64,000 bases of DNA from contig PSRM01000181.1 in NCBI GenBank assembly GCA_003176045.1, positions 1 through 64,000 on the forward strand. The letters are read 5' to 3'. A program made the translations under genes and the position numbers. The first letter of the stretch is position 1, and each line of letters starts with the position of its first letter. This document shows positions 1-64,000 of this stretch, piece after piece. This DNA comes from Verrucomicrobiota bacterium (lineage in GTDB: Bacteria > Verrucomicrobiota > Verrucomicrobiia > Limisphaerales > UBA8199). The notes beneath the pieces were generated by a model. It did no database searches. It was not told the origin of the DNA and worked only from the letters and a program-made list of their open reading frames with translations.

Positions 1-56
1 AGAGACCGCAAAAACAGGCAAAATCGCCGAAAGGGCAGACCTAAATCCTAGCGGCA

Positions 57-93
57 TTGGACAAGAATGTCCGCTCCGCGCTCCGACACACCA
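57..93. repeat. Degenerate single hairpin repeat (GGACAAGAATGTCC type)
   Basis: The palindrome GGACAAGAATGTCC is followed by GCTCCGCGCTCCG. The same stem followed by GCGCTCC occurs near 30265 and its mirror near 33688. This copy looks like one decayed half of the paired element seen elsewhere. Apart from it, bases 1-149 hold no gene that I can support. Confidence 0.6.
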
Positions 94-149
94 GTTGACG
101 CTTTGCGCCGCCGAACTCTTGCGCTAAGCTTTAGCGGGTCGTTAACACT

Positions 150-653
150 ATGCCAATCTACGAATACGCCTGCCCCAAATGCAGGGTCATCTTCAGTTTC
201 CTGTCCAAGCGTCTCAAACCGGAACGCCAGCCTGCGTGTCCCAAATGCGGCAACACAAAAATGTCCAAACAGGTCAGCCGCTTTGCCCTCTCTCGCGGCC
301 TGAAGGAACCAGCAGCTACTCCCGGGGCTGGAGAAGCGGAACCGCCGATGCCCGATCTGGATGACCCGCGCGTGGAGCGCGCCATGAGCGAGTTGGAGCG
401 CGATATGGAGCATCTGGATGAAAACAATCCCAGGCACATGGCCCACATGATGCGCAAGATGAAAGACATCATGCCGCCCGAGGCTGTTCCCAAGGAATTG
501 GATGTGGCCATCAAACGCCTTGAAGCAGGCGAAGACCCCGACAAAATCGAGGAAGACATGGGCGATGTGTTTGGAGATGTGATGGGCGGGGCAGCGGAGG
601 GTGGAGGCGGAGCGGGAGGGTATTCGCGAGATGCGGGATTGTACGATTACTGA
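150..653 (+). CDS. FmdB-type zinc ribbon protein with long C-terminal tail
   Basis: A small cytoplasmic protein of 167 residues. The N-terminus MPIYEYACPKC is the classic opening of the FmdB/CxxC_CxxC_SSSS zinc-ribbon family. The two Cys pairs are C8/C11 and C30/C33, which would bind one zinc. The family is normally under 110 residues. Here a charged helical segment (about 65-140, rich in Met, Glu, Lys and Asp) and a glycine-rich tail (about 143-155) follow. The biochemical role of the family is poorly defined; regulatory or metal-related roles have been proposed. The gene stands alone, followed by short repeats before the NUDIX gene. The start is secure because the family begins exactly at this Met. 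Confidence 0.85.
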   Translation: MPIYEYACPKCRVIFSFLSKRLKPERQPACPKCGNTKMSKQVSRFALSRGLKEPAATPGAGEAEPPMPDLDDPRVERAMSELERDMEHLDENNPRHMAHMMRKMKDIMPPEAVPKELDVAIKRLEAGEDPDKIEEDMGDVFGDVMGGAAEGGGGAGGYSRDAGLYDY

Positions 654-668
654 CCGGCTGAACTGCTG

Positions 669-852
669 CCTTCCGCAAACACCAAACACCAAACACCAAA
701 CACCAGAGAAGCTTCAAACACCAAGCTCCAAAGCGAGTCGGAAGCTCTTCTGGGAATTCCTATGTCATCCATAACCAAGCGGACGGCACCGCCTTTGATT
801 TTTGGGGCTTGGTGCTTCTTTGGTGTTTGGTGTTTGGTGTTTGGTGTTTGAG
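669..852. repeat. Facing inverted arrays of the heptamer caccaaa
   Basis: The left arm (about 674-728) is tandem caccaaa followed by a variant rich in cttcaaacaccaagctcc. The right arm (about 799-850) is the reverse complement, tttggtg tandem, ending 4 bases before the NUDIX start codon. About 70 bp of unique DNA separate the arms. The transcript could fold into a long hairpin in front of the NUDIX gene. The same arrangement recurs at 19780-19882 and 32557-32708. Confidence 0.85.
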
Positions 853-854
853 AT

Positions 855-1310
855 ATGGCGCACATCCACGAAAAAATTGATTTCACTGTCTCCGTTTTCG
901 TCGTGCACGAGAGTAAGGTGCTGCTGATTCATCATCGCGGTCTCGATCAGTGGCTGCCGCTGGGCGGGCACATAGAATTGGACGAAGATCCGGAAGCAGC
1001 AGCGCACCGGGAAGCGCTGGAGGAGAGTGGATTGGAAGTGGAGTTGCTTGGGGAGCGGCCACCTACGACGGGGCCCGGCACGAGAGCCCTGATTGCGCCT
1101 CGGTTCCTGGATATTCATCGGATCACCGGCACTCACGAACATATTGGGATGATTTACTGGGCCCGACCGAAAAATGGCAACCTCAAACTCGCCGCCGCCG
1201 AACATCACGATATCCGATGGTGCTCCAACGCGGAACTGAACGGTTTGGAGCCGGCGATGTCGGACGCTGTGAAGTGGTATTGCCGGAAGGCGCTGGAGGA
1301 GGTTCGTTGA
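855..1310 (+). CDS. NUDIX hydrolase
   Basis: A 151-residue pyrophosphohydrolase of the NUDIX superfamily, which cleaves nucleoside diphosphates linked to another moiety. The NUDIX box is complete and readable: G38, E44, R52-E53, E56-E57 and G59 fit GX5EX7REXXEEXG. The rest is one NUDIX fold without extra domains, so the substrate cannot be told. The stop codon shares one base with the start of the MFS transporter gene (TGATG), so the two are probably co-translated and the transporter may serve the same metabolite. The start ATG lies directly behind a heptamer array. Confidence 0.9.
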   Translation: MAHIHEKIDFTVSVFVVHESKVLLIHHRGLDQWLPLGGHIELDEDPEAAAHREALEESGLEVELLGERPPTTGPGTRALIAPRFLDIHRITGTHEHIGMIYWARPKNGNLKLAAAEHHDIRWCSNAELNGLEPAMSDAVKWYCRKALEEVR

Positions 1311-2650
1311 TGTATTCCCGTCGCCTTAAACGCGGTTACTTCATCCTCGAAGGCCTGAATTCCTTCGCGACGATCTATTACTTCTATTACCTCTATTTTT
1401 TCATGCAGAAGAGGTACGGGTTCGACAACAAGTCGAATCTGGAGCTCGCGGCATTGAGCGGCGGACTTTACGCACTCTGCGCGTGGCCGGCAGGAAGATT
1501 GGCTCAAACGTTTGGCTACTTCAACGCGCTCAAACTCGGTTTCGCCATCATGATGATTTCTTTGGCCGTCGGGTTACACGCTCACTCTGCTTCAGCGCAT
1601 GTAGCGGTAATGTGTTTCACCGTATTTGGCATGAGTTTTATCTGGCCGACACTCGAGGCCATCATTAGTGAAGGTGAAACACGCGCTGGCCTGCAGGAAA
1701 TGGTGGGGGTTTATAACGTCGTCTGGGCGGGCACTGCCGCACTGGCCAATTTTACCGGGGGCGCTATGCTCGAAAAACTCGGGTCGAACAGCCTTTTCTA
1801 TGTTCCAATCGCCATCCAGTTTACGCAGTTCTGCCTCACGATCTGGCTCAGCAATCGCGCTGGCGTCTCTGAATCTGCGCGAGGGGCGGAGCGCCGAACT
1901 CCGTTTCGGCGCGACTGTGCTCCTGTATCCCAACACGCCGAAATGGAATTCGGCGCTCCTTCCTCGCCCCTCGCCCCTCCTCCCCTCGCTCGCGCTTTTC
2001 AACGCATGGCCTGGGTGGCCAATCCTTCGGCGTATATCGCGCTCAACACCATGGTAGCCGCCATGCCCGGCGTGGCGAAAACCCTTGGTCTCTCCACCAC
2101 GCTGGCAGGCTTTTGTTGCTCGGTTTGGTGCTTCGCCAGGCTGGGCGCCTTTTTCGGATTATGGCATTGGGACGGGTGGCATTATCGCTTCCGTTGGCTA
2201 TTGATCGCATATGTGAGCATGGCGGGTGCGTTCGCCTCGATCCTGCTGGTTCACAATCTGGCCGTAGTTGTTGTAGCTCAGCTCGTGTTCGGCAGCGCGG
2301 CGGGGCTGATCTACTATTCATCGCTGTTTTACTCGATGGACGAGAGCGAAACCAAGGGGGAGCATGGCGGAATCCACGAAGCCGTGATCGGTCTGGGCAA
2401 CTGCGCAGGGCCGGCTGTCGGAGCGGCTGCTTTGCAGTTTTCACCGGATGTAGCCAGCAGCGGCGCGTTGGCTGTGACCGGGCTTCTACTCTTAGGCCTT
2501 GGGGCATTGGGAGTCATTTGGCGAAAGGCAACCAGCGGGGTCGCCGGAAATGTCTCCAATTGGGGACAAAGAGCCCCGCCTGACGTTCGCGATCAGCGCT
2601 TGTGTGTGCCCACCCCTGACAAACCCGCAACACCGCAACATTATCGGTAA
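1310..2650 (+). CDS. Major facilitator superfamily transporter
   Basis: A 446-residue inner-membrane protein with about 12 hydrophobic segments and the MFS layout of two six-helix halves. The start is taken at the ATG that overlaps the NUDIX stop (TGATG); the frame is open further upstream but that part overlaps the NUDIX gene in another frame. Between the halves, about residues 187-233, sits a hydrophilic stretch (reading RGAERRTPFRRD and HAEMEFGAP) produced by an inverted-repeat hairpin element at 1883-1965 inserted in frame. MFS proteins normally have a cytosolic loop here, so the insertion may be tolerated. The tail after about residue 405 is also low in hydrophobicity. Substrate unknown. 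Confidence 0.85.
   Translation: MYSRRLKRGYFILEGLNSFATIYYFYYLYFFMQKRYGFDNKSNLELAALSGGLYALCAWPAGRLAQTFGYFNALKLGFAIMMISLAVGLHAHSASAHVAVMCFTVFGMSFIWPTLEAIISEGETRAGLQEMVGVYNVVWAGTAALANFTGGAMLEKLGSNSLFYVPIAIQFTQFCLTIWLSNRAGVSESARGAERRTPFRRDCAPVSQHAEMEFGAPSSPLAPPPLARAFQRMAWVANPSAYIALNTMVAAMPGVAKTLGLSTTLAGFCCSVWCFARLGAFFGLWHWDGWHYRFRWLLIAYVSMAGAFASILLVHNLAVVVVAQLVFGSAAGLIYYSSLFYSMDESETKGEHGGIHEAVIGLGNCAGPAVGAAALQFSPDVASSGALAVTGLLLLGLGALGVIWRKATSGVAGNVSNWGQRAPPDVRDQRLCVPTPDKPATPQHYR
1883..1965. repeat. Paired hairpin element, CCGAA-TTTCGG stem, inside the MFS gene
   Basis: The left half reads cggagcgccgaactccgtttcggcg and the right half cgccgaaatggaattcggcgctccg, written here in split form: GGAGC at 1888, a CGCCGAA/TTCGGCG stem, then its mirror ending in CTCC at 1959. 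The same stem type occurs at 31204-31296 and 34870-34944. The element keeps the transporter reading frame open. Confidence 0.8.
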
Positions 2651-3007
2651 AGACAGGGGATTTGCCAGCATTTTATCCGCAACAAAACCCGCAACCGACC
2701 CGCATCTGGCCCGCAACAGATTCAAACATCTCCGGAATGAAAAGAATTAAGATTAAGAGAAAGGTTAGCAGAGCTGGCGGGCAAGGGGCTGATTTTACTT
2801 CGTCCTCCACTTTGTCCTTCACTTCGTCGAACTGTAAGGTTCGACTAAATTGAGGACGAAGTGAGCGACAAAGTGGCTCCAATGAAGAATTATTGCGCCC
2901 GGCCCCAGTTTCCCCTACTTCTTTCCTGCCGTTCTAACGTTCTAACGTTTTAACGTCTTAACGTTTTAACCATTTAACCATTTAACGATTTAACCCTTCC
3001 ACAAAGC
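2651..3007. repeat. Intergenic repeats: inverted cgtcctccactttgtcc arms and a taacgtt array
   Basis: No gene is supported here. At about 2799-2878 an imperfect inverted repeat has a left arm with cgtcctccactttgtcc and a right arm with gaggacgaagtgagcgac. At 2933-2997 an array of 7-8 nt units (ttctaacg, ttttaacg, atttaacc) runs up to 10 bases before fabI. Similar taacg arrays lie at 29587-29640 and 33753-33780. Confidence 0.75.
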
Positions 3008-3778
3008 ATGTCCACTCTTGCCGGCAAGACAGGAATTGTATTCGGCGTCGCCAACCAACGCTCCATCGCCTGGGCCATCGCCCAGGCCTGGCATGAGGCC
3101 GGCGCCACCCTCGCGTTTACTTACCAGGGTGAGCGGATCAAGGAAAACGTCCAACAACTCGCCGGCACTTTCGGCGCCGACACCCTCATCCTGCCCTGCG
3201 ATGTGACGAAAGACGAGGAGATAGCCGCCGTGTTCAAGACCGCGGGTGAGAAGTATGGAAAACTGCACCTCCTTCTGCACTCGGTCGCGTATGCTCCCAG
3301 AGAGGCGCTGGAAGGTGATTTTCTCAGCACCACGCGGGAAGCCTTTCGCCAGGCGCATGATGTCAGCGCCTACTCGCTGGTAGCCCTTGCGCGCGCCGCC
3401 GCGCCGCTCATGACCGAAGGCGGAAGCATTGTGGCGATGACTTATTATGGCTCCGAGAAAGTCGTGCCGCGTTACAACGTGATGGGCGTGGCCAAGGCCT
3501 CGCTTGAAGCCAGCACACGCTACCTCGCCTACGATCTCGGGCCGAAGAAAATTCGCGTCAACTGCATCAGCGCCGGCCCGGTCAGCACGCTCGCTGCGCG
3601 GGGCATCTCGGGCTTCAACCAGATGCTACGGCATTACGAAGAGCATGCCCCGCTCAAGCGCAACGTGACGACCAGGGAACTCGGCGCCACCGGTTTATTC
3701 CTGGCCAGCGACGGTGCGGCCGCAGTTACCGGCCAGGTCATCTATGTGGATTGCGGGTATCAGATAATGGGGATGTGA
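3008..3778 (+). CDS. fabI: Enoyl-[acyl-carrier-protein] reductase (NADH) FabI
   Basis: The final reductase of the fatty-acid elongation cycle, reducing trans-2-enoyl-ACP. The length of 256 residues is typical. The N-terminal nucleotide-binding segment reads GIVFGVANQRSIAWAIA, as in FabI rather than in general short-chain dehydrogenases. HSVAYAPREALEGDF follows near residue 95, and the catalytic Tyr-x6-Lys is visible as YNVMGVAK near residue 156. The C-terminus (TGQVIYVDCGYQIMGM) also matches the family. It is transcribed alone, between repeat arrays. I see no operon partner. Confidence 0.95.
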   Translation: MSTLAGKTGIVFGVANQRSIAWAIAQAWHEAGATLAFTYQGERIKENVQQLAGTFGADTLILPCDVTKDEEIAAVFKTAGEKYGKLHLLLHSVAYAPREALEGDFLSTTREAFRQAHDVSAYSLVALARAAAPLMTEGGSIVAMTYYGSEKVVPRYNVMGVAKASLEASTRYLAYDLGPKKIRVNCISAGPVSTLAARGISGFNQMLRHYEEHAPLKRNVTTRELGATGLFLASDGAAAVTGQVIYVDCGYQIMGM

Positions 3779-3840
3779 GTCAGTAGTCAGTAGTCAGTAG
3801 TCAGTAGTCAGTAGTTAGTAGTTAGTAGTTAGTAGTCAGT
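3778..3840. repeat. Tandem heptamer array gtcagta
   Basis: About eight copies of gtcagta/gttagta run head to tail immediately after the fabI stop codon. They are followed by three copies of ctctgtgc. The variant gtcagtg recurs at 20700, 22080, 35885 and elsewhere. Confidence 0.9.
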
Positions 3841-3888
3841 AGCTCTGTGCCTCTGTGCCTCTGTGGTTTGCCCGGCGGAATTGAAGCC

Positions 3889-4203
3889 CTAAAAAAAGGA
3901 GCCGAAAACAGGCGGGATTTCGCGGGCGACACATCGCAAGCTCGTCCCGCGTGCGCGTAACATCTCGTCCAGCTTCTCCGCCGGCTCGCTTGACGTGAGA
4001 ACCTCTTCAATCAATGCCCTCTGCTCAAGAAACCGTTCCCGGTACGGATGCCGCGAGTCAGTCCAATGGCGCAACAAACGTTCTCGCATGTCCGGCATGC
4101 GCCAGAACATCCGCCCATAATCGAAACGCGCGATGTCATCGTAGTTTGGGTATGGGCCCCAGACTTTCTCGACGCTTGCGATATCTACAGCAGTGTCGCC
4201 CAT
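3889..4203 (-). CDS. Hypothetical protein next to decayed nucleotidyltransferase
   Basis: A 104-residue cytoplasmic, charged protein that I do not recognise. It has no signal peptide or membrane segment. The middle (YDDIARFDYGRMFWRMP) and the helical, acidic second half look like a genuine small protein rather than an antisense shadow. It lies downstream of the broken nucleotidyltransferase gene on the same strand, with a paired hairpin element between them, so the two may once have been one transcription unit. It could also be a remnant of a longer gene. Confidence 0.45.
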   Translation of the reverse strand: MGDTAVDIASVEKVWGPYPNYDDIARFDYGRMFWRMPDMRERLLRHWTDSRHPYRERFLEQRALIEEVLTSSEPAEKLDEMLRARGTSLRCVAREIPPVFGSFF

Positions 4204-4273
4204 GAGGCCATAATATATTTACAGGAGAGAACAGAGAAAACAGAGTTTTTAGGACGAGAATAGAGCAGCAATG

Positions 4274-4388
4274 TCGGAGCGCGGGTGTCCTCACCCGCAG
4301 CAGCGACGTTCGCATTCACGCGTCCGCACTGGCCGGCCATCGCTTCCGTGGCGACGTGCTGCGGTTGCGGACAGCCGCGCTCCAACGT
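4274..4388. repeat. Paired hairpin element, GCGGGTG stem
   Basis: The left half starts cggagcgcgggtgtcctcacccgc at 4275. The right half, near 4359-4386, has gcggttgcggacagccgc followed by gctccaacg. The outer borders are GGAGCGC and GCGCTCC as in the other members, but here the two hairpins have diverged from each other. The element separates the small hypothetical gene from the frameshifted nucleotidyltransferase. Confidence 0.7.
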
Positions 4389-4396
4389 TTCGGCCG

Positions 4397-4899
4397 TTAA
4401 GAACCACTCACGGGCAACAAACCTGCTTGGCGGGCCCAAGCCTCCTGCGCGCGATCTCGGGGTTCGTTGCGTTTGCGCTTCGGCACGAAAAGGTCCTCCG
4501 GTGAAGGAACAATTAGTTTCAGCCGCGCGTAAGATTTACTCGCTGCCCGAGATGGCCAATCCACAGGGAACTCCTTTAAAGTGGAGCGAGGCATTAGGTT
4601 CACGTGCCACCCGTGCTTTTGTTCGAACTCAGTCCCAATAAGGGCCTCATAACATAAACGGGCAATCTCGTCGGAATCTGTAATAGGGTCCACATCCATG
4701 CGTTCTCAGGTAACGGAGTCGTTATCTCTTTCTGAAAGGCATGCCACAGCAGAGCGCCCGAACCGATCAGAATCATCTCCCCAGGCTCGGTTAGTCGCTG
4801 GCCAAGTTCAACTAGCCAATCTTCGACCTGGTGCGGGTATTTTAGCTCGCGGCGCGGCATTGTCTTGCGGCGGCTACGCGCCTGGATCGAAGGAATCAT
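4397..4899 (-). pseudogene. Frameshifted nucleotidyltransferase-like gene (DUF6036-like)
   Basis: Two overlapping minus-strand frames together resemble one small nucleotidyltransferase-fold protein. The first (from 4899) carries the helix-turn-strand start MILIGSGALLWHAF. The second, one frame over, begins MDVDPITDSDEIARL and continues with a typical tail (VPSPEDLFVPKRKRNEPRDR). In the family, the glycine-rich segment and the DVD metal-binding motif are in one chain about 20 residues apart. The break is at about 4695-4705, where loss of one base would put ENA and MDVDP in different frames. Either the gene is dead or the assembly has an error. The assignment to DUF6036 is from memory of the motif. 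Confidence 0.6.
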
Positions 4900-4914
4900 G
4901 CCCAGCCATAAACC

Positions 4915-5538
4915 TCAAAAGCCTGTAAGGAACTGCCTCAACAACTCGTACTCTGGGCGAGAGAAATCAAAAACCTTCTTGGTCCGCGCTCCAGGCCCAA
5001 GACGAGGGTCTTCGTCATTTCGAACAGCCAGCAGGGCACTCACCAAACCTTTATCCTGGCTTCGCGGCTCGAAGCCCGCCGCCTTCATGCAGGCGATATA
5101 TGACTCGACGCACTGCCTGGACTTAGCATTTGCCGGGTCGAGTGCCCATGCGCTCCAAACCAGAGATTCGATTTCACCGGAGGAATGTCCATCTGGTGTG
5201 ACAAATAAACCAATCCGAGGCTCCCCTGTTGTCCAGTCGCCTGCCGTAACCGGCTGGCCCGACAAGCTCGTTAGAAGTTGTGAAAGCTCAAGCGCTATTT
5301 TTGCCGCATTCGAATCAGCATCCACTACTACCCCGATGGCATCCTTTACGGCAAGCAGGTGCGGCGTGAGGAAGTCCTCCAGTTTAGTCGCCAAATCCTG
5401 CCGGCCATTGAACTGTTTGATGAAGACGCCCTCCAGTTGGCCCAGCGCCTCAAGAAACTCCGCATAAAAGTGCAGATCACTGTAGCCCTCCACAGCGAGA
5501 ACCCGTCGGCAGTCTTCAAGCTTGGGAGGGCTGGCCAT
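4915..5538 (-). CDS. TOPRIM-like (DUF3226/DUF4435-type) protein, partner of AAA ATPase
   Basis: A 207-residue cytoplasmic protein. The N-terminus LAVEGYSDLHFY carries the TOPRIM glutamate (E17), and VVVDADSN carries the Asp-x-Asp pair (D73, D75), so the metal-binding residues of a TOPRIM nuclease fold are present. It is encoded 6 bases downstream of the ATPase gene on the same strand and almost certainly co-transcribed. A stand-alone OLD-like ATPase next to a small TOPRIM-like protein is the arrangement of PARIS (AriA/AriB) and related anti-phage pairs. A defence role here is inference from architecture only. The exact family (DUF3226 versus DUF4435) needs a profile search. Confidence 0.75.
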   Translation of the reverse strand: MASPPKLEDCRRVLAVEGYSDLHFYAEFLEALGQLEGVFIKQFNGRQDLATKLEDFLTPHLLAVKDAIGVVVDADSNAAKIALELSQLLTSLSGQPVTAGDWTTGEPRIGLFVTPDGHSSGEIESLVWSAWALDPANAKSRQCVESYIACMKAAGFEPRSQDKGLVSALLAVRNDEDPRLGPGARTKKVFDFSRPEYELLRQFLTGF

Positions 5539-5544
5539 CTCTCT

Positions 5545-6492
5545 TTAACGAAGGTCTATATCTCCCGCAATCGCCGCCTCGATATGTTTGCGATCCAGGA
5601 CCCGACCTTGCACGCCGTCTTCCACGCGAAAGAGTTGCACTACGCTCAGATCGTACGCCGGCCTACTAGCGAAGGCTTCATGAGCGGCGCGCAAGCACTC
5701 ATCACTATGCGTTGTGGCGAAGACCTGCAGATCCAGGCGTTGGGCGACCTCTGCTATGCCGCTCCATACCTGGGCCAGGACAGAATGGTGAATCCCATTC
5801 TCCACCTCGTCTATGAAGCAGAGTTGAGGGTGTTCTCCAAGCAAGTCGGCGAAAATCCAGACCAGGCGATACATCCCTTCCCCCGCTTGAGCCAGTGGAA
5901 TCATTTCAGACAAGCCCAAATCAACGACAATCACGTTGCCATCCTCTGCGACGTCAACGCGGGCTTTTGAAACCCTGGGGTCCACCGTGCGCAGGAGTGA
6001 TTCGATTTGATGCTCGCCATCTCGCTGCCGAACCGCTTGAGCGAAAGTCTTTACCATCTGATCTGAATCTGGGGCCCGGACTGAGATCACTTGGCTACGT
6101 AGAGGTTTTTCTGGCCCCCACCAACCAAACAGCCCGTTTTGTTCGAGAACCTTCTGATAAGGACCATCAAACTCCGGATTAGGTGTATGTTGAAAAAGCA
6201 GGGTGTAATTAGTTCCCCAACCATGTCCTGCCACCTCAGCGAGTGTTACTCCGTCATCGTCGCGAATCAGCCACCGATAAAATCGGCGCGGGTAGCCACC
6301 ATGAGTCGCCCGAAATAGGATGGGTAGCCGTCCGAGCACCCGCGGATCGGCCAGGCTGGCAACGGCTTCAAGGAGTGAGGTCTTGCCCGCGTTGTTTTTC
6401 CCCACTATGAGATTGACGCGCTTCAACCCATTCAAGGCGAGATTGCCGAATCCTCGAAAATTCTTGATTGAAATGCTCTCAAACATAGACAC
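5545..6492 (-). CDS. AAA15/OLD-like ABC-type ATPase
   Basis: A 315-residue SMC/ABC-like ATPase. It starts with ISIKNFRGF, the usual opening of AAA15/OLD/RecF-like proteins. It has a Walker A at residues 31-39 (GKNNAGKTS), a signature-like segment AQAGEGMYRL near 201-210, a Walker B with catalytic Glu at LCFIDEVENG (224-233), and the switch-like FATTHSDE (258-265). There is no fused nuclease domain; that function is probably supplied by the adjacent TOPRIM-like protein. It is shorter than full OLD nucleases and close to the size of ATPases in two-gene defence modules. Upstream lies thrS on the same strand, only about 58 bases away. Confidence 0.85.
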   Translation of the reverse strand: MSMFESISIKNFRGFGNLALNGLKRVNLIVGKNNAGKTSLLEAVASLADPRVLGRLPILFRATHGGYPRRFYRWLIRDDDGVTLAEVAGHGWGTNYTLLFQHTPNPEFDGPYQKVLEQNGLFGWWGPEKPLRSQVISVRAPDSDQMVKTFAQAVRQRDGEHQIESLLRTVDPRVSKARVDVAEDGNVIVVDLGLSEMIPLAQAGEGMYRLVWIFADLLGEHPQLCFIDEVENGIHHSVLAQVWSGIAEVAQRLDLQVFATTHSDECLRAAHEAFASRPAYDLSVVQLFRVEDGVQGRVLDRKHIEAAIAGDIDLR

Positions 6493-6550
6493 AAACCCTT
6501 AGCCGATCTTGTCTGTTAGCGTCGCACTATGCCGAGTTTCGAAGAGCTCG

Positions 6551-8674
6551 TCACGCCCTTCTTTCCTTAATCGCCTGGAGGATCTCCGCCACAACGTCAG
6601 CCTTCGGCTTTGCCCCCAGGCTGCCCTTCCCATGCACCCTCACACTGACTGCATTGGCTTGCATGTCGCGCGGCCCAATGACCAGCATGGTGTGGACTTT
6701 GGCCTGCTCGGCGCGCTGGATTTTGCCGTTGATTTTGTCGTTCGAGAAATCAACCTCGGCGCGGACCATGTTCGCGCGCAATTCCTGAACGATCGCCCTG
6801 GCATAGGTCACCAGCGGCTCTTCTTCACCGATGGTCAGCACACGCACCTGCTCGGGCGCAAGCCACAAAGGAAAGTTCCCGGCGTAATGCTCGATGAGAA
6901 AACCGATAAATCGCTCGTGAGTCCCCAGCGGCGCGCGATGAATGCAAAGCGGAGTCTTTTCGAGGTTGTCCCGGTCGCGATAAACCAGGCCGAAGCGCTT
7001 CGGTTGCGCGAAATCCACCTGGTTGGTGGCCAGCGTGAATTCGCGGCCAATGACGCTCAAGACCTGCACATCAATTTTCGGACCGTAAAAGGCGGCTTCG
7101 TTCGGCACCTCCTGGTAATTGATGCCGGATTTGTCCAGCGTCGTGCGGACCAGGTCCTCGGTCTGCTTCCAAAGCTCAGGCTCGTTGACGAACTTGGCGT
7201 TGTCGCCAGTCAGACGCGAGGGATCATGGGTGCTGAAACGCATCACGTATTTCTCGATGCCGAAGATCTTGAAATACTTCAGATACATGTCATTCACCGC
7301 ATTGAACTCCTGCGCGAATTGCTCGGGCGTGCAGTAAATGTGCGCGTCATTCATGTTGAGCGAACGCACGCGCATAAGGCCAATGAGTTCGCCGGATTGT
7401 TCGTAACGGTAGCACATGCCGTATTCGGCCAGCCGGAGGGGAAGGTCACGATAACTGCGCGGTTCCGCCGCAAAAATGCGGTGGTGGTGCGGGCAGTTCA
7501 TGGCTTTCAAATAGTAGCGCTGAGGTTGTCCGAAGTAGTACTCGAGAGCTGCGCGCAGCACCTCTCTCCGGCCTGAAGCCTTCCAGTAGCTTTTCTGGGC
7601 ATTGGGATTCTCCAGGAACAGGCTCTTTATTGCTTCTACTGTCTTTTGACGATCTGAAAGAGCGCGTTCCCGAGGCGGAAGGAGGTCGAGATCAATGACT
7701 TCCTGTATAGTTTGCTCCAGCGTCTGCCCGCCGGGTTGGGCAGAGTCCTCGTTTAGAATCCCTTCAATGAAGCGATCTTCACGAAGCTCCATTGGTGGAA
7801 ACATCGAATCTTTGTACAGGAGCGGCAAATGTCCGCTGGTCAGGTACAACTTCTCCTTGGCGATATGCGGCGTTTTCACGCGCACATAGCCGGCCAGGAA
7901 CTCAGTCTCTTTCGCTAGCTTCTCCAATTCCTCTGCAATCGCGCCTCCCTTGGGCAACCACAAGGGTAGCCCAGGCCCGACAAAATCGGCATCAATGGTG
8001 AACAGACCCATTTCCTGGCCGATCTTGCGATGATCCCGCCGCTTGGCCTCTTCAAGCATTTTGAAGTAAGCCTCCAACTCCGTCTTGTTCTTGAACGCCG
8101 TGCCGTAAATTCTCTGAAGCTGCGGATTGCGCTCATCGCCTTTGTAATAGGCGCTGGCGACGCTGGTAAGCTTGAACGCCCCGATATTGCCCGTGCGCAT
8201 CACATGTGGCCCGGCGCAAAGGTCCAGGAAATCGCCGTTTTTGAAATAGGAAATCGGCTCGCCGTCGGGAATATCTGCCAGGTTGCCGAGCTTGAATTTG
8301 CTCGGGTTTCCTGGACGCTCGCTCAGCGCGCCCAGCCTGCCGCTTTCGGCGTCCTTCATTGCCTGATCTCGTGAGACGATAAGCTTTTCGAACGTATGGT
8401 TCGCCTTGATTTCCTTTTTCATCTCCGCCTCGATGGCCGGAAAATCCTCGGGACTGATGCGGTGCGACAGGTCAACGTCATAATAAAACCCGCTCTCGAC
8501 CGGCGGTCCCGCTGCGAATTGCGCCTCCGGCCATAGCCGCAGGATGGCCGTGGCCATCACATGCGCGCACGAGTGGCGCAATCGTTCCAGCTCGGACATC
8601 CTATTACGATCATCCAGCGACTTGCGCTCAGGGTGGCTATTTTCACCAGCTTCCATCGGGAAGGAATATAACAA
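6551..8674 (-). CDS. thrS: Threonyl-tRNA synthetase lacking TGS domain, with core insertion
   Basis: Charges tRNA-Thr. The editing domain begins at HSCAHVM (residues 34-40), so the N-terminal TGS domain found in most bacterial ThrRS is absent. The translation may start at Met26 (8599) rather than at 8674. The class II core is intact: zinc ligands C394, H445 and H579, motif AMNCPHHH, RSYRDLPLRLAEYG, and the C-terminal anticodon-binding domain to residue 707. About 85 extra residues (roughly 298-385, from LREDRFIEG to YYFGQPQ) interrupt the core between MFPPM and YYLKAMNC, where typical enzymes have only a few. The inserted segment is charged and helical and keeps the frame. Confidence 0.93.
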   Translation of the reverse strand: MLYSFPMEAGENSHPERKSLDDRNRMSELERLRHSCAHVMATAILRLWPEAQFAAGPPVESGFYYDVDLSHRISPEDFPAIEAEMKKEIKANHTFEKLIVSRDQAMKDAESGRLGALSERPGNPSKFKLGNLADIPDGEPISYFKNGDFLDLCAGPHVMRTGNIGAFKLTSVASAYYKGDERNPQLQRIYGTAFKNKTELEAYFKMLEEAKRRDHRKIGQEMGLFTIDADFVGPGLPLWLPKGGAIAEELEKLAKETEFLAGYVRVKTPHIAKEKLYLTSGHLPLLYKDSMFPPMELREDRFIEGILNEDSAQPGGQTLEQTIQEVIDLDLLPPRERALSDRQKTVEAIKSLFLENPNAQKSYWKASGRREVLRAALEYYFGQPQRYYLKAMNCPHHHRIFAAEPRSYRDLPLRLAEYGMCYRYEQSGELIGLMRVRSLNMNDAHIYCTPEQFAQEFNAVNDMYLKYFKIFGIEKYVMRFSTHDPSRLTGDNAKFVNEPELWKQTEDLVRTTLDKSGINYQEVPNEAAFYGPKIDVQVLSVIGREFTLATNQVDFAQPKRFGLVYRDRDNLEKTPLCIHRAPLGTHERFIGFLIEHYAGNFPLWLAPEQVRVLTIGEEEPLVTYARAIVQELRANMVRAEVDFSNDKINGKIQRAEQAKVHTMLVIGPRDMQANAVSVRVHGKGSLGAKPKADVVAEILQAIKERRA

Positions 8675-8737
8675 GGCCTGGCCACAGGTAAAACTTCAAA
8701 TAGGCGAACCCTCTGCGAGATGTCCTGCACGTCACAC

Positions 8738-8935
8738 ACGACTTCCAGCCCGGTAGGGCGAATGATAATAGCCCAGCGTTTCAATCTCAACGCTGGGATC
8801 ACCTCGCCTGAAGTCACGCAAGTCCCGTTAGGGACGACAGATCTCTGCCGTCCCTGACGGGCCTTTGTTCTTCTCGAAACCTGGTACCCACCGATAAATC
8901 GGTGGGCTATTCTCTGTCGCCCTGACGGGCTAAGG
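8738..8935. repeat. GGGACGACAG / CCCAGCG hairpin element
   Basis: An intergenic element of about 200 bp containing aatagcccagcgtttcaa then cgctggg, gtcccgttagggacgacag, its complement ctgccgtccctgacggg, and accgataaatcggtggg. Copies or parts occur at 13712-13905, 55267-55320 and 59275-59405. It fills the gap between thrS and the sulfatase; I see no gene in 8675-8999. Confidence 0.85.
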
Positions 8936-8999
8936 CGCAAATGCGTGCAAGGTGCAGGCCACATCCGCGCACTCCCATAATCCCCCGACGCCTCCGACC

Positions 9000-10718
9000 T
9001 CAATCCTCGCGTTCCTGTTTCGACGTCGCCGGCGGAATCCCGCCTCCGCCGTGCGGTTCGGGCTTGCGAACGTGGCAACGGCCAGCCCACTCATCCCACG
9101 CCTTTGCCAGCCGCGCCACAACCCCAGGTTGTTGACTCGAAAGATCGTGTAATTCGGAACGGTCTCTTTCAAAGTCATACAGCTCCCACGGCTTCCCCTC
9201 GAGCGAGACAAGTTTCCAACGCTCTTCGCGAACCGCGCGGTTGCGCTCGTGCTCGAAGAATAAAGTTCTCGGCGGCAACTTCTTCCCTTTAAGCAAGGGC
9301 AGGAAACTGCGGCCTTCCATCGGCACAATCGAATGTTCGTTGAAGCTTGCAGGATACCGTGCGCCGGTGACCTCAACCAGGGTCGCCATAATGTCAATCA
9401 GGTGGCAAGGCGCGCCGACCACCTTCCCGTTTCGTTTCATGCCCTCCGGCCAGCTTACGATGAACGGCGTGGCGATCCCTCCCTCATGGTCGTAATGCTT
9501 GTAAAGTCTCCAGGGCGTGTTGCACGCGTTGGCCCAGGCGCTGCCGTAACTGACATAGCTCTCCGGTCCGCCGATCTTCTTCAATTCATCCCCTCGATGC
9601 AGGACATTATGCGGACCGCTCTCCCCATCGAACCCGTACGGGTCCCATTCGGCGCAAGCGCCGTTGTCCGAAAGAAAAATAATCAGCGTTTTCTCGAATT
9701 CCCCATGCTTTCGCAGGTCATCGAACACGCGCCCAATGTTCTGGTCCATGCGATCAATCATCGCCGCATACACCGCCATGCGCCGCGCCAGATCGGCGCG
9801 CCGGTCACCATCGAGCGAGTCCCAGGGCGGATTGTACTTGTCCGCCCAGCCGGTCTGGCGGTTGGCCCAGTTGGCCGGAATGAAACTGCGCGGCGTTAAA
9901 TCAGCCGTGTGGCCAAGGATACCAAGCCGCTTCTGCCTCTCGAATCGTTGTTCCCGAATTTTATCCCAGCCTTGCTGGTAAATCTTTTCGTATTTGGCAA
10001 TTTCGTTCTCAGGCGCGTGCAATGGGAAATGCGCCGCGTTAAAGGCCAGATAAACGAACCATGGCTTCTCCGGCGTCTTCCGGGCATCCGCCAGAAAATC
10101 CAGCGTGTAATCCCCAAATGCATCCGTGGAATAAAACTGCCCGGCAGGGTACGACCTCGATGGATGTTCCGCAGGCAGCCGCGTGTAGAATGGATGCTCC
10201 TGCCAGCAGCTATTGAACCCGCCGATCATGCCATAGAATTCGTCGAAACCGCGCTCGATCGGATTGGGTGTCCGGCCCAGGTGCCATTTACCGACCATAT
10301 AACAGCGGTAACCTCCAGGCTTCACCACTTCGGGAATCGTCACGCACCGGTCCACCAAACGCCCTTCGTAGCCGATCGGGCCTATCCGGGCTCCGCTTTC
10401 CATCCCGCCCATACCCGCCTGGTGCGGATAAAGCCCGGTCAACAACGCAGCCCGCGACGGACAGCAGCGCGCGCAATTATAAAATTGTGTGAATCGCGCG
10501 CCTTGTGCCCCAAGCCGGTCGAGGTTTGGCGTCGAAACCTCCGATCCGTAGCAGCCGACATCCGAAAAACCCAGATCATCCGCCAGGATCAGCAGGATAT
10601 TGGGGCGAAGCGCCGCGGGGGCAGCGCTGGTTTGTTGAGTCAAGGCAGAGAGACTCAGAACCATTGCAAACAGGATTCGCCGCCACGAATTCAAGACGCT
10701 GTGCTGTCGCCCGGCCAT
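9000..10718 (-). CDS. Secreted arylsulfatase
   Basis: A 572-residue sulfatase that would hydrolyse sulfate esters outside the cytoplasm, for example on polysaccharides. A signal peptide covers about residues 1-32. The alkaline-phosphatase-like core starts with RPNILLILADDLGFSDVGCYG. The formylglycine signature is CCPSR at residues 85-89, so C85 would be converted post-translationally. A second family motif, VGKWHLG, follows near residue 143. No sulfatase-maturing enzyme is encoded nearby. The length fits group A arylsulfatases. The gene is solitary, between hairpin repeats. Sulfatases of this kind are abundant in Verrucomicrobiota and Planctomycetota. Confidence 0.93.
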   Translation of the reverse strand: MAGRQHSVLNSWRRILFAMVLSLSALTQQTSAAPAALRPNILLILADDLGFSDVGCYGSEVSTPNLDRLGAQGARFTQFYNCARCCPSRAALLTGLYPHQAGMGGMESGARIGPIGYEGRLVDRCVTIPEVVKPGGYRCYMVGKWHLGRTPNPIERGFDEFYGMIGGFNSCWQEHPFYTRLPAEHPSRSYPAGQFYSTDAFGDYTLDFLADARKTPEKPWFVYLAFNAAHFPLHAPENEIAKYEKIYQQGWDKIREQRFERQKRLGILGHTADLTPRSFIPANWANRQTGWADKYNPPWDSLDGDRRADLARRMAVYAAMIDRMDQNIGRVFDDLRKHGEFEKTLIIFLSDNGACAEWDPYGFDGESGPHNVLHRGDELKKIGGPESYVSYGSAWANACNTPWRLYKHYDHEGGIATPFIVSWPEGMKRNGKVVGAPCHLIDIMATLVEVTGARYPASFNEHSIVPMEGRSFLPLLKGKKLPPRTLFFEHERNRAVREERWKLVSLEGKPWELYDFERDRSELHDLSSQQPGVVARLAKAWDEWAGRCHVRKPEPHGGGGIPPATSKQERED

Positions 10719-10763
10719 GATGTTTCCTGAGCGTAATTGGTTCGTAGGTGTGAATTAATTGTA

Positions 10764-10845
10764 GCAGCCGAGGTAACGAAGCTCTAATTAATTCGATTCA
10801 CTTTGGTTTTGGCGAATTTTGAGCCTCGTTACCTCGCCTGTACCT
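10764..10845. repeat. Inverted repeat with arms gccgaggtaacga / cgttacctcgcc
   Basis: The left arm gcagccgaggtaacgaagctc and right arm gagcctcgttacctcgcc, split here for length, enclose about 40 AT-rich bases in the gap 10719-11114 between the sulfatase and kinase genes. Related single arms are at 23784-23812 and 51125-51152. Nothing else recognisable lies in this gap. Confidence 0.6.
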
Positions 10846-11114
10846 GTTTTTTGGACTTTTCCCCCCTTCAGCAACGGCCGGGGAAAGCTTCTGCGGAAAC
10901 CCAACCGGCTCCTCGAACATCTAACGTTGTTCGGGTGTCTATTTATCTCATATGGCCATAGCAAGTTCCGGGTTGAATCGGGGTATGTACGGACTATTAT
11001 CTGATGGTAGTAGTCGCCGGAGGATTTCAAAAACGGTTAAATGGCTAAAATAGGTTGAACGTTGATAAGAGCGTTTGGCCAAAGAGTCCGAGAACCTTGC
11101 GGGTTCGCAGCGGT

Positions 11115-13664
11115 ATGGACGAGAAAGCGGCAGAGAGGCTGGAGAATAAGACGATATCCAAGTACCGGATGATCCGGCGGCTTGGGAACGGCGGGATGGG
11201 TGAGGTGTGGCTGGCCCAGGACACCGAGTTGGAGCGGACCGCTGCGTTAAAGCTGATGTCGCCGGAGCTGGCGCGGGATGAAACGCAGCGCAAACGCTTC
11301 CGCACGGAAGCCAGGGCGGCTTCGGGCCTGACGCATCCGCACATCTGCGTCATTTACGAGGTCGGACAAACGGACGAGGGGCGGCCTTTCATCGCGATGG
11401 AGTATATCGAGGGCCAGACGCTGGATGTGATTGAGCAACAGCGGCATCTGAGGATTCGCGAGGTGATTCAGCTTGGGATTGATGTGGCGGAGGCTTTGGA
11501 GGCGGCGCACGGGCGCGGGATCGTGCATCGGGATATGAAACCGTCCAACATCATGCTGGACAAGCGAGGCGAGGCGAAGGTGCTGGATTTCGGCCTGGCC
11601 AAGGCGATCGCGCAACAAGGACTGGATGCCTCTTCAACCTCGGGCGCCCAAACCAGGACCGGCTTCCTCATCGGCACTCCGCATTACATGAGCCCCGAAC
11701 AGGTGCTCGGCCGTGAACTGGACCATCGAACCGATATCTTCAGCCTGGGCATCGTTTTGTACGAGTTGTTGGCGGGCCAGCGGCCGTTCCTGGGGCGCAC
11801 CGTGGGCGAGGTGATCAATGAAATCGTGAACCGCAAGCCCGAGCCGCTTGGACTTGAAAATCCGCTTTTCTCGCCTGCGCTGGACGGCATCGTGCTCAAA
11901 TGTTTGGAGAAAGAACCGCAGGATCGCTATCTCTCTGGCAAAACGCTGGCGGCAGATCTTCGGAACTTGCAGGTCGAAGCCGAACACGCCGCCAGAGCCG
12001 GGAGCGCCGGCTTGCCCGCCATAGCTTTAGCGAAGGAGGGCGTATCGCCTGCGATTCCGTCCAACGGACCACTTGCGGCGCAGGCCTCTTCGCCGGGAAA
12101 CCTGGCCGCCGCGCCTTCGCCGATCGCGCCTGAACCGGCTGCCGCCCCTCGAAATCTTTGGCCCGCTCTGGCTGGAGTCGCAACATTCCTTTTGGTAGCG
12201 CTCATCGCGTTTCTTGCCTGGCACCATCACACCTTTTCACGATCTGGCGCCCCGAACGTCGCTGATGCCCCCGCCCTTCAAAACAAATCCGTCGCCGTCC
12301 TGCCTTTTGATAACTTTAGCGGCGGCCAGGACAGCGACTACCTGAGCGACGGCTTGACCGAGGAAATCACCAGCGCATTATCGCGCGTGCCGGGCCTGAA
12401 AGTAGCGGCGCGAACGTCCGCCTTCAGCTTCAAAGGCAAAAAGGAGGATGTGCGCAGAGTCGGGCAGATGCTGCACGTGGCCACCTTGCTGGAGGGCAGT
12501 GTGCGCAAGGAGGGCAATCAAATCCGCGTGACCGCCCAGCTCATCAGCGCCGCGGATGGCCTTCACCTTTGGTCCGAGACGTACGACCGCTCGATTGACG
12601 ACATGTTTGCGGTCGAGGAGGACATCGCGCGGCGCATTGCCGAGCGGTTCGAGGGCCAGACGGCGGGCGCGCAGGTGAAGGTCCAGCCGGTATCCACGCA
12701 GGCGCACAATCTTTATTTGCAAGCCCGGCTTTACTGGAACAAGCGCACGCAGGCAGGATTGAAGAAGGCCATTGATTTATTTCAACAGGCCATTGAACAG
12801 CAGCCCGATTATGCGGCTGCCCACGCCGGGTTGGCTGCCAGCTATCTGCTGTTTCCCGAGTATTCAGGCACCGTGCGCAGCAGCGACTATAAACGACTGG
12901 CCCGGGCCGCCGCAAACCGGGCGCTGGAATTGGATACCAAATGCGCAGAAGCCTACGCGGTGCTGGGAAGTTTGCTGATGCACAGCCCGGACTACAAAGC
13001 CGCCGGAGAGCAATTGCGCCGCGCCCTCCAGATCGACCCCAACTACGCCACGGGTCATCACTGGTATGGATTGTACCTTGACATTTTCGGCGAGCCGGAA
13101 GAGGGACTTCGGGAATTCCAAAAAGCCCTCGACCTGGACCCGCTTTCTCCGATTATTCACACGACCATTCCGGATTGGTACTATACGCGCCGCGATTTCG
13201 ACCGCGCGCTGCAGGAGGCGCGTAGTGTGACCGAAACTTTTCCTGAGTTCCCTCCGGCGCGCCACGTGTTGATCGCGGTTTTGATGCAAAAGCACCGTTA
13301 CAAGGAAGCTCTGGATGAAGTGGAAAAAGTCCGCAGCCTGGTTCCTGACCAGCCATTCTCGTTCCTCGAGGCCAAAGGATTTTGCCTGGCCCGATTGGGA
13401 CGCGAGGCCGAGGCGCGGCAGATTTTGGACCAGCTCGAGGCCCAGCGCAAAGAAGGCAAGCCCTTCGAAGCGGCCATCGGTTGGCTTTACCTGGGTTTGG
13501 GGGACAAAGACAAAGCTGTCGCGATGATCGAGGAGGCCCAACGCGAGGAGTGTCTGACGCCGCAGATGTTCGCGAACGATCCCAACTATGACGAACTGCG
13601 CGACGTACCGAAGTTCCAGGCCCTGTTGGCCCGCGCCGCCTCGACTAATGCCCCGGCGATGTAA
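11115..13664 (+). CDS. Membrane serine/threonine kinase with TolB-like and TPR domains
   Basis: A Hanks-type protein kinase. The start is placed at the ATG (11115); the frame is open to a TTG at 11055. Numbering from the TTG, the glycine loop is GNGGMGEV (44-51), the ATP-binding Lys is K66, the catalytic loop is HRDMKPSN (158-165) and DFG is 178-180. The kinase domain ends near 300. A proline/alanine-rich juxtamembrane part and one membrane helix (about 368-391) follow, then a TolB/FlgO-like domain beginning SVAVLPFDNFSGG (about 411-530), and TPR-type helices to the C-terminus. The sensor half is probably extracytoplasmic. This fusion is known from Verrucomicrobiota and Acidobacteriota, but its ligand is unknown. 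Confidence 0.92.
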   Translation: MDEKAAERLENKTISKYRMIRRLGNGGMGEVWLAQDTELERTAALKLMSPELARDETQRKRFRTEARAASGLTHPHICVIYEVGQTDEGRPFIAMEYIEGQTLDVIEQQRHLRIREVIQLGIDVAEALEAAHGRGIVHRDMKPSNIMLDKRGEAKVLDFGLAKAIAQQGLDASSTSGAQTRTGFLIGTPHYMSPEQVLGRELDHRTDIFSLGIVLYELLAGQRPFLGRTVGEVINEIVNRKPEPLGLENPLFSPALDGIVLKCLEKEPQDRYLSGKTLAADLRNLQVEAEHAARAGSAGLPAIALAKEGVSPAIPSNGPLAAQASSPGNLAAAPSPIAPEPAAAPRNLWPALAGVATFLLVALIAFLAWHHHTFSRSGAPNVADAPALQNKSVAVLPFDNFSGGQDSDYLSDGLTEEITSALSRVPGLKVAARTSAFSFKGKKEDVRRVGQMLHVATLLEGSVRKEGNQIRVTAQLISAADGLHLWSETYDRSIDDMFAVEEDIARRIAERFEGQTAGAQVKVQPVSTQAHNLYLQARLYWNKRTQAGLKKAIDLFQQAIEQQPDYAAAHAGLAASYLLFPEYSGTVRSSDYKRLARAAANRALELDTKCAEAYAVLGSLLMHSPDYKAAGEQLRRALQIDPNYATGHHWYGLYLDIFGEPEEGLREFQKALDLDPLSPIIHTTIPDWYYTRRDFDRALQEARSVTETFPEFPPARHVLIAVLMQKHRYKEALDEVEKVRSLVPDQPFSFLEAKGFCLARLGREAEARQILDQLEAQRKEGKPFEAAIGWLYLGLGDKDKAVAMIEEAQREECLTPQMFANDPNYDELRDVPKFQALLARAASTNAPAM

Positions 13665-13711
13665 TTAGCGCGGGTTTCCAAACTCAATATCACTACCTTT
13701 TCGTTTCTTAA

Positions 13712-13905
13712 TCCCGTAGGGATGAAAGAAAATAGCCCAGCGTTTCAACGCTGGGACCGTGCTCCAACATGGAATAAGTCCCGTTAGGGACGACAGAACC
13801 ATTTTCTCTGTCGTCCCTACGGGACTCGTGCCTTTCAACGACTCGTCCCCAGCGTTGAAATTGAAACGCTGGGCTATTTTCTGTCGTCCCTCCGGGACTG
13901 GGGCC
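13712..13905. repeat. GGGACGACAG / CCCAGCG hairpin element
   Basis: The second large copy of the element, with cccagcgtttcaacgctggg at 13737, gtcccgttagggacgacag at 13778, cgtccctacggg at 13812 and a mirrored cagcgttgaaattgaaacgctg at 13850, the last split by its own loop. It lies between the converging kinase and dihydropteroate synthase-like genes. Confidence 0.85.
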
Positions 13906-13913
13906 AATCTGCG

Positions 13914-14816
13914 CTACAGCGCATTCATAGCATCCAGAACCGCTCTTACCCGCGGCACTTCATGCGTCCGAAAAAGATCCGTTTTCCCCAAAGCGGCCAG
14001 GACCGCAAAGAACGGCTCGGCGCAGCGCACTTCCTCGCGGAAATATTCGAAGGCATGAGGCAGCGCGTGGCAGATCGGCCAGCCCAAGGCGCGAAGCCGG
14101 AAAGTATTCAGGAAAACGCTCATTTGATGGCGCACTCGCACCGCGCTGTCCTGAAGGTTGCGATAATAAAAGCCCAGACCGGGATCTAAAAAGATTCGTT
14201 TCACGCCGCAGCGGCAGGCGTTCTCTACCTGGCGCGAGAAATAATCGGACATCAGGCCGACCGGATCCGCGCTGAAGTCAAAATCGCCCACCTCCCGAAC
14301 GTTTTTGCCTTGAACATAACAGATAATCACGGCGGCTTCGTGCTCGGCGACCAGATGGAAAAGTTCGTCGGTTCCGGTCGTGCCGGTTAGGTTGAGCACA
14401 TTGGCGCCGGCTTCAAGACAGGCGCGGGCGACTGTGGGTTCGTAGGTTTCGACCGACGTTAAGATTCCGCTCGTGCTTAAGGTCTTGATGATCGGGAGCA
14501 GCTTTTTGTTCTGACCGGACTCAGGAACTCGAGCCGCGTGCGCAAGGGTGGATTCAGCCCCCAAATCAATTACATCAGCGCCTTGCGCATGCAAGACCCT
14601 GGCGCGGCCGATGGCGCTCTCAGTCGAAAGGCAGACGCTCTCGCGATACCAGGAATCCGGCGAGAGATTGACCACTCCCATGATGGCGGGCTTGGAATTG
14701 AAGGCGAAATGCTTCCCGCCAATCGGAAACTCCTGGACACGAGCCTGGGCTGCGGCCCGGTTCTTCTCCAGCAGTTCGGCGAGGTATTCGAGTGTGAGCA
14801 CCGAAAGATTTAACAA
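13914..14816 (-). CDS. Dihydropteroate synthase-like (pterin-binding TIM barrel) protein
   Basis: A 300-residue TIM-barrel protein of the pterin-binding superfamily. IMGVVNLSPDSW (about residues 45-56) corresponds to the first FolP motif, and VIDLGAEST (about 86-94) to the second. The C-terminal FRTHEVPRV resembles the substrate-binding Arg-x-His end of FolP. Several positions differ from genuine DHPS, so this may be a divergent paralogue acting on another pterin or in another pathway. The first codon is a TTG; a GTG at 14801 is an alternative start. It diverges from the SpmA gene with 80 bases between them. Confidence 0.7.
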   Translation of the reverse strand: MLNLSVLTLEYLAELLEKNRAAAQARVQEFPIGGKHFAFNSKPAIMGVVNLSPDSWYRESVCLSTESAIGRARVLHAQGADVIDLGAESTLAHAARVPESGQNKKLLPIIKTLSTSGILTSVETYEPTVARACLEAGANVLNLTGTTGTDELFHLVAEHEAAVIICYVQGKNVREVGDFDFSADPVGLMSDYFSRQVENACRCGVKRIFLDPGLGFYYRNLQDSAVRVRHQMSVFLNTFRLRALGWPICHALPHAFEYFREEVRCAEPFFAVLAALGKTDLFRTHEVPRVRAVLDAMNAL

Positions 14817-14896
14817 TAAAGCAACGAGAAAACAAAGCTTTGGGCTTCGGACTTTTTTCTCGCAAAGTCGCGTAACGAAACATTACGCTTTCTCGA

Positions 14897-15601
14897 ATGC
14901 TCAACTACATCTGGCTTGGCCTGGTCGTAGTGGCCGTTGTCATCGGCGGCTACACCGATCATCTGAAGGAAGTCGCGGAGGAGAGCTTCAAAATGGCGGA
15001 GTCCGCAGTAATGAAAACAGCCCTTCCGCTGGTTGGCATCATGGCCATGTGGCTTGGAGTGATGCGGCTGGCGGAGCGGGCCGGTTTGGTGGCGCTGCTG
15101 GCGCGCATGATGCGGCCCGTGATGGTCTGGCTTTTCCCGGAAGTGCCCGCCGACCACCCTGCCATGGGAGCGATGTTGCTAAATATGGCCGCAAGCGTCC
15201 TTGGATTAAATAACGCCGCAACGCCGCTCGGTTTGCGAGCCATGAAGCACTTGGAGACACTTAACCCGCGTCCTGGTGTCGCGACCAATGCCATGTGCAC
15301 CTACTTGGCGATCAACACCAGTTCGATCCAGCTTATTCCCGCCACCGCCATCGCAGTCCTTGCCGCGCATAAATCCACCAATCCCACGGCCATCGTGGGC
15401 ACCTCAATCATGGCAACTGGCTGTGCCGCGATCGCCGCCGTGGCGGCTGCCAAGTTTCTGGAGAAGCTCCCGATGTATCGACTTAAACCTGTTCCCGAGC
15501 GGGGTCCTGGCCGCAGCGCGTCCAATAGCGCAGACGCGCCTGGCGACCTCGGACCGCAGGACCAGGTCAGTGTTGCGGCCAGTCCCACAGCGCTCCAATA
15601 G
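14897..15601 (+). CDS. SpmA-like nucleoside-recognition-domain membrane protein
   Basis: A 234-residue membrane protein with the gate/nucleoside-recognition fold of the spore maturation protein A family, here in a non-sporulating lineage. Typical segments are GIMAMWLGVMRLAERAG and NMAASVLGLNNAATPLG (about 80-135). Its role is unknown; the family is assumed to be a transporter or channel component working with SpmB. The last 45 residues are hydrophilic. The stop is a TAG at 15599-15601, and the same frame stays open beyond it straight into the SpmB-like gene. In related bacteria I recall the two being one fused protein. Confidence 0.85.
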   Translation: MLNYIWLGLVVVAVVIGGYTDHLKEVAEESFKMAESAVMKTALPLVGIMAMWLGVMRLAERAGLVALLARMMRPVMVWLFPEVPADHPAMGAMLLNMAASVLGLNNAATPLGLRAMKHLETLNPRPGVATNAMCTYLAINTSSIQLIPATAIAVLAAHKSTNPTAIVGTSIMATGCAAIAAVAAAKFLEKLPMYRLKPVPERGPGRSASNSADAPGDLGPQDQVSVAASPTALQ

Positions 15602-15667
15602 ACCGAAGCTTCGCCCGTTCACGAAGCACCCGAGCTGCGGCCACTGGCAGGCTGGGCTATCGGTGTC

Positions 15668-16285
15668 ATGGCCGTCTTTGGGGCCTTCTTCGTTTTCCTG
15701 CTTGTCCGGTTAATCCTTCCGGGATCGTCTCCCAGCGGGCACGATACAGCCTTCGTGCGAGTAGTGGATGCCGTTTCGAAGCTTTCGATTCCGTTCCTCC
15801 TGTCAGTTTTCCCTTTATATGCAGCGCTACGCGGGGTGAAAGTTTATGAAGAATTCGTCGAAGGCGCTAAGGAGGGGTTCGATGTCTCAGTTAAAATTAT
15901 TCCATATCTCGTCACCATTCTGGTAGCAATCGGAATGTTCCGCGCGGCCGGCGGCATAAACATGATTAGCGACGCCCTAGGCAGCACCATGAACGCCGTG
16001 GGTTTCCCCTCTGATCTGCTGCCCATGGTGCTGATGCGCCCTTTGAGCGGCAGCGGAACGCTCGGCATGTTCACAGAGTTGGTGGAACGCTGTGGCCCTG
16101 ACAGTCTGGTCACACGAATGGGCGGCACCATTTACGGCAGCACGGAAACTACCTTTTATGTCCTCGCCGTGTACTTCGGCTCGGTTGGGATTAAAAAGAC
16201 TCGCTATGCCGTGCTTGCAGGACTGACTGCGGATTTGGTTGGAGTTGTCGCCTCGGTCATCATCTGCCGCATCGTATTTGGCTGA
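15668..16285 (+). CDS. SpmB-like nucleoside-recognition-domain membrane protein
   Basis: A 205-residue inner-membrane protein of the SpmB family: KIIPYLVTILVAIGMFRAAGG and MVLMRPLSGSGTLGM are recognisable, together with the GGTIYGSTETTFY motif. It lies in the same frame as the SpmA-like gene, with 22 sense codons between the SpmA stop and this ATG. It can therefore be read either as a separate gene with a 66-base spacer or as the second half of an SpmA-SpmB fusion split by one nonsense codon. I do not see a strong ribosome binding site just before this ATG. Confidence 0.85.
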   Translation: MAVFGAFFVFLLVRLILPGSSPSGHDTAFVRVVDAVSKLSIPFLLSVFPLYAALRGVKVYEEFVEGAKEGFDVSVKIIPYLVTILVAIGMFRAAGGINMISDALGSTMNAVGFPSDLLPMVLMRPLSGSGTLGMFTELVERCGPDSLVTRMGGTIYGSTETTFYVLAVYFGSVGIKKTRYAVLAGLTADLVGVVASVIICRIVFG

Positions 16286-16302
16286 ACGATTCAAGGACAG
16301 CT

Positions 16303-16338
16303 AGCAACCTTGAACCTTGAACTTTGAACCTTGAACAT
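16303..16338. repeat. Tandem heptamer array aaccttg
   Basis: Four to five copies of aaccttg/aactttg lie between the converging spmB-like and pyrB genes. The same unit recurs inside the MMPL gene near 22757 and at 45595-45635. Confidence 0.85.
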
Positions 16339-17279
16339 CACCCCTCCACCTCCTGCGGCCCCTTTCCCCCATTCACTAAAAAAAGCACCGCCATTCGGAC
16401 AGCCAGTCCGTTCGTGACTTGCTCGAGAATGAGCGAGCGGCCGCAATCAGCAATTTCACTGTCAATCTCGATGCCGCGGTTGATCGGGCCCGGGTGCATG
16501 ATGAGGGCGTCTGGTTTCGTCCGGGCGAGACGTTTCTGATCGAGGCCAAAGAGGCTGCTGTATTCGCCCAGGCTCGGAAACATGGTCTTGCGTTGGCGCT
16601 CGTGTTGAATTCGCAAAAGGTTGATGATATCGGCATCGCGAATGGCCTCGTCCAGATCATAAGTGACGCGACAGCCCATCTGCTCGAACACGCGCGGCAC
16701 GAGCGTGGACGGACCACAGAGAGTTACCTGAGCTCCAAGTTTGGTCAGGGCCCATATATCCGAACGGGCCACGCGACTATAAAGAATGTCTCCCAGGATT
16801 GTGACGCGCAGTCCTTCAATCTTGCCCTTCTTCTCGCGAATGGTGAAGGCATCGAGTAGCGCCTGAGTGGGATGTTCATGCGCGCCGTCGCCGGCATTGA
16901 TCACGCTGCCCTTGAGCACCCGCGCCAGGAAATGCGGCGCGCCGGACGCGCTGTGGCGAATGATGATAAAATCGGCATTAAGCGCCTCGAGATTGCGCGC
17001 TGTGTCCTTTAGCGTTTCGCCTTTTTTGAATGAGGACGCCTCGGCGCTGAAATTGATAATATCAGCCGAGAGCCGCTGCTCAGCCAGCTCGAAACTGATC
17101 CGTGTGCGGGTCGAAGGCTCGACGAACAGATTGACAACCGTCTTGCCGCGCAAGGCGGGCACTTTCTTGATGGCGCGCTCGCCCACGGCCTTAAACGCTC
17201 GCGCCGTGTCGAGTACGGTCACGATTTCATCGGCCGACAGCGACTCGATATCAAGCAGGTGCTTACGGTGCCACGGCAT
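16338..17279 (-). CDS. pyrB: Aspartate carbamoyltransferase catalytic subunit
   Basis: Condenses carbamoyl phosphate and aspartate in de novo pyrimidine synthesis. The carbamoyl-phosphate loop is [11 protein letters not shown] (about residues 54-64), and [11 protein letters not shown] (about 136-146) and MHPGPINRG (about 263-271) are the other signatures. At 313 residues it has the normal size for the catalytic chain; no regulatory PyrI gene is present in the window. pyrR lies upstream on the same strand with about 89 bases between them, and pyrR-pyrB is a common bacterial operon order. A PyrR-controlled attenuator is possible, but I could not identify one. Confidence 0.95.
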
Positions 17280-17292
17280 GGGTAGAAGGGCA

Positions 17293-17345
17293 ACTTTGTC
17301 GTTAACTTTGTCCTTAACTTAATCGAGAACTTAATCGAGAACTTA
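17293..17345. repeat. Short tandem units gtccttaac / ttaatcgagaac
   Basis: The spacer between pyrR and pyrB consists of gttaactttgtccttaac followed by two and a half copies of ttaatcgagaac. The units are imperfect. They lie in the transcribed spacer if the two genes form an operon. Confidence 0.65.
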
Positions 17346-17368
17346 GTCGATTGTTCACGTTTCGCGTT

Positions 17369-17884
17369 TCATGGGTTCTTTTCTACGACAACCTCATCCG
17401 AGCCTCCCGCGCCTGACAGTCGCACATGGACCTTTTCGGACAACGACGTGGACACATTTTTGCCGATGAAATCGGCGCGGATTGGCAATTCCCGATGACC
17501 GCGATCAATGAGCACGGCCAGTTGAATGCGCGTGGGCCGGCCAAAATCATTCAGGGCGTCCAGCGCAGCCCGCACGGTGCGGCCGCTGAAGAGCACGTCG
17601 TCCACGAGCACGACGGTTTTGCCCGTAACATCAAACGGGATGACGGTAGGCTGGACGTTCGGGGCTGCGCGGCGGCTCAGGTCGTCACGGTGCATGCTTA
17701 CATCCAGCGTCCCCAATGGGACCGATTGGTTCCAAATCCCCGAGAGCAAGCGCCGCAGCCGTTCCGCCAAGGGAACCCCGCCGCGTTGGATGCCGACCAG
17801 GGCGACCTCGTTGCCGTTCAGGTCGAGTTCGGCGATCTCATGAGCGATCCGCGCCAGCGCCCGTTCGATGGCCGGCTGGTTCAT
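17369..17884 (-). CDS. pyrR: PyrR: pyrimidine operon regulator / uracil phosphoribosyltransferase
   Basis: A phosphoribosyltransferase-fold protein. The PRPP-binding loop [17 protein letters not shown] (about residues 90-106) is diagnostic of PyrR. In Gram-positive bacteria PyrR binds pyr mRNA and has weak uracil phosphoribosyltransferase activity; in this lineage the regulatory role is inferred. The start is set at the ATG giving [17 protein letters not shown], which matches the usual N-terminus; the frame is also open from a GTG at 17905. It heads the pyrR-pyrB unit. Confidence 0.93.
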
Positions 17885-18134
17885 GATTTGTGTTATCTCG
17901 CCCACGAGGTGCCTAGTCTAAAGATCGGTGCCAAAACACCAAGCTTCAAAAGCATCGCACATGGCAGATTTCAAATTGGAATTCAAGGCAGGAAGATTTC
18001 ATGGCAGGAAGATTAAAATCCGGTTTTCCTCCCGCTAGAGATTCCTGCGTTCTCTTCCTGGATATTTCTACTATAAACTCTGTTTTCGCCGTTGGCTTCT
18101 GTAAATGTATGATTAGGATTAGGATCATTATTGG

Positions 18135-19067
18135 ATGAAAACCATCACCTTAATGACGCCCGTTTTTAACGAGGTGGACAACATCCCGGAGCTGGTGAGG
18201 CGAGTCTGGGCCGCTGTGGAGCCGCTCAAGAACAAATACAATTTCGAGTATTTGTTCATTGATAATGATTCCACCGATGGAACGCAGGACCTGCTTCGCA
18301 AGCTGGCTGCCCAGGATTCTCGTCTCAAAGTGATTTTTAATGTTCGCAACTTCGGGCACATTCGTTCGCCTTACTACGGTTTATTACAGGCAAAGGGGGA
18401 CGCAGTGGTGGTATTCGCCGGCGATTTGCAGGACCCGCCCGAGATGATTCCGCAGTTCATCGAGCGGTGGGAGGCGGGCTACAAAATCGCGCTTGGAGTT
18501 AAAAACGAGAGCGAGGAGTCCCGAGTGATGTTCGCCATTCGAAAGACCTATTACGAACTCGTGACGCGGCTTAGCCACGTTCGGTTGATACGGAACGCGA
18601 CCGGCACGGGCCTGTATGACAGGGAAGTTCTCGAATGGTTGCGCCAACTGGATGATCCAGAGCCCTATCTGCGCGGCATTATATGTGAATTGGGCTTCCC
18701 CATTGCGCAGGTTCCGTTTATCCAACCACGTCGCAGCCGCGGCATCACCAAAAATAATTTCTACACCCTTTATGACATGGCGATGCTTGGGATCACGGGC
18801 TTTTCGAAAATCCCGCTGCGCCTGGCTACGATGGTTGGGTTTGCGGGATCTATGCTCTGCCTTTTGATTGGCGCCGGATATTTGGTGTATAAGCTGCTGT
18901 TTTGGAATGAATTCAGGGCCGGCATCGCGCCGATGGTCATCGGACTGTTCTTTTTCGCTTCGGTCCAGTTGTTCTTCATCGGGATACTGGGCGAATACAT
19001 TGGTTCGATCCATTCGCATGTGCGCAAACGGCCACTGGTGGTAGAGAAGGAGCGGGTTAATTTCTGA
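18135..19067 (+). CDS. Family 2 glycosyltransferase with two C-terminal membrane helices
   Basis: A 310-residue enzyme of the DPM1/GtrB type, which transfers a sugar from a nucleotide donor to a polyprenyl phosphate at the membrane. The GT-A domain begins TLMTPVFNEVDNIPELV. The nucleotide-sugar aspartates are in IDNDSTDGT (about 41-49) and FAGDLQDPPE (about 95-104). Two hydrophobic helices lie at about 235-258 and 270-295, as in undecaprenyl-phosphate glycosyltransferases. The product could feed O-antigen or lipid modification. The gene is monocistronic, with a 250-base upstream gap in which I see no strong signal. Confidence 0.92.
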   Translation: MKTITLMTPVFNEVDNIPELVRRVWAAVEPLKNKYNFEYLFIDNDSTDGTQDLLRKLAAQDSRLKVIFNVRNFGHIRSPYYGLLQAKGDAVVVFAGDLQDPPEMIPQFIERWEAGYKIALGVKNESEESRVMFAIRKTYYELVTRLSHVRLIRNATGTGLYDREVLEWLRQLDDPEPYLRGIICELGFPIAQVPFIQPRRSRGITKNNFYTLYDMAMLGITGFSKIPLRLATMVGFAGSMLCLLIGAGYLVYKLLFWNEFRAGIAPMVIGLFFFASVQLFFIGILGEYIGSIHSHVRKRPLVVEKERVNF

Positions 19068-19083
19068 TGCTGCTACAGAAGAA

Positions 19084-19267
19084 GACGTTAACCACAGATG
19101 AACACAGATGAACACATAAAACAAAATGACCGCGGACAAATGCTCAATTATCTGCGACTGACCAAATTGCGCGTCGGTCTCATCCTGAACTTTAAACAAT
19201 CGAAGCTCGAATGGGAGCGCATCGTTCTTTGAATGCATCTGTGTTCATCTGTTTTTATCTGTGGTTT
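19084..19267. repeat. Inverted pair of gatgaacacag / ctgtgttcatc arrays
   Basis: The left arm (19089-19115) is accacagatgaacacag with a second gatgaacaca. The right arm (19235-19267) is the complement, ctgtgttcatctg and ttatctgtggtt. They enclose the GxxExxY-like remnant exactly, with little else between the arms. The right arm also contains the GTG start of the following lipoprotein gene. Confidence 0.85.
19140..19232 (+). pseudogene. C-terminal remnant of a GxxExxY protein
   Basis: A 30-codon frame starting at an ATG reads MLNYLRLTKLRVGLILNF and ends with KLEWERIVL and a TGA stop. This matches the end of the GxxExxY family (usually near 125 residues; the family end reads approximately YL-GLL-NFG-KLE-KRIV). 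The N-terminal three quarters, including the GxxExxY motif, are missing. Complete members are often found between copies of the same ctgtgttcatctg repeats, which flank this remnant. The family assignment is from memory of the motif, not from a search. Confidence 0.7.
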
Positions 19268-19740
19268 GTAAAGTGAAAGACAAAGGGCCTTGGTGGCTTT
19301 GCGTGCTGGTTATCTCTGTGTTGGTGGTCGGTTGCAACACTCTGCCGCCGTTGAAACCGGCGAATCTCAAGGAACCAGGGTGGACAGTGCGCGACGGACA
19401 GGCGGTATGGAGGACCAAAAAGGGCGCTCCTGATATCGCAGGGGAACTTCTGCTGGCGACGCGGGCCGATGGCCGGAGTTTTGTGCAATTCAGCAAGAAT
19501 CCGTTTCCGCTCATTATCGCGCAAAGCACCGGAGCGGGTTGGGAGGTGCAGGTTCCGACTCAGAACAAACGCTATTCTGGCAAGGGCAAACCACCGAAAC
19601 GCATGATTTTCCTTTATCTCCCCCAGGTGCTCGGAGGCCAGCCACCTCCCAAAGGGTGGTCCTGGGAGAAGCACGCAGATGGAGTGTGGATACTGGAGAA
19701 TGGAAAAAGTGGGGAGGCCATCGAAGGATACCTCAATTGA
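19261..19740 (+). CDS. Hypothetical lipoprotein
   Basis: A 159-residue protein with a lipoprotein signal: basic N-terminus, hydrophobic stretch WWLCVLVISVLVV and lipobox VVGC, giving a lipidated Cys at about residue 25. The mature part (about 26-159) is rich in Trp, Lys and Gly and has no motif I recognise. It is probably periplasmic and anchored in a membrane. The GTG start lies within the right arm of an inverted short-repeat pair (atctgtggtttg), so the ribosome-binding region is repeat DNA. Confidence 0.7.
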   Translation: MVCKVKDKGPWWLCVLVISVLVVGCNTLPPLKPANLKEPGWTVRDGQAVWRTKKGAPDIAGELLLATRADGRSFVQFSKNPFPLIIAQSTGAGWEVQVPTQNKRYSGKGKPPKRMIFLYLPQVLGGQPPPKGWSWEKHADGVWILENGKSGEAIEGYLN

Positions 19741-19779
19741 ATTTTTCAGGGCTCTCACCGAGAATGGGCTGAGGTGAAG

Positions 19780-19882
19780 CACCATACACCAAACACCAAA
19801 CACCAAAGAAGTCCAAAGCATCAATCACCAATAGCCGCAGGACGGGCATTGGAGCTTGGAGTTTGGTGTTTGGTGTTTACAA
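19780..19882. repeat. Facing inverted arrays of caccaaa / tttggtg
   Basis: The left arm is accatacaccaaacacc with a further caccaaa; the right arm is ggagtttggtgtttggtg. They are separated by about 40 bases and sit between the lipoprotein gene and the MMPL-acyltransferase gene. The layout equals those at 669-852 and 32557-32708. Confidence 0.85.
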
Positions 19883-19933
19883 ACGCTCTAGTTTGGGATT
19901 CCGCGGATCAATAGTTCCGGTTTAACTCCAGCC

Positions 19934-22900
19934 ATGACGGCACCGCACCCCAGTTTGCAGCATCCCGGCCGCTGGCTGTGGCTTGTTCTGCTTGTGCCCA
20001 TCGGACTCGGGTTATGGCGGCTGAGCTTCGATACTGAGGTCCTGGATTTGTTGCCTTCTGATCTGCCGACCGTGCAGGGGTTGAAGATATTTCAAGAGCA
20101 TTTCGCAAATGCGCGCGAGTTGATCCTGACGGTACAAACGCAAAGCGCTGAGGAGAGCGAAAGGGCGGCCCGATCCATCGCGGAGCGCCTGCGCGAGGAA
20201 ACGAATCTGGTGTCGAGTGTCATTTGGCAGCCGCCCTGGCTGGAGCACCCGGAACTAATGGCCGAACTGATGGGTTACTTGTGGTTCAATCTTGCGCCGC
20301 AGGAATTTGATGCTTTGGCCCAACGGCTGGAGCCCCAAAAGTTATCGCAGACTCTGGCTGAAACCCGCGACGAGTTGGCCAATTCATTATCGCCGCAGGA
20401 AATTGCACGGTTGAGCTATGATCCATTCGGCTTGACGCGATTGCCCGAAAAAACCTCCGGGGCGGCCCCGTCGTTCGAGGGGGGACAGGAAATGTTTGGT
20501 TCACCGGACGGAACATTCCGAATCATCTTCATCCAGGCCAAGGGAGATTTGCGCAGCTACAAAGACTGCGATCAGTGGCTGAGCGAAGTGAAAGCCGTCG
20601 TTGCGTCAGTGGTCAGTGGCATGGCAGAAGTCCAAAGTCTAAAGTCAACAGACCACGGAGCAGAGGACAGAGGACAGAGGTCAGAGGTCAGAGGTCAGAA
20701 ATCAGAAGTCAGTAGTCAGTGGTCAGTGGTCAGTGGTCCCCATATCGGCTATACCGGTCGCCCTGCGTTTGTCTCCGAAGCGGCGATGGGGATGCAGCAT
20801 GACGTGAAGGCCTCCGTGGGCGGAACTGCGGCGATTATTGCCATGCTCTTCTGGCTGGCGCACCGGCGTATCAAACCAATGCTTTGGCTGCTGACGCTGC
20901 TGGGGCTGACCTTGGGTAGCACACTGGCGCTCGGAGGACTGATTTACGGCAAGATCAATATCGTGAGTGTGGGGTTCGCCGCAATTTTGCTAGGCCTGGC
21001 GGTGGATTACGCTGTCGTGCATTATCAGGAAGCGCTGGCCCAGCCGGAACTTTCCATTCCCCAAATTCGCCACGCCATTGCGCCCAGTATTTTTTGGGCG
21101 GCAGTCACAACCATCAGCGCTTTCCTGGTGCTAAACTTCGGCGGCCTGCCGGGTCTTGGCCAGCTAGGCACATTGGTGGCTCTCGGCGTGGCGCTCGCGG
21201 CGGGGATAATGATTTTCGAGTTTCTGCCGCCGTTGTTTCCACAAAGAGCGCACGGAGGCGCAGGGCCGGGGGTCGGGGGTCGGGGGTGGGCTGTAGAGCG
21301 TGCCTCGGCAGAGCGCCAGGGAACGGGTTCAGAGCTCAGGGATCAGGGTTCGGGCGTTGCTTTTGGGGTCACGGTGGTATTGCTGCTCCTCAGCCTGGCG
21401 ACCTTGCTCGTTTTTGGCCGGCCTGCATTTGATCCTACCGCAAACGCTTTGCGTCCACGCAACAGCATCGCCTACGAAACCTTGGAAAAAGTTCAGGCGC
21501 ATTTGGCCCAAGGACGCGAACCTTTGTCGCTGGTGATCGCGGGACGGCGCGTTGAAGATGTTGCCCGAACATTAACAAAGGTTGACTCAATCCTTTCAAC
21601 GGCTGTTTCGAATAACCTTATTGCGGGATTCAAACTGCCCGCGCTGCTTTGGCCCGAGCGGGAATATCAGGAAAAGAACCGCGCCACCGCTCGGCGCCTG
21701 GCCGCTGAACGGCCAGTGCTTCGGCAGACGGCGTTGACCAATGGCTTTGCGCAGCGCGCGCTGGCCCTCACCGATCACATTCTTGACACGTGGCAGCGAG
21801 CGAGCGAGTCACAAGGACTCTTCTGGCCCACCAACCCGATGAGCCGCTGGATCTTTGGGAAGTTTTTTGCTCAAACCTCGACGAATTTTTTTGTGATGGG
21901 AGTGGTGGAACCAGCGGGAGAGCGGGATACAGCCTACCAAAACGAAAACACCAAACACCAAACACCAAACACCAGAGAAACTTCAAACTTCAAACTTCAA
22001 ACTTCAAACAAGCCTCAAAATTCAAACCTCAAGGAGTCCAATTCCATCGGCTTGCAAAAACCGGGGAGTGAGACTGACCAAAAGTCAGTGGTCAGGGGTC
22101 AGAGGTCAGTGGTCGGGCAAAGGAGTGATCCGCTGGCAGTGGTCGAGTCAATGCTTCCGGCGCAAGACGTTTGGCTCTCTGGCTGGAGTCTGCTAGGCGG
22201 GGCCATTTTCCAGAAGGTGAAATCCAATTTCTGGAAGGTGCTGGCACCGATGGTGATCCTTGTGCTGTTGTCGCTTTGGCTGGCCTTTAGAAAGAGACCC
22301 TTGGAAAAGCAAGGCGCCGCGGATCAGGACACAGCGCCTGGAACACTCCCTCATCCCGCTGAGCGGGACGGCGCTGTTAAGGGCGGTCTGGAAATTGCCC
22401 TGAGTCTTTCTGTTCTGCTCTTAAGCGGCCTATGCCTTCTCACGGTTATGCGCTGGGCGCACTGGTCGTGGAACCTCCTGAACCTCATGTCTGTGCCACT
22501 GATCCTGGGCACGGGTGTAGATTACAGCATCTTCATGCAATTGGCGCTGCGCCGGTTCAATGGAGATCGACGCATGGCTTATCGCGCGGTTGGCCGCGCG
22601 CTCTTGCTCTGCGGCGGCACCGCGGTTGCAGGCTTTGGCTCGCTCTCTTTGTCGAGCAATCAGGGGATGGCCAGTCTCGGCCAGGTGTGTGCGGTGGGGA
22701 TCGGAGCGAACATGCTTATTTCGGTGTTGTTGCTGCCGGGGTGGTGGGGCGCCCTAAGTTCAAAGTTCAAGGTTCAAGGTTCAAAGTTGGAGGAGGGTCG
22801 TGGGTTGAGGGTCGAGCGTCGAGGGGCGGGGGCCGGCGCCCGGGGAGAAGGGGTTCAGGACGCAACACGCGCCACTGAACACGATTCACGATTCACGATT

Positions 22901-23800
22901 CACGTTTCACGTTTTTACCGCGCACGGCTTTGGCGCCTGGGCTTGCAATTGGTTCGCCTTGCTCCAACCTGGTTGCTGAAGGTCTTTTGCCTTGCCGTTG
23001 CTGAATTGCATTTCCGGCTAAGTCCCCAACGACGCCAGATCGTGATAAACAACTTGCTTCCGGCTCACGAAGGCCAGCACGCGCTCGCAAAGCGGACGGC
23101 GCGGCGATTATACCGCAATTTCGCGCTGAAGCTGGTGGACCTTTGGCGCGTGGAGAGTGGGCTGCCGCTGCATAGCCGGCTGTCCCCCGCCGGCGATTTA
23201 AAACTGCTGGAATCGGCATTGGGCAAGGGACGAGGGGTGGTGCTGGTCACGGTCCACCTTGGAAACTGGGAACTGGGAGGCTTATTGCTGGCCCAACTTG
23301 GAGTCAAGCTTACCGTGCTCACCCTGGCCGAGCCGGATGCCAACCTCACGGAGCTGCGCGCCGCTTCGCGCGCCCGGCTTGGCATTGATACCCTGGTAAT
23401 CGGCCACGACGGCTTCGAATTCGTGGAAGTCATAAAGCGGCTCCAGGCGGGCGGAGCGGTTGCGATCTTATTGGATCGTCCCCGAGAGCGGAATTCAGCG
23501 CACGTGCAGTTATTCGGCCATTCGTTCTCGGCGTCTGCCGCGGCCGCCGACCTTGCCCGGGCTTCGGGTTGCGCGCTGATTGGCGTGGCTATCGTGCGCG
23601 AAGGCCCGGGATACGTCGCCAGGATTTTGCCCGAATTGAACTATGACCATCGAACCCTGGTCGGCGTCGAAGGCCGCCGAGCGTTGACTCAGCAAATCCT
23701 TGAGCGGTTCGAGCCCGAAATCCGGGCGCACCTCGATCAATGGTACCAATTCGTGCCGGTGTGGCCGCGGGATGCAAAACAATTGCTGCAGCCGAGATAA
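19934..23800 (+). CDS. MMPL/RND-type exporter fused to LpxL-like acyltransferase, with repeat-derived inserts
   Basis: A 1288-residue inner-membrane protein. Residues about 15-990 form an RND/MMPL-type transporter with two sets of membrane helices; the ending of each set (for example LGTGVDYSIFM) is typical of hopanoid/lipid MMPL exporters. Residues about 995-1280 are an LpxL/HtrB-like acyltransferase with catalytic H1108 and E1113 in VHLGNWELGG. A fused lipid transferase and flippase suggests a role in outer-membrane lipid export. Four hydrophilic segments (about 236-270, 437-472, 668-733, 941-994) are encoded by short tandem repeats and read, for example, RSEVRGQKSEV, NTKHQTPNTRE and SKFKVQGSK. 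They keep the frame and fall at loops or domain borders. Confidence 0.85.
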   Translation: MTAPHPSLQHPGRWLWLVLLVPIGLGLWRLSFDTEVLDLLPSDLPTVQGLKIFQEHFANARELILTVQTQSAEESERAARSIAERLREETNLVSSVIWQPPWLEHPELMAELMGYLWFNLAPQEFDALAQRLEPQKLSQTLAETRDELANSLSPQEIARLSYDPFGLTRLPEKTSGAAPSFEGGQEMFGSPDGTFRIIFIQAKGDLRSYKDCDQWLSEVKAVVASVVSGMAEVQSLKSTDHGAEDRGQRSEVRGQKSEVSSQWSVVSGPHIGYTGRPAFVSEAAMGMQHDVKASVGGTAAIIAMLFWLAHRRIKPMLWLLTLLGLTLGSTLALGGLIYGKINIVSVGFAAILLGLAVDYAVVHYQEALAQPELSIPQIRHAIAPSIFWAAVTTISAFLVLNFGGLPGLGQLGTLVALGVALAAGIMIFEFLPPLFPQRAHGGAGPGVGGRGWAVERASAERQGTGSELRDQGSGVAFGVTVVLLLLSLATLLVFGRPAFDPTANALRPRNSIAYETLEKVQAHLAQGREPLSLVIAGRRVEDVARTLTKVDSILSTAVSNNLIAGFKLPALLWPEREYQEKNRATARRLAAERPVLRQTALTNGFAQRALALTDHILDTWQRASESQGLFWPTNPMSRWIFGKFFAQTSTNFFVMGVVEPAGERDTAYQNENTKHQTPNTRETSNFKLQTSNKPQNSNLKESNSIGLQKPGSETDQKSVVRGQRSVVGQRSDPLAVVESMLPAQDVWLSGWSLLGGAIFQKVKSNFWKVLAPMVILVLLSLWLAFRKRPLEKQGAADQDTAPGTLPHPAERDGAVKGGLEIALSLSVLLLSGLCLLTVMRWAHWSWNLLNLMSVPLILGTGVDYSIFMQLALRRFNGDRRMAYRAVGRALLLCGGTAVAGFGSLSLSSNQGMASLGQVCAVGIGANMLISVLLLPGWWGALSSKFKVQGSKLEEGRGLRVERRGAGAGARGEGVQDATRATEHDSRFTIHVSRFYRARLWRLGLQLVRLAPTWLLKVFCLAVAELHFRLSPQRRQIVINNLLPAHEGQHALAKRTARRLYRNFALKLVDLWRVESGLPLHSRLSPAGDLKLLESALGKGRGVVLVTVHLGNWELGGLLLAQLGVKLTVLTLAEPDANLTELRAASRARLGIDTLVIGHDGFEFVEVIKRLQAGGAVAILLDRPRERNSAHVQLFGHSFSASAAAADLARASGCALIGVAIVREGPGYVARILPELNYDHRTLVGVEGRRALTQQILERFEPEIRAHLDQWYQFVPVWPRDAKQLLQPR
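20660..20748. repeat. In-frame array of gtcagag/gtcagtg units
   Basis: Heptamers gacagag, gtcagag and gtcagtg run inside the MMPL reading frame, encoding RGQRSEVRGQKSEV and similar. Seven is not a multiple of three, so only some copy numbers keep the frame. Confidence 0.85.
21945..22118. repeat. In-frame arrays of caccaaa, cttcaaa and gtcagtg units
   Basis: Three different unit types follow one another within the MMPL reading frame: caccaaa (21948-21972), cttcaaa (21980-22012) and gtcagtg/gtcagag (22083-22114). The encoded stretch is rich in Asn, Thr, Gln, Ser and Lys. Confidence 0.85.
22755..22918. repeat. In-frame arrays of gttcaaa and cacgatt/cacgttt units
   Basis: Units gttcaaag/gttcaagg (22757-22791) and cacgattcacgttt (22877-22913), with a GC-rich stretch between, lie at the junction of the exporter and acyltransferase domains and form the linker between them. 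Confidence 0.85.
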
Positions 23801-23899
23801 CGAGGCTCTAGACAGAGGTCGGAGAACAGAGGACACCTTCGCAGTTTCATGAGCAGGAAAAAGTCGCGGACGGCCTCGTCCGCGTTCAGGACCATCAGC

Positions 23900-24595
23900 C
23901 TATGTTCTGCTCAGTTTCGTGAGCAAGAGCATCGGCCAATCCAGGTATTTTTGTGCCCGCACAGAACTTGCCGCTAAGGCCGAATCCACTGCATGCTCAC
24001 TCACATTCTGGAGCTTTAGCCCGGCACTCAACGCAGCCATTAGATAATCGCTCACTTGATGGACATGGCTTGCAAGGCAGACCCTTCGTCCAGACGCCGG
24101 ATCAATGAACCTCGCTTGCACGCCCCGCAATGACATGGCCGGATGCATCACCGAAATAACTACTTCGCCGCAAGGCCGGCAAATCCGCCGCAGTTCGCCA
24201 AAAAAGCCGGCTAGGTCCTTGATGTGGTCCAGCACGAGACAGCAAAAAACCCGGTCGAAGGATGCGCTTTTCAATGGGAAAGGGCGCGCGAGGTCATGGC
24301 AGATGAAGTTGATTCGCCCGGCCTCCGGCTTGGCGCGGGCCCGCGCGAGCATGGACTCCGAAAAATCTACCGCGGTAACTCGAGCGCCTGCTGCTGCCCA
24401 ACGAATAGCATGGCGACCCGTGCCGCACCCAATATCGGCGACATCCAGACCGGACACGTTTCCGGCCAGGGCACTCAAATAACGTTCTTCAAGCAGAACC
24501 AGAGGATTATCATCCCCGTCATAAAACTCCGCCCAACGATCATACCCTTCCTGGGTAGGAATAATGTCCATAGAGATCGGCTCTTGTTGCGTCAT
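23900..24595 (-). CDS. Class I SAM-dependent methyltransferase
   Basis: A small-molecule methyltransferase of about 231 residues from the ATG at 24595 (MTQQEPISMDIIP); the frame is open to 24733, but the added N-terminus is basic and unlike the family. SAM-binding motif I is VADIGCGTGRHAI, followed by the acidic VTAVDFSESML and a motif IV-like RVFCCLVLDHI. The family is the Methyltransf_11/25 type, so the substrate cannot be read from sequence. It converges with the MMPL gene, separated by 99 bases of repeat-like DNA. Confidence 0.88.
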   Translation of the reverse strand: MTQQEPISMDIIPTQEGYDRWAEFYDGDDNPLVLLEERYLSALAGNVSGLDVADIGCGTGRHAIRWAAAGARVTAVDFSESMLARARAKPEAGRINFICHDLARPFPLKSASFDRVFCCLVLDHIKDLAGFFGELRRICRPCGEVVISVMHPAMSLRGVQARFIDPASGRRVCLASHVHQVSDYLMAALSAGLKLQNVSEHAVDSALAASSVRAQKYLDWPMLLLTKLSRT

Positions 24596-24787
24596 TGGAT
24601 CAGGATGTGCTCGCATAAGACGGATTAGTTTTGCATAGCCCCTGCGAACTAAGAAATCAAGCCGACTTCTTTGTTTGTATTCTTGTGCCTTTGTTTGGGG
24701 AAAGCAAACTTCGTGCAGGGAAACAGATTGCACGAAGGATTACCTTTCATTAGAGATTAATGTGCGTGAAGTGACAACATCGGCGTT

Positions 24788-26608
24788 ATGAAGGGCAAAG
24801 CAAAGCTGAGCGACTTAATGCACCCAAAGATGATGTCAGGAGCCCTGGATTGGCTCCACATTGTAGGGGATGACGAGAGGATTCCTCTATCGAGTTCTTA
24901 TGACGACCAACGGACTCCTCACGTCGTCCCCTACAAGGGGAACTCAGTCAGCTCAGTCAACCTAATTAACCTGATTAACTGTTTTCGCTTCGCGTCTACC
25001 GCACTCTGTCTATCCACCTTGCTCCTGAGCATCTCCGCACGCGCCGCCGCAAATCACGTCAACTCCGAACTCCCGTGGCACGAAGCGGTTGTGGATTCAC
25101 AGAACAAACTGCTGGCCTGGTATCAGCCGGAGCAGAATCTCGGCTACGACCGAGTTCTGCATTTGGCTTGGGATTTTTTGGAGCACAAAATTCCCAATGA
25201 TCCCAAAACCGGCCTGAAGGTGTATCTCGTCAATGCTGTATTCGACGCCAAAACACTCCAGGGCGTGAACTGGCAGGGAAATCCGGCCAGCACGTTCGGC
25301 CAATTTGTTGACTCGTTGGTGGCGTGGTATCCGTATTCTGGCGACGACCAAGCGCTTGGGATGGTTCGTTCGATGCTCGATCATCAACTCGCCCACGGAA
25401 CGAGCCCCGCCGATTGGAATTGGCCGAACGTGCCATTTGCCACAAACGACAAGAACAATCCTGACTATGGCCGCAATATTCGCGGCATGCCGTCCGATTT
25501 TTACGGCGGCATCGAAACGGACAAAGTCGGCGAACTGGGCATCGGCTACTGCCTTTTCTACGAACTGACCGGCGAGCAAAAATACCTGGCTGCGGCGATC
25601 CGTTGCGCGGATGCCTTGGCGGGCCACATTCGCGCCGGTGACGAAACACACACGCCATGGCCGTTCCGGGTGAACGCCAGGGACGGGACCGTCATCAACG
25701 GCGAGGAATATGGCGGCATGATTGTGGCCCCGGTCCGCCTGTTTTCCGAACTCATCCGGCTCAACCAGGGGCAGGTTGAGGAATACGCCCAGGCCCGCAA
25801 GCTCGCCTGGGATTGGATACTTCAATTTCCGATGCGCAACAACCATTGGAGCGGTTATTTCGAGGACGTTGTGAAGGACATGGCGAATGTAAACCAGGCC
25901 TGCCCCACCATGACCGCTTACTACATCCTTTCATCGCCCGATCCGAACGCCTTGGATCCGCACTGGACGGGCGATGTCGGGCACCTCATTGATTGGGTAC
26001 GCCAAAAATTTGGGCGCGGCCCTTATTTGGGAGCCTGGGCTATTGACGAGCAAGGCAGGCCTCCCGATTACGCCGGCTGCTGCTCACGAGCGGGGTTGGC
26101 CAGCGACACCTCGCGGTGGGCGGCCATCAATGCCATGTACTACGAGAAAACCGGCGACGCCCAGGCCCGGGAAGATGCTTTTCGGTCTCTGAACTACTCG
26201 ACTTATTTCAGCGACAGCCAGGGCAAAATCGCCTGCTGCGGCCTGGACTACGCCGATTCCTATTGGTTCGATGACGGTTACGGCGATCATATCCGCCATT
26301 ATCTGTGGGCCATGGGCGCGATGCCTGAATTGGCGCCGCTCAGCCAAAATCACCTCTTGCGCTCGTCTTCGGTGGTCAGAAAAGTGAATTACGAAAAACG
26401 GGCGATCACTTATGAGACGTTCGATCCTGATGCCAGCGAGGTCCTGAGGCTCAACAGCACGCCCATGGAGGTCCATGCAGCCGGAAAGAATCTCCCGCGG
26501 CTCAGCGTGCTTGAACGGTCCGGATATACCATTCGCAAGCTGTCCGCCGGCGGGGTCGCGGTGCAGGTGCAGCACAGAGGCGCGCGGGAGGTAAAGGTTT
26601 CCTGGTGA
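24788..26608 (+). CDS. Secreted alpha/alpha-barrel glycosidase-like protein
   Basis: A protein of up to 606 residues, probably exported and acting on carbohydrate. The core (about 100-480) has repeating paired helices such as GELGIGYCLFYELTGEQKY and ETGDAQAREDAF-like segments that look like an (alpha/alpha)6 barrel, as in polysaccharide-degrading enzymes; conserved aromatic and acidic residues occur in CCGLDYADSYWFDDGYGDH. No exact glycoside hydrolase family is claimed. A hydrophobic stretch (FASTALCLSTLLLSISARAAA) at about 68-88 looks like the true signal peptide, but the first 60 codons before it come from a repeat element at 24857-24946, so the real start is uncertain. Confidence 0.6.
   Translation: MKGKAKLSDLMHPKMMSGALDWLHIVGDDERIPLSSSYDDQRTPHVVPYKGNSVSSVNLINLINCFRFASTALCLSTLLLSISARAAANHVNSELPWHEAVVDSQNKLLAWYQPEQNLGYDRVLHLAWDFLEHKIPNDPKTGLKVYLVNAVFDAKTLQGVNWQGNPASTFGQFVDSLVAWYPYSGDDQALGMVRSMLDHQLAHGTSPADWNWPNVPFATNDKNNPDYGRNIRGMPSDFYGGIETDKVGELGIGYCLFYELTGEQKYLAAAIRCADALAGHIRAGDETHTPWPFRVNARDGTVINGEEYGGMIVAPVRLFSELIRLNQGQVEEYAQARKLAWDWILQFPMRNNHWSGYFEDVVKDMANVNQACPTMTAYYILSSPDPNALDPHWTGDVGHLIDWVRQKFGRGPYLGAWAIDEQGRPPDYAGCCSRAGLASDTSRWAAINAMYYEKTGDAQAREDAFRSLNYSTYFSDSQGKIACCGLDYADSYWFDDGYGDHIRHYLWAMGAMPELAPLSQNHLLRSSSVVRKVNYEKRAITYETFDPDASEVLRLNSTPMEVHAAGKNLPRLSVLERSGYTIRKLSAGGVAVQVQHRGAREVKVSW
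24857..24946. repeat. Inverted repeat tgtaggggatgacg / cgtcgtcccctaca in a coding start
   Basis: The left arm is attgtaggggatgacgag and the right arm is cacgtcgtcccctacaag, about 85 bases end to end. They form residues about 23-55 of the following reading frame. Immediately after the right arm are short units (gtcagctcagtcaacc, ctaattaacctgattaac). Confidence 0.75.
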
Positions 26609-26648
26609 GGCATCGCAAAAGAACGTAGGTTGGTGTTTGTGCAATAAC

Positions 26649-28844
26649 ATGCTTTCTCCTCGCAGGCTTTTCTTCCGTCTCCTTTCCATCCTGGCCGGTC
26701 TGATCTTAGGGCTTCTTCTTGCAGAAGCCACGCTGCGGATCCTCCACATCCAACCCGAGCGCTACCCGCCCCAACGCTGGTTCGCCTGGGACGGCAAGGA
26801 TTTTCGTGACACGTCAATCTCGGGCGGGAAATTGATGAAGCGCGCCAGCCCTTACGCCGATCTTGGCGTCACTATGGGCGAGTATGTTCCCAGAGCGCGG
26901 TTCAAGGTCGTTTTCCCCAACAATCCGCGCGGCTATTTCGATTCTTCCAATGGCGTGCTGTCCACCATCAACTCGCTGGGCCTGCGGGGCGGGGAAATCA
27001 GCCCTCAAAAACCGGCCGGCGCCTATCGCATCCTCGGCCTCGGCGATTCCTTCACCTTTGGCGAAGGCGTCAAAGACGACGACACATTCCTGCATCAACT
27101 CGAACTCCGCCTCAACGCCGCCCCCACCAATCCACCAATCCACCAATCCACCAATCCATCATCCATCATCCATCATCCATCATCCCCTAGCGCCGCCCAA
27201 AATTCCAACATCCCAGCACCAACTCGCTTCGAGGTCCTGAACGCCGGCGTCCAGGGCTACAACACACGCGATGAAGTCGTTTACCTGGAGAAGCGCTGGT
27301 TGTCCTTCGATCCTGACCTGGTCCTCCTCGTCTTCTACATTAACGACGCATACGACGATAGCGTCATTCTCAACCGCGGCCAGGAACTGGGTATTTACGA
27401 CTCGAAACCCACAGGGCTGGGTAAATACTCTTACCTTTGGGACCTGACCCAGTATAAATACGCCGCTTATCGGAACTCTCAGAAACTGGAGGAGTATTAC
27501 AAACAACACTTCTTCACGGATGCGCGAACCTTCCTCGAAAATCCTGGCGATTTCAAAGTGGATTGGACGGTCTGCCGTTCGGCGCTCGAACACGCAGTTC
27601 AACTCACCCGGGAGCGAAACGTGAAACTTGGCCTGGTCATGTTCCCGGAATTATCAAATCTCAAAGGCGGTTATCATTTTCTGGAAGTCCTCAAATTGGT
27701 TCGGGAAACCTGCGCACGCCTTGGTATTCCGTTCATGGACTTGCTCGATACCTTTGGCGGCCACGAGCCAAAAAAACTTTGGGTCCACCCCTCCAATCAT
27801 CATCCGAACGAATTAGCGCACGCCATGGCTGCCGACGCCATCGAAACCTTCGTGCGCCACCAATTCCTTGAAAGCAGGGCAGGCTTCCCGCCTGCCCTCT
27901 CACACCCAAACCCGATCCAAACCCAGCCCGTGGCCACGGGCCCCCAACAATCCAACAATCCTTCAATCACCCAATCCACCGCCCCACTCGGCCAACGATT
28001 CCTCCCTCCCCCCGAGCTCCCCCAATCCCGCACCGAAATCATCCGCTCGCTCATCCGCGAAGGGCGCCTCGATGAAGCCAAAGTCCAAATCGAGAAAGCC
28101 CTGCAACTACAACCCGACGATGAGGAGGCCCACAGCAACCTGGGAAATGTTCTGCACACAATGGGCCGCCTTGACGAAGCCATTGCCCAATACCAGCAGG
28201 CCATCCGAATCAAACCTGATTTCGCAGTGGCGTATTTGAATCTCGGCAATGTTCAGATTGAAAAAGGGCGTCCTGACCAGGCAATCGCCAGCTACAGGAA
28301 GGCCATCGAGATCTCGCCTGATTTTGCCGGAGCACAGAGCAGTCTCGGTCTGGTCCTGCTCAAGGTCGGGCAGGTAGATGAAGCAACGGCCCGATTTAAG
28401 AAGGCGATCGAGTTGAGCCCCGATTCGGTGGCAGCGCATCTTCACCTGGGCGATATCTCGCTGCACAAAGGTGATATCAACCAAGCAGTCTTCAATTATG
28501 GGCGGGCCGTCGAACTGCGGCCTGACTCTCCGCAGTGTTGCAACAGCCTGGCGTGGGTTCTGGCGACCGGACCGCAACCAGCGTTGCGCAGTGGTCTAAG
28601 GGCGCTGGAATTGGCGGAAAAGGCGGAGAAGCTCTCTGGCGGAACAAACCCGCTGGCCATTCGAACTCTCGCCGCCGCTTACGCCGAGACCGGACAATTC
28701 CCTAAAGCGATGGCTACCGCGGAGCGCGCATTGCAGCTAGCGGTGTCGCAAAAGAACACGCTGCTGGTTGAACGGTTGCGCCATGACATCGCCTTGTACC
28801 AGGCGCACTCGCCTTGCCGGGACGTGGAGCAGAATGGGAATTGA
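26649..28844 (+). CDS. Membrane-anchored SGNH-hydrolase-like protein with TPR tail
   Basis: A protein of about 731 residues from the ATG at 26649 (a TTG start at 26637 is possible). An N-terminal membrane anchor is followed by an SGNH/GDSL-like domain with block I at GLGDSFTFGEG (about 132-142), a block III-like VFYINDAYDD, and a late HPSNHHPNELAH for the catalytic His. Residues about 460-720 carry five or so TPR units (for example AHSNLGNVLHTMGRLDEA). Two low-complexity segments, PTNPPIHQSTNPSS near residue 158 and one near 415-455, come from short repeats inserted in frame. Such proteins are often linked to acetylation of surface polysaccharide; this is inference. Confidence 0.75.
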   Translation: MLSPRRLFFRLLSILAGLILGLLLAEATLRILHIQPERYPPQRWFAWDGKDFRDTSISGGKLMKRASPYADLGVTMGEYVPRARFKVVFPNNPRGYFDSSNGVLSTINSLGLRGGEISPQKPAGAYRILGLGDSFTFGEGVKDDDTFLHQLELRLNAAPTNPPIHQSTNPSSIIHHPSSPSAAQNSNIPAPTRFEVLNAGVQGYNTRDEVVYLEKRWLSFDPDLVLLVFYINDAYDDSVILNRGQELGIYDSKPTGLGKYSYLWDLTQYKYAAYRNSQKLEEYYKQHFFTDARTFLENPGDFKVDWTVCRSALEHAVQLTRERNVKLGLVMFPELSNLKGGYHFLEVLKLVRETCARLGIPFMDLLDTFGGHEPKKLWVHPSNHHPNELAHAMAADAIETFVRHQFLESRAGFPPALSHPNPIQTQPVATGPQQSNNPSITQSTAPLGQRFLPPPELPQSRTEIIRSLIREGRLDEAKVQIEKALQLQPDDEEAHSNLGNVLHTMGRLDEAIAQYQQAIRIKPDFAVAYLNLGNVQIEKGRPDQAIASYRKAIEISPDFAGAQSSLGLVLLKVGQVDEATARFKKAIELSPDSVAAHLHLGDISLHKGDINQAVFNYGRAVELRPDSPQCCNSLAWVLATGPQPALRSGLRALELAEKAEKLSGGTNPLAIRTLAAAYAETGQFPKAMATAERALQLAVSQKNTLLVERLRHDIALYQAHSPCRDVEQNGN
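27121..27185. repeat. In-frame array of ccaccaat and catcatc units
   Basis: Four copies of ccaccaatc and then five of catcatc-type units lie within the SGNH domain of the preceding gene, at a position between block I and the next beta strand, most likely an exposed loop. Confidence 0.8.
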
Positions 28845-28848
28845 TTTG

Positions 28849-28882
28849 TCAGACCGGTCGGACTGGTCGGACCGGTCTGACG
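28849..28882. repeat. Palindrome gaccggtcggactggtcggaccggtc type
   Basis: A near-perfect palindrome of gaccggtc units spans 28850-28880, just after the SGNH-TPR stop. A related sequence, gtcagaccggtcggaccggtc (split at the centre), is at 48445-48470 inside the HEAT-repeat gene. Confidence 0.75.
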
Positions 28883-28969
28883 ATAGCAAGCCCCGCGGCA
28901 ACCGCTTGTACGTGTGGCCGCCGTCGTTTTTGGTGTGGTCGCTGCTCTCCTGCTCCTCGAGCAGCCAAA

Positions 28970-29410
28970 CTACTTCAAAACCGCCTCGTGGAATTCCTTC
29001 CAATCGTCGAGGTTGTTGAGATTCACGGCGTCCTTGGGGGCGGAGGCGCCATCAGGCAGGCCGTTGGCGCCCAGAATCGCCTTTCGGGTGTCGTCGTCGT
29101 GGATGTAGCCGCGAATGGCGGAGTTGAGTTCATCAACGGAGGCCTTGTCGAGCTTCGTGGCTTTGGATTTGACCCAACCCTCGAATTGCGGATAGGTCGG
29201 CTTGCTTTTCTTGACGAAATCAATGACCGCATCGCGGTTCAGGCCAAGGCCATCAATGACCATCTGGTCGTAACCTTTGCCCGCCCCGGGATAGCCCGGC
29301 GCCAGCTTGCCACAAGATTCGAGCGACAGCTTCAGCCAAAGCCGAGGCAGATGCAAAACGCCGAGCGGACCGGCGACGCCGGAACTGATGAGTGGAACTA
29401 CGGTATTCAT
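28970..29410 (-). CDS. DUF5069 domain protein
   Basis: A 146-residue soluble protein. I recognise the DUF5069 pattern: an early LPRLWLKLSLESCGKL and a GKGYDQMVIDGLGL block, with the rest helical (FVKKSKPTYPQFEGWVK). The family is small, mainly from Verrucomicrobiota and Planctomycetota, and has no known function. There is no signal peptide. It is encoded alone on the minus strand, convergent with the SGNH-TPR gene; short repeat arrays lie upstream. Confidence 0.75.
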   Translation of the reverse strand: MNTVVPLISSGVAGPLGVLHLPRLWLKLSLESCGKLAPGYPGAGKGYDQMVIDGLGLNRDAVIDFVKKSKPTYPQFEGWVKSKATKLDKASVDELNSAIRGYIHDDDTRKAILGANGLPDGASAPKDAVNLNNLDDWKEFHEAVLK

Positions 29411-29484
29411 AAGTTTGTATCTAATTTATATGGGTTGAACGACGAAATTTAAAAGCCGCCTGCGCGCCGGGTCAATAACTTTGT

Positions 29485-29640
29485 TAAACTTCAAACTTCA
29501 AACTTCAAATCTCAAACTTCAAACAAACCTCAAACTTCAAGCTCCAAGGTTTGAGCGCTGGAATGAAACGACGATTGGTCGTTCTTAGTGTTTTAACGTT
29601 TTGACGTTTTAACCCTTTTAACGTTTTAACGATTTAACCT
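29485..29640. repeat. Arrays of cttcaaa and ttttaacg units
   Basis: About seven copies of cttcaaa/cctcaaa (29488-29540) are followed, after 40 bases, by cgttttaacgttttgacg-type units (29588-29638) that reach into the 3' end of the RidA-like gene. Together they fill the space between the two minus-strand genes. Confidence 0.85.
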
Positions 29641-31146
29641 TTTTGAAAACGCCACTCCTTCGATTTCCACCAGGAGCTCGGGCCGGCAAACATCGGCGAT
29701 GGCGTAGATGGCGGGAACATTCCCAAACCTGCGCTGACAGATGGCCTGGCAGGCGGAGAAGTCCTTCTGGCGCTTAAGATAGACACGCACCTTCGCCAGG
29801 TCTCGCAGGGTCGCGCCTGCGCCGAGCAAGCCGTGTTGCTTGAAATTTGCGGGAGCGATGAGGCGCTCGATGTTATCTATGGTCTGCTCGGTTTGTTTGG
29901 CGATGTCGCCAGCATGGCAGCTTTCGGAATTCAGAACACTGGCAGTGCCTGAGATCCAGGTCGTGACGTAATCTCCCAGACTCATCGCCGTGGCGCGAGC
30001 GAACTTGGGGCTTTCCGGGGAGTAGCGCGGCGGGTAAAGGCAAGGCGGCGTTTGGTGCGGGTTTTCCAGGGGAACGAGAACGAGGTCGGGACGGCTGGTT
30101 TCGAGCGCAATGCAACTGACGATGAGTTGCCGGCCCTGCATGCCGATACCGGTGCTGGCGGGATAGATCGCACTTGCGGAGCGCGGACATTCCTGTCCGC
30201 AGCCAGCCTCGAACGTATTGCGGGTTATGGATTTTCTTGCAAGCTTCAGCTCGCCCCGCTTGCTGCGGACAAGAATGTCCGCGCTCCGGCGATTCGCGCG
30301 GACAAGCTGTCCGCGCTCCAATGGATGGCCATTCCTTTTTGCAACGAAGGCCCCGCCAAATGGTATGTTTCTGTAGAAGTCCGTGCGCGCGCGATTTAAC
30401 TCGAAGTACCGCTGTAGCCGTCCTTCCGGCGCGGTGACGCCACCCAGATAATACCAGAGGCGCACGATATGCTCGAAACGGCTGCCCGCCTGGCGCAATG
30501 CGTGGTCCAAACTTTCCAGGGCATTCAGGACTCCAGGGTAAACTTTCCGCGAGGTCAACCCCGAGGCGGGTTTTATGCCGGCGCAGTAAATGAATCGAAC
30601 CCGATCGTAACTGACGGCCAGAACCTGCGGGCTGTAATGCTCGACTCGCACCGACTCTCCCCCGATGGCCCATGCTTCCATGGCAAGCGCGGCCCCGCTG
30701 CATGGTGCTTGGAAAAGAAAATTCGTTGCCGGTTGGTGCGGTCCGTAGAAATCGGACAGGATGTGTTCACAAAGTTTTTGGTCCTCGGCTCGACGCAGGA
30801 AAACCGTCTGATTGACAACGGACATCGGCCGGGACTGTTCTTGAAGCGCATTGGACAGGAGGGACAGTACATCCTGCGCCTGGCTTCGGAATGGTCCGCG
30901 GCCTGAAGGTTCGAGCATCAGCGCCAGTCGAGCGGAATCGCCCAGGTGCACAAAGGAAGTTTGCGCGTAACCAGTCCCATTGCCGTTGGACGTCACCATC
31001 CGATCTGGAGCTGGGAGCAGGAGCGCCTTGCGGCGGGGACCAGCGCAGAGTTTCTCAGCTTTTTTTTGCGAAGGCAGCGTGTTGCGGCCGCGATTGCGGC
31101 GGGTGGCTCCCTGAAGGTGTGGCGCACCTAAGGCGCTGTCAGACAT
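29626..31146 (-). CDS. RidA/YjgF-fold (chorismatase-like) protein
   Basis: A 506-residue protein with a duplicated RidA-type fold: helices and strands such as RFEHIVRLWYYLGGVTAPE (about 225-243) and the second RidA-like half ATLRDLAKVRVYLKRQKDF (about 447-465). The overall plan resembles FkbO/Hyg5-type chorismatases, but the substrate is not established. The start is uncertain; the first 49 residues are basic and low in structure, and Met50 (30999) is a plausible alternative. In the middle (about residues 275-325) a stretch reading RRSADILVRSKRG and QECPRSASAIYP is encoded by hairpin elements at 30177-30322 and is probably an insertion. Confidence 0.65.
   Translation of the reverse strand: MSDSALGAPHLQGATRRNRGRNTLPSQKKAEKLCAGPRRKALLLPAPDRMVTSNGNGTGYAQTSFVHLGDSARLALMLEPSGRGPFRSQAQDVLSLLSNALQEQSRPMSVVNQTVFLRRAEDQKLCEHILSDFYGPHQPATNFLFQAPCSGAALAMEAWAIGGESVRVEHYSPQVLAVSYDRVRFIYCAGIKPASGLTSRKVYPGVLNALESLDHALRQAGSRFEHIVRLWYYLGGVTAPEGRLQRYFELNRARTDFYRNIPFGGAFVAKRNGHPLERGQLVRANRRSADILVRSKRGELKLARKSITRNTFEAGCGQECPRSASAIYPASTGIGMQGRQLIVSCIALETSRPDLVLVPLENPHQTPPCLYPPRYSPESPKFARATAMSLGDYVTTWISGTASVLNSESCHAGDIAKQTEQTIDNIERLIAPANFKQHGLLGAGATLRDLAKVRVYLKRQKDFSACQAICQRRFGNVPAIYAIADVCRPELLVEIEGVAFSKRLNR
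30177..30322. repeat. Three hairpin copies (GCGGACA stem) inside a coding region
   Basis: Gcggagcgcggacattcc starts the left copy at 30177, followed by tgtccgc. A copy in the other direction is at 30265-30288 (gcggacaagaatgtccgc, then gctcc), and a third at 30298-30321 (gcggacaagctgtccgc, then gctcc). The locus thus has one left and two right hairpins. All lie within the RidA-like reading frame. Confidence 0.8.
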
Positions 31147-31203
31147 ATTGCTTGCGAAAAGCTAACATGGTTCAAGCGCGGCTCCAAGCGCAATGAAACG
31201 CCA

Positions 31204-31296
31204 GTCGGGGCGCTGAAACCGGGGCGCTGAACTCCATTTCGGCGCTTTGGGAGGAAAGTATTGGTTCGCGCCGAAATGGAATTCGGCGCTCCGTTC
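31204..31296. repeat. Paired hairpin element, CGCCGAA/TTCGGCG stem
   Basis: The left half is ggggcgctgaactccatttcggcgc at about 31221 (slightly decayed) and the right half is gcgccgaaatggaattcggcgctcc at 31268, described here in words: same stem, ending GCTCC. Between the RidA-like and glycosidase-like genes; no coding. Confidence 0.8.
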
Positions 31297-31321
31297 GTGT
31301 TGTGGAATCGGGCGCGTGCGA

Positions 31322-32713
31322 TCACTTCAACTTGAGCAACACTCCCTGGCCTGCGGCGAGCCAGAAGCCATCTTTGCTCTCAAAAGACTCGGGTTTGCCG
31401 CTTACTGGAGACACCAACTCCGCCAGCGCGAATGGTTGCATGGTTTTGAGCATAAAGCGTGCAGATCGTTCGAGGCTCAGGTTCACAACCACCACATACA
31501 AACCGCCGTCTCGATGTTTAAACTCACCAACCATGGCCGATGCCTCAGAACTCACGGCTTCCACCAGCGAGCCTGGCAATGATGGGAGGCCGGGAACCGG
31601 CGGGGGCGACGTGAAGAAAATGCCGGTGGAAGTCAGCAAACTCATGGTGGACGCCAAAGCGGCAACCTGGGCATTTACTTCTTTGAGGTAAGTCCAGGTA
31701 AGAGTCTTCTCGCCGTTTGGCCCAATTGCGTTGTACTTATATCCCGGACCATAATAGTTGAACCATGTCACGCCTCGATAACCAGCGGCCAGCGTGGTCC
31801 AGGCCTGAAACAGCAGGTTGGCCGGTGATGGAATTGGTGTGGCCGGCCGGATTTGGTTTGCGCAGACAATGTTGAGGCAGGGGAGTTGGTGTTCCTGAGC
31901 TACTCGGCGCACTTCGAGCAGGTTCTGATAGTAACTCGCGGCTTTGCCAGAATCTTTGAGATCGTGCGAATACAGGACCATGTAATTATCGTAGCTGATC
32001 ACCTGCGGTTTCACTTCGGCCACAAAGCGTTCGAGATATTCGGTGTAGTTGGTTGTGCCCAGTTGAGACCTGTCCGGCGCGCCGAGGGTAGCGTAATCCG
32101 GCAACAGGTTGATATAGGCTAATTTGCCCGGAGCGTACTTCCTCACTGCGGCAACTGCTTTTCCTAGCGCTGGAAACTCAGCCACGCCGGGTTCATCGTT
32201 AATGAAATAACCCACCACTGCCGGACTTGATTTGCCTTCGCGTATGATTCGCTTGATTCGGTCCTCGATTTGTTGGTCCGTTAGTTTGTGCCATGCCCGA
32301 AAATAGTTGAAGTTCGTGAACACCGGATCGTCCGGCAGAAGAATGGCCCCGAGGCCAAGCTTCTCGCACGCGCGCAGGTCCTTCGGGAGAACGAATCCGG
32401 CCATGTTGAAGTGACATTCCGCAATGCTCTCGAAGCCGTTGAGTCGTTTTTCCACATGCGTTTGCTGCTTCCAGCCGTGATACGGGTCCCAGGGAAGGAT
32501 GGGAAAGAACTCGGGGTTGTTAATCTCTGCTGAGGCGAAGGGAGCGGCCCCGCGACACACACCAAACACCCCTGCGCAAACACCAAACACCATACACCAA
32601 ACACCAAAGAAACTCCAAACATCAAATCTCAAATACCGCCATTGCCCATTTTTGGTGTTTGGAGCTTGGTGTTTCCCTGGTGTTTGGTGTTTGGTGTTTG
32701 GTGATTTCGCCAT
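31322..32713 (-). CDS. Secreted glycoside-hydrolase-like protein with repeat-derived N-terminus
   Basis: A protein of up to 463 residues from the ATG at 32713. The mature part looks like a TIM-barrel glycosidase (for example SPAVVGYFINDEPG with a candidate acid/base Glu, then LAYINLLPDYA, WFNYYGPGYKYN and a late beta domain). No exact family is claimed. The N-terminus is unusual: residues up to about 60 come from facing caccaaa/tttggtg arrays. The right arm, read in this frame, encodes a hydrophobic stretch (VWSFFGVWCMVFGVCAGVFG, in two overlapping pieces) ending in RGAAPFASA, which is a passable signal peptide with an Ala-x-Ala cleavage site. The start could equally be the Met inside it. Confidence 0.65.
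   Translation of the reverse strand: MAKSPNTKHQTPGKHQAPNTKNGQWRYLRFDVWSFFGVWCMVFGVCAGVFGVCRGAAPFASAEINNPEFFPILPWDPYHGWKQQTHVEKRLNGFESIAECHFNMAGFVLPKDLRACEKLGLGAILLPDDPVFTNFNYFRAWHKLTDQQIEDRIKRIIREGKSSPAVVGYFINDEPGVAEFPALGKAVAAVRKYAPGKLAYINLLPDYATLGAPDRSQLGTTNYTEYLERFVAEVKPQVISYDNYMVLYSHDLKDSGKAASYYQNLLEVRRVAQEHQLPCLNIVCANQIRPATPIPSPANLLFQAWTTLAAGYRGVTWFNYYGPGYKYNAIGPNGEKTLTWTYLKEVNAQVAALASTMSLLTSTGIFFTSPPPVPGLPSLPGSLVEAVSSEASAMVGEFKHRDGGLYVVVVNLSLERSARFMLKTMQPFALAELVSPVSGKPESFESKDGFWLAAGQGVLLKLK
32557..32708. repeat. Facing caccaaa / tttggtg arrays forming a coding N-terminus
   Basis: The left arm (32560-32620) contains five or so caccaaac units with interruptions, and the right arm (32653-32705) contains the mirror tttggtg units. 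The pair lies in the 5' end of the glycosidase-like gene on the minus strand. Compare 669-852 and 19780-19882, where the same arrays are intergenic. Confidence 0.85.
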
Positions 32714-32751
32714 AATGTCAACGCCCCCGCTTGCGGCCGCCCTCATCTCTT

Positions 32752-32835
32752 TGTAACCATGTAACCATGTAACTTTGTAACTTTGTAACTTTGTAACCAT
32801 GTAACTATGCAACCCAATTAACTCAGTTAACCATT
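32752..32835. repeat. Array of aactttgt / aaccatgt octamers
   Basis: About nine 8-nt units (gtaaccat, gtaacttt) run head to tail, then aattaactcagttaacc. They end at the PIG-L deacetylase stop codon and begin just outside the chosen start of the glycosidase-like gene. Confidence 0.85.
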
Positions 32836-33636
32836 TCACCCTTGCTCCAGCCCCTTCTCGTATTCCTTGTTGATCAGGTAGTTCTTTCCCAGCGCCTTGC
32901 CGAGCGGATCGTCATCGGGACCGCAGAAACCCAGGTGCAGGTGGCGGCGCCAACCCTCCACGCATTTGAAGCGGCGGGACATGCGGCCCAACTCGAGCGA
33001 CATGTTTTCCATCGCCAGTAACAACGAACTGATGCCCTGGCTGACGTCGAGCCAATTCTGCTGGCTTTTGTGCGCCGACAACGCTTCCTGTTTGGTTTTC
33101 TGAACTGAAGTCGTGTTCACAAAGGCGCCTGGGACGATCCGGCGGCGCAGGCTGTCACACAAACCGTGCGGCATGGCGTGATAGACGGTGACCGGGTATT
33201 CCGCCGATTCGCGAGGGGGAGAGGTCCGGAAGTTAGGCATCCCGCGAGCGAAGGCGGCCGTGACTGCCAGGCGCGAGGTGTTGGTATGGTCCTCCATATA
33301 ATCCTGCGGTGAGTGCGTGAGGACGACTGTGGGCTTGACGGCGCGGATGACTGCCGCCAGGCCCCGCAGTAGATCGAGCGTGTAAAAAATCTCCAGGTCG
33401 TTTGTGAGCGCCGGATGGAATTCCGCGCCCAGGATCTTGGCTGCCGTCCTGGATTCATTGTTGCGGATGGCTCGGATGGCCGATGCGCTGTATTTCACGG
33501 TCCCGCAGCTTCCGTTTGCCACGCTCATGTAATGAGTTTGGTAACCGGCCCGTTTGAGCAACAACAGCGTTCCCGCCATGTAGAATTCGATGTCATCGGG
33601 GTGGGCGCCGATGGCGATGGCAGTGGGTTTAGGCAT
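32836..33636 (-). CDS. PIG-L/LmbE family zinc deacetylase
   Basis: A metal-dependent N-acetyl-sugar deacetylase family protein of about 266 residues. The zinc motif AIGAHPDDIEF has H12 and D14-D15 when read from the ATG at 33636; LTHSPQDYMEDH holds further ligands. The family removes acetyl groups from GlcNAc-type sugars or small thiol precursors. The frame is open to 33681, but those extra residues (MRPLAPRPSSLVP) come from a cgaggggcg short repeat, so the inner Met is chosen. It ends where the octamer array begins and lies downstream of the oxidoreductase gene on the same strand. Confidence 0.88.
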   Translation of the reverse strand: MPKPTAIAIGAHPDDIEFYMAGTLLLLKRAGYQTHYMSVANGSCGTVKYSASAIRAIRNNESRTAAKILGAEFHPALTNDLEIFYTLDLLRGLAAVIRAVKPTVVLTHSPQDYMEDHTNTSRLAVTAAFARGMPNFRTSPPRESAEYPVTVYHAMPHGLCDSLRRRIVPGAFVNTTSVQKTKQEALSAHKSQQNWLDVSQGISSLLLAMENMSLELGRMSRRFKCVEGWRRHLHLGFCGPDDDPLGKALGKNYLINKEYEKGLEQG

Positions 33637-33639
33637 ACA

Positions 33640-33712
33640 ACGAGGGACGAGGGACGAGGGGCGAGGGGCGAGGGGCCGCATCGGAGCGCGGACATTCTTG
33701 TCCGCAGCAACG
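33640..33712. repeat. gaggggc array and a single GCGGACA hairpin
   Basis: Units gagggacgaggg and gaggggcgaggg (33643-33675) are followed by tcggagcgcggacattc and then ttgtccgc (33681-33705), a single left-half hairpin. A taacg array follows at 33753-33780. Confidence 0.75.
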
Positions 33713-33757
33713 TGGAGCGAAAGAAAGGCTGCCTGTACTCACCGGCGTTTCTACGTT

Positions 33758-34810
33758 TTAACGTTTTAACTTTTTAACTCCCACCTCGCTCATCTTTACG
33801 GGCCTGCCTTTTTCTGCCGAACGGTCTGCAGCAAAGATGACCTCATGACTTATGGCCGCGTCTTCCAGGCTGGTCAGCGGCATGTCTTTTCCTTTGTCCA
33901 GAGCGTTGAAAAAGGCCTCGAACTGCGTTTGATACGGGTGGTCTGCTACGTCACCCGAGTCCACCAGCCGAGCGCCCAGCGAACTCCAGATGGTCTTGTT
34001 TGTCCCCAGATCGCTGGAATGGAATTTGTTGTCGAGCAGGCTTCCTTTGCTGCCCACCAGGTGCGTATGAAAATAGTAGGGCTGGAGACAATCAATCACC
34101 GAAGCGCATTTGCCCACACTCCCGTTCTTGAACTTCAGAATGGTGACGCTGGTGCTCGGGAATTCATACGGAGCGAAGATGGGGCTTCGTGACTTCGTGT
34201 CGTAACTCATCACCTCAGTCACCTCTGAGCCCATGCACATCAGCAGCGCATCCAGTGCATGGCAGCCGGCCTCGAGCAGTGAACTGCCCCCTTCAGCCTT
34301 GCTCTTACACCAGCGGAACTGGTCGTACCATGGTCCGATCCCGTGATAATAGTCCACCTCGCCGTAGTGCAGGTCCCCAAGCAATCCGCGATCAATGACG
34401 GCTTTGGTAGCCAGGAACTGGCTGGCGTAGCGACATTCGAAACAGACGCACGTTTTCACGCCAGCTTTCCTGACCGCCTGTCGCATCTGTTGAAGTTCTT
34501 TGAGCGAAAGGCAGAGCGGTTTTTCCAGAATAAGATGTTTGCCGGCTTTGGCGGCGCGAGTCACCTGCTCCAGGCGCTGCGTGGGAAAACCACACAATGA
34601 GAGGACGTGGATGTCTGGATTTGCAATCAATTCATCCAGGTCGTTATAGACCTGGATAGGGCGGCCGTACTTGCTGCTCAGCTCGGCGGCATCGAGTTTC
34701 CGGGGAGAACAAATCGCGGTGACCTGGCCCAGCGTGGTGGCGTTGATGGCGGGAATGTGGGCCGTGGCGACCCAGCCGTAGCCAACAATGGCGGTGTTGA
34801 ATTTTTTCAT
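33758..34810 (-). CDS. Gfo/Idh/MocA family oxidoreductase
   Basis: A NAD(P)-dependent oxidoreductase-fold protein of about 350 residues from the ATG at 34810. The Rossmann start is FNTAIVGYGWVATAH, the family Lys lies in LILEKPLC (about 92-99), and the C-terminal alpha/beta domain follows (EGGSSLLEAGCHALDALL contains the usual His). No secretion signal. The substrate is probably a sugar or inositol derivative, as in the family, but is not known. The PIG-L deacetylase lies 120 bases downstream on the same strand, so both could serve one sugar pathway; the spacer is filled with repeats, however. Confidence 0.9.
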   Translation of the reverse strand: MKKFNTAIVGYGWVATAHIPAINATTLGQVTAICSPRKLDAAELSSKYGRPIQVYNDLDELIANPDIHVLSLCGFPTQRLEQVTRAAKAGKHLILEKPLCLSLKELQQMRQAVRKAGVKTCVCFECRYASQFLATKAVIDRGLLGDLHYGEVDYYHGIGPWYDQFRWCKSKAEGGSSLLEAGCHALDALLMCMGSEVTEVMSYDTKSRSPIFAPYEFPSTSVTILKFKNGSVGKCASVIDCLQPYYFHTHLVGSKGSLLDNKFHSSDLGTNKTIWSSLGARLVDSGDVADHPYQTQFEAFFNALDKGKDMPLTSLEDAAISHEVIFAADRSAEKGRPVKMSEVGVKKLKR

Positions 34811-34869
34811 CGCGTCGTGTCTCCGCAATGCCACAGGCTTTAGGCAAAGTTGTCAACGAAATGTTTTTG

Positions 34870-34944
34870 TGGAGCGCCGAATTCCATTTCGGCGCGAAGG
34901 TATCCCTAATGCTCAACGCGCCGAAATGGAATTCGGCGCTCCGG
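34870..34944. repeat. Paired hairpin element, CCGAA-TTTCGG stem
   Basis: The best-preserved copy of this stem type: left half ggagcgccgaattcc followed by atttcggcgc (34871-34896), right half gcgccgaaatgg followed by aattcggcgctccgg (34918-34943). Outer borders are GGAGCGC and GCGCTCC; both hairpins carry the same stem. It lies just after the purC stop. Confidence 0.9.
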
Positions 34945-34945
34945 C

Positions 34946-35836
34946 TTACAGCTTCTTCCCCGTCAGCCGCTCGTACGCCTCCAGGTACTTCGCCTGCGTC
35001 TTCGCCACCACTTCCGGCGGAAGCATGGGCCCTGGCGCGCTCTTATTCCAATCAAGCGTTTCCAAATAATCCCGGACAAACTGCTTATCGAAACTCGGCT
35101 GGCTTTTGCCCGGCTCATATTGGTCCGCAGGCCAGAACCTAGATGAATCGGGCGTAAGCACCTCGTCAATCAGGATCAGTTTCCCATTCATCAAGCCAAA
35201 TTCAAATTTCGTGTCGGCGATGATGATGCCCCTGCGACGCGCGTAATCGCGCGCGAAATTGTAGATCTTCATGCTCGCATCCCGCGCGCGCTCAGCGATG
35301 TCAGCGCCGACCATGCGCGCCGCCTGCTCAAAGGGAATGTTCTCGTCGTGCCCCGTTTCGGCCTTGGTTGCCGGGGTGAAAATCGGCTCAGGCAACTCGG
35401 CCGACTCTTTGAGGCCCGCCGGCAGTTTGATGCCACAAACCGTCTGCCGCTCGAGATATTCTTTCCAACCAGACCCTGCAAGATAGCCGCGCACCACGCA
35501 CTCGATCGAAAGCGGCTTGGCTTTTTTGACGATCATGCTGCGGCGCCCGACTTGCGCCTCGAATCGCTTCAACTCGGGCGGCAGTTCCGAGTTTTCGCGA
35601 GAGAGAAGGTGATTGGGCTGAAATGCCTCGGTCTGCGCGAACCAGAAATAAGAGATTTGTGTCAGCACCTCGCCTTTGCCCGGGATGCCATTGGGCATGA
35701 TCACATCGAATGCCGAGATCCGGTCTGTTGCCACGAACAGCAAGCGGTCGCCGAGATCAAATATCTCGCGCACCTTGCCACTCTTGAGTTTTTTGATCCC
35801 CGGCAAATCGAGTTCGAGCACAGTGTTGTTTTGCAT
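34946..35836 (-). CDS. purC: SAICAR synthetase
   Basis: Phosphoribosylaminoimidazole-succinocarboxamide synthase, step eight of de novo purine synthesis. Recognisable are [27 protein letters not shown] at the N-terminus (stated as the familiar opening, residues about 20-45), [18 protein letters not shown] (about 110-127) and [15 protein letters not shown] (about 218-232). The start is set at the ATG giving [10 protein letters not shown], 7 codons inside the open frame. It has about 296 residues, the normal size of the stand-alone form. Monocistronic, with repeats on either side. Confidence 0.95.
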
Positions 35837-35857
35837 CGCGCGTGAATCTAGCAGCAT

Positions 35858-36171
35858 GTTCGCTAGACCTCAAATGGAGAGTCCGTGGTCAGTAGTCAGT
35901 AGTCAGTGGTCAGTGGTCCGTGGTCCGTGGCCTTGTGCTCGGCATGGGGAGACAGAATCATAATTTTATTTTTCTGGATGATTCTGTCCTTCCATGATTC
36001 TGTCTGTTTTACATCCCAGGTTGAAAGGACAGAATCATGGGGAGCCAGAATCTAATTTTATTTTTCTGGACATCTATTGGCTATTGGGTATCTGATGTGC
36101 CTGAACCCTGAACCCTCTTTTCCTCTCTTTGTTTCTTCGTTCCTTTGTTGTTTTGTATTAGTCTCGTTGGA
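35858..36171. repeat. gtcagtg/gtccgtg array and gacagaatcat inverted repeats
   Basis: A heptamer array (gtcagtagtcagtagtcagt, then gtggtccgtggtccgtgg) fills 35886-35930. It is followed by three gacagaatcat / atgattctgtc copies (35951-36055) with identical attttatttttctgga blocks. This is the 5' region of the threonine aldolase gene on the opposite strand; no promoter is evident. Confidence 0.8.
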
Positions 36172-37224
36172 ATGACGACTGAAATTCAAGTCCGCCGCCA
36201 CTTCGCCAGCGACAACTGCGCCGGTATCTGCCCCGAGGCTCTTGCGGCGATGATCGAAGCCAACGAAGGCCACGAAGTCGGCTACGGCAATGATGCGTGG
36301 ACAACCAAGGCCTCCAACCTCATCCGCGACATTTTCGAAATCAAGTGCGAGGTTTACTTCGTTTTCAACGGCACCTCCGCCAACTCGCTCTCGCTTGCAT
36401 CCATGTGCCAATCCTATCACAGTATTCTTTGTCATGACCAGGCGCACATCGAGACGGCCGAGTGCGGCGCCCCGGAATTCTTCGCCAATGGGTCGAAAGT
36501 GCTGCTGCTCGGCGGAGCGCACGGGAAAATTGACCCGAAAACCATCGAACGCGCTGTCAACAAACGAACCGACATTCATTATCCGAAACCTCGCGTCGTC
36601 TGCCTCACGCAGCCCACGGAGTTGGGCACTGTGTATTCGCTGGACGAAATGCGATTGCTGGCCGAGGAAGCGCGGCGGTTTGGCCTGCGCGTCCAAATGG
36701 ACGGCGCGCGCTTCGCAAACGCGGTCGCGGCTCTTGGAGTTGCCCCAAAAGAAATCACCTGGAAACTCGGCGTGGACGTCCTCTGCTTCGGCGGCACCAA
36801 GAATGGAATCGCGGTGGGCGAAGCCGTGGTGTTCTTCAACTCCGACCTCGCCCGCGAATTCGATTACCGCTGCAAACAAGGCGGCCAACTTGCCTCCAAG
36901 ATGCGCTTCCTCTCAGCGCCATGGGTGGGAATGTTACAAGATGGCGCTTGGCTTAAGCACGCCGGCCACGCCAACGCCATGGCCAAACGTCTCGAAGCGG
37001 CAATCCGAGACCTCCCCGGCGTCGAAGTTGTCCATCCCGTTCAGACCAACGGCGTCTTTGCCAGGATCCCAACGGAAGCGGTTGCTCCAATGCACCGGCG
37101 CGGCTGGAAATTCTACACCCACGTCGGCACCGAAGGCGAAGCCAGGCTAATGTGCAGTTGGGATACGACCGCGGAGGATGTGGATGGGTTTGCGAAGGAT
37201 CTAAAAGGCCTCTTGATCAGGTGA
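36172..37224 (+). CDS. Threonine aldolase family PLP enzyme
   Basis: A pyridoxal-phosphate enzyme of the low-specificity L-threonine aldolase family, which splits threonine or related beta-hydroxy amino acids into glycine and an aldehyde. The start is set at the ATG giving MTTEIQVRRHFASDN. FNGTSANSLSL (about 65-75) binds the cofactor phosphate, VQMDGARFANA (about 171-181) carries the PLP-ring Asp, and FGGTKNG (about 203-209) contains the Schiff-base Lys. At 350 residues the length is typical. It is monocistronic. A related beta-eliminating lyase activity cannot be excluded. Confidence 0.9.
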   Translation: MTTEIQVRRHFASDNCAGICPEALAAMIEANEGHEVGYGNDAWTTKASNLIRDIFEIKCEVYFVFNGTSANSLSLASMCQSYHSILCHDQAHIETAECGAPEFFANGSKVLLLGGAHGKIDPKTIERAVNKRTDIHYPKPRVVCLTQPTELGTVYSLDEMRLLAEEARRFGLRVQMDGARFANAVAALGVAPKEITWKLGVDVLCFGGTKNGIAVGEAVVFFNSDLAREFDYRCKQGGQLASKMRFLSAPWVGMLQDGAWLKHAGHANAMAKRLEAAIRDLPGVEVVHPVQTNGVFARIPTEAVAPMHRRGWKFYTHVGTEGEARLMCSWDTTAEDVDGFAKDLKGLLIR

Positions 37225-37345
37225 CCGCTTCTTAATCTTACTCTTTCTCTTAATCTTAATCCCCCTCGTTCCTCAGAACCTCCAAACTTCAAAGATCAAA
37301 CTTCAAAGAAGCCTCAAACTCCAACACTCAAGCTCCAAGCCTCGA
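37225..37345. repeat. cttaatctt and cttcaaa short units
   Basis: Units cttaatct (37230-37262) and then cttcaaac/cctcaaac (37280-37335) fill the space before the HAF-repeat gene. The complementary gattaagag units lie near 2745-2760. Confidence 0.7.
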
Positions 37346-37470
37346 ATTTGAAAATACGTCCTAATCGCTGAGGGCGTTTTCCAATGCCGCTAAGCCTAAG
37401 CATTCGAGTTGTGTAATTTCTATTGCTTTACTTTGACCCATATGATAATCTTGGTCGGTTTGGATCGGGA

Positions 37471-38628
37471 ATGAAGACAATCGCTTGGCTTGATCGTGCG
37501 ATTCAAAAGAAGCTGGCCACGTCAGCCATCGGCTTCGGAATGCTAAGTGCCAGTGCATTTGCGCAGTACTCGATTACCGAGCTTGGAGGCCTCGGTGGCG
37601 TTTATCCTTCGTCTCCGGCTCTGGTTAGCGAGGCGTACGGCATCAACAATAGCGGTCAGGTGGTAGGCTACGCTTTCACGACTAGCGGTAACAAACATGC
37701 CTTCCTTTATAGCGCTGGCGCCATGACCGACCTAGGAACACTGGGCGGCTCCAGTAGCCAAGCGAATGGCATTAACAATAGCGGCCAAGTAGTGGGCCAT
37801 GCTTACCTGGCGGGAAACGCATCGTATCATGCCTTCCTCTATAGCGGAGGCGGGATGGCCGATCTTGGAACCCTTTCCGGAGGCATTAACAGTGATGCCT
37901 ATGGGGTGAATAGGAATGGCCAAGTGGTCGGCTCCTCCGACCAGTACGCCTTCCAATACAGCGGTGGTATGATGTCCTACCTTACTCTTGGCTCAGGAAG
38001 TTGGGCCTCCGGCGTTAACGACCAAGGCCAGATCGTGGGTGTCTACGAGGTCTCGGGCACGGAAAGTGCGTTCCTTTACAATGGAACCGTTGCCACGTAC
38101 TTGGGTCACCTCGGAGGCGGCCAAAGTGCCGCAACTGGGATCAATACCAACGGCCAAATCTCCGGGTGGTCGTACTTGCCCGGAGGTTCAATCTATCATG
38201 CCTTCGTTTACAGTGGTGGCCGGATGAGCGATTTGGGCAGCCTCGGGGGCAATTTTAGCGCCGCCAATGCAATCAACGATAATGGGCAACTGGTTGGTTA
38301 CTCCCTCACGACTGCTTTCGCCAAGCATGCTTTTCTCTACAGCGGCGGAGTTATGCTCGACCTCAACACCGTCACACCAAGTAACTCGGGCTGGACCTTA
38401 ACTTCGGCTCAAGCGATAAACGACAAAGGTCAGATCGTTGGGTACGGCACGAATCCCTTGGGCCAGACCGACGCATTCCTGCTCACCCCGATACCGGAGC
38501 CGAGTTCCGGGGTTTTATTGGTGATCGTAGGTATAGTGTTATCCTTCCGGCTATTTGGCCAGCATGATAACGTAGTTTCGTTTACCTTTGCGCAAAAGGA
38601 GATGCTTGCCAAAGACGAGGTCTCCTGA
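37471..38628 (+). CDS. HAF-repeat exported protein with PEP-CTERM-like C-terminus
   Basis: A 385-residue exported protein built almost entirely of HAF repeats of about 50 residues, each with a GINNSGQVVGY-like and a HAFLYSGG-like segment (six or seven copies). A signal peptide covers about residues 1-32 from the ATG giving MKTIAWLDRAIQKK. At about 340 a PEP motif (IPEPSSG) and hydrophobic helix (VLLVIVGIVLSFRLF) follow, as in PEP-CTERM proteins anchored and sorted by an exosortase. The usual basic stop-end is missing; the chain runs on for 26 residues across the 3' end of tyrS on the opposite strand. The protein probably contributes to the cell surface. Confidence 0.85.
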   Translation: MKTIAWLDRAIQKKLATSAIGFGMLSASAFAQYSITELGGLGGVYPSSPALVSEAYGINNSGQVVGYAFTTSGNKHAFLYSAGAMTDLGTLGGSSSQANGINNSGQVVGHAYLAGNASYHAFLYSGGGMADLGTLSGGINSDAYGVNRNGQVVGSSDQYAFQYSGGMMSYLTLGSGSWASGVNDQGQIVGVYEVSGTESAFLYNGTVATYLGHLGGGQSAATGINTNGQISGWSYLPGGSIYHAFVYSGGRMSDLGSLGGNFSAANAINDNGQLVGYSLTTAFAKHAFLYSGGVMLDLNTVTPSNSGWTLTSAQAINDKGQIVGYGTNPLGQTDAFLLTPIPEPSSGVLLVIVGIVLSFRLFGQHDNVVSFTFAQKEMLAKDEVS

Positions 38629-39831
38629 GCCGACTGCCCGCTGCACGTTCGATTCGCGCACGTTGTTGATATAAATCCCCCCGCCTTCGATATCTTTCCT
38701 CGCCTGTCCTTTAGAAGGACACAAGCCGCTTTGGACTAGCACCTCGATCAACGGCTTTCCCGAACTATCCAAATCACTTTTGCCGATTTCCTTCGTTGGC
38801 ACCTCGCCTACGATGTCATTGAATGTGCTTTCGGAAATACCGGCCAAATCGCCGCCGAACAAAATCTCGCTGGCGCGAATCGCCTCGGCTGTAGCGGCCG
38901 GGCCGTGGAGCAAATCCGTAACGGCTTTAGCCAGCGCCTGGTGCGCGACTCGCGCGCCGGGGTTCTCATTATGCTGCTTCTCGAGCGCGGCAATTTCTTC
39001 CTGACCCAAAAACGTGAAGAATTTCAAATACCGAACAACGTCCCGATCGTCCGTGCGAATCCAGAATTGATAGAACCGATAAACGCTGGTCCTGGCGGCA
39101 TCCAGCCAGACAGCGCCCGCAACGGTCTTGCCGAATTTTGAGCCGTCTGCGTTAGTTATGAGCGGCAGAGTCAGGCCGAAGACGTGGTGGCCGAGCTTTT
39201 TGCGGGTCAGGTCAATGCCGGCAGTCACGTTGCCCCACTGATCGCTGCCGCCGATTTGCAGCTCGCAGTTGTGATCGCGGCGCAGCACATAAAAATCGAA
39301 CGCCTGGAGCACCATGTAGCTAAACTCGGCGTAGCTGATGCCCGCCTCGCGGTCTTCCATCCGGGCCCGAACGCTCTCCTTCGCAACCATCTGGTTAACG
39401 GAGAAATGCTTGCCAATGTCCCGTAGGAAATCCAGGTAGGTGAATTGGTCCGTCCACGATGCGTTATCCAGCAACTGCGCTGGGTTTGTTGGATTGTCGA
39501 AATCCAACAGCCGTCGGAGTTGTGCTTTGATTTTTACGAGGTTGGCGGACAGCACCTCGCGCGTGAGCAACTGACGTTCCTGGGTCTTCCCGCTCGGATC
39601 TCCGATCGAGCCAGTCGAACCACCCGCGATAGCAATCGGATGATGGCCAAACATCTGAAACCGCCGCAGCCCGAGCAACGGGATGAGATTGCCCACGTGC
39701 AAGCTGTCCGCAGTGGGGTCAAAACCGGCGTATAGCGTGATCGGGGCGGAACTCAGCCGCTTGGTCAGTTCAGCCGTATCCGTGCAATCGGCCACCAGGC
39801 CGCGCCATTGGAGTTCGTCGAGAATCGTCAT
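38551..39831 (-). CDS. tyrS: Tyrosyl-tRNA synthetase
   Basis: Charges tRNA-Tyr. Class I signatures are present: HVGN (about residues 46-49) within DPTADSLHVGNL for the HIGH motif, and KFGKT (about 231-235) for KMSKS. The C-terminal S4-type RNA-binding domain (about 360-426) is present and ends KGKRNYVIMLAK. The length of 426 residues is that of the usual bacterial TyrRS. Its 3' end overlaps the convergent HAF/PEP-CTERM gene by 78 bases. It is preceded by the small antitoxin-like gene on the same strand, 73 bases upstream. Confidence 0.95.
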   Translation of the reverse strand: MTILDELQWRGLVADCTDTAELTKRLSSAPITLYAGFDPTADSLHVGNLIPLLGLRRFQMFGHHPIAIAGGSTGSIGDPSGKTQERQLLTREVLSANLVKIKAQLRRLLDFDNPTNPAQLLDNASWTDQFTYLDFLRDIGKHFSVNQMVAKESVRARMEDREAGISYAEFSYMVLQAFDFYVLRRDHNCELQIGGSDQWGNVTAGIDLTRKKLGHHVFGLTLPLITNADGSKFGKTVAGAVWLDAARTSVYRFYQFWIRTDDRDVVRYLKFFTFLGQEEIAALEKQHNENPGARVAHQALAKAVTDLLHGPAATAEAIRASEILFGGDLAGISESTFNDIVGEVPTKEIGKSDLDSSGKPLIEVLVQSGLCPSKGQARKDIEGGGIYINNVRESNVQRAVGSGDLVFGKHLLLRKGKRNYVIMLAK

Positions 39832-39904
39832 GGGTTCTCAAGCTGCTGCTTCAAGAACCCCGCTTCCCTGCGGTCTTGCTTGAATCGTCTGCTGAAGCTC
39901 GCCT

Positions 39905-40114
39905 TCACTCGTCGTCGAAGGCTTGTTCAAACGTCGACCCGGGATCGGCACCAGATTTAAGACCCTCCAATCGGCGCGCAAGTTCCACCTTAATCTCCGC
40001 ATCACTTCTGCTATCGCCTTCGAGACTCTGAATCAACAGCTTGGCGAGTTCTGCCCTCTCCAGGGGAGGAAGCGAGAGCGCTTCCTCTGCCACGACTATA
40101 TTTGTTAATGGCAT
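39905..40114 (-). CDS. Addiction-module antitoxin-like small protein, apparently orphan
   Basis: A 69-residue acidic protein of the putative addiction-module component family (TIGR02574 type): EEALSLPPLERAELAKLLIQ is the family hallmark. Members usually precede a RelE/ParE-type toxin gene. Downstream here is tyrS, and no small toxin gene is visible within several hundred bases on either side. The protein may therefore be a relic or act with a distant partner. The ATG start is the only one that fits the family length. Confidence 0.8.
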   Translation of the reverse strand: MPLTNIVVAEEALSLPPLERAELAKLLIQSLEGDSRSDAEIKVELARRLEGLKSGADPGSTFEQAFDDE

Positions 40115-40286
40115 GTCCTGAGAATACTCCGTAACTGAGCAGGCGCAAGTTGAACCAGGACGACGTTTTTGACTCGATCTCCAACATCTGGGTGCTTGCG
40201 GGAGAACTTGTCCGCTATACCGACCCTGCTACAATTCCATCGCGCCGTTCGTAAACAGGCACATGACACCGATTAGTCGGCCTTTT

Positions 40287-40856
40287 ATGACAACTAAACA
40301 AAGCAAAGCCAGCGCGCAGAGTGGGTTCGATGCAGCAGTCAAGAAGGCCGACCTGGTCACGGTTCAGACTTTAATCAGGCGCGGCCTGAAACCTCCAGTA
40401 ACAGCAGCGGAAGCTGCTGCGGATGCGTGCAACAAGGCCTATGCACTGGCGCACCCCACCACGAGGCAAGGCTTATTTGGACGAAAAGCCCGCACGAGCA
40501 AGAAGGCCCGGTCTGCTGCCAGCGCCGATGCTGACAAGTACTATCGAATCACAGAGGCGCTGCTCAAAGCCGGAGCGCCGGTGCCGGACACAGGGATTTG
40601 TCCTGCTGCTCGATCAGGAAACACCAAGCTGGCACTGCTTCTGATAGAGCACGGAGTTGATGTGGACTTCAGTCCGCCGATCGGCACTCCCTTGGAAAAT
40701 GCCGTGAAATCGGGTTCAGTAGAAATCATGCGTGCCTTGATCAAGGCTGGAGCGGATCTACATCAGCAAGGACTCTTTGGCACGTTGCTGATCGAGCCGT
40801 TGGCGAGGACCAGGTCCTGGCTGTGGACGAACTCATCAAGGCTGGCGCTGACGTGA
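40287..40856 (+). CDS. Ankyrin-repeat protein, N-terminal part (frameshifted)
   Basis: The 5' portion of an ankyrin-repeat gene, read here from the ATG at 40287 (an upstream ATG at 40263 is also in frame). It has helical segments and three or four ankyrin-type units, ending in LIEHGVDVDFSPP and AGADLHQQG. After about residue 175 the frame runs into a stop, while ankyrin units continue in another frame in the next feature. The expected continuation DRAVGEDQVLAVDELIKAG is open from about 40790 in the second frame. A one-base change near 40785-40800 would join the two. Confidence 0.7.
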   Translation: MTTKQSKASAQSGFDAAVKKADLVTVQTLIRRGLKPPVTAAEAAADACNKAYALAHPTTRQGLFGRKARTSKKARSAASADADKYYRITEALLKAGAPVPDTGICPAARSGNTKLALLLIEHGVDVDFSPPIGTPLENAVKSGSVEIMRALIKAGADLHQQGLFGTLLIEPLARTRSWLWTNSSRLALT

Positions 40857-43066
40857 ACGTGATCTCTCGGAACGGGGATACGGCGCTTTTGACAGCCGTC
40901 ACCGAGCATAAGCGCAAACTTGTGAAAAGGCTTTTGGACGCAGGAGCCGACGTGAATGTGAAAGGCCGCGTTATTTGCGGTGATATCTCCCAGCCTGAAA
41001 TGGATGAAAAAGGAGGAGTCGTTGAGTTCCACGTTCCCAGAACGCCCATTGCAGAGGACTCATCACCTCTCATTGTGGCTGTGCGCCGGGGCTATGCAGA
41101 TATTGCTGCCCTCCTGATCAAAGCAGGGGCCGATCTCGAAGGCACGGACCGCGATGGTTTCACGGCCTTAGCTCACGCTCAGAGAAGGAACAGCCTGCCT
41201 GCTGCTGAGGCGGAACTCTCCTCGGCAGACCAGGAGTTCTTCGCTCCTCACATCCGGGCACTAAAACGCAACAATGAGAAAATCGTTAAACTGCTCCTCG
41301 ATGCGGGTGCGAAGCCGCCCAAATACCCCGAAGGTTCACCCGGGGCTGCCTGGTTAACGGCGGCCGTGCAAGGCAACTGCGAAAGCCTCCAAAAGCTCAT
41401 GGCAGAAGGGCTGGATGTGAATACGAAAGTCCGGAAGGACAACGGCTCACAACGTACCGCCCTAATGGAGGCCGCCGAAAACGGACAGCTCGAAGCGGTC
41501 CAGTTGCTGATCCGAGCAGGCGCTCGCGTTGACGAACAGTGCGGGCAGAGTTGGGAGGATGATCAGAATCGGACCGCGTTGATGCACGCTATCGAAGCCG
41601 GCGACTGCCAGATTGTTCAGGCCCTGTTGAACGCCGGAGCGAGCGCCTCAATTGAAGATGGAGATGGTCGAACGCCCTTGCACTACGCTGCGGAGCGAGG
41701 AGACGTGGATCTGATCCGGATGCTAGTGAAAGCCGGAGCCAAAGTTGACGCAAGTAAGAAGGAGGGGACGCCTTTGGGGGAGGCCGTCGCTCATGTGAAT
41801 GCTGTCAAAGCGCTCCTCGAGTTGGGTGCGGATCCGAATCCGACAACCCGGGATGGGTTCACTCCACTGTTTGTGGCGGCGCAGGAAGGATGCGTTGAGA
41901 CGGTCAAAACGTTGCTCGAGGCGGGGGCGCGGGCGCCTGTTAAAGGGCGACTCTCGCCGTTAGAGGCTGCTTCGGCAGAAGGTCATGATGAAATCGTCAA
42001 ACTCCTGCTCAAGGGGGAAGCTTCGGCAAAGGGGGCGACCAAATTCGCCAAGGGGGCCCCTGCCGCGCTCGTGAATGCAGCATTTTTTGGGAAAACAGCC
42101 GTAGTGCGCAGTCTTCTGAAGGCTGGCGCTGATCCGAATCAGGCAAACGAGGACCAATTCACGCCACTCATGGCGGCGGTCCGAGGTGAAAACCTGGAAT
42201 TGGTTCACATTTTCTTAAACGCTGGCGCTGAGGTGAATGCAACCAATGACGAAGGCCTGACCGCTCTGGACCTTGCGTTTGACAATATCAAAGCAGTTAA
42301 AGACCAAGCACATTTTCTAGAATCGATGGGTAAAATGGAGGCTGAAACTCGCAAGGCGGTTGGTCAGATCAAGAAAATGGGCAAAGAGGATGAAATCACG
42401 CGAATGCTTGCTGAGGCCGGCGGTAAGAGAGCTACGGACCTCAAGGGTGCAAAGAAACCGATAGTTCCCGAGCCTGAACCCAACCTCGAGCAGGAGCCAG
42501 AGGTCCCGGACTTCAGCGAGGCAGCCAAAGCGGCCTCCTTTCAGGAAGCAATCAAAGAGGTCGCTCAGCTTTGCAATTACAATCCCAGGCCATTGTCTAA
42601 TGAGGAAGGTGATTCATTAGCAGGCTGCGTCTTCTTTCGAGTATCCACTGAACGATGCGAGGACATAATTCGGAAGCACCACGAATCATTACTAACGCGC
42701 GGTTGCTACCTATTTCGCAAGAAGCGTGGCTATACGTCTGGAAAGGACGAGCTTGCTTTGCTCCCGACCAGGGATTGGCGGCTCGTCCTACAGGCCAATC
42801 AAACCAACGGAGCCAATTGCGGCCTCTACACCGAAGACATAATCGCCTGGCTTGAAAAGCTCGAAAAAGAGCAGCCTTTCCTGTTGACTGGCGCGGGCTT
42901 TGATTGGTGTGAAGGACGGTTCACCACACCTATAAAAAACGCTCCGAAGCTCGCGAAGGCTATGTACAAGTTCTGTCCGGATATCGTGGATCAAGGGATA
43001 GGCGATGTCGGATCGCTTGCTACAGAGCTGAAGAAAAAGCAGAGATTCTTTTTCTGGTGGGATTGA
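40823..43066 (+). CDS. Ankyrin-repeat protein with C-terminal DUF4253 domain
   Basis: 747 residues from the first ATG in this frame (MDELIKAGADVN), probably the main part of a single larger protein with the preceding feature. About 15 ankyrin units (patterns such as GRTPLHYAAERGDVDLIRML and GADPNQANEDQFTPLMAA) run to about residue 490. A charged linker rich in Pro and Glu is at about 540-570. The last 160 residues resemble DUF4253: DIIAWLEKLEKEQPFLLTGAG and a final FWWD. No signal peptide, so cytosolic. Large ankyrin proteins with an effector-like C-terminus can be immunity or interaction modules; this is speculation. The missing in-frame start suggests a frameshift. Confidence 0.8.
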   Translation: MDELIKAGADVNVISRNGDTALLTAVTEHKRKLVKRLLDAGADVNVKGRVICGDISQPEMDEKGGVVEFHVPRTPIAEDSSPLIVAVRRGYADIAALLIKAGADLEGTDRDGFTALAHAQRRNSLPAAEAELSSADQEFFAPHIRALKRNNEKIVKLLLDAGAKPPKYPEGSPGAAWLTAAVQGNCESLQKLMAEGLDVNTKVRKDNGSQRTALMEAAENGQLEAVQLLIRAGARVDEQCGQSWEDDQNRTALMHAIEAGDCQIVQALLNAGASASIEDGDGRTPLHYAAERGDVDLIRMLVKAGAKVDASKKEGTPLGEAVAHVNAVKALLELGADPNPTTRDGFTPLFVAAQEGCVETVKTLLEAGARAPVKGRLSPLEAASAEGHDEIVKLLLKGEASAKGATKFAKGAPAALVNAAFFGKTAVVRSLLKAGADPNQANEDQFTPLMAAVRGENLELVHIFLNAGAEVNATNDEGLTALDLAFDNIKAVKDQAHFLESMGKMEAETRKAVGQIKKMGKEDEITRMLAEAGGKRATDLKGAKKPIVPEPEPNLEQEPEVPDFSEAAKAASFQEAIKEVAQLCNYNPRPLSNEEGDSLAGCVFFRVSTERCEDIIRKHHESLLTRGCYLFRKKRGYTSGKDELALLPTRDWRLVLQANQTNGANCGLYTEDIIAWLEKLEKEQPFLLTGAGFDWCEGRFTTPIKNAPKLAKAMYKFCPDIVDQGIGDVGSLATELKKKQRFFFWWD

Positions 43067-43089
43067 AGCTCGCTTTTTAAGAACGATCT

Positions 43090-43677
43090 TTAATTGCCTC
43101 TAAACAGCTTGCCAAGCCAGCCGAAAATACCTTTCGGCTGCGCGGACTCGATCTCTGTTCGCGAACCTGAGATCTGCGCATCCAGCAGCTTGCGCAAGAA
43201 CAGCCGATCCGGCACGTCCTTCTCGCGGCGAGTTTGTTTCATCCTCCAGAGAGTTTGTGGAGAGGCGAAAGGAACGCGAACCCCGTCAATTTCGTGCCAA
43301 ACTGTATCCTGAATAGCGTCGGAATACGTCACGCCGCAGCCGCTTTTCATCAAATCAACCAGGATCTCGTCCCCCACACGCACGACGCCGTACTCAGCAA
43401 CTTCGCCTGGCTTGAGTTCGCGCACCGCTTGGTCGGGAAGGGTCATCAAAGCGCGAAATACCCGCGCTTCATTTTCCGGGCCGGTTTCGATCAGCAGGTC
43501 CACATCCATGGTGCTGCGGATGTAGCCGGCGGCACGGATAGCGAAGCCGCCGACGACCAGGTAACGCGCGTTTGCTTCGTTGAGTGCGCGGCAGAGCTTG
43601 ACCAAGTCGGCCAGCGTTGGTTCGCGGCACTCGTCAGGACTCAGCGGCGTCGGCGGGTGATCATCTGCCATAACCAC
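43090..43677 (-). CDS. Nucleotidyltransferase-fold protein
   Basis: A 195-residue protein with the MNT/AbiEii-like fold: YLVVGGFAIRAAGYIRS then TMDVDLLIE (about residues 40-65), which gives the GG and the D-x-D metal site. The rest (TYSDAIQDTVWHEIDGVRVPF, MKQTRREKDVPDRLFLRKLL) agrees with small bacterial nucleotidyltransferases of toxin-antitoxin or antiviral systems. A short upstream partner gene overlaps its start by 37 bases. Whether it modifies RNA, tRNA or protein is unknown. Confidence 0.8.
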   Translation of the reverse strand: MVMADDHPPTPLSPDECREPTLADLVKLCRALNEANARYLVVGGFAIRAAGYIRSTMDVDLLIETGPENEARVFRALMTLPDQAVRELKPGEVAEYGVVRVGDEILVDLMKSGCGVTYSDAIQDTVWHEIDGVRVPFASPQTLWRMKQTRREKDVPDRLFLRKLLDAQISGSRTEIESAQPKGIFGWLGKLFRGN

Positions 43678-43865
43678 TCGTCAGCTTCTTCATGCGTGCG
43701 AAAACGATACACACCTTTAGGAATCGGTAGAGTTCCCATTGCGCGTTTCCAGGCTCGGGCATCTTCAATGGAAGGCGCGCGTTTGGGGTCAAGCCCATTG
43801 GCAGGTGGTCGCCGCCGACCGACCGTCTTGCCGGGAGTCTCTTCCAGATTCACAAATTGCTTCAC
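43641..43865 (-). CDS. Small partner protein overlapping nucleotidyltransferase
   Basis: A 74-residue basic protein, MKQFVNLEETPGKT to FRTHEEADEWLWQMITRR. Its end overlaps the nucleotidyltransferase start by 37 bases, so the two are translationally coupled. Similar short proteins with a HEEADEW-like end are often found in front of nucleotidyltransferase genes and may be an antitoxin or adaptor. I do not recognise a named family and infer the role only from the pairing. Confidence 0.65.
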   Translation of the reverse strand: MKQFVNLEETPGKTVGRRRPPANGLDPKRAPSIEDARAWKRAMGTLPIPKGVYRFRTHEEADEWLWQMITRRRR

Positions 43866-43946
43866 GCGTATTCACGATAAATCCCTCATTTCTTATTGGC
43901 AACGGGCAATTTTGGCCTGAGTGCGCATGTTGATATAGTCACCGTG

Positions 43947-44069
43947 CAGGAGCGCGGCATTTATGCCGCTTCAATATACGCAGCGCGATGAACGGACCCG
44001 GTTATCGGGGCGCTTCCGTGCGTTCGGCGCGTGAAGCGGCATAAATGCCGCGCTCCTCCCCGGGGCTGC
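43947..44069. repeat. Paired hairpin element, GCGGCATTTATGCCGC stem
   Basis: The left half is ggagcgcggcatttatgccgc at 43949 (described in split form: GGAGC plus the stem) and the right half is gcggcataaatgccgcgctcc at 44046, also split. Both carry the same stem, distinct from other loci. About 75 bases separate them. With the array at 44200-44270 it fills the 424-base gap between the small partner gene and the DGQHR gene, which otherwise contains nothing I recognise. Confidence 0.9.
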
Positions 44070-44199
44070 CGCTCTCAACCGCGGTCGTAGTAGCGAGATG
44101 CACCCAGGCTTGAGCGGATTTGAAGGGCCGCTTGTGTTTTCGTTCGGAGTGCGCTACTTATTGATATCACAAGCAACAGGAGCCTGGCCCCTCAAAAAG

Positions 44200-44270
44200 C
44201 AGAGGACAGAGAACAGAGAACAGAGGTCAGAGGTCAGAGGTCAGGGATTCAGGAATCAGGAATCAGTGCA
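44200..44270. repeat. Array of gaacaga, gtcagag and gaatcag units
   Basis: Heptamers gaggaca, gagaaca, aggtcag and aggaatc run just upstream of the DGQHR gene. Part of the array lies within 25 bases of its start and may contain the ribosome binding site region. Confidence 0.85.
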
Positions 44271-44289
44271 CTAAAAGAAAGGTGACAAA

Positions 44290-45426
44290 ATGATCGCGAC
44301 TCAGATTCGTCAGAAAGATGCGGTTTTTTACTTTGTGGCTTACCCGTCGGAAAATCTGCTTCAGCGCGTGCGTTTCATGAGCCGGTTTTACGATGAAGGC
44401 GAGCAAATCAAGCCGGAGGAAGCCGATGCCGAGGATGATGTGGCCCAGTTCATCGCGAAGATCGAGAGGAACGAAAAGGCGTTTCAACGCTCGATCTCGC
44501 GATCCAAAGTAAAGGCCATTCGCAATTTTTATGAGACCGCGGTCAGTCAACCCCCTATACCTGGGACGGTCCTTCTCTTTACGCCGCAGCGGCTGCGATT
44601 CCAAACGCTGGACGGCGACCAAAGCGTGGGCCATCTGCAGGAACCGGAAGACAAGTTCCTGATTATTGACGGCCAACATCGGCTGGCCGCTCTCAATTTT
44701 TACGAGCGGACACATCCGGAAGATGCCAAGACCATCTTTGTGCCCTGCGTCATTTTCGATGGGCGCAGCGACGATTTCGCGACGGAGATGTTTGTCATCA
44801 TTAACTCGACGCCGACGCGCATCAATAAGAGCCATTTGGTAGATCTTTATGAACGGGTTTCGTGGGCTGAGCCGGACCGGCGCTTTGCGGCGCGTATTGT
44901 GGAGATGCTCTACAGTGAGGCAGACAGTCCGCTGCGTTACCGAATCAATCGGCTAGGTGGCCGGAGCAAACAGGAGAAGTGGATTTTGCAGGCGGAGCTG
45001 TTCAACGAGCTGCATCGTTGGGTGAGGCAGGCCTGGGCGGCCATTGAAAAGGAAGGGGCCGACCGCCGTGGGGCCGAGCGCTACTATTCGATGGCGAGGG
45101 ACTTTTTAAAGGCGGCTTCGCAGGTTTTTGAGGATGCGTGGGGCAATGACAATTACATGATCACGAAGCCAGTGACGCTTAAGGCCATGATCAGGGTGTG
45201 CGCGGACCTTGCGGGGCAGGATGCCGAACCGGTGGAAGGCAGAATCGAGCGCTGGCGTGAACGGCTCACGCCGTGGAGCGAGCGGATGCGGGAATTCCGG
45301 AATGACGGTTTCTACGAGCGGTTTGCGGCAAAGGGACAAGTCGAACGGGTGGCCAGGATTCACCGCGAGCTGGCCCGTACTGTGGGAGTGCAGCAAACGC
45401 GTGGGGCGGAGCGGAAGGCGGCGTGA
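44290..45426 (+). CDS. Solitary DGQHR-domain (DndB-like) protein
   Basis: A 378-residue cytosolic protein of the DGQHR family, to which the phosphorothioation-system repressor DndB and the 7-deazaguanine system protein DpdB belong. The motif IIDGQHRLAAL places D127-G128-Q129-H130-R131, with FVIINSTPTRINKSH after it, as in the family. No dnd, dpd, or restriction genes are in the neighbourhood, so it is a stand-alone member. It could be a DNA-binding or nucleotide-hydrolysing regulator; the function is not known. The ATG is preceded by short repeats. Confidence 0.8.
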   Translation: MIATQIRQKDAVFYFVAYPSENLLQRVRFMSRFYDEGEQIKPEEADAEDDVAQFIAKIERNEKAFQRSISRSKVKAIRNFYETAVSQPPIPGTVLLFTPQRLRFQTLDGDQSVGHLQEPEDKFLIIDGQHRLAALNFYERTHPEDAKTIFVPCVIFDGRSDDFATEMFVIINSTPTRINKSHLVDLYERVSWAEPDRRFAARIVEMLYSEADSPLRYRINRLGGRSKQEKWILQAELFNELHRWVRQAWAAIEKEGADRRGAERYYSMARDFLKAASQVFEDAWGNDNYMITKPVTLKAMIRVCADLAGQDAEPVEGRIERWRERLTPWSERMREFRNDGFYERFAAKGQVERVARIHRELARTVGVQQTRGAERKAA

Positions 45427-45640
45427 GGGGTAGAGACCACGGACTACGAGACTACAAGACCACGGACCACGGACCACGGACCACTGACGGGTAACCAATG
45501 GTTAATTGGGTTAACTGAGTTAATTAAGTTAATTAAGTTAACTGAGTGAGCTAGCGTGGATTCCTTACGTCCTCCACGGACTACTGACCACTGAAACCTT
45601 GGACTTTGAACTTTGAACCTTGAACTTCGAAATCCAGCAC
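45427..45640. repeat. accacgg, gttaactga and ttgaact arrays
   Basis: Three unit families follow one another: accacgg/actacga (45436-45482), ttaattaag/ttaactgag (45497-45545) and ccttggact / tttgaactt (45597-45632). They fill the gap between the DGQHR gene and the convergent HAD gene. No other feature is seen. Confidence 0.85.
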
Positions 45641-45647
45641 TCCCGGG

Positions 45648-46199
45648 CTACGCTTCCACGACCGCGCGGGGGCGCGAATTGGTCAGTTTGAGGATTTTTT
45701 CGACGCTGGCGGTGAGGTCCGGCAGGACGAGATCGCGGTGGACTTTGCCAAGCCAGGGAGATTGAAGGAGGACGGAGGTGCAGCCAACTGCGCGGGCCGC
45801 TTCGGCGTCCTGCCATTTGTCGCTGAGAACGAAGGAATGATCGAGGTCCAGGTGCCATTCGAACGCCGCCTCAGTCAATAGGCCGGGCTTGGGTTTGCGG
45901 CAGGGGCAATGATCGGTATCGTCGTGCGGGCAGACCAGGATTTCGTCCAATGCAAAAGTGGCGCGCAGGAGGTCGTGAATGCGATCCAATTCACGGCGCG
46001 ACTGGTAGCCGCGTGAGAGCCCAGGCTGATTTGTTGTCGCAAACAGCATCAGGCCCGCAGCGCGGAGTCGCTTAAGCGGTTCGGCAGCGTCGCGTTTGAT
46101 GCGCAGCGCGTCCAGAGTCAAAGGACTGACCGGAGAATTTCCTTCCAGCCGGGCCTCATTCAAAATGCCATCGCGCTCGATAAATACCGCCTGCTTCAC
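45648..46199 (-). CDS. HAD-IIIA phosphatase-like protein with altered nucleophile
   Basis: A 183-residue member of the HAD-IIIA family (GmhB/HisB-N type). The first motif reads AVFIERDGILNEARL where active enzymes have a nucleophilic Asp (DRDG); here the position is Glu (E8). The rest is family-like: LMLFATTNQPGLSRGYQSR, the zinc-binding set CPHDDTDHCPCRKPKPG (about 90-106) and LSDKWQDAEAARAVG (about 125-139). Glu is not expected to act as the usual phospho-aspartate, so the enzyme may be inactive, use another route or be a binding protein. If the residue is real, GmhB activity is unlikely. Confidence 0.8.
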   Translation of the reverse strand: MKQAVFIERDGILNEARLEGNSPVSPLTLDALRIKRDAAEPLKRLRAAGLMLFATTNQPGLSRGYQSRRELDRIHDLLRATFALDEILVCPHDDTDHCPCRKPKPGLLTEAAFEWHLDLDHSFVLSDKWQDAEAARAVGCTSVLLQSPWLGKVHRDLVLPDLTASVEKILKLTNSRPRAVVEA

Positions 46200-46254
46200 G
46201 AGAGCGAGAGAGCAGAAGTTGGGCCAACTCCTTTCCTTATGGCCGCGGCATTAC

Positions 46255-46455
46255 TCAGGGAAACTTTGTCTTTCACTTTGTCTTTCACTTTGTCTAACCA
46301 TTTGAACAACAAATGAGCAAAGAAACTAAGGATGGACAAACGAATGAGAATTAATCTCTGCTTCTTATTCGTTTGTCCCCATTCGTTTGTCAATCTGCTC
46401 AAGCCCGAGTAAAACCGACAAAGTGGAGGACAAAGTGAAAGACAAAGTTTCCGAG
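46255..46455. repeat. Facing actttgtctttc / gaaagacaaagt arrays
   Basis: The left arm (46260-46300) is three copies of actttgtctttc; the right arm (46413-46450) is gacaaagtggaggac and gacaaagtgaaagac. Between them is a hairpin, ggacaaacgaatgag with attcgtttgtcc. The whole 200 bp lies between the HAD gene and the HEAT gene stop. Confidence 0.8.
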
Positions 46456-46458
46456 GAG

Positions 46459-48570
46459 CTACTTTACGGCTTTCAACAGCTCCTTGGCTTTCTTTTTGGA
46501 ATCGTCGTCTTTCGAATGTTCCAGGACAGTGTGGAGAGCGAGTTCGCGCTGCGGTTTTGAGAGTTTGGACTCTTTGTTGGAGGCGATCTTGAGCAGGGCG
46601 GAGCAGGCATCATCAGTTACGGCGGGCTCCGCGGTGAAGCTGGTAATAAACTCGAGCGCAGCCGGGCTGGAAATGCCTTCGGCCGCAGTAATCGCCAGAC
46701 GCTGCTCTTCGGGTCGCTTAAGCAGGGGCCGGACCCCATTAATCCGTGAGATTTTGTCCTCGTCCTTGAAGTTCTTGTCTCCACGCACGAACTGTAAATA
46801 TCCGCGCAAACCCAGTACTTGATGGGAAGTCTTTTTTCCCGAGTTAGCCAGGGCCAGGAGCGGCTCGGCTACGGCGGTGTCCTCTGGCCAATTGTTCGGC
46901 CAGGTGGAAAGCGCGCGCGCGGCTTCGTCCTGCACGGTTTCGTCTTTGTCCTGAACGGCGGCGTTGACGGCAGTGAGGGCAGGGGCTCCACCCGCTGAGG
47001 AAAGCGCATGGATGGTAATGATGCGGATGGCAGGATCGTCGTTTTCAGCCAGCACCAGAAGGTGCTTCGTGCAACCCGCTGCATTGCGGCCAGAGATAGC
47101 GATGAGAGCGGTTTCGATGTCGCCGCGTTCCTTTGCTTCATGGCACTTGGGGAGGAGCGCGGCCAGCACGCCGGCCTCGGGTTCATCGCCTAAAACGCCA
47201 ATGGCCTGTATAGCCGCGCGGCGATTGGCTGCTGCCTCGTCGTTGGTGGTTTTCACGATATCAGGCAGCGCCTGCCGTAGCCGCCTGGAAGACGCAAGCT
47301 CGATCAAGGCCTGGTGCATGCGGCCGTTGGATTTCGGCAAGCGATCCAGGATCTCATCATCTACACTCTTGCCGGGCAGCCGGGTCACTGCGCCGTGGCC
47401 GGCCTGGCTCAACTCGGTGTCCGGGTCCGCGGCGGTTTCGAGCAGCACGTTCAGCACGGAGGCTTGTGCTTCCTGGAGCGATGCGGCACTCAAATTTTCA
47501 AGCAAGCCAATGGCTGTGAGCCGCAGTTTTTTGGCCCCTTTTCCTGCGCAGCCGACAAGTGTGGGCAGAGCGGCTGGATCATTTCTGTCCGCGAGCGCCA
47601 GAAGCAAAAAACACTGACGCTCTTCGCGGCGCTTTTCAGGGTCGTCGGCGAGCTTGGCCGGGTCTGTGCCATGTGTTTGGCCAAGGTCAATGGGATGAGG
47701 GCGTTCCACTTCTGCCGCCAGAGCCAGGGTAACATTATCGCCGGGGAGTTCACGGGCGGTGCGCAAGCCGATGCCGTAAAGCGCCTTGTCCGGTGAGCGC
47801 AAGCAGTCGAGGAGCAGTTCCAGGCCGGCCGATCCGCGCGCCAAAATCGTGCCGCGAACAGATTCGAGAATGTTTTGCCGGGGCACGGCGGCTGCGCGAA
47901 CCGCCTGATAAAGGGTCAATGCTTCAGCATCCTTGTCGAGGGCCCGATAGTTATCGGCACACAGGATGCAGCCCTGGGCCAAGGCGGCGCGCACTTCTGG
48001 TGGGTAAGACGAGACAACCGCCAGGCTGTTCGTGAGCGCTTTGGCGGCGATCGGTCCTCCAATGCGGCCCAGGGCGATAGCTGAGGCAGAGACAGGCGCG
48101 TCGCCACGGACAGGCTGTCCGTGCTCCTGCAGAATCTGGACCAGAGCGGGCACGGCTTTGGGGTCGCGGCGAAAGGCGATGGAGTTGATCGCGCCGACGA
48201 GGAGTTGACCGTGTAGTTTGGGCAATGAGTGGCGGAGCGCGGCATCGGCGGCAGGGTCCGGAATGGCTTCCAGAGCGATGCGTGCCCAGGAGGCGAGCTG
48301 GCCGTCATCGAGGAGGGCTGCCAGGGCCGGGACGGCGTTTTTGGTGCCGCAGATGGCCAATTGTTTGCAGGCGATGGCTTTGTCCTCGGGCTGGGCGTGA
48401 GATTTGAGGAGTTGGATGAGGGAGTGTTCGGTCTGGGGACTGAAGTCAGACCGGTCGGACCGGTCAGACGACGCGGCGTTGACCTCAACAAGGCCCAGGA
48501 AAAGCAGACAAGCCACCAAACCGGCCGTTAAATCGTAAATCTTAAATCGTAAATCGAAATTTGTTCTCAT
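46459..48570 (-). CDS. Secreted HEAT-repeat protein
   Basis: A 703-residue exported protein with HEAT-type alpha-helical repeats throughout (about residues 55-690; units such as DPAIRIITIHALSSAGG and NAVPALAALLDDGQLASWA). A signal peptide is at about 1-32, ending VEVNA; its first 14 residues (MRTNFDLRFKIYDL) come from a gatttac short repeat, and residues 34-43 (SSDRSDRSDF) from a gaccggtc palindrome. A single hairpin copy (cacggacaggctgtccgtgctcc) lies near 48105-48129. It overlaps the upstream oxidoreductase gene by four bases (ATGA), so the two are one operon. HEAT proteins of this type serve as scaffolds in Planctomycetes and Verrucomicrobia. Confidence 0.88.
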   Translation of the reverse strand: MRTNFDLRFKIYDLTAGLVACLLFLGLVEVNAASSDRSDRSDFSPQTEHSLIQLLKSHAQPEDKAIACKQLAICGTKNAVPALAALLDDGQLASWARIALEAIPDPAADAALRHSLPKLHGQLLVGAINSIAFRRDPKAVPALVQILQEHGQPVRGDAPVSASAIALGRIGGPIAAKALTNSLAVVSSYPPEVRAALAQGCILCADNYRALDKDAEALTLYQAVRAAAVPRQNILESVRGTILARGSAGLELLLDCLRSPDKALYGIGLRTARELPGDNVTLALAAEVERPHPIDLGQTHGTDPAKLADDPEKRREERQCFLLLALADRNDPAALPTLVGCAGKGAKKLRLTAIGLLENLSAASLQEAQASVLNVLLETAADPDTELSQAGHGAVTRLPGKSVDDEILDRLPKSNGRMHQALIELASSRRLRQALPDIVKTTNDEAAANRRAAIQAIGVLGDEPEAGVLAALLPKCHEAKERGDIETALIAISGRNAAGCTKHLLVLAENDDPAIRIITIHALSSAGGAPALTAVNAAVQDKDETVQDEAARALSTWPNNWPEDTAVAEPLLALANSGKKTSHQVLGLRGYLQFVRGDKNFKDEDKISRINGVRPLLKRPEEQRLAITAAEGISSPAALEFITSFTAEPAVTDDACSALLKIASNKESKLSKPQRELALHTVLEHSKDDDSKKKAKELLKAVK

Positions 48571-49934
48571 AATCTCCAGGGTTCGCGGAGGGCTTCGGAA
48601 CGCAGGCGGTTGGCGTGCTCGTCGCCGGGGAACTCATTTTTGACGGGGTCGAATACAACCTTCCGCCCGAGGAACAGGGCGATATTGGCGGCGTGACAGG
48701 TGATGTGCGAGTGGCAGGCAACGTCCGCGTTTGCCCGTGTTCGCCCGCGGGACTTTACACAGTCCAAAAAGTCGCGCACATGGAAATTGGCGGGGTAGCC
48801 CGAGACTTTGGCGCTTTTGCCTACTTGCAGCGCAGGAGTGCTCGTGACCAGTTCGCCGTCATCGGCCGTTTCGACCCAGCCCGTCTCGCCCTCGAAACGC
48901 ACCGGGCACGAGCCCAGCGGCAGCCAGCCATCGTCGCGAAGAACGAGCTTTACGCCATTGGCGTAGCGGGCCACGAGGCGGTCGGCGTCGGGGCCTTCAT
49001 GAGCGCTGATGTTTTTTCCGGGAAGCTTTTTATTGAAAGACTTCCCTTTACGCTCGCTGGACGCCCCCTCACGGTCGTGGCCCTGATCGGGGTAGTGGGG
49101 CTCGTACTCGACTGGGGAGGTGTTATCGGCATCGTTGGCCCATTGGCAAAGGTCAACGCAATGGCTGCCCCATTCGAGGCAGCCGCCTCCGGTCAAGCCG
49201 CCGCCTTTTTCGAAATTGAATCCATCGAGCAGCTTTGCATTGAAAGGCCGCCAGGCTGCAGGGCCGAGGTATAAATCCCAATCCACATCTTCCTTGTCGG
49301 GCTCCGATTCGGCCTCAGCCCACGTGCTGGAGACGGCCTTGAGACCAGCGGGCTGAGCGTGCAGAGTTTGGAGCTTGCCCAGTTTGCCGCGGCGGGCCAA
49401 ATCCACTGCGAAAGCGAAGTTGGGGAGGCTGCGGCGTTGAGTGCCCACCTGGAAGACCCGGCCCGTGCGGCGGAACGTTTCGGCCAGCGCGAGGCTTTGC
49501 GCGATGTTCTTGGAGCAGGGCTTTTCGCAATAGACATCCTTTCCTGCATGAGCAGCCAGGATGGACGCTGTGGCATGCCAGTTGGGACCAGTAGCGATCA
49601 GGACCGCATCAATATCATCGCGCGCCAGCAGTTCACGCAGATCCCGATAGGTTGCGCAATCTTTGTTGCCGTATTTGTCGTCGGCCTTTTGCTTAATGGC
49701 CTTGCGACGCGCGGCCTTCACGTCGCAAACAGCCACGAAGCGGACATCCGGCTCCTCCAAAAAGCACCCCAGGACATAAGTGCCTCGGCTGCCGATGCCA
49801 ATGCCCCCGAGCACGATGCGCTCACTGGGCGCGACCCCACCATCCTTGCCAAGAACGGCAGCGGGAACAATTTGCGGGGCGGCGAGTAGGGCGGAGGCCT
49901 GGAGAGAGCGCTGGAGAAATAAGCGGCGGGTCAT
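48567..49934 (-). CDS. Tat-exported Gfo/Idh/MocA family oxidoreductase
   Basis: A 455-residue periplasmic oxidoreductase. The N-terminus MTRRLFLQRSLQASALLAAP is a Tat-type signal with a twin-arginine region (TRRLFL). The Rossmann segment LGGIGIGSRG follows, KDVYCEKPCSKN (about 136-147) is the family Lys region, and the HANRL tail is at the end. It is the first gene of an operon with the HEAT protein, overlapping it by four bases. Substrate unknown; the class typically acts on sugars and can be found with HEAT or other partner proteins in this phylum. Confidence 0.92.
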   Translation of the reverse strand: MTRRLFLQRSLQASALLAAPQIVPAAVLGKDGGVAPSERIVLGGIGIGSRGTYVLGCFLEEPDVRFVAVCDVKAARRKAIKQKADDKYGNKDCATYRDLRELLARDDIDAVLIATGPNWHATASILAAHAGKDVYCEKPCSKNIAQSLALAETFRRTGRVFQVGTQRRSLPNFAFAVDLARRGKLGKLQTLHAQPAGLKAVSSTWAEAESEPDKEDVDWDLYLGPAAWRPFNAKLLDGFNFEKGGGLTGGGCLEWGSHCVDLCQWANDADNTSPVEYEPHYPDQGHDREGASSERKGKSFNKKLPGKNISAHEGPDADRLVARYANGVKLVLRDDGWLPLGSCPVRFEGETGWVETADDGELVTSTPALQVGKSAKVSGYPANFHVRDFLDCVKSRGRTRANADVACHSHITCHAANIALFLGRKVVFDPVKNEFPGDEHANRLRSEALREPWRL

Positions 49935-49944
49935 GAGACGTGTT

Positions 49945-50195
49945 GCGTGTTACGTGTTGCGTGAAACGGCGGGCGTGAAACGTGAAACGTGAAACGTGAA
50001 TCAAAAAAGATCAGTACAGGATTTCTTGTCGCGGTCTTTGATTAAACTAGCGTAGAGAGGTTACGCCCTGGTGGAAAGCAAATAAAGCAGCAAGGCGTTC
50101 GCTTGGATTTTTCACGTTTCACGTTTCACGTTTCAGTTTTCACGTTTCACGTTTCACGTTTCATGCTCACGTTTCACGCATCACGCATCACTTCC
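49945..50195. repeat. Inverted arrays of cgtgaaa / tttcacg
   Basis: The left arm (49949-50003) is gtgttgcgtgttacg followed by three cgtgaaacgtgaaa units. The right arm (50117-50195) is eight or so tttcacg units. They lie between the Gfo/Idh/MocA start and the LysR stop, both minus strand. The same heptamer recurs near 22900 and 58545. Confidence 0.9.
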
Positions 50196-51072
50196 CATTG
50201 CTCCTGAGCACATCCAGGAATTGCTTAATCGCCGGCGAAAGCACCTTGCTCTTCTTGTAAATGGCGGCCAGTGGGCGGTAGTGTGGGCCGTCGTCAAGCT
50301 GAACTTCGGCCAGGGTCTGTTTGGCGACTTCCTGCGTGACGGTGCCCTGCGGCACGATCGCGACCCCGGCGTCAATCTCCACCGCGCGCTTCACCGTTTC
50401 GATGTTGTCGAACTCCATGACGTGCTCGACCCCAACGGCGTGCTCCTTGAGGATCCGGTCCAGCGCTTTGCGGGTGGGGATATCCGGCTCGAACCCGATG
50501 AATTTTTGCCCGGACAGGGCCTTCAGCTTCAAGCTTTTCTGCTTTGCAAACGGATGATTCGGATGACAGATCAGCACCAGTGGGTCGCGGCGCAAAGGAC
50601 AAATTTCGAGTTTCTGGTCCCGGTGCGGATAGGCTACCAGCCCAAGGTCCACAACATTCCCGATCACGTCATCATAGACCTGGTTGGCGCGGCGGTATTC
50701 GACATGAACATGGACGGTCGGGAAGCTCTTGAGGAATTTCTTTAGATAGGGAGGCAGGTCGTGCAGGCCGATGCTGTAAATAGTAGCCACCCGGATGATT
50801 CCCGATACGATGTCCTTGATCTCCTGCAACTTGACCGTCAATTCGTTGTAATCACCGATGATCTTCTTGCTATAATCGTAGAGCACCTGCCCCTCGCGGG
50901 TGAGCCGGAAGCGTTTTTTGCTGCGCTCGATCAGCAGGGTTTTGAAAAACCGCTCAAGCGCGCTGATCTGCTGGCTGACTGCGGATTGGGTAACCTTGTT
51001 CACTTCAGCCGCCCGCGTGAAGCTGCCCGCGTCGGCCAAGTCACAAAAGACCTTCAGACTTTCGATCTGCAT
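50188..51072 (-). CDS. LysR-family transcriptional regulator
   Basis: A 294-residue activator/repressor. The winged helix-turn-helix is near the N-terminus (SLKVFCDLADAGSFTRAAEV, TQSAVSQQISALERFF), followed by the LysR substrate-binding domain (VATIYSIGLHDLPPYLKKFL and GVAIVPQGTVTQEVA). It looks most like the CysB/CbbR-type group. No divergent neighbour is present on the upstream side; the target genes and effector are unknown. The ATG start is well placed because the helix-turn-helix begins at residue 4. Confidence 0.92.
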   Translation of the reverse strand: MQIESLKVFCDLADAGSFTRAAEVNKVTQSAVSQQISALERFFKTLLIERSKKRFRLTREGQVLYDYSKKIIGDYNELTVKLQEIKDIVSGIIRVATIYSIGLHDLPPYLKKFLKSFPTVHVHVEYRRANQVYDDVIGNVVDLGLVAYPHRDQKLEICPLRRDPLVLICHPNHPFAKQKSLKLKALSGQKFIGFEPDIPTRKALDRILKEHAVGVEHVMEFDNIETVKRAVEIDAGVAIVPQGTVTQEVAKQTLAEVQLDDGPHYRPLAAIYKKSKVLSPAIKQFLDVLRSNGK

Positions 51073-51159
51073 AAGAATTAGGAATACCGAAACCTGGGTA
51101 TGGGGTCAACTAATGTTTTTTTATGACAGCAGCCGTGGTAACGAGGGGCTAATTCAGAA

Positions 51160-51198
51160 TGGATTATTGGATTAGTGGATTGCTGGATTGTTGGATTG
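51160..51198. repeat. Array of ggattattggatt / ggattgttggatt units
   Basis: Five units based on ggattgctggatt (9 nt variants) lie at 51160-51197. The rest of the gap 51073-52016 contains a repeat copy at 51125-51152 and the structured RNA described below; I see no protein gene. Confidence 0.8.
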
Positions 51199-51599
51199 GG
51201 CCGAAAAGAGCTGCGTAGCGGTCATGCGAAAGTAGCCGCAGGCTTTGAGCCCGCGGGATGTTCACGACCAAACCCCGATGCCTCGCAAAATCTACGCTCT
51301 ACGGTCGTACTCTGCTTCACCGCGCAATAGCAGTTGGCCTCGAATTGCTCCATTTGGCCTCGAAATGAACTCCGGGAAAGATCGAAACGGGTCTGGCTCG
51401 GGGCCGCCCACGGCTGTCGTAGGCAGCGACGGATCGGAGTGGCTGATGAGGCTGGTTCCCTGCAACTAACTGAACAAGTGTAAGTTGCATAAAATTTCGC
51501 CGCCCGAGAGTCAGCATCTTGTAGAGTTGCCGCAGAGGTGGCTGGAGGATTGGCACCACTTATGCATTAGCCGAGTGGGTTGGGGATTGGCTCCGCGGG

Positions 51600-51697
51600 T
51601 AGGTTTTGAGAGCGGGACATAGAGCCAGGCGCCAGGGGGCCTGTTCCGCTTTCCTATACCAGGGTCGCGCAGCGCTGCGCGCGGCCCTGGTTTTTTT
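51600..51697 (+). ncRNA. Candidate structured RNA ending in an intrinsic terminator
   Basis: Bases 51611-51650 can fold: agcgggaca pairs with tgttccgct (one G-T pair), with an inner ccaggcgcc / ggcc-type stem. The next element is a perfect intrinsic terminator at 51659-51697. No protein gene is found upstream on this strand for 500 bases, so the terminator could close a small RNA. The 5' end and promoter are not defined. It matches no RNA family that I recognise, and could also be a decayed gene. Confidence 0.4.
51659..51697 (+). terminator. Intrinsic terminator
   Basis: CCAGGGTCGCGCAGCG folds back on CTGCGCGCGGCCCTGG and is followed by seven T residues. Nearly perfect long GC stem with a T-run directly behind it. 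Confidence 0.85.
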
Positions 51698-52016
51698 GTT
51701 TCGTTTTAGTCATTAGTCTGTAGTCTGTAGTCGCGCTGCACGCGACCCGGTTTTTGTTCGGTGTATTGCTGGCCTCGAAATGATACCACAACATCGAAAT
51801 GAGACCAATCCTTGGCCTTGAATTGAGGCTGATTCCCCGGGGGATTTGGTCGGAGCTGATCGCAGCGAGCGCCTCAATTGCTCCATCGCCTAAAATATCT
51901 AAGCCGTGCGATGATAACAGGTTACGTGAATATGCTCTTGCCCGGAACTACTCACTTGCGTGCAGGTTCGGCCCACTGGTGAAATTTGGCATTATTCCTG
52001 CCTTTAATAGCTGATC

Positions 52017-52199
52017 ATGTCCCAAAAATCCAAACGAGACGGCAGGAGTCCTGGCTCGAATAAACCGGGCAACAAAAAGGCGCCGTTTATTCGCTTGCAG
52101 GACTTGATTCCCCGAAAAACGGTGACCGGCGGAAGCGGCCTGTTGTTTGGGGCGAGCAACAACCAACAAAACCAAAACCAAACAGGTAAAGACTCATGA
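52017..52199 (+). CDS. Small peptide 1 with double-glycine leader-like motif
   Basis: A 60-residue peptide. The N-terminal half is basic (MSQKSKRDGRSPGSN). Residues about 25-39 read IRLQDLIPRKTVTGG, which shares its pattern with the next two peptides: hydrophobic-x-hydrophobic-[KQ]-D-L-x-x-R-K-x-V-x-G-G. After the GG (38-39) comes SGLLFGASNNQQNQNQTGKDS. The gene overlaps the next one by four bases (ATGA). GG before a variable core is the usual export/cleavage site of many RiPP and bacteriocin precursors; that role here is inference. It is the first of a three-gene unit ending at the terminator at 52668. Confidence 0.8.
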   Translation: MSQKSKRDGRSPGSNKPGNKKAPFIRLQDLIPRKTVTGGSGLLFGASNNQQNQNQTGKDS

Positions 52200-52396
52200 A
52201 AATCCAACGCAAACATAAGATCGCAGTGAAAGACCTACGCACACGCAAAGATGTCAAAGGCGGCACCAGTGGCCACAGCAATCCCACGACCCACGGAAAT
52301 AGTCCCACGACCCACGGAAATAGTCCAACCGTCAGCAAGCCTCAGCCCACCAGCGGTGGAATAAATCCCAGTTCGATCGGGAGCGTGCTCACCTAG
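52196..52396 (+). CDS. Small peptide 2 with double-glycine leader-like motif
   Basis: A 66-residue peptide overlapping peptide 1 by four bases. The leader-like part is KIAVKDLRTRKDVKGG (residues 8-23). The part after GG is TSGHSNPTTHGNSPTTHGN and then SPTVSKPQPTSGG, ending INPSSIGSVLT. It contains a tandem Pro-Thr-Thr-His-Gly-Asn-Ser repeat, visible as two identical nucleotide blocks. Low in hydrophobics and rich in Ser, Thr, Gly, Asn and Pro. Not similar to any protein I recognise except its two neighbours. Confidence 0.82.
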   Translation: MKIQRKHKIAVKDLRTRKDVKGGTSGHSNPTTHGNSPTTHGNSPTVSKPQPTSGGINPSSIGSVLT

Positions 52397-52443
52397 TCCA
52401 ACCGCCCAGGCCGGTTCATTCAAACCAATAACAGTCAAAAGCA

Positions 52444-52641
52444 ATGAAAAACGAACGGATACACCAGCCGCTCAGGATCTCGTTGAAGGATCTCAGCGCC
52501 CGCAAGGACGTCAGAGGCGGCGTTAGCCATATCACCAACAGCGGCAAGAACACCTCCGGCAACGGCTCCAAGCCTTCAAGCAGCCAGCCGGCCGCCAGCA
52601 AGCCCACAGGCGGCTCGCAGCTCAGTTCGGTTTTCACCTGA
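52444..52641 (+). CDS. Small peptide 3 with double-glycine leader-like motif
   Basis: A 65-residue peptide, 47 bases after peptide 2. The leader-like part is LRISLKDLSARKDVRGG (residues 10-26). After the GG follows VSHITNSGKNTSGNGSKPS and then SSQPAASKPTGGSQLSSVFT. As in peptide 2 the core is rich in Ser, Thr, Gly, Asn and Lys and the chain ends in a Ser-Val-x-Thr pattern (SVLT and SVFT). The terminator lies 27 bases downstream, so the three genes form a closed transcription unit. Confidence 0.82.
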   Translation: MKNERIHQPLRISLKDLSARKDVRGGVSHITNSGKNTSGNGSKPSSSQPAASKPTGGSQLSSVFT

Positions 52642-52667
52642 TAAACAAAACCAGAGGAGAGGAGTCT

Positions 52668-52701
52668 CCCCTCCGCCGGCAAAGCCGGCGGAGGGTTTTC
52701 T
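52668..52701 (+). terminator. Intrinsic terminator of the three-peptide unit
   Basis: ccctccgccggc pairs perfectly with gccggcggaggg around a 3-base aaa loop and is followed by ttttc. The stem is 12 bp. It lies directly after peptide 3. Confidence 0.9.
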
Positions 52702-52754
52702 AATTTAAAGTTTGTTAGCGATCATCCTGGTGTTAATCGCTGGGCTGAGAAAAA

Positions 52755-52860
52755 GAAAGCGGCAGAGGACTGCCGCACTCCAAGACGCTGGCGCGTTTTC
52801 GTGAGCGCCACGAAATGCCGAAGGTCTTGGAGTGCGGCAGTCCTCTGCCGCTTTCTCTCG
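52755..52860. repeat. Paired hairpin element, GCGGCAG stem
   Basis: The left half is agcggcagaggactgccgc followed by actccaagac (52759-52786). The right half, the exact mirror, is gtcttggagtgcggcag then tcctctgccgct (52824-52852). Here the border is GGAGTGC rather than GGAGCGC. The two halves match well over more than 25 bases. The element overlaps the open frame upstream of the chosen start of the next gene. Confidence 0.9.
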
Positions 52861-52950
52861 AACCGCCGAGAGTATACGAGACGAGATTTTAATTTGCTTC
52901 TGCGCTTGTCTTTGTGCATCGAATCGCGCTTTGATGGACGGGTCACGACG

Positions 52951-55269
52951 ATGACGACCATCACCACAACAACAAACCTCTGCCGCAAATTCGAATGCTG
53001 TCTTGTAATCACGGCCTTTCTGCTTGCGACGCGTCCGCCCGCTGCCTTCGGACATGAAAACCTAATCAGCAATCCAGGTTTCGAATCGCCTCCAGGAACC
53101 AACGGGCTTCCGTCGGGCGGTTGGTGGGTGTCTGAAGGGCGTGGGCATTTGTTGGTGGAGACCGACCACGCGGTGTCCCACACCGGCGCAGCCTCTGTGA
53201 AACTTCATGCTGAAAAGGAAACGAAAGCTGTTCTGGCTAGTAAACGGTTCAGCGTGTCGCCGGGCGATCATCTATTATTCGAGGTCTGGATGCGCGGAGG
53301 GACCGGCGACTCGGCAGGTTCGAAAACGTACGCAGGGTTGGCCTTCCGAGATCGGGATGCCAAGGTGTTTGCCCGAGCCTATTTTCTCTCACCGGCACCG
53401 AGCCAAAGCTGGACCCGGCTAACCGGTTATGCGTTGGCGCCTGCCGAAGCCACCGCTGCCGAAGTGCATTTGGGCTATACCAACGCTGGATCAACATTCT
53501 GGTTCGACGACGTGTCTGTCTCGATTACAAATCCCGTCTCTTTATCGCTGCTCGCTGAGCCCAAAACCTGGCCGGGCCGCCAGGATCTGCAGGTCCGGGT
53601 CATCAATCGCGATTCGCATGAGTTCCAGGGCAACCTTGATTGCGCCCTTGACGGGCAACCGAAACGTCAGCCCTTGTTGATTGGGCCCAAAGCAACTCGG
53701 GATATGAACATTCCCGTGACAGTGACTGGCGTTGGGCCACACACTTTTGCCTTACACGCCAGAGGCACAATCGGCACGGTTGCCGAACTGCGGGAAAAAT
53801 TCCGCACCGCGCCCGCACTCGATCTTTATCCCGCCTGCCCCTCCTGTTTGCAGGCTGGCCCCGAGAGCGGCCGATGCCAGATCGAAGCCCGCATGAATGT
53901 AAATCCAGTTGACCGTTCCGGACTTAAATGGTGCATCGAGGTTTTGGATGCTTCAGGGAACATTTTGCACTCGCTGACGAATTACGTGTCGGCGGAGAGG
54001 TTGGCCGGCATCGTGAGCATCCCAACCGCGCATGCGGGTAACTTCGAAGTAGCGGCGCACTTGCTCGACCGCACTGGCGCAATTATCGGCACGGGCAAAA
54101 CGGAAGTACGGGTCATTGCTGAGAAACTGGCGCGCGTCACTTTCGGCCCGGATGGGTTCCTGCGCCTGGACGGCGTGCCGCAGCTTCCGATTGGCCTCTA
54201 CAGCGCCGGACATTTCGAGGAGATGGCCCGGGCAGGCTTTAGTGTCACCCACAGTTATTCGATCACCACCGGTGACGCCGACGACGCAATTAATCCGACC
54301 GATCGCAGGCTCAAGGAATTGTTGGATCAATCCTGGGCGCAGGGCATGCGGATGATGGTCGAGTTGCCGCGCAAGGCCATCGAGAAAGCCAAATGGGGCC
54401 AGGTGCGGCGGCGGATCGAGACCTTCAAAAATCATCCCGGGCTGCTCTGTTGGGGTTCAGAAGAACGCGTGGCGCGCGGCGCCGCGCCATTGGCGAACAT
54501 CGAGCAACTCTACAAGGTAGTGAAGGAATGCGATCCAGACCATCCGCTGGTGCTGGGCGACACTCGCGACGTGATCCAGCATTTGCAGGATGACCGGCGA
54601 AACTTTTTTCCCGATGACTGCATGGACGCCGGCATCTGGTGGTGGTATCCGTTCCCGCTGAAGGAGCCTGACGGCAACGGCCTGGAAGGAGGCGCTTCGG
54701 GCGCCGACGAGCTTCAACCGCCGGTCTGGCTCACCACCACGCTTTCAAAAAAGCCTCTCTGGATCGCCTTCCAGGCATATCAAAAGCCAAGTCGCGATGC
54801 GGTGTTCCCGACCCCAGCGCAATATCGCTGTCAGGCTTACTTGAGCCTCATTTACGGCGCCAAAGGCCTGTTCTTCTACACCGGCTCGGGGCAACGCGAT
54901 TACCTCGGCAAGCCAGCCGGGCTGCTCAACAAACCTGATGAAGCACATTGGGATTATGTCCAAAAGCTCGTCCGCGAACTGCACGATTTCAGCTCATTGT
55001 TCCTGGCCTCACAACCGGCGGCCGGTTTGGAGGTGCTTTCCGGGAAAGGCGCTATTGAATGTATGCTTCGCCACACGAAGGACCAACAAATCCTGCTGGC
55101 TGCCAACAGATCTGCCCGCGCGCAAACTCTGACCGTGCGTCAGCCTTCTTTCCAAGTAACTCAGGCGAAAGTGCTGTATGAAGATCGCCACCTCTCGCTT
55201 AATGGCGACACCCTCACCGACAAGTTTGCTCCATTTGAGGTACACTTGTATCAAATATCAATTCCCTAG
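52951..55269 (+). CDS. Secreted carbohydrate-active protein with N-terminal CBM-like domain
   Basis: A 772-residue exported protein. The start is set at the ATG at 52951 (MTTITTTTNLCRKFEC) since the open frame before it is hairpin-element DNA; a signal peptide ends near PPAAFGH. Residues about 40-200 form a jelly-roll (NLISNPGFE, then WTRLTGYALAPAEA, FWFDDVSVSI) resembling CBM4/9-like domains. A middle beta-sandwich and a TIM-barrel-like region (PIGLYSAGHFEEMARAGFSV, HPGLLCWGSEERV, VVKECDPDHPLVLGDTRD) suggest a glycosidase of the GH2/GH42/GH5 superfamily type. The exact family is not claimed. It may degrade or bind polysaccharides outside the cell. Confidence 0.7.
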   Translation: MTTITTTTNLCRKFECCLVITAFLLATRPPAAFGHENLISNPGFESPPGTNGLPSGGWWVSEGRGHLLVETDHAVSHTGAASVKLHAEKETKAVLASKRFSVSPGDHLLFEVWMRGGTGDSAGSKTYAGLAFRDRDAKVFARAYFLSPAPSQSWTRLTGYALAPAEATAAEVHLGYTNAGSTFWFDDVSVSITNPVSLSLLAEPKTWPGRQDLQVRVINRDSHEFQGNLDCALDGQPKRQPLLIGPKATRDMNIPVTVTGVGPHTFALHARGTIGTVAELREKFRTAPALDLYPACPSCLQAGPESGRCQIEARMNVNPVDRSGLKWCIEVLDASGNILHSLTNYVSAERLAGIVSIPTAHAGNFEVAAHLLDRTGAIIGTGKTEVRVIAEKLARVTFGPDGFLRLDGVPQLPIGLYSAGHFEEMARAGFSVTHSYSITTGDADDAINPTDRRLKELLDQSWAQGMRMMVELPRKAIEKAKWGQVRRRIETFKNHPGLLCWGSEERVARGAAPLANIEQLYKVVKECDPDHPLVLGDTRDVIQHLQDDRRNFFPDDCMDAGIWWWYPFPLKEPDGNGLEGGASGADELQPPVWLTTTLSKKPLWIAFQAYQKPSRDAVFPTPAQYRCQAYLSLIYGAKGLFFYTGSGQRDYLGKPAGLLNKPDEAHWDYVQKLVRELHDFSSLFLASQPAAGLEVLSGKGAIECMLRHTKDQQILLAANRSARAQTLTVRQPSFQVTQAKVLYEDRHLSLNGDTLTDKFAPFEVHLYQISIP

Positions 55270-55320
55270 TCGGGGTTTAGTCCCGGAGGGACGACAGACA
55301 ATAGCCCCAGCGTTTCAATG
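55267..55320. repeat. Partial GGGACGACAG / CCCAGCG element
   Basis: cggggtttagtcccggagg and then gacgacagacaatagcccc and agcgtttcaatg. One half of the element seen at 8738 and 13712; here it follows the stop codon of the preceding gene. Confidence 0.75.
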
Positions 55321-55383
55321 CCTCTGTGTCTCTGTGGTCCAATCTGTCTTTACGTTGGCTATAAGTCCGACAAAGTTCGCGAC

Positions 55384-55680
55384 AAGGTTTCCCTTGAACC
55401 CTGAACCCTCTTGGTCCGTTGGCGTATAGCCGTGGACTTTGGACTTTGGACATTGGACTTTGGACTTGCTCAACGGAACCTCCGACTCAGAGGACAAAGT
55501 GATAAGACAAAATGAAAGACAAAGTGCCTGGTGATGGACCGGTTGCGAGCTTGGCGAAGACTTTGGACATTGGACATTGGACTTTGGACTTAAAAAAGTA
55601 ACCAAGTTAACGACAAAGTTTTCCCTGAACCCTGAACCCTCTTGGTCCGTAGTCCGTGGTCCGTGGTCAGTAGTCCCTCC
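55384..55680. repeat. ttggact, gaccctt and gtccgtg arrays
   Basis: Units ttggact/ttggaca (55437-55470 and 55560-55590), gacaaagtg units (55488-55530), ttgaaccctgaaccctc (55393 and 55625, also present at 36102) and gtccgtggtccgtggtcagtag (55650-55670, split). The remainder of 55270-55785 shows no gene. Confidence 0.85.
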
Positions 55681-55785
55681 TCGTTCCGTACGATTCCCCC
55701 TACATGCTTATGTATCTAGGTGAATAACTTTGACGTGTGAGATAATGACGGCGATGACTGCCGTGCATTGTCTTAGGTATTAAGT

Positions 55786-58434
55786 ATGAAGTTATTTCAG
55801 AAAATCTTTCCAAGCCTGGTCATCACGACCGTCGCAAGTCTGGCTGCCTTCTCCCTCCGAGCCGATCCCGTGTTTTGCTGCACCGGCTCCGCAACTGCTG
55901 ACACTGGCTACACAGCGAATACTGACGCCTCGACAGCCGGCGGCTGGACCGGCAGCAGCACTTATGCCTCCACTGCCGCGGGAGACACCCAGACCAGCGG
56001 TGGGCGTTTTTGTCAGGGTGGCGCTGTGGCCGACACCAAGCCATGGTTTCAGTTGGTGTTCCCCGCGGTAGCCAACGCGGGCGGGACTTACATTCTTTAT
56101 GGAACCCGAGGCTCGGACGCGAGCGTTAACACGGATGCGATCATGAATATTAGCGCGGTTGCAAACTGCACCGTCTCCGCCAGCACAACCACCTTCTTTC
56201 AAAAAAACCAGGCCACTCTCAACGGCTGGAAGGCGATTTGCAACGTCACACTCAACGCGGGACAAACCGTCCCGACCATCAAGTTTACCTACCATTCCGG
56301 CACTCTCACTGCATCCACCCGGCTGGTCTCTCAAGGATACAAACTCGAAGCCGTGACACCTTGTTCACTCACCGCCACGGTGGACATTGATGATACTACC
56401 GGGCCATTTGACAACACGACCACCAGTGTCGGGGTGAAGAATATCAGTGCCAGCGCCACCAAGGTCACTGTTTATAAATACAATGGGACTTCCTCCACCC
56501 AACTCGGGGCCAACACCTACGCCGGTGGCAGCACCCCTTCCAGCGCCAGCGTCAGTGTCAGCTCTCTGGCCAAAGGTGACATCATCTTCGCGACGCAAAC
56601 CGTCAGCGGTCAGGAAGGATGCAAGAAAGAACAAGGCATTACTGGCGTGAGCTACACCGCCGGCAGCGGCGCCCCGAACAAAATGCGCTTCTGCATCGGG
56701 CTCAGAAACACCAGCACCGCCGCGGCCCCCTTGGGCTTCAATGGTGGAGGCACCGGCACGATTTACCTTCTCGGCGCCAACGGTGGTGGCGCCGTTTCCC
56801 AATCCAGCGCTCCGACGGGCATCCCAGCCAAGAACATCATAACCGCAGGTCGAGGCTGGCAAACGCTCTCTTTCATTAACGGCACCGATCCCTGCTATAA
56901 CTTCACGGCCGGCAGCGCAGCCTCCTCAGTGCCCGGCAATGCGGGCGCGGGTGGCAGCAGTTGGGCCGTTCTCGAAGGGCTTTACATAGTTCCCGACGAT
57001 CCCACCGACACTGGTGAATACAAGGTTTATATTGATAATATCAAGAATGGCAGCGCTGTGCTTCAGGATTTTGAAGGCGGCACCGTAAACAGTGGCCTGA
57101 CCTTCTCGCAACCAAGTTTTTCCGGCACTACCAGCCCTAACCTTCTGGGTTCGGCAGGTGGAAATATCATCCCTAACCTCGCGGTTGTCACCACCAGCAA
57201 CCCGGATGTCGGTTCAAAGTGCGATTTCCTGAATTGGCAGTTCAACGCCACCGCTTCGACCGTCTGGTTGAGACTCACGACCAGTGGCGCCAACGGCACG
57301 CCAAACCCATCTGTTGACGTCAGCCAGCCCGTCACCATTCGAGTGCTGGTGTTGCCCGCCGGCGTGTCCTCCGCAGCGCTGAATATCAGCCAGCCCGCCA
57401 ATAAAACCATCACCGTCGCAGCCGCTGACAGCGTGACTATCACAGCTACCGACAGCAGCGGCGGTTCCAGCGCACTGGCTTATCAATGGAAAAAGAACGG
57501 CGTTTCCATCAATGCCGGCAATGCTGGTGATCTCACCGGCTATAACAGCGCCACGCTCAGTTTCACCAGCCCGGTCTCCGCCGATGCGGGCAGTTACTCC
57601 TGCGCGGTTACAGACACCGTTACCGGCACAGGCGCAGGAACCTACACCTCCGAGTGCAACCAATTCGTGGTCAGCGCGAACAAAGCCAATCAGACGATTT
57701 CCTTCGGCTCGCTCCCAAACAAGAATTACGGCGATCCGCCATTCAACGTCAGCGCAACTGCGTCCTCGGGCCTCTCGGTAAGCTTCAGCCTCGACGACAC
57801 TCCTCCAGCTTCCATTTTGGGCAACACCATCACACTTACCGGTCCCGGAACAGTTTCCGTGCGAGCCAAACAACTCGGCAATGCGGACTACAACGCCGCC
57901 ACAGATGTGGTCCAATCCTTCACCGTCTTTGCGCTCAATCCGCCGAACGTTTCCTCCAACGTCGCGCCTCATCTAAGCGCCAAAATCAGCGTTGCGCCCT
58001 TGCTGGCCGCCTGCAGCAATCCGCAGAGTTACCCTCTCTCCTTAAGTACAGGCTCGTCCAGTTCTCAAGGCGGCGCCGTTAGCTCTGATGCTAACTACAT
58101 TTATTACTCTCCACCTGCCGGAAATCTTGCCAGCGACACAATCGCCTACTCGGTGAGCAACGGCCACGGCGGCCTGGCCTCAGCCGCAATCACAATCAAC
58201 TTCATCGCCCCCGGCGGTCTGGCCCAGAGCATTGCCTATGCAGCGGGCGGGGTCAGTGTCACCTTTGCCGGCATCCCCGGCCAGGGCTACGACGTGCAGA
58301 GAGCCGACGACTCCAATTTCACGGTCAACCCGGTCACCCTCCTGACCACCAACGCGCCCGCAGCCGGCATCTTCTCCATCACCGACCCAAGCCCGCCCAA
58401 TCCGACGGGCTTCTACCGCACCAAGCAGAACTGA
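55786..58434 (+). CDS. Large exported surface protein with Ig-like domains
   Basis: An 882-residue exported protein with a signal peptide (about 1-26, KLFQKIFPSLVITTVASLAA). The N-terminal half (to about 530) is rich in Ser, Thr, Gly and Asn with Cys pairs near 30-33. Residues about 540-625 form an Ig-like domain (ALAYQWKKNGVSIN and SADAGSYSCAVTD). Residues about 633-710 are an MBG-like domain (QTISFGSLPNKNYGDPPF). Then comes a cadherin-like stretch (YSVSNGHGGLASAAITI) and a final beta domain. No PEP-CTERM or other anchor is evident at the end. It could be an adhesin or part of the outer surface layer. Confidence 0.75.
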   Translation: MKLFQKIFPSLVITTVASLAAFSLRADPVFCCTGSATADTGYTANTDASTAGGWTGSSTYASTAAGDTQTSGGRFCQGGAVADTKPWFQLVFPAVANAGGTYILYGTRGSDASVNTDAIMNISAVANCTVSASTTTFFQKNQATLNGWKAICNVTLNAGQTVPTIKFTYHSGTLTASTRLVSQGYKLEAVTPCSLTATVDIDDTTGPFDNTTTSVGVKNISASATKVTVYKYNGTSSTQLGANTYAGGSTPSSASVSVSSLAKGDIIFATQTVSGQEGCKKEQGITGVSYTAGSGAPNKMRFCIGLRNTSTAAAPLGFNGGGTGTIYLLGANGGGAVSQSSAPTGIPAKNIITAGRGWQTLSFINGTDPCYNFTAGSAASSVPGNAGAGGSSWAVLEGLYIVPDDPTDTGEYKVYIDNIKNGSAVLQDFEGGTVNSGLTFSQPSFSGTTSPNLLGSAGGNIIPNLAVVTTSNPDVGSKCDFLNWQFNATASTVWLRLTTSGANGTPNPSVDVSQPVTIRVLVLPAGVSSAALNISQPANKTITVAAADSVTITATDSSGGSSALAYQWKKNGVSINAGNAGDLTGYNSATLSFTSPVSADAGSYSCAVTDTVTGTGAGTYTSECNQFVVSANKANQTISFGSLPNKNYGDPPFNVSATASSGLSVSFSLDDTPPASILGNTITLTGPGTVSVRAKQLGNADYNAATDVVQSFTVFALNPPNVSSNVAPHLSAKISVAPLLAACSNPQSYPLSLSTGSSSSQGGAVSSDANYIYYSPPAGNLASDTIAYSVSNGHGGLASAAITINFIAPGGLAQSIAYAAGGVSVTFAGIPGQGYDVQRADDSNFTVNPVTLLTTNAPAAGIFSITDPSPPNPTGFYRTKQN

Positions 58435-58567
58435 TAAAAAGACCACAGGACCACTGACCACAGGACTACAAGACCACAGACCACTGACCACGAGACCACT
58501 GACTACGGACTTCGGACCCAAAGCAAGGCACCACTTCACGTTTCACGTTTCACGTTTCACGCATCAC
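58435..58567. repeat. accactg/accacag and cacgttt arrays
   Basis: Units accacag, accactg and gactaca (58441-58505) are followed by three or four cacgtttcacg units (58535-58567) ending in catcacc directly before the start codon of the next gene. The same heptamers occur around 45440 and 50100. Confidence 0.9.
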
Positions 58568-58568
58568 C

Positions 58569-59249
58569 ATGAACCCGCGCCTCCTTCTAACCACTCTGAG
58601 TTTGGCCCTGGCCCTCAGCTCGCGTGCCGCCCTCTACACCTTCACTTTCAGCGGTCCGTTCGCCAATAGCGGCAACGTGCCTGACGGCAATCTCAGCGGC
58701 TGGACCGACTCGCAAAACGTAGGCGGCATGTACGAGCAAGTAACCGCTCTCCAGGTAAAGCTAAACATAAGCGGAGGCTATAACGGCGACTTATATGCAT
58801 ACTTGAGCCATGACAATGTCCTCGTCCCATTGCTAAATCGCGTTGGTGTAAGCTCCGGGAACTCGTTCGGCTCCTCCGACTCAGGCTTCAACGTAACCTT
58901 CTCCGCGACCGGCGCGGATGTACACACCGCCTCAGCCGGCGGTGGCCAATTGACGGGAAATTATTCCGCCGATGGCCGCACGATTAGCCCACTATCTCCT
59001 GCCGCGGCGTTTGATACAGCCAGCCGCATTGCTTTGAACGCCTTCAATGACTTGAACCCGAACGGCCTCTGGTATCTCTTCATTGCCGACGTCTCCGCCG
59101 GCGGCGGCCAGGCCCATGTGAACAGTTGGGAACTCGACATCGCCGCCGTCCCCGAACCGATCGGCCCCGGTCTCGCGATCTTCGCCGTTTCCGCCACGTT
59201 GGGCGCCCTCTTCCGCCTGCGCCGCAAAGTGGTCCCACGCACCAATTAG
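58569..59249 (+). CDS. PEP-CTERM protein with P-domain-like beta-sandwich
   Basis: A 226-residue exported protein. Signal peptide about 1-20. The middle (about 22-190) resembles the proprotein-convertase P/Homo B domain: ISGGYNGDLYAYLSHDNV, then LLNRVGV and LNPNGLWYLFIADVSAGG. The C-terminus carries VPEPIGPGLAIFAVSATLG (about residues 194-212) and a basic end RLRRKVVPRTN, i.e. the complete PEP-CTERM sorting signal. It would be exported, sorted by an exosortase (not in the window) and possibly attached to the cell surface. Confidence 0.88.
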   Translation: MNPRLLLTTLSLALALSSRAALYTFTFSGPFANSGNVPDGNLSGWTDSQNVGGMYEQVTALQVKLNISGGYNGDLYAYLSHDNVLVPLLNRVGVSSGNSFGSSDSGFNVTFSATGADVHTASAGGGQLTGNYSADGRTISPLSPAAAFDTASRIALNAFNDLNPNGLWYLFIADVSAGGGQAHVNSWELDIAAVPEPIGPGLAIFAVSATLGALFRLRRKVVPRTN

Positions 59250-59274
59250 CCTTCTAACGGCCGGATACGCAGGT

Positions 59275-59405
59275 AATAGTCCCGCAGGGGACGACAGATA
59301 ATAGCCCAGCGTTTTCAACGCTGGGTTTGCGGGGCGGCGCCGAACAAGTCCCGTCAGGGACGGCAGAATCAGTCCTTTCTCTCTGCCGTCTCTGCGGGAC
59401 TCAGC
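59275..59405. repeat. GGGACGACAG / CCCAGCG element
   Basis: agtcccgcaggggacgacag at 59278, cccagcgttttcaacgctggg at 59306 (split), then gtcccgtcagggacggcag at 59348 and ctgccgtctctgcgggac at 59381. Fourth copy; it lies between the PEP-CTERM gene and the next gene. Confidence 0.85.
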
Positions 59406-59489
59406 TCTCATCCGCATCGGCATTAGCACTAAATTCCTTTACAATAACTAACCTCCGCGTAATATCAGAGACGAAACAAAGGACCCTTT

Positions 59490-60683
59490 ATGAGCGCCAT
59501 CTGTCGCATTCTGATCCTAGGTGCTGCCGTCTGCCCTCTTTTGGCGAACGTAGCTTTAGCGGATTCGATTACCCTGCTGGGTGGCCGCAAAGTTGAGGGA
59601 ACTATTCTCCAAACAAACGAGAACAACATACTCGTACTTACCGAATACGGAGCCCTTAACTATTCGCCGGCCATAATCGAGAAGTTCCAAATCGAGCGCC
59701 CGGAAGCCATAGAGATTAGTGGCACGAATAGACTGCTGACATCCAAGAACCTGCTGATCCTCCTGAGCCAGCAATCCTGGGCCACGAACCTAAGGCAAAT
59801 CCCCGCAACCGTGATTGACAATGGGGTTTTGAAGAATGTGCCTTACACCTCCTTTCGCTGTGGCGAAGATTATGAAATCAACATATACGGAGACCCAGAC
59901 CATCCTGCAGGCATAGAGGCTGGAGTCTACCGCAGTCTGCTCGAAAACAAGCCCGCCAAGAATAATTGCATTTCTTTGCTGAGTGCCGCTCTGCGAGAAC
60001 CGGAGGGCAAGGAAATCTTACACCGGCTTGATTTGGTTAGAGACTTGAAGACTGACAGAGGTTTGACCTACGAAATAACGCCGCCGTCCGCTCTCGATGC
60101 TTACGCGGGCTGGTGGATTTCGGTCTATTCGGAAAAAGGTTTGGAGCTCGCACGTGCCTCTGACCAGGAACTAAAACAAATCTGCGTCAGTAAAAAGGAC
60201 GTCGCGACGCGAACCAAATCAAGCGATGACCCTTCCGGGTGGTCCGAGGAAGATCTGAAGTTAGCGCGCCCGTCACCAGTCATAATCTCGTTCGAAACCA
60301 GCTCGGGTTTGGTGGTGAGCAATGCCGTCGTCAAACCCTATATTCCTGGAGTCAGCCTAATTTGGCGAGAGACCAACAGCGCCAGCGGAGGTATTGTTAA
60401 GCTTGCTGATCTGCCTGAGGATTTACGGAAGCGCTTCGGCTATGATCCTGCCAAATCTGTACTAGTGGCGGAAGCCGAGGAGCAGGCGAGAGCACGGAAC
60501 CGGGACCAGGTTCAAGCGCAGCTCGCTGCCGCCGCGCAGGCGGCTGCGCAGCCTAGCCCCTACACATCGGGAGCCTCCGCGTTTCAGCAGTCTTCCGTTT
60601 ACCCCTCTGGAGGATCGGTTTACGTGCGGGGCTATACCCGAGCAAATGGCACCTACGTCCATAGCTATTCGCGAAGGCGTTAA
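59490..60683 (+). CDS. Hypothetical exported protein
   Basis: A 397-residue protein with a signal peptide (about 1-25, ILGAAVCPLLANVALA). Residues about 27-55 resemble a short Sm-like opening seen in several exported proteins of this phylum (ITLLGGRKVEGTILQ, NNILVLTEYG). The rest has no motif I know. An Ala/Gln-rich segment (about 330-350) precedes a Ser/Tyr-rich C-terminus ending VYVRGYTRANGTYVHSYSRR, a tail common in unrelated exported proteins. It may act at the cell envelope; the function is unknown. Confidence 0.65.
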   Translation: MSAICRILILGAAVCPLLANVALADSITLLGGRKVEGTILQTNENNILVLTEYGALNYSPAIIEKFQIERPEAIEISGTNRLLTSKNLLILLSQQSWATNLRQIPATVIDNGVLKNVPYTSFRCGEDYEINIYGDPDHPAGIEAGVYRSLLENKPAKNNCISLLSAALREPEGKEILHRLDLVRDLKTDRGLTYEITPPSALDAYAGWWISVYSEKGLELARASDQELKQICVSKKDVATRTKSSDDPSGWSEEDLKLARPSPVIISFETSSGLVVSNAVVKPYIPGVSLIWRETNSASGGIVKLADLPEDLRKRFGYDPAKSVLVAEAEEQARARNRDQVQAQLAAAAQAAAQPSPYTSGASAFQQSSVYPSGGSVYVRGYTRANGTYVHSYSRRR

Positions 60684-60705
60684 TTGCGAACATAGATTTC
60701 CGGTT

Positions 60706-61548
60706 ATGAATGGTGTAAATCTCGCAAGAGGTCACAGGGTCGGTGCGTTCCAAATCACGCTTTTGTTCTTCAGCATAGTCGTTTTAAGCGCACTGGCCGT
60801 TGATACCTTCGTGACCCTGCCACCCCAGGTTTCGAACATCATTCACATAACAGATACGCTGGCCTGCGCGATTTTTTTCACGGATTTTTGCTTCCGGTTT
60901 TGTCAAGCGGAGTCGAAAACTGCGTTCATGAAATGGGGCTGGATTGACTTGCTCGCCTGCATCCCGAATCTGGAGATTTTCCGCTATGGCCGGCTAGTTC
61001 GGGTTTTGAGAATCATCCGGCTATTGCGCGGAGTTCGTCTGGTCCAGGTGACAGCGAAGCTCCTGATGGAGAACCGCGCACAGGGCGGCGCCGCTATTGT
61101 CGTATTCACCGCTATTCTTCTAGTGGTATTTTCATCAGGCTCGATACTTGTCTGCGAGCAGCAGGCAAATAATCGAAACATCACGACGGCGGAGGATGCG
61201 ATCTGGTGGAGCATCACAACTCTGACGACGGTGGGTTACGGAGACAAGTATCCTGTTACAACGGAGGGCCGGGCCATCGGGATAATTTTGATGCTCGCGG
61301 GGGTTGGCATTTTCGGCGTCTTGAGCGGATTAGCGGCCTCGTTTTTTCTCGGTGGCCGCAAAAAGGAGGAACTTGACGCTCAAGCAATTCTGGAGCGCCT
61401 TGATCGCCTTCAAGGATCGCTCGACGAATTGGTCGCCACGAAAATCCCTCTTGCCGATGAGACAGCCTCGTCGCGCGACTCTGAAAATCCCGAGAAGCGG
61501 CGTGGGTCTTATTCAATGGAAGGAAACATCATAGGCGATAGGAGGTAA
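60706..61548 (+). CDS. Voltage-gated-type potassium channel
   Basis: A membrane protein of about 280 residues with a six-helix voltage-gated channel plan: four N-terminal helices with an arginine-rich S4 (YGRLVRVLRIIRLLRGVR), then pore helix and selectivity filter TTVGYGD, then S6. A short coiled-coil-like cytosolic tail (EELDAQAILERLDRLQGSLD) may help assemble the tetramer. The start is set at 60706 (MNGVNLARGH); an upstream ATG at 60646 would overlap the preceding gene. Bacterial Kv-like channels of this size are common. No regulatory RCK domain is present. Confidence 0.9.
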   Translation: MNGVNLARGHRVGAFQITLLFFSIVVLSALAVDTFVTLPPQVSNIIHITDTLACAIFFTDFCFRFCQAESKTAFMKWGWIDLLACIPNLEIFRYGRLVRVLRIIRLLRGVRLVQVTAKLLMENRAQGGAAIVVFTAILLVVFSSGSILVCEQQANNRNITTAEDAIWWSITTLTTVGYGDKYPVTTEGRAIGIILMLAGVGIFGVLSGLAASFFLGGRKKEELDAQAILERLDRLQGSLDELVATKIPLADETASSRDSENPEKRRGSYSMEGNIIGDRR

Positions 61549-61730
61549 CGATTGACTTCATTCACCTGCGCCACTCGTGGCGCCTTCGATTAATTACTTC
61601 CTCTTTTATCCGAAATTAGCCGCGCAATCTTCGCAATTTCGGAGAAGCGGGGGGCGGGGGGATTCTGGTAGGATACATTCCAAACTCCAAAAAGCCGCAG
61701 CATGAGCGAACGAAATTGGACACTTCGCCG

Positions 61731-61804
61731 CCTGGGAGCGCGGGCATCTTGCCCGCGAGAGCCACTGGCTCCAGACACGCGGGCAAGATGCCCGCGCTCC
61801 CAGG
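61731..61804. repeat. Paired hairpin element, GCGGGCATCTTGCCCGC stem
   Basis: The left half is gggagcgcgggcatcttgcc then cgc (61733-61755); the right half is gcgggcaagatgcccgc then gctcccagg (61779-61804). Both hairpins carry the same stem. Outer borders are GGGAGCGC and GCGCTCCC. It lies between the potassium channel and the C39-like gene, upstream of the chosen start of the latter. Confidence 0.9.
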
Positions 61805-61844
61805 TGGGCGAACCACATCGAGGCCTATAACCACCAAAAACATC

Positions 61845-63569
61845 ATGAAGACAAAAGCTGAACTGAAAAAAAGAAAAATGTGTCACGCGACGCCTATCTT
61901 TGCTGGAAATTGCCTTTGCGCGGCAGTAGTCCTACTCGCTTTCCAAGTCTGGACAGTTTGTGGGCAGCCTGTTGTTCGCAACAATTTGAATGGCACTTTT
62001 GATATTTGGGCGGCGGGCAGTGACCCGCGCGGTTTGCCGCCTTACCACCCACAGGTGACGATGTATTTCTGCGGCGCCGCCACCATGGAGATGGAATTGG
62101 ACTGCAATGTGATCCGCAGCCAAAACGCGCCGATTGACTATATGCTGCGGGCGGGCATGGCCGTGCCGCCAAATCCAGCGGCAGCGGTGGTGGACGGCGC
62201 GCCACGAAACTCCTTGCCGGTGAATGTGAACTGGTTCAACTGGCCGCCCATTCATTTTACGGGCAACCAGGTTGACGCTGGGGCGCAGACGTTCATTTAC
62301 GGATTAGTTCATGGCCTCAATACCTACAACGGGCTCACGTACATGAATCCGTCTTATCGACCAGGCATGGGGACCAGCCTGGACGACATTGCGGTGGGGT
62401 TGAACCTGATGGATAGCCCGGGGAACGGAGCAGGGCCGCACAACTATGTGGCCTACAATGTCGTTCCGCCCGCGCTCGATCTTGCGACTCGGCTCAGATA
62501 CCAGGACTGGGCGAACCGCACGATGGTGGCTGGACTGAGGCAGTTGGGAATCCCGGCTGCAGCCATGGTTCAGTCTGGCGCGCATTGGATTTGTGTTATC
62601 GGCGTGCAAACGAATCAGGACCCGGGGAACCCAGTCGTCAATCCCGGTTACAAAATCTATGGCTTTTGGATACGCGACCCGGCGACGGGTTATCTGGCAG
62701 CCAATCCGATGTTCGACAAGCATAACAAGAGAATCTGGGGCCTGGGAGCCCTCAAGTTCTTGAGCACCAAAATCAATCCGCGCCGGTTCCTGGCGGCGCA
62801 GACGGAGGAAGATTTTTGGGAATTTCAATTCGACCCGGCTTCAGGTCCGCTGTTTCCGCTGTTTGGTTTTGGTTTCGGATTCAAATTCGAAGTCGAGCCC
62901 ATCGGGCCGATCGCTCTCGATACCGGCAATAACGGCCAGTATAACAGCATCCCCGATCCATCGCCCATATTGACCAATGCGCCCCTTTCGGCCGCGCAAG
63001 CTTTGGTCATCGCGTCCAATACGGTGGCGGGCGAGAGTTTTCTGGCTCAGGACCAGGGGTTCACCAACGGGACATGGGACGTTGCCAACGCGATGATCGT
63101 GCAGCACCCCACGGATGGAACCAACGAGGGTGATTGGTTCATACCCTACGAAGGCGCCGGCGGCACAAACCAGGTGCTGGGCTACGCGATGGTGGATATG
63201 GAAACGGGTGACGTTGACGAAATCGTATGGATGAATCCCGATGACACTGTTCCCTCGATGACGTTAGCGGACTCCGAGGCAGCGGTATATGACGAATCCA
63301 ATGGCATCGGGCTTGGTGACAACATGGAGGAACCCCAACTTACCATCTCGGCAACCCGAACCAACAGTGTGGTCCTGAGTTGGACCGATCCGTCCGTAGG
63401 CACCAACGCTTTCGCCTTTTCGCTCCAGCAGACCCTTTCGCTCTCGTCAACGAACTGGATGACCTTGACGAATAAGCCCAACAACGTTGGCGGCGTGAAC
63501 CAGATCGAGCTGCCGGTCTCAGGCGTGTCATCGTTCTTCCGATTGGTTAATCCGCTGAGCGGGCCGTGA
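61845..63569 (+). CDS. Secreted protein with C39-like cysteine peptidase domain
   Basis: A 574-residue exported protein from the ATG at 61845 (MKTKAELKKRKMCHA); the frame is open further upstream but crosses a hairpin element. Signal peptide about 10-35 (LCAAVVLLAFQVW). The N-terminal part resembles papain-like/C39 peptidases: HPQVTMYFCGAATMEMELD with catalytic C76 and a later SGAHWICVIGVQ with H247. The rest (about 330-574) is a beta-rich region with no motif I recognise. It could process or bind peptides outside the cell. The peptidase call rests on the Cys/His spacing and the local sequence only. Confidence 0.6.
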   Translation: MKTKAELKKRKMCHATPIFAGNCLCAAVVLLAFQVWTVCGQPVVRNNLNGTFDIWAAGSDPRGLPPYHPQVTMYFCGAATMEMELDCNVIRSQNAPIDYMLRAGMAVPPNPAAAVVDGAPRNSLPVNVNWFNWPPIHFTGNQVDAGAQTFIYGLVHGLNTYNGLTYMNPSYRPGMGTSLDDIAVGLNLMDSPGNGAGPHNYVAYNVVPPALDLATRLRYQDWANRTMVAGLRQLGIPAAAMVQSGAHWICVIGVQTNQDPGNPVVNPGYKIYGFWIRDPATGYLAANPMFDKHNKRIWGLGALKFLSTKINPRRFLAAQTEEDFWEFQFDPASGPLFPLFGFGFGFKFEVEPIGPIALDTGNNGQYNSIPDPSPILTNAPLSAAQALVIASNTVAGESFLAQDQGFTNGTWDVANAMIVQHPTDGTNEGDWFIPYEGAGGTNQVLGYAMVDMETGDVDEIVWMNPDDTVPSMTLADSEAAVYDESNGIGLGDNMEEPQLTISATRTNSVVLSWTDPSVGTNAFAFSLQQTLSLSSTNWMTLTNKPNNVGGVNQIELPVSGVSSFFRLVNPLSGP

Positions 63570-63622
63570 ATGAGCGGTTCATTCGGCTTGACCTGTGATG
63601 CGGGCGCTCTGACCCTGAGAGC

Positions 63623-64000
63623 ATGCCTGCGAACGCTCAGCCGGGATTGATCAACAATCCGGCGTCCGATGAGGGTTTACCCCGTCCCTCCAGGCTCGCC
63701 TTGCGTCCGGGCGATATTCAATTCTATAGCGTTTGCGACAACCTCACTGAAGGGCTGATTTACCTGATGGTGTTGTTCAGCCCGTGGGCGTTCGGCACGA
63801 CCCAAGCGTGGTCCATCTGGGTCATGAATGTCGGCGGCTATTCCCTTGGCCTGCTGCTCCTGATAAAGCTCGCGATCCGCTATCTCAAGGGGTATGCGGC
63901 TCCCTGCTGGGGGGAGGAGACCACGGGACTACGGACCACGGACCACAGATCACGGACTAGGGACTACGGACCACAGATTCAAGAGGGCTCAGGGTTCAGG
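63623..64000 (+). CDS. O-antigen-ligase-like membrane protein, N-terminal part (cut by window end)
   Basis: The frame is open from the ATG at 63623 to the end of the window (126 codons). It begins MPANAQPGLINNPASDEG and has two hydrophobic helices, LTEGLIYLMVLFSPWAFG and VGGYSLGLLLLIKLAI. This N-terminus looks like those of O-antigen ligase/polymerase-type membrane proteins of the same group. From about residue 98 the chain is encoded by accacgg units (TTGLRTTDHRSRTRDYG) in frame. Because the gene is cut, its end and full domain order are unknown. The family call is weak. Confidence 0.55.
   Translation, partial: MPANAQPGLINNPASDEGLPRPSRLALRPGDIQFYSVCDNLTEGLIYLMVLFSPWAFGTTQAWSIWVMNVGGYSLGLLLLIKLAIRYLKGYAAPCWGEETTGLRTTDHRSRTRDYGPQIQEGSGFR
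63916..63990. repeat. In-frame accacgg / actacgg array
   Basis: About eight units of accacgg, actacgg and atcacgg at 63920-63975 lie in the reading frame of the last gene, followed by caagagggctcaggg. The same heptamers are intergenic at 45436 and 58441. Confidence 0.85.

Follow-up and report, generated by a model that had tools for sequence, protein, structure and literature searches.

Short double-glycine leader peptides of a Verrucomicrobiota genome, probably served in trans by a cNMP-C39-ABC exporter

Three consecutive short genes in the stretch of Verrucomicrobiota DNA analysed here (64,000 nucleotides, the window) very probably encode precursor peptides that are exported, and cut after a Gly-Gly (GG) pair, in trans by the single cNMP-C39-ABC exporter of their own genome. 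The initial annotation had read the peptides as GG-leader precursors from the window alone, and this reading is now strongly supported: in related genomes, open reading frames (ORFs) with the same leader block lie beside a C39 exporter, and the window's genome (G000) has one such exporter. In the mechanism that we propose, the Peptidase_C39 domain of that exporter (contig C121) would recognize the cationic N-terminal leader and cut after GG during export, in which the core would leave the cell by way of the ABC channel and an HlyD adaptor, aided by a SurA/PpiC-like protein of the same gene cassette; the cassette's sigma-54 activator would probably drive expression of the peptide genes. Cleavage at GG, export and sigma-54 control are all predictions from sequence.

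Gene 1 (52017–52199, + strand) encodes a 60-residue precursor of a conserved type, and genes 2 (52196–52396, +) and 3 (52444–52641, +) encode precursors of 66 and 65 residues, respectively, of a variable-core type. Genes 1 and 2 overlap by ATGA at 52196–52199. The leader blocks are LQDLIPRKTVTGG in gene 1 (52095–52133, +), VKDLRTRKDVKGG in gene 2 (52226–52264, +) and LKDLSARKDVRGG in gene 3 (52483–52521, +), with cleavage predicted after 52133, 52264 and 52521; in gene 1, DLIPRKTVTGG is followed by the core SGLLFGASNNQQNQNQTGKDS. The gene 2 core repeat SPTTHGN is encoded by a perfect 21-bp tandem repeat (2.1 copies, 52282–52326, +), the peptides of genes 2 and 3 end in SVLT and SVFT, and an intrinsic terminator with a 12-bp stem, a 3-nt loop and a T-rich tail (TTTTC) follows at 52669–52695 (+). 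All the elements listed in the initial annotation (three ORFs, ATGA overlap, GG-ending blocks, SVLT and SVFT ends, 12-bp terminator) were found in place. Searches of Pfam and NCBIfam gave no family above noise for the three window peptides, nor for the one relative tested.

Other features were seen around the operon and elsewhere in the window. In the 0.9-kb gap before the operon, 51658–51691 (+) holds a strong hairpin that, with its long run of T, resembles a terminator; no clear gene precedes it and Rfam gave no match, and it may mark where an unannotated small RNA ends. Just 3′ of the operon, at 52760–52850, lies an inverted repeat with arms CGGCAGAGGACTGCCGC. A similar hairpin separates the HlyD gene of the cassette from its sigma-54 activator gene (L119, about 6015–6110), and the element is probably a dispersed repeat. 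Three copies of the Acido-Lenti-1 RNA (RF01687) score above the gathering score, at 13710–13755 (−), 13848–13899 (+) and 59278–59325 (−).

The signal that identifies relatives resides in the leader block alone. Used as queries, the whole of gene 3 or a three-row alignment returned no more than weak noise in family and class, because the cores are low-complexity and variable. A degenerate DNA pattern for the block, run on 84,980 species genomes, matched 15 stretches, four of them short ORFs with the block; three of these four come from Verrucomicrobiota and are peptide-like, and two of the three verrucomicrobial genomes reached from the pattern scan alone have 63–64% identical exporters. The remaining stretches fell in long or unrelated frames, several of them TIM-barrel-like, and were dropped on their ORF context. 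A second pattern, run on 388 genomes of the phylum, matched four, of which G206, G237 and G250 have short block ORFs, often several in succession; the match in the fourth, G513, was a chance frame opposite a large ORF and was rejected. The motif-profile search of Verrucomicrobiota that the initial annotation had proposed, carried out on the 388 phylum genomes, returned short ORFs with the block in other genomes. An additional isolated ORF with the block RDMQAKKNVSGG (G237:C5:126480; L173 2403–2579, −) was matched by the leader profile at E 2.4e-4. One match, L079, comes from a genome labelled Bifidobacterium breve (G710) that lacks such an exporter, and its block is C-terminal; it was left out of the supporting evidence, although its leader row is included in profile A4. 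Viral contigs yielded no relative of the peptides.

Together, 27 short ORFs spread over Verrucomicrobiota were tabulated with the block I-x-L-x-D-L-x-P-K-K-D/N-V-x-G-G, or in wider form I-x-[LV]-x-D-L-x-[PA]-[KR]-K-[DN]-[VAP]-x-G-G. The table was keyed on the frame common to all 27, namely D(−11), L(−10), G(−2) and G(−1); I(−15), L/V/I(−13), P or A(−8) and K/R(−7) are strongly preferred, followed by mostly K(−6), D/N(−5), V/A/P(−4) and often K(−3). Most leaders are cationic, with a net charge of +4 to +10. The published double-glycine consensus is M(R/K)ELX3E(I/L)X2(I/V)XG(G/A), alongside the NHLP and N11P families (PMC3140520), and the family departs from it: V/A/P stands at −4, where the consensus has I/V, but the canonical E-(L/I) at −8/−7 is replaced by P/A(−8) and K/R(−7), with leader hydrophobics at −10, −13 and −15 instead. 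Since the canonical E-L/I is missing at −8/−7, leader recognition must differ. The leader strings were not found in the paper texts searched, a coverage that largely excludes subscription journals.

Two kinds of core follow the GG. The gene-1-type core is short, with [VIL]FG or FFG within a few residues of GG, and the pattern is kept in G206, G237, G250, G708, G517, G650, G464 and G592, the last four from distant classes (LFG, FFG, VFG or IFG). Cores of the gene 2 and gene 3 types are variable, mostly hydrophilic and cysteine-poor, often with small repeats; in the window they are hydrophilic, cysteine-free and rich in S, T, G, N and P.

Examination of the relatives' neighbourhoods, another check that the initial annotation had proposed, placed a C39-peptidase ABC exporter directly beside block ORFs. 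The cassette consists of four genes, for a SurA/PpiC-like protein (about 360–400 aa), a cNMP-Peptidase_C39-ABC exporter (about 1045 aa; two cNMP_binding domains, Peptidase_C39, ABC_membrane and ABC_tran), an HlyD adaptor (HlyD_3) and a sigma-54 activator (Sigma54_activat). The SurA-like protein of G250 matches TIGR04500, ‘putative peptide maturation system protein’, with E 1.3e-12, below the cut-off. Motif ORFs lie directly 3′ of the activator gene in G250 (6 ORFs) and G206 (2). In G708, a gene-1-type peptide comes after the four cassette genes, at the contig end, and another contig opens with two further motif peptides; in G237, the cassette lies at the edge of one contig and two peptides start another. 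Each of the two cassettes of G169 shares its stretch with motif peptides. One contig of G707 carries a radical SAM/SPASM gene with a motif peptide on either side and, a few kilobases from them, the exporter and HlyD genes. Precursor and exporter genes are linked in G250, G206, G708, G169 and G707, and lie on different contigs in the window's genome.

In that genome, exactly one protein matches Peptidase_C39 (PF03412). It is encoded at G000:C121:1462–4581, is 65% identical to the G206 exporter over 1041 aa, and retains the catalytic Cys, His and Asp and the oxyanion Gln of the C39 domain (AQIDEMDCGAA, GNHWMV, VADPA). Its gene lies within the same four-gene cassette, which is followed by unrelated genes, and contig C121 has no motif peptide beside the cassette; operon and exporter are on different, unordered contigs. 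A leader profile (21 training rows, the three window ORFs among them) matched at E≤1 in the 7.7-Mb genome these three ORFs and no others, and the degenerate DNA pattern matched genes 2 and 3 only, with a reversed-pattern control giving 0. One Peptidase_C39 match and only three leader-bearing ORFs point to the pairing of one operon with one exporter, encoded apart. As no transporter lies near the peptides in their own genome, the pairing is made by elimination and from linkage in the family; the genome, at 86% completeness, might encode a second C39 protein in its missing part. The initial annotation had argued for a new class from the absence of a transporter within 10 kb, an argument that fails because the transporter is encoded in trans.

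Leader and cassette also co-occur across the phylum. A profile of the SurA-like protein found the cassette in 8 of the 388 phylum genomes, and a 22-position leader profile matched 8 of the same genomes at E<0.005, 7 of them with the cassette. Four of the eight leader-positive genomes had supplied training sequences; with these excluded, 384 genomes were left, in which the leader was found in 3/4 cassette-positive versus 1/380 cassette-negative genomes (Fisher P=1.7e-6). In a sample of the window's order the cassette occurs in only 3 of 196 genomes; of the other two, only G169 has it complete, and carries peptides beside both of its cassettes. The cassette of G091 is cut by a contig end and no peptide was seen on that contig. 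In G672 a cassette but no peptide was detected, in G464 a peptide but no cassette, and the motif is present and the exporter absent in G709 and G710.

Promoter-like sites and the linked activator suggest that the peptide genes are under sigma-54 control. A sigma-54-type element, TGGCATTATTCCTGCC (GG-N10-GC; 51987–52002, +), lies 30 nt before the gene 1 start codon and is the best site within 120 nt (empirical P 0.04); the start site predicted from it would give a nearly leaderless transcript. A TGGYAT element is found 27–31 nt before the gene 1 start codon in the window and in G250, G237 and G206, with imperfect −12 elements in G206 and G237, and near-perfect sites (TGGCATGGCTTTTGCT and TGGCATGTCCATTGCT) occur further upstream in G517 and G650. 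The combined P value was 4e-4 for the regions of the window, G250, G237 and G206 and 1.5e-4 for all 15 upstream regions; for the seven best regions, chosen from the 15 after the fact, it was 9e-7. The activator of the window's genome matches the NifA model with E 1.2e-84, below the cut-off. As sites are clear in some of the 15 regions and absent in others, we keep sigma-54 control as suggestive.

The initial annotation had allowed for ‘secreted or modified’ peptides; its leader and precursor reading is strongly supported. Modification would make the peptides RiPP precursors, with the cores tailored, by a radical SAM/SPASM protein or another enzyme, before C39 export and the block doubling as the enzyme-recognition leader. 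This is unlikely in our estimation. The PapB/SCIFF-like radical SAM/SPASM gene that lies between two motif peptides in G707 would fit such a scheme, and the Ser/Thr-rich cores could be substrates, but neither next to the window peptides nor at the G250, G206, G237 and G708 loci was a RiPP enzyme of known type noticed among the neighbours, which were read by eye and in part run against family libraries. Furthermore, the G707 radical SAM protein had no match at E≤1e-5 in the window's genome, in a search that lacked a positive control, and cysteine is missing from the family's cores except in G707. As no modifying enzyme was found, the RiPP designation is unsupported for the window's genome. The G707 enzyme itself (L084 5373–6887) is nearest to PapB and SCIFF maturases, far below their cut-offs, and one of the motif peptides beside it has a CPC core; this is a candidate new modified-peptide locus.

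The block might alternatively be an uncleaved docking tag for the SurA-like protein, the C39 domain or a surface structure, with the full-length peptide acting in the cell or periplasm. This protein-binding tag, which the initial annotation had offered as its alternative, we judge quite improbable and less likely than a cleaved leader. It would account for a block that is long (about 15 residues) and conserved beyond the needs of a cut site, and for the C-terminal block of the outlier L079; the gene-1-type peptides of G517, G650 and G464 adjoin type IV prepilin-like genes, which could mean pseudopilus assembly. Against it, GG is invariant and in one register in the 21 aligned and 27 tabulated sequences, the sequence diverges sharply after GG, and the linked partner is a C39 peptidase with intact catalytic residues. 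The gene-1-type peptides in question are found at L174, L175, L176, L177 and L180 (G517, G464, G650), next to genes whose products have type IV prepilin-like N-termini, and the neighbours at L176 further include an ATPase gene that was judged PilB/PilT-like by eye. The secreted peptides may have a connection with a pseudopilus.

That the ORFs are non-functional, either arising by chance or left to decay after an operon once linked to the cassette was cut off from its exporter, as the operon's separation from the cassette and the low-complexity cores might indicate, is most improbable given three intact ORFs with a coupled start and stop and a terminator, a gene-1/gene-2 order shared with relatives, and a block whose common residues diverge synonymously. 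Genes 2 and 3 agree at 10 of the 15 positions of the block, 5 of them through different codons, and genes 1 and 3 share 9 residues of the block, 7 of them encoded differently; selection has thus acted on the protein, and the block is translated and conserved. This bears out the purifying selection on the motif that the initial annotation had required. A genome-wide search with gene 3 also matched gene 2 (E=4.3e-5).

With the exported-precursor reading preferred, the two core types may differ in role. The conserved short gene 1 core (LFG/VFG) might perhaps be a signal or structural peptide. For genes 2 and 3, the hydrophilic repeat cores and an architecture like that of EbfG/PteB tentatively suggest a matrix or cell-surface role similar to that of EbfG, rather than a membrane-active bacteriocin. 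More broadly, we put forward only tentatively, as a picture that is less likely than not to hold, that Verrucomicrobiota have an undescribed phylum-wide system in which a distinct leader class serves a cNMP-gated C39 exporter and which, switched by sigma-54, would release a conserved gene 1 peptide and fast-evolving repeat peptides for signalling between cells or for matrix building, coupled in some lineages to type IV pseudopilin-like proteins.

A canonical leader and a neighbouring exporter are the usual guides to double-glycine peptides. The family shows neither in the window's genome and is absent from Pfam and NCBIfam, so such peptides would be missed. With the leader profile and the cassette, peptides that have no exporter beside them can be assigned to a defined one, in bacteria that have been little studied, and peptide secretion in Verrucomicrobiota becomes directly testable, with one peptidase, three substrates and one predicted cut site.

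As far as the tools used here show, what is new is the leader class and the phylum in which it occurs, the sigma-54 link, the conservation of gene 1 and the encoding of peptides and exporter in trans, and such secreted peptides seem to be previously undescribed in the phylum. The NHLM/NHLP export system (TIGR03796, TIGR03794) shares a C39 ABC exporter of the same superfamily and an HlyD adaptor, but the proteins of the window's genome score far below its cut-offs (523/853 bits and 44/156 bits) and no NHLP-type leader is present. The NHLP/N11P precursors of Haft 2010 reportedly carry a nitrile-hydratase-like or Nif11 leader domain; neither was detected in the three window peptides with Pfam or NCBIfam. 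HetC of Anabaena, likewise a C39 peptidase transporter, has a PteB-like domain organization and is required for heterocyst differentiation, with its substrate unsettled (PMC4997328). The cyanobacterial bacteriocin clusters of groups I, II and VI described by Wang et al. 2011 combine a long-type C39 exporter, HlyD, SurA and GG precursors (PMC3140520). They resemble the present cassette in the C39 ABC transporter with an N-terminal extension, HlyD, the SurA/rotamase protein and the GG precursors, but the block described here departs from their double-glycine motif and matches no NHLP/N11P model. The closest known system, compared by architecture only, is EbfG1–4/PteB of Synechococcus elongatus PCC 7942. 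There, a C39 transporter both exports and matures four co-transcribed small GG proteins on which biofilm formation depends (PMC4997328). Both systems pair a set of small GG-motif proteins with a C39 peptidase transporter; unlike EbfG/PteB, the system described here has the leader D-L-x-P-K-K-D-V-x-G-G, a sigma-54 activator in the cassette and peptides encoded in trans, and belongs to another phylum.
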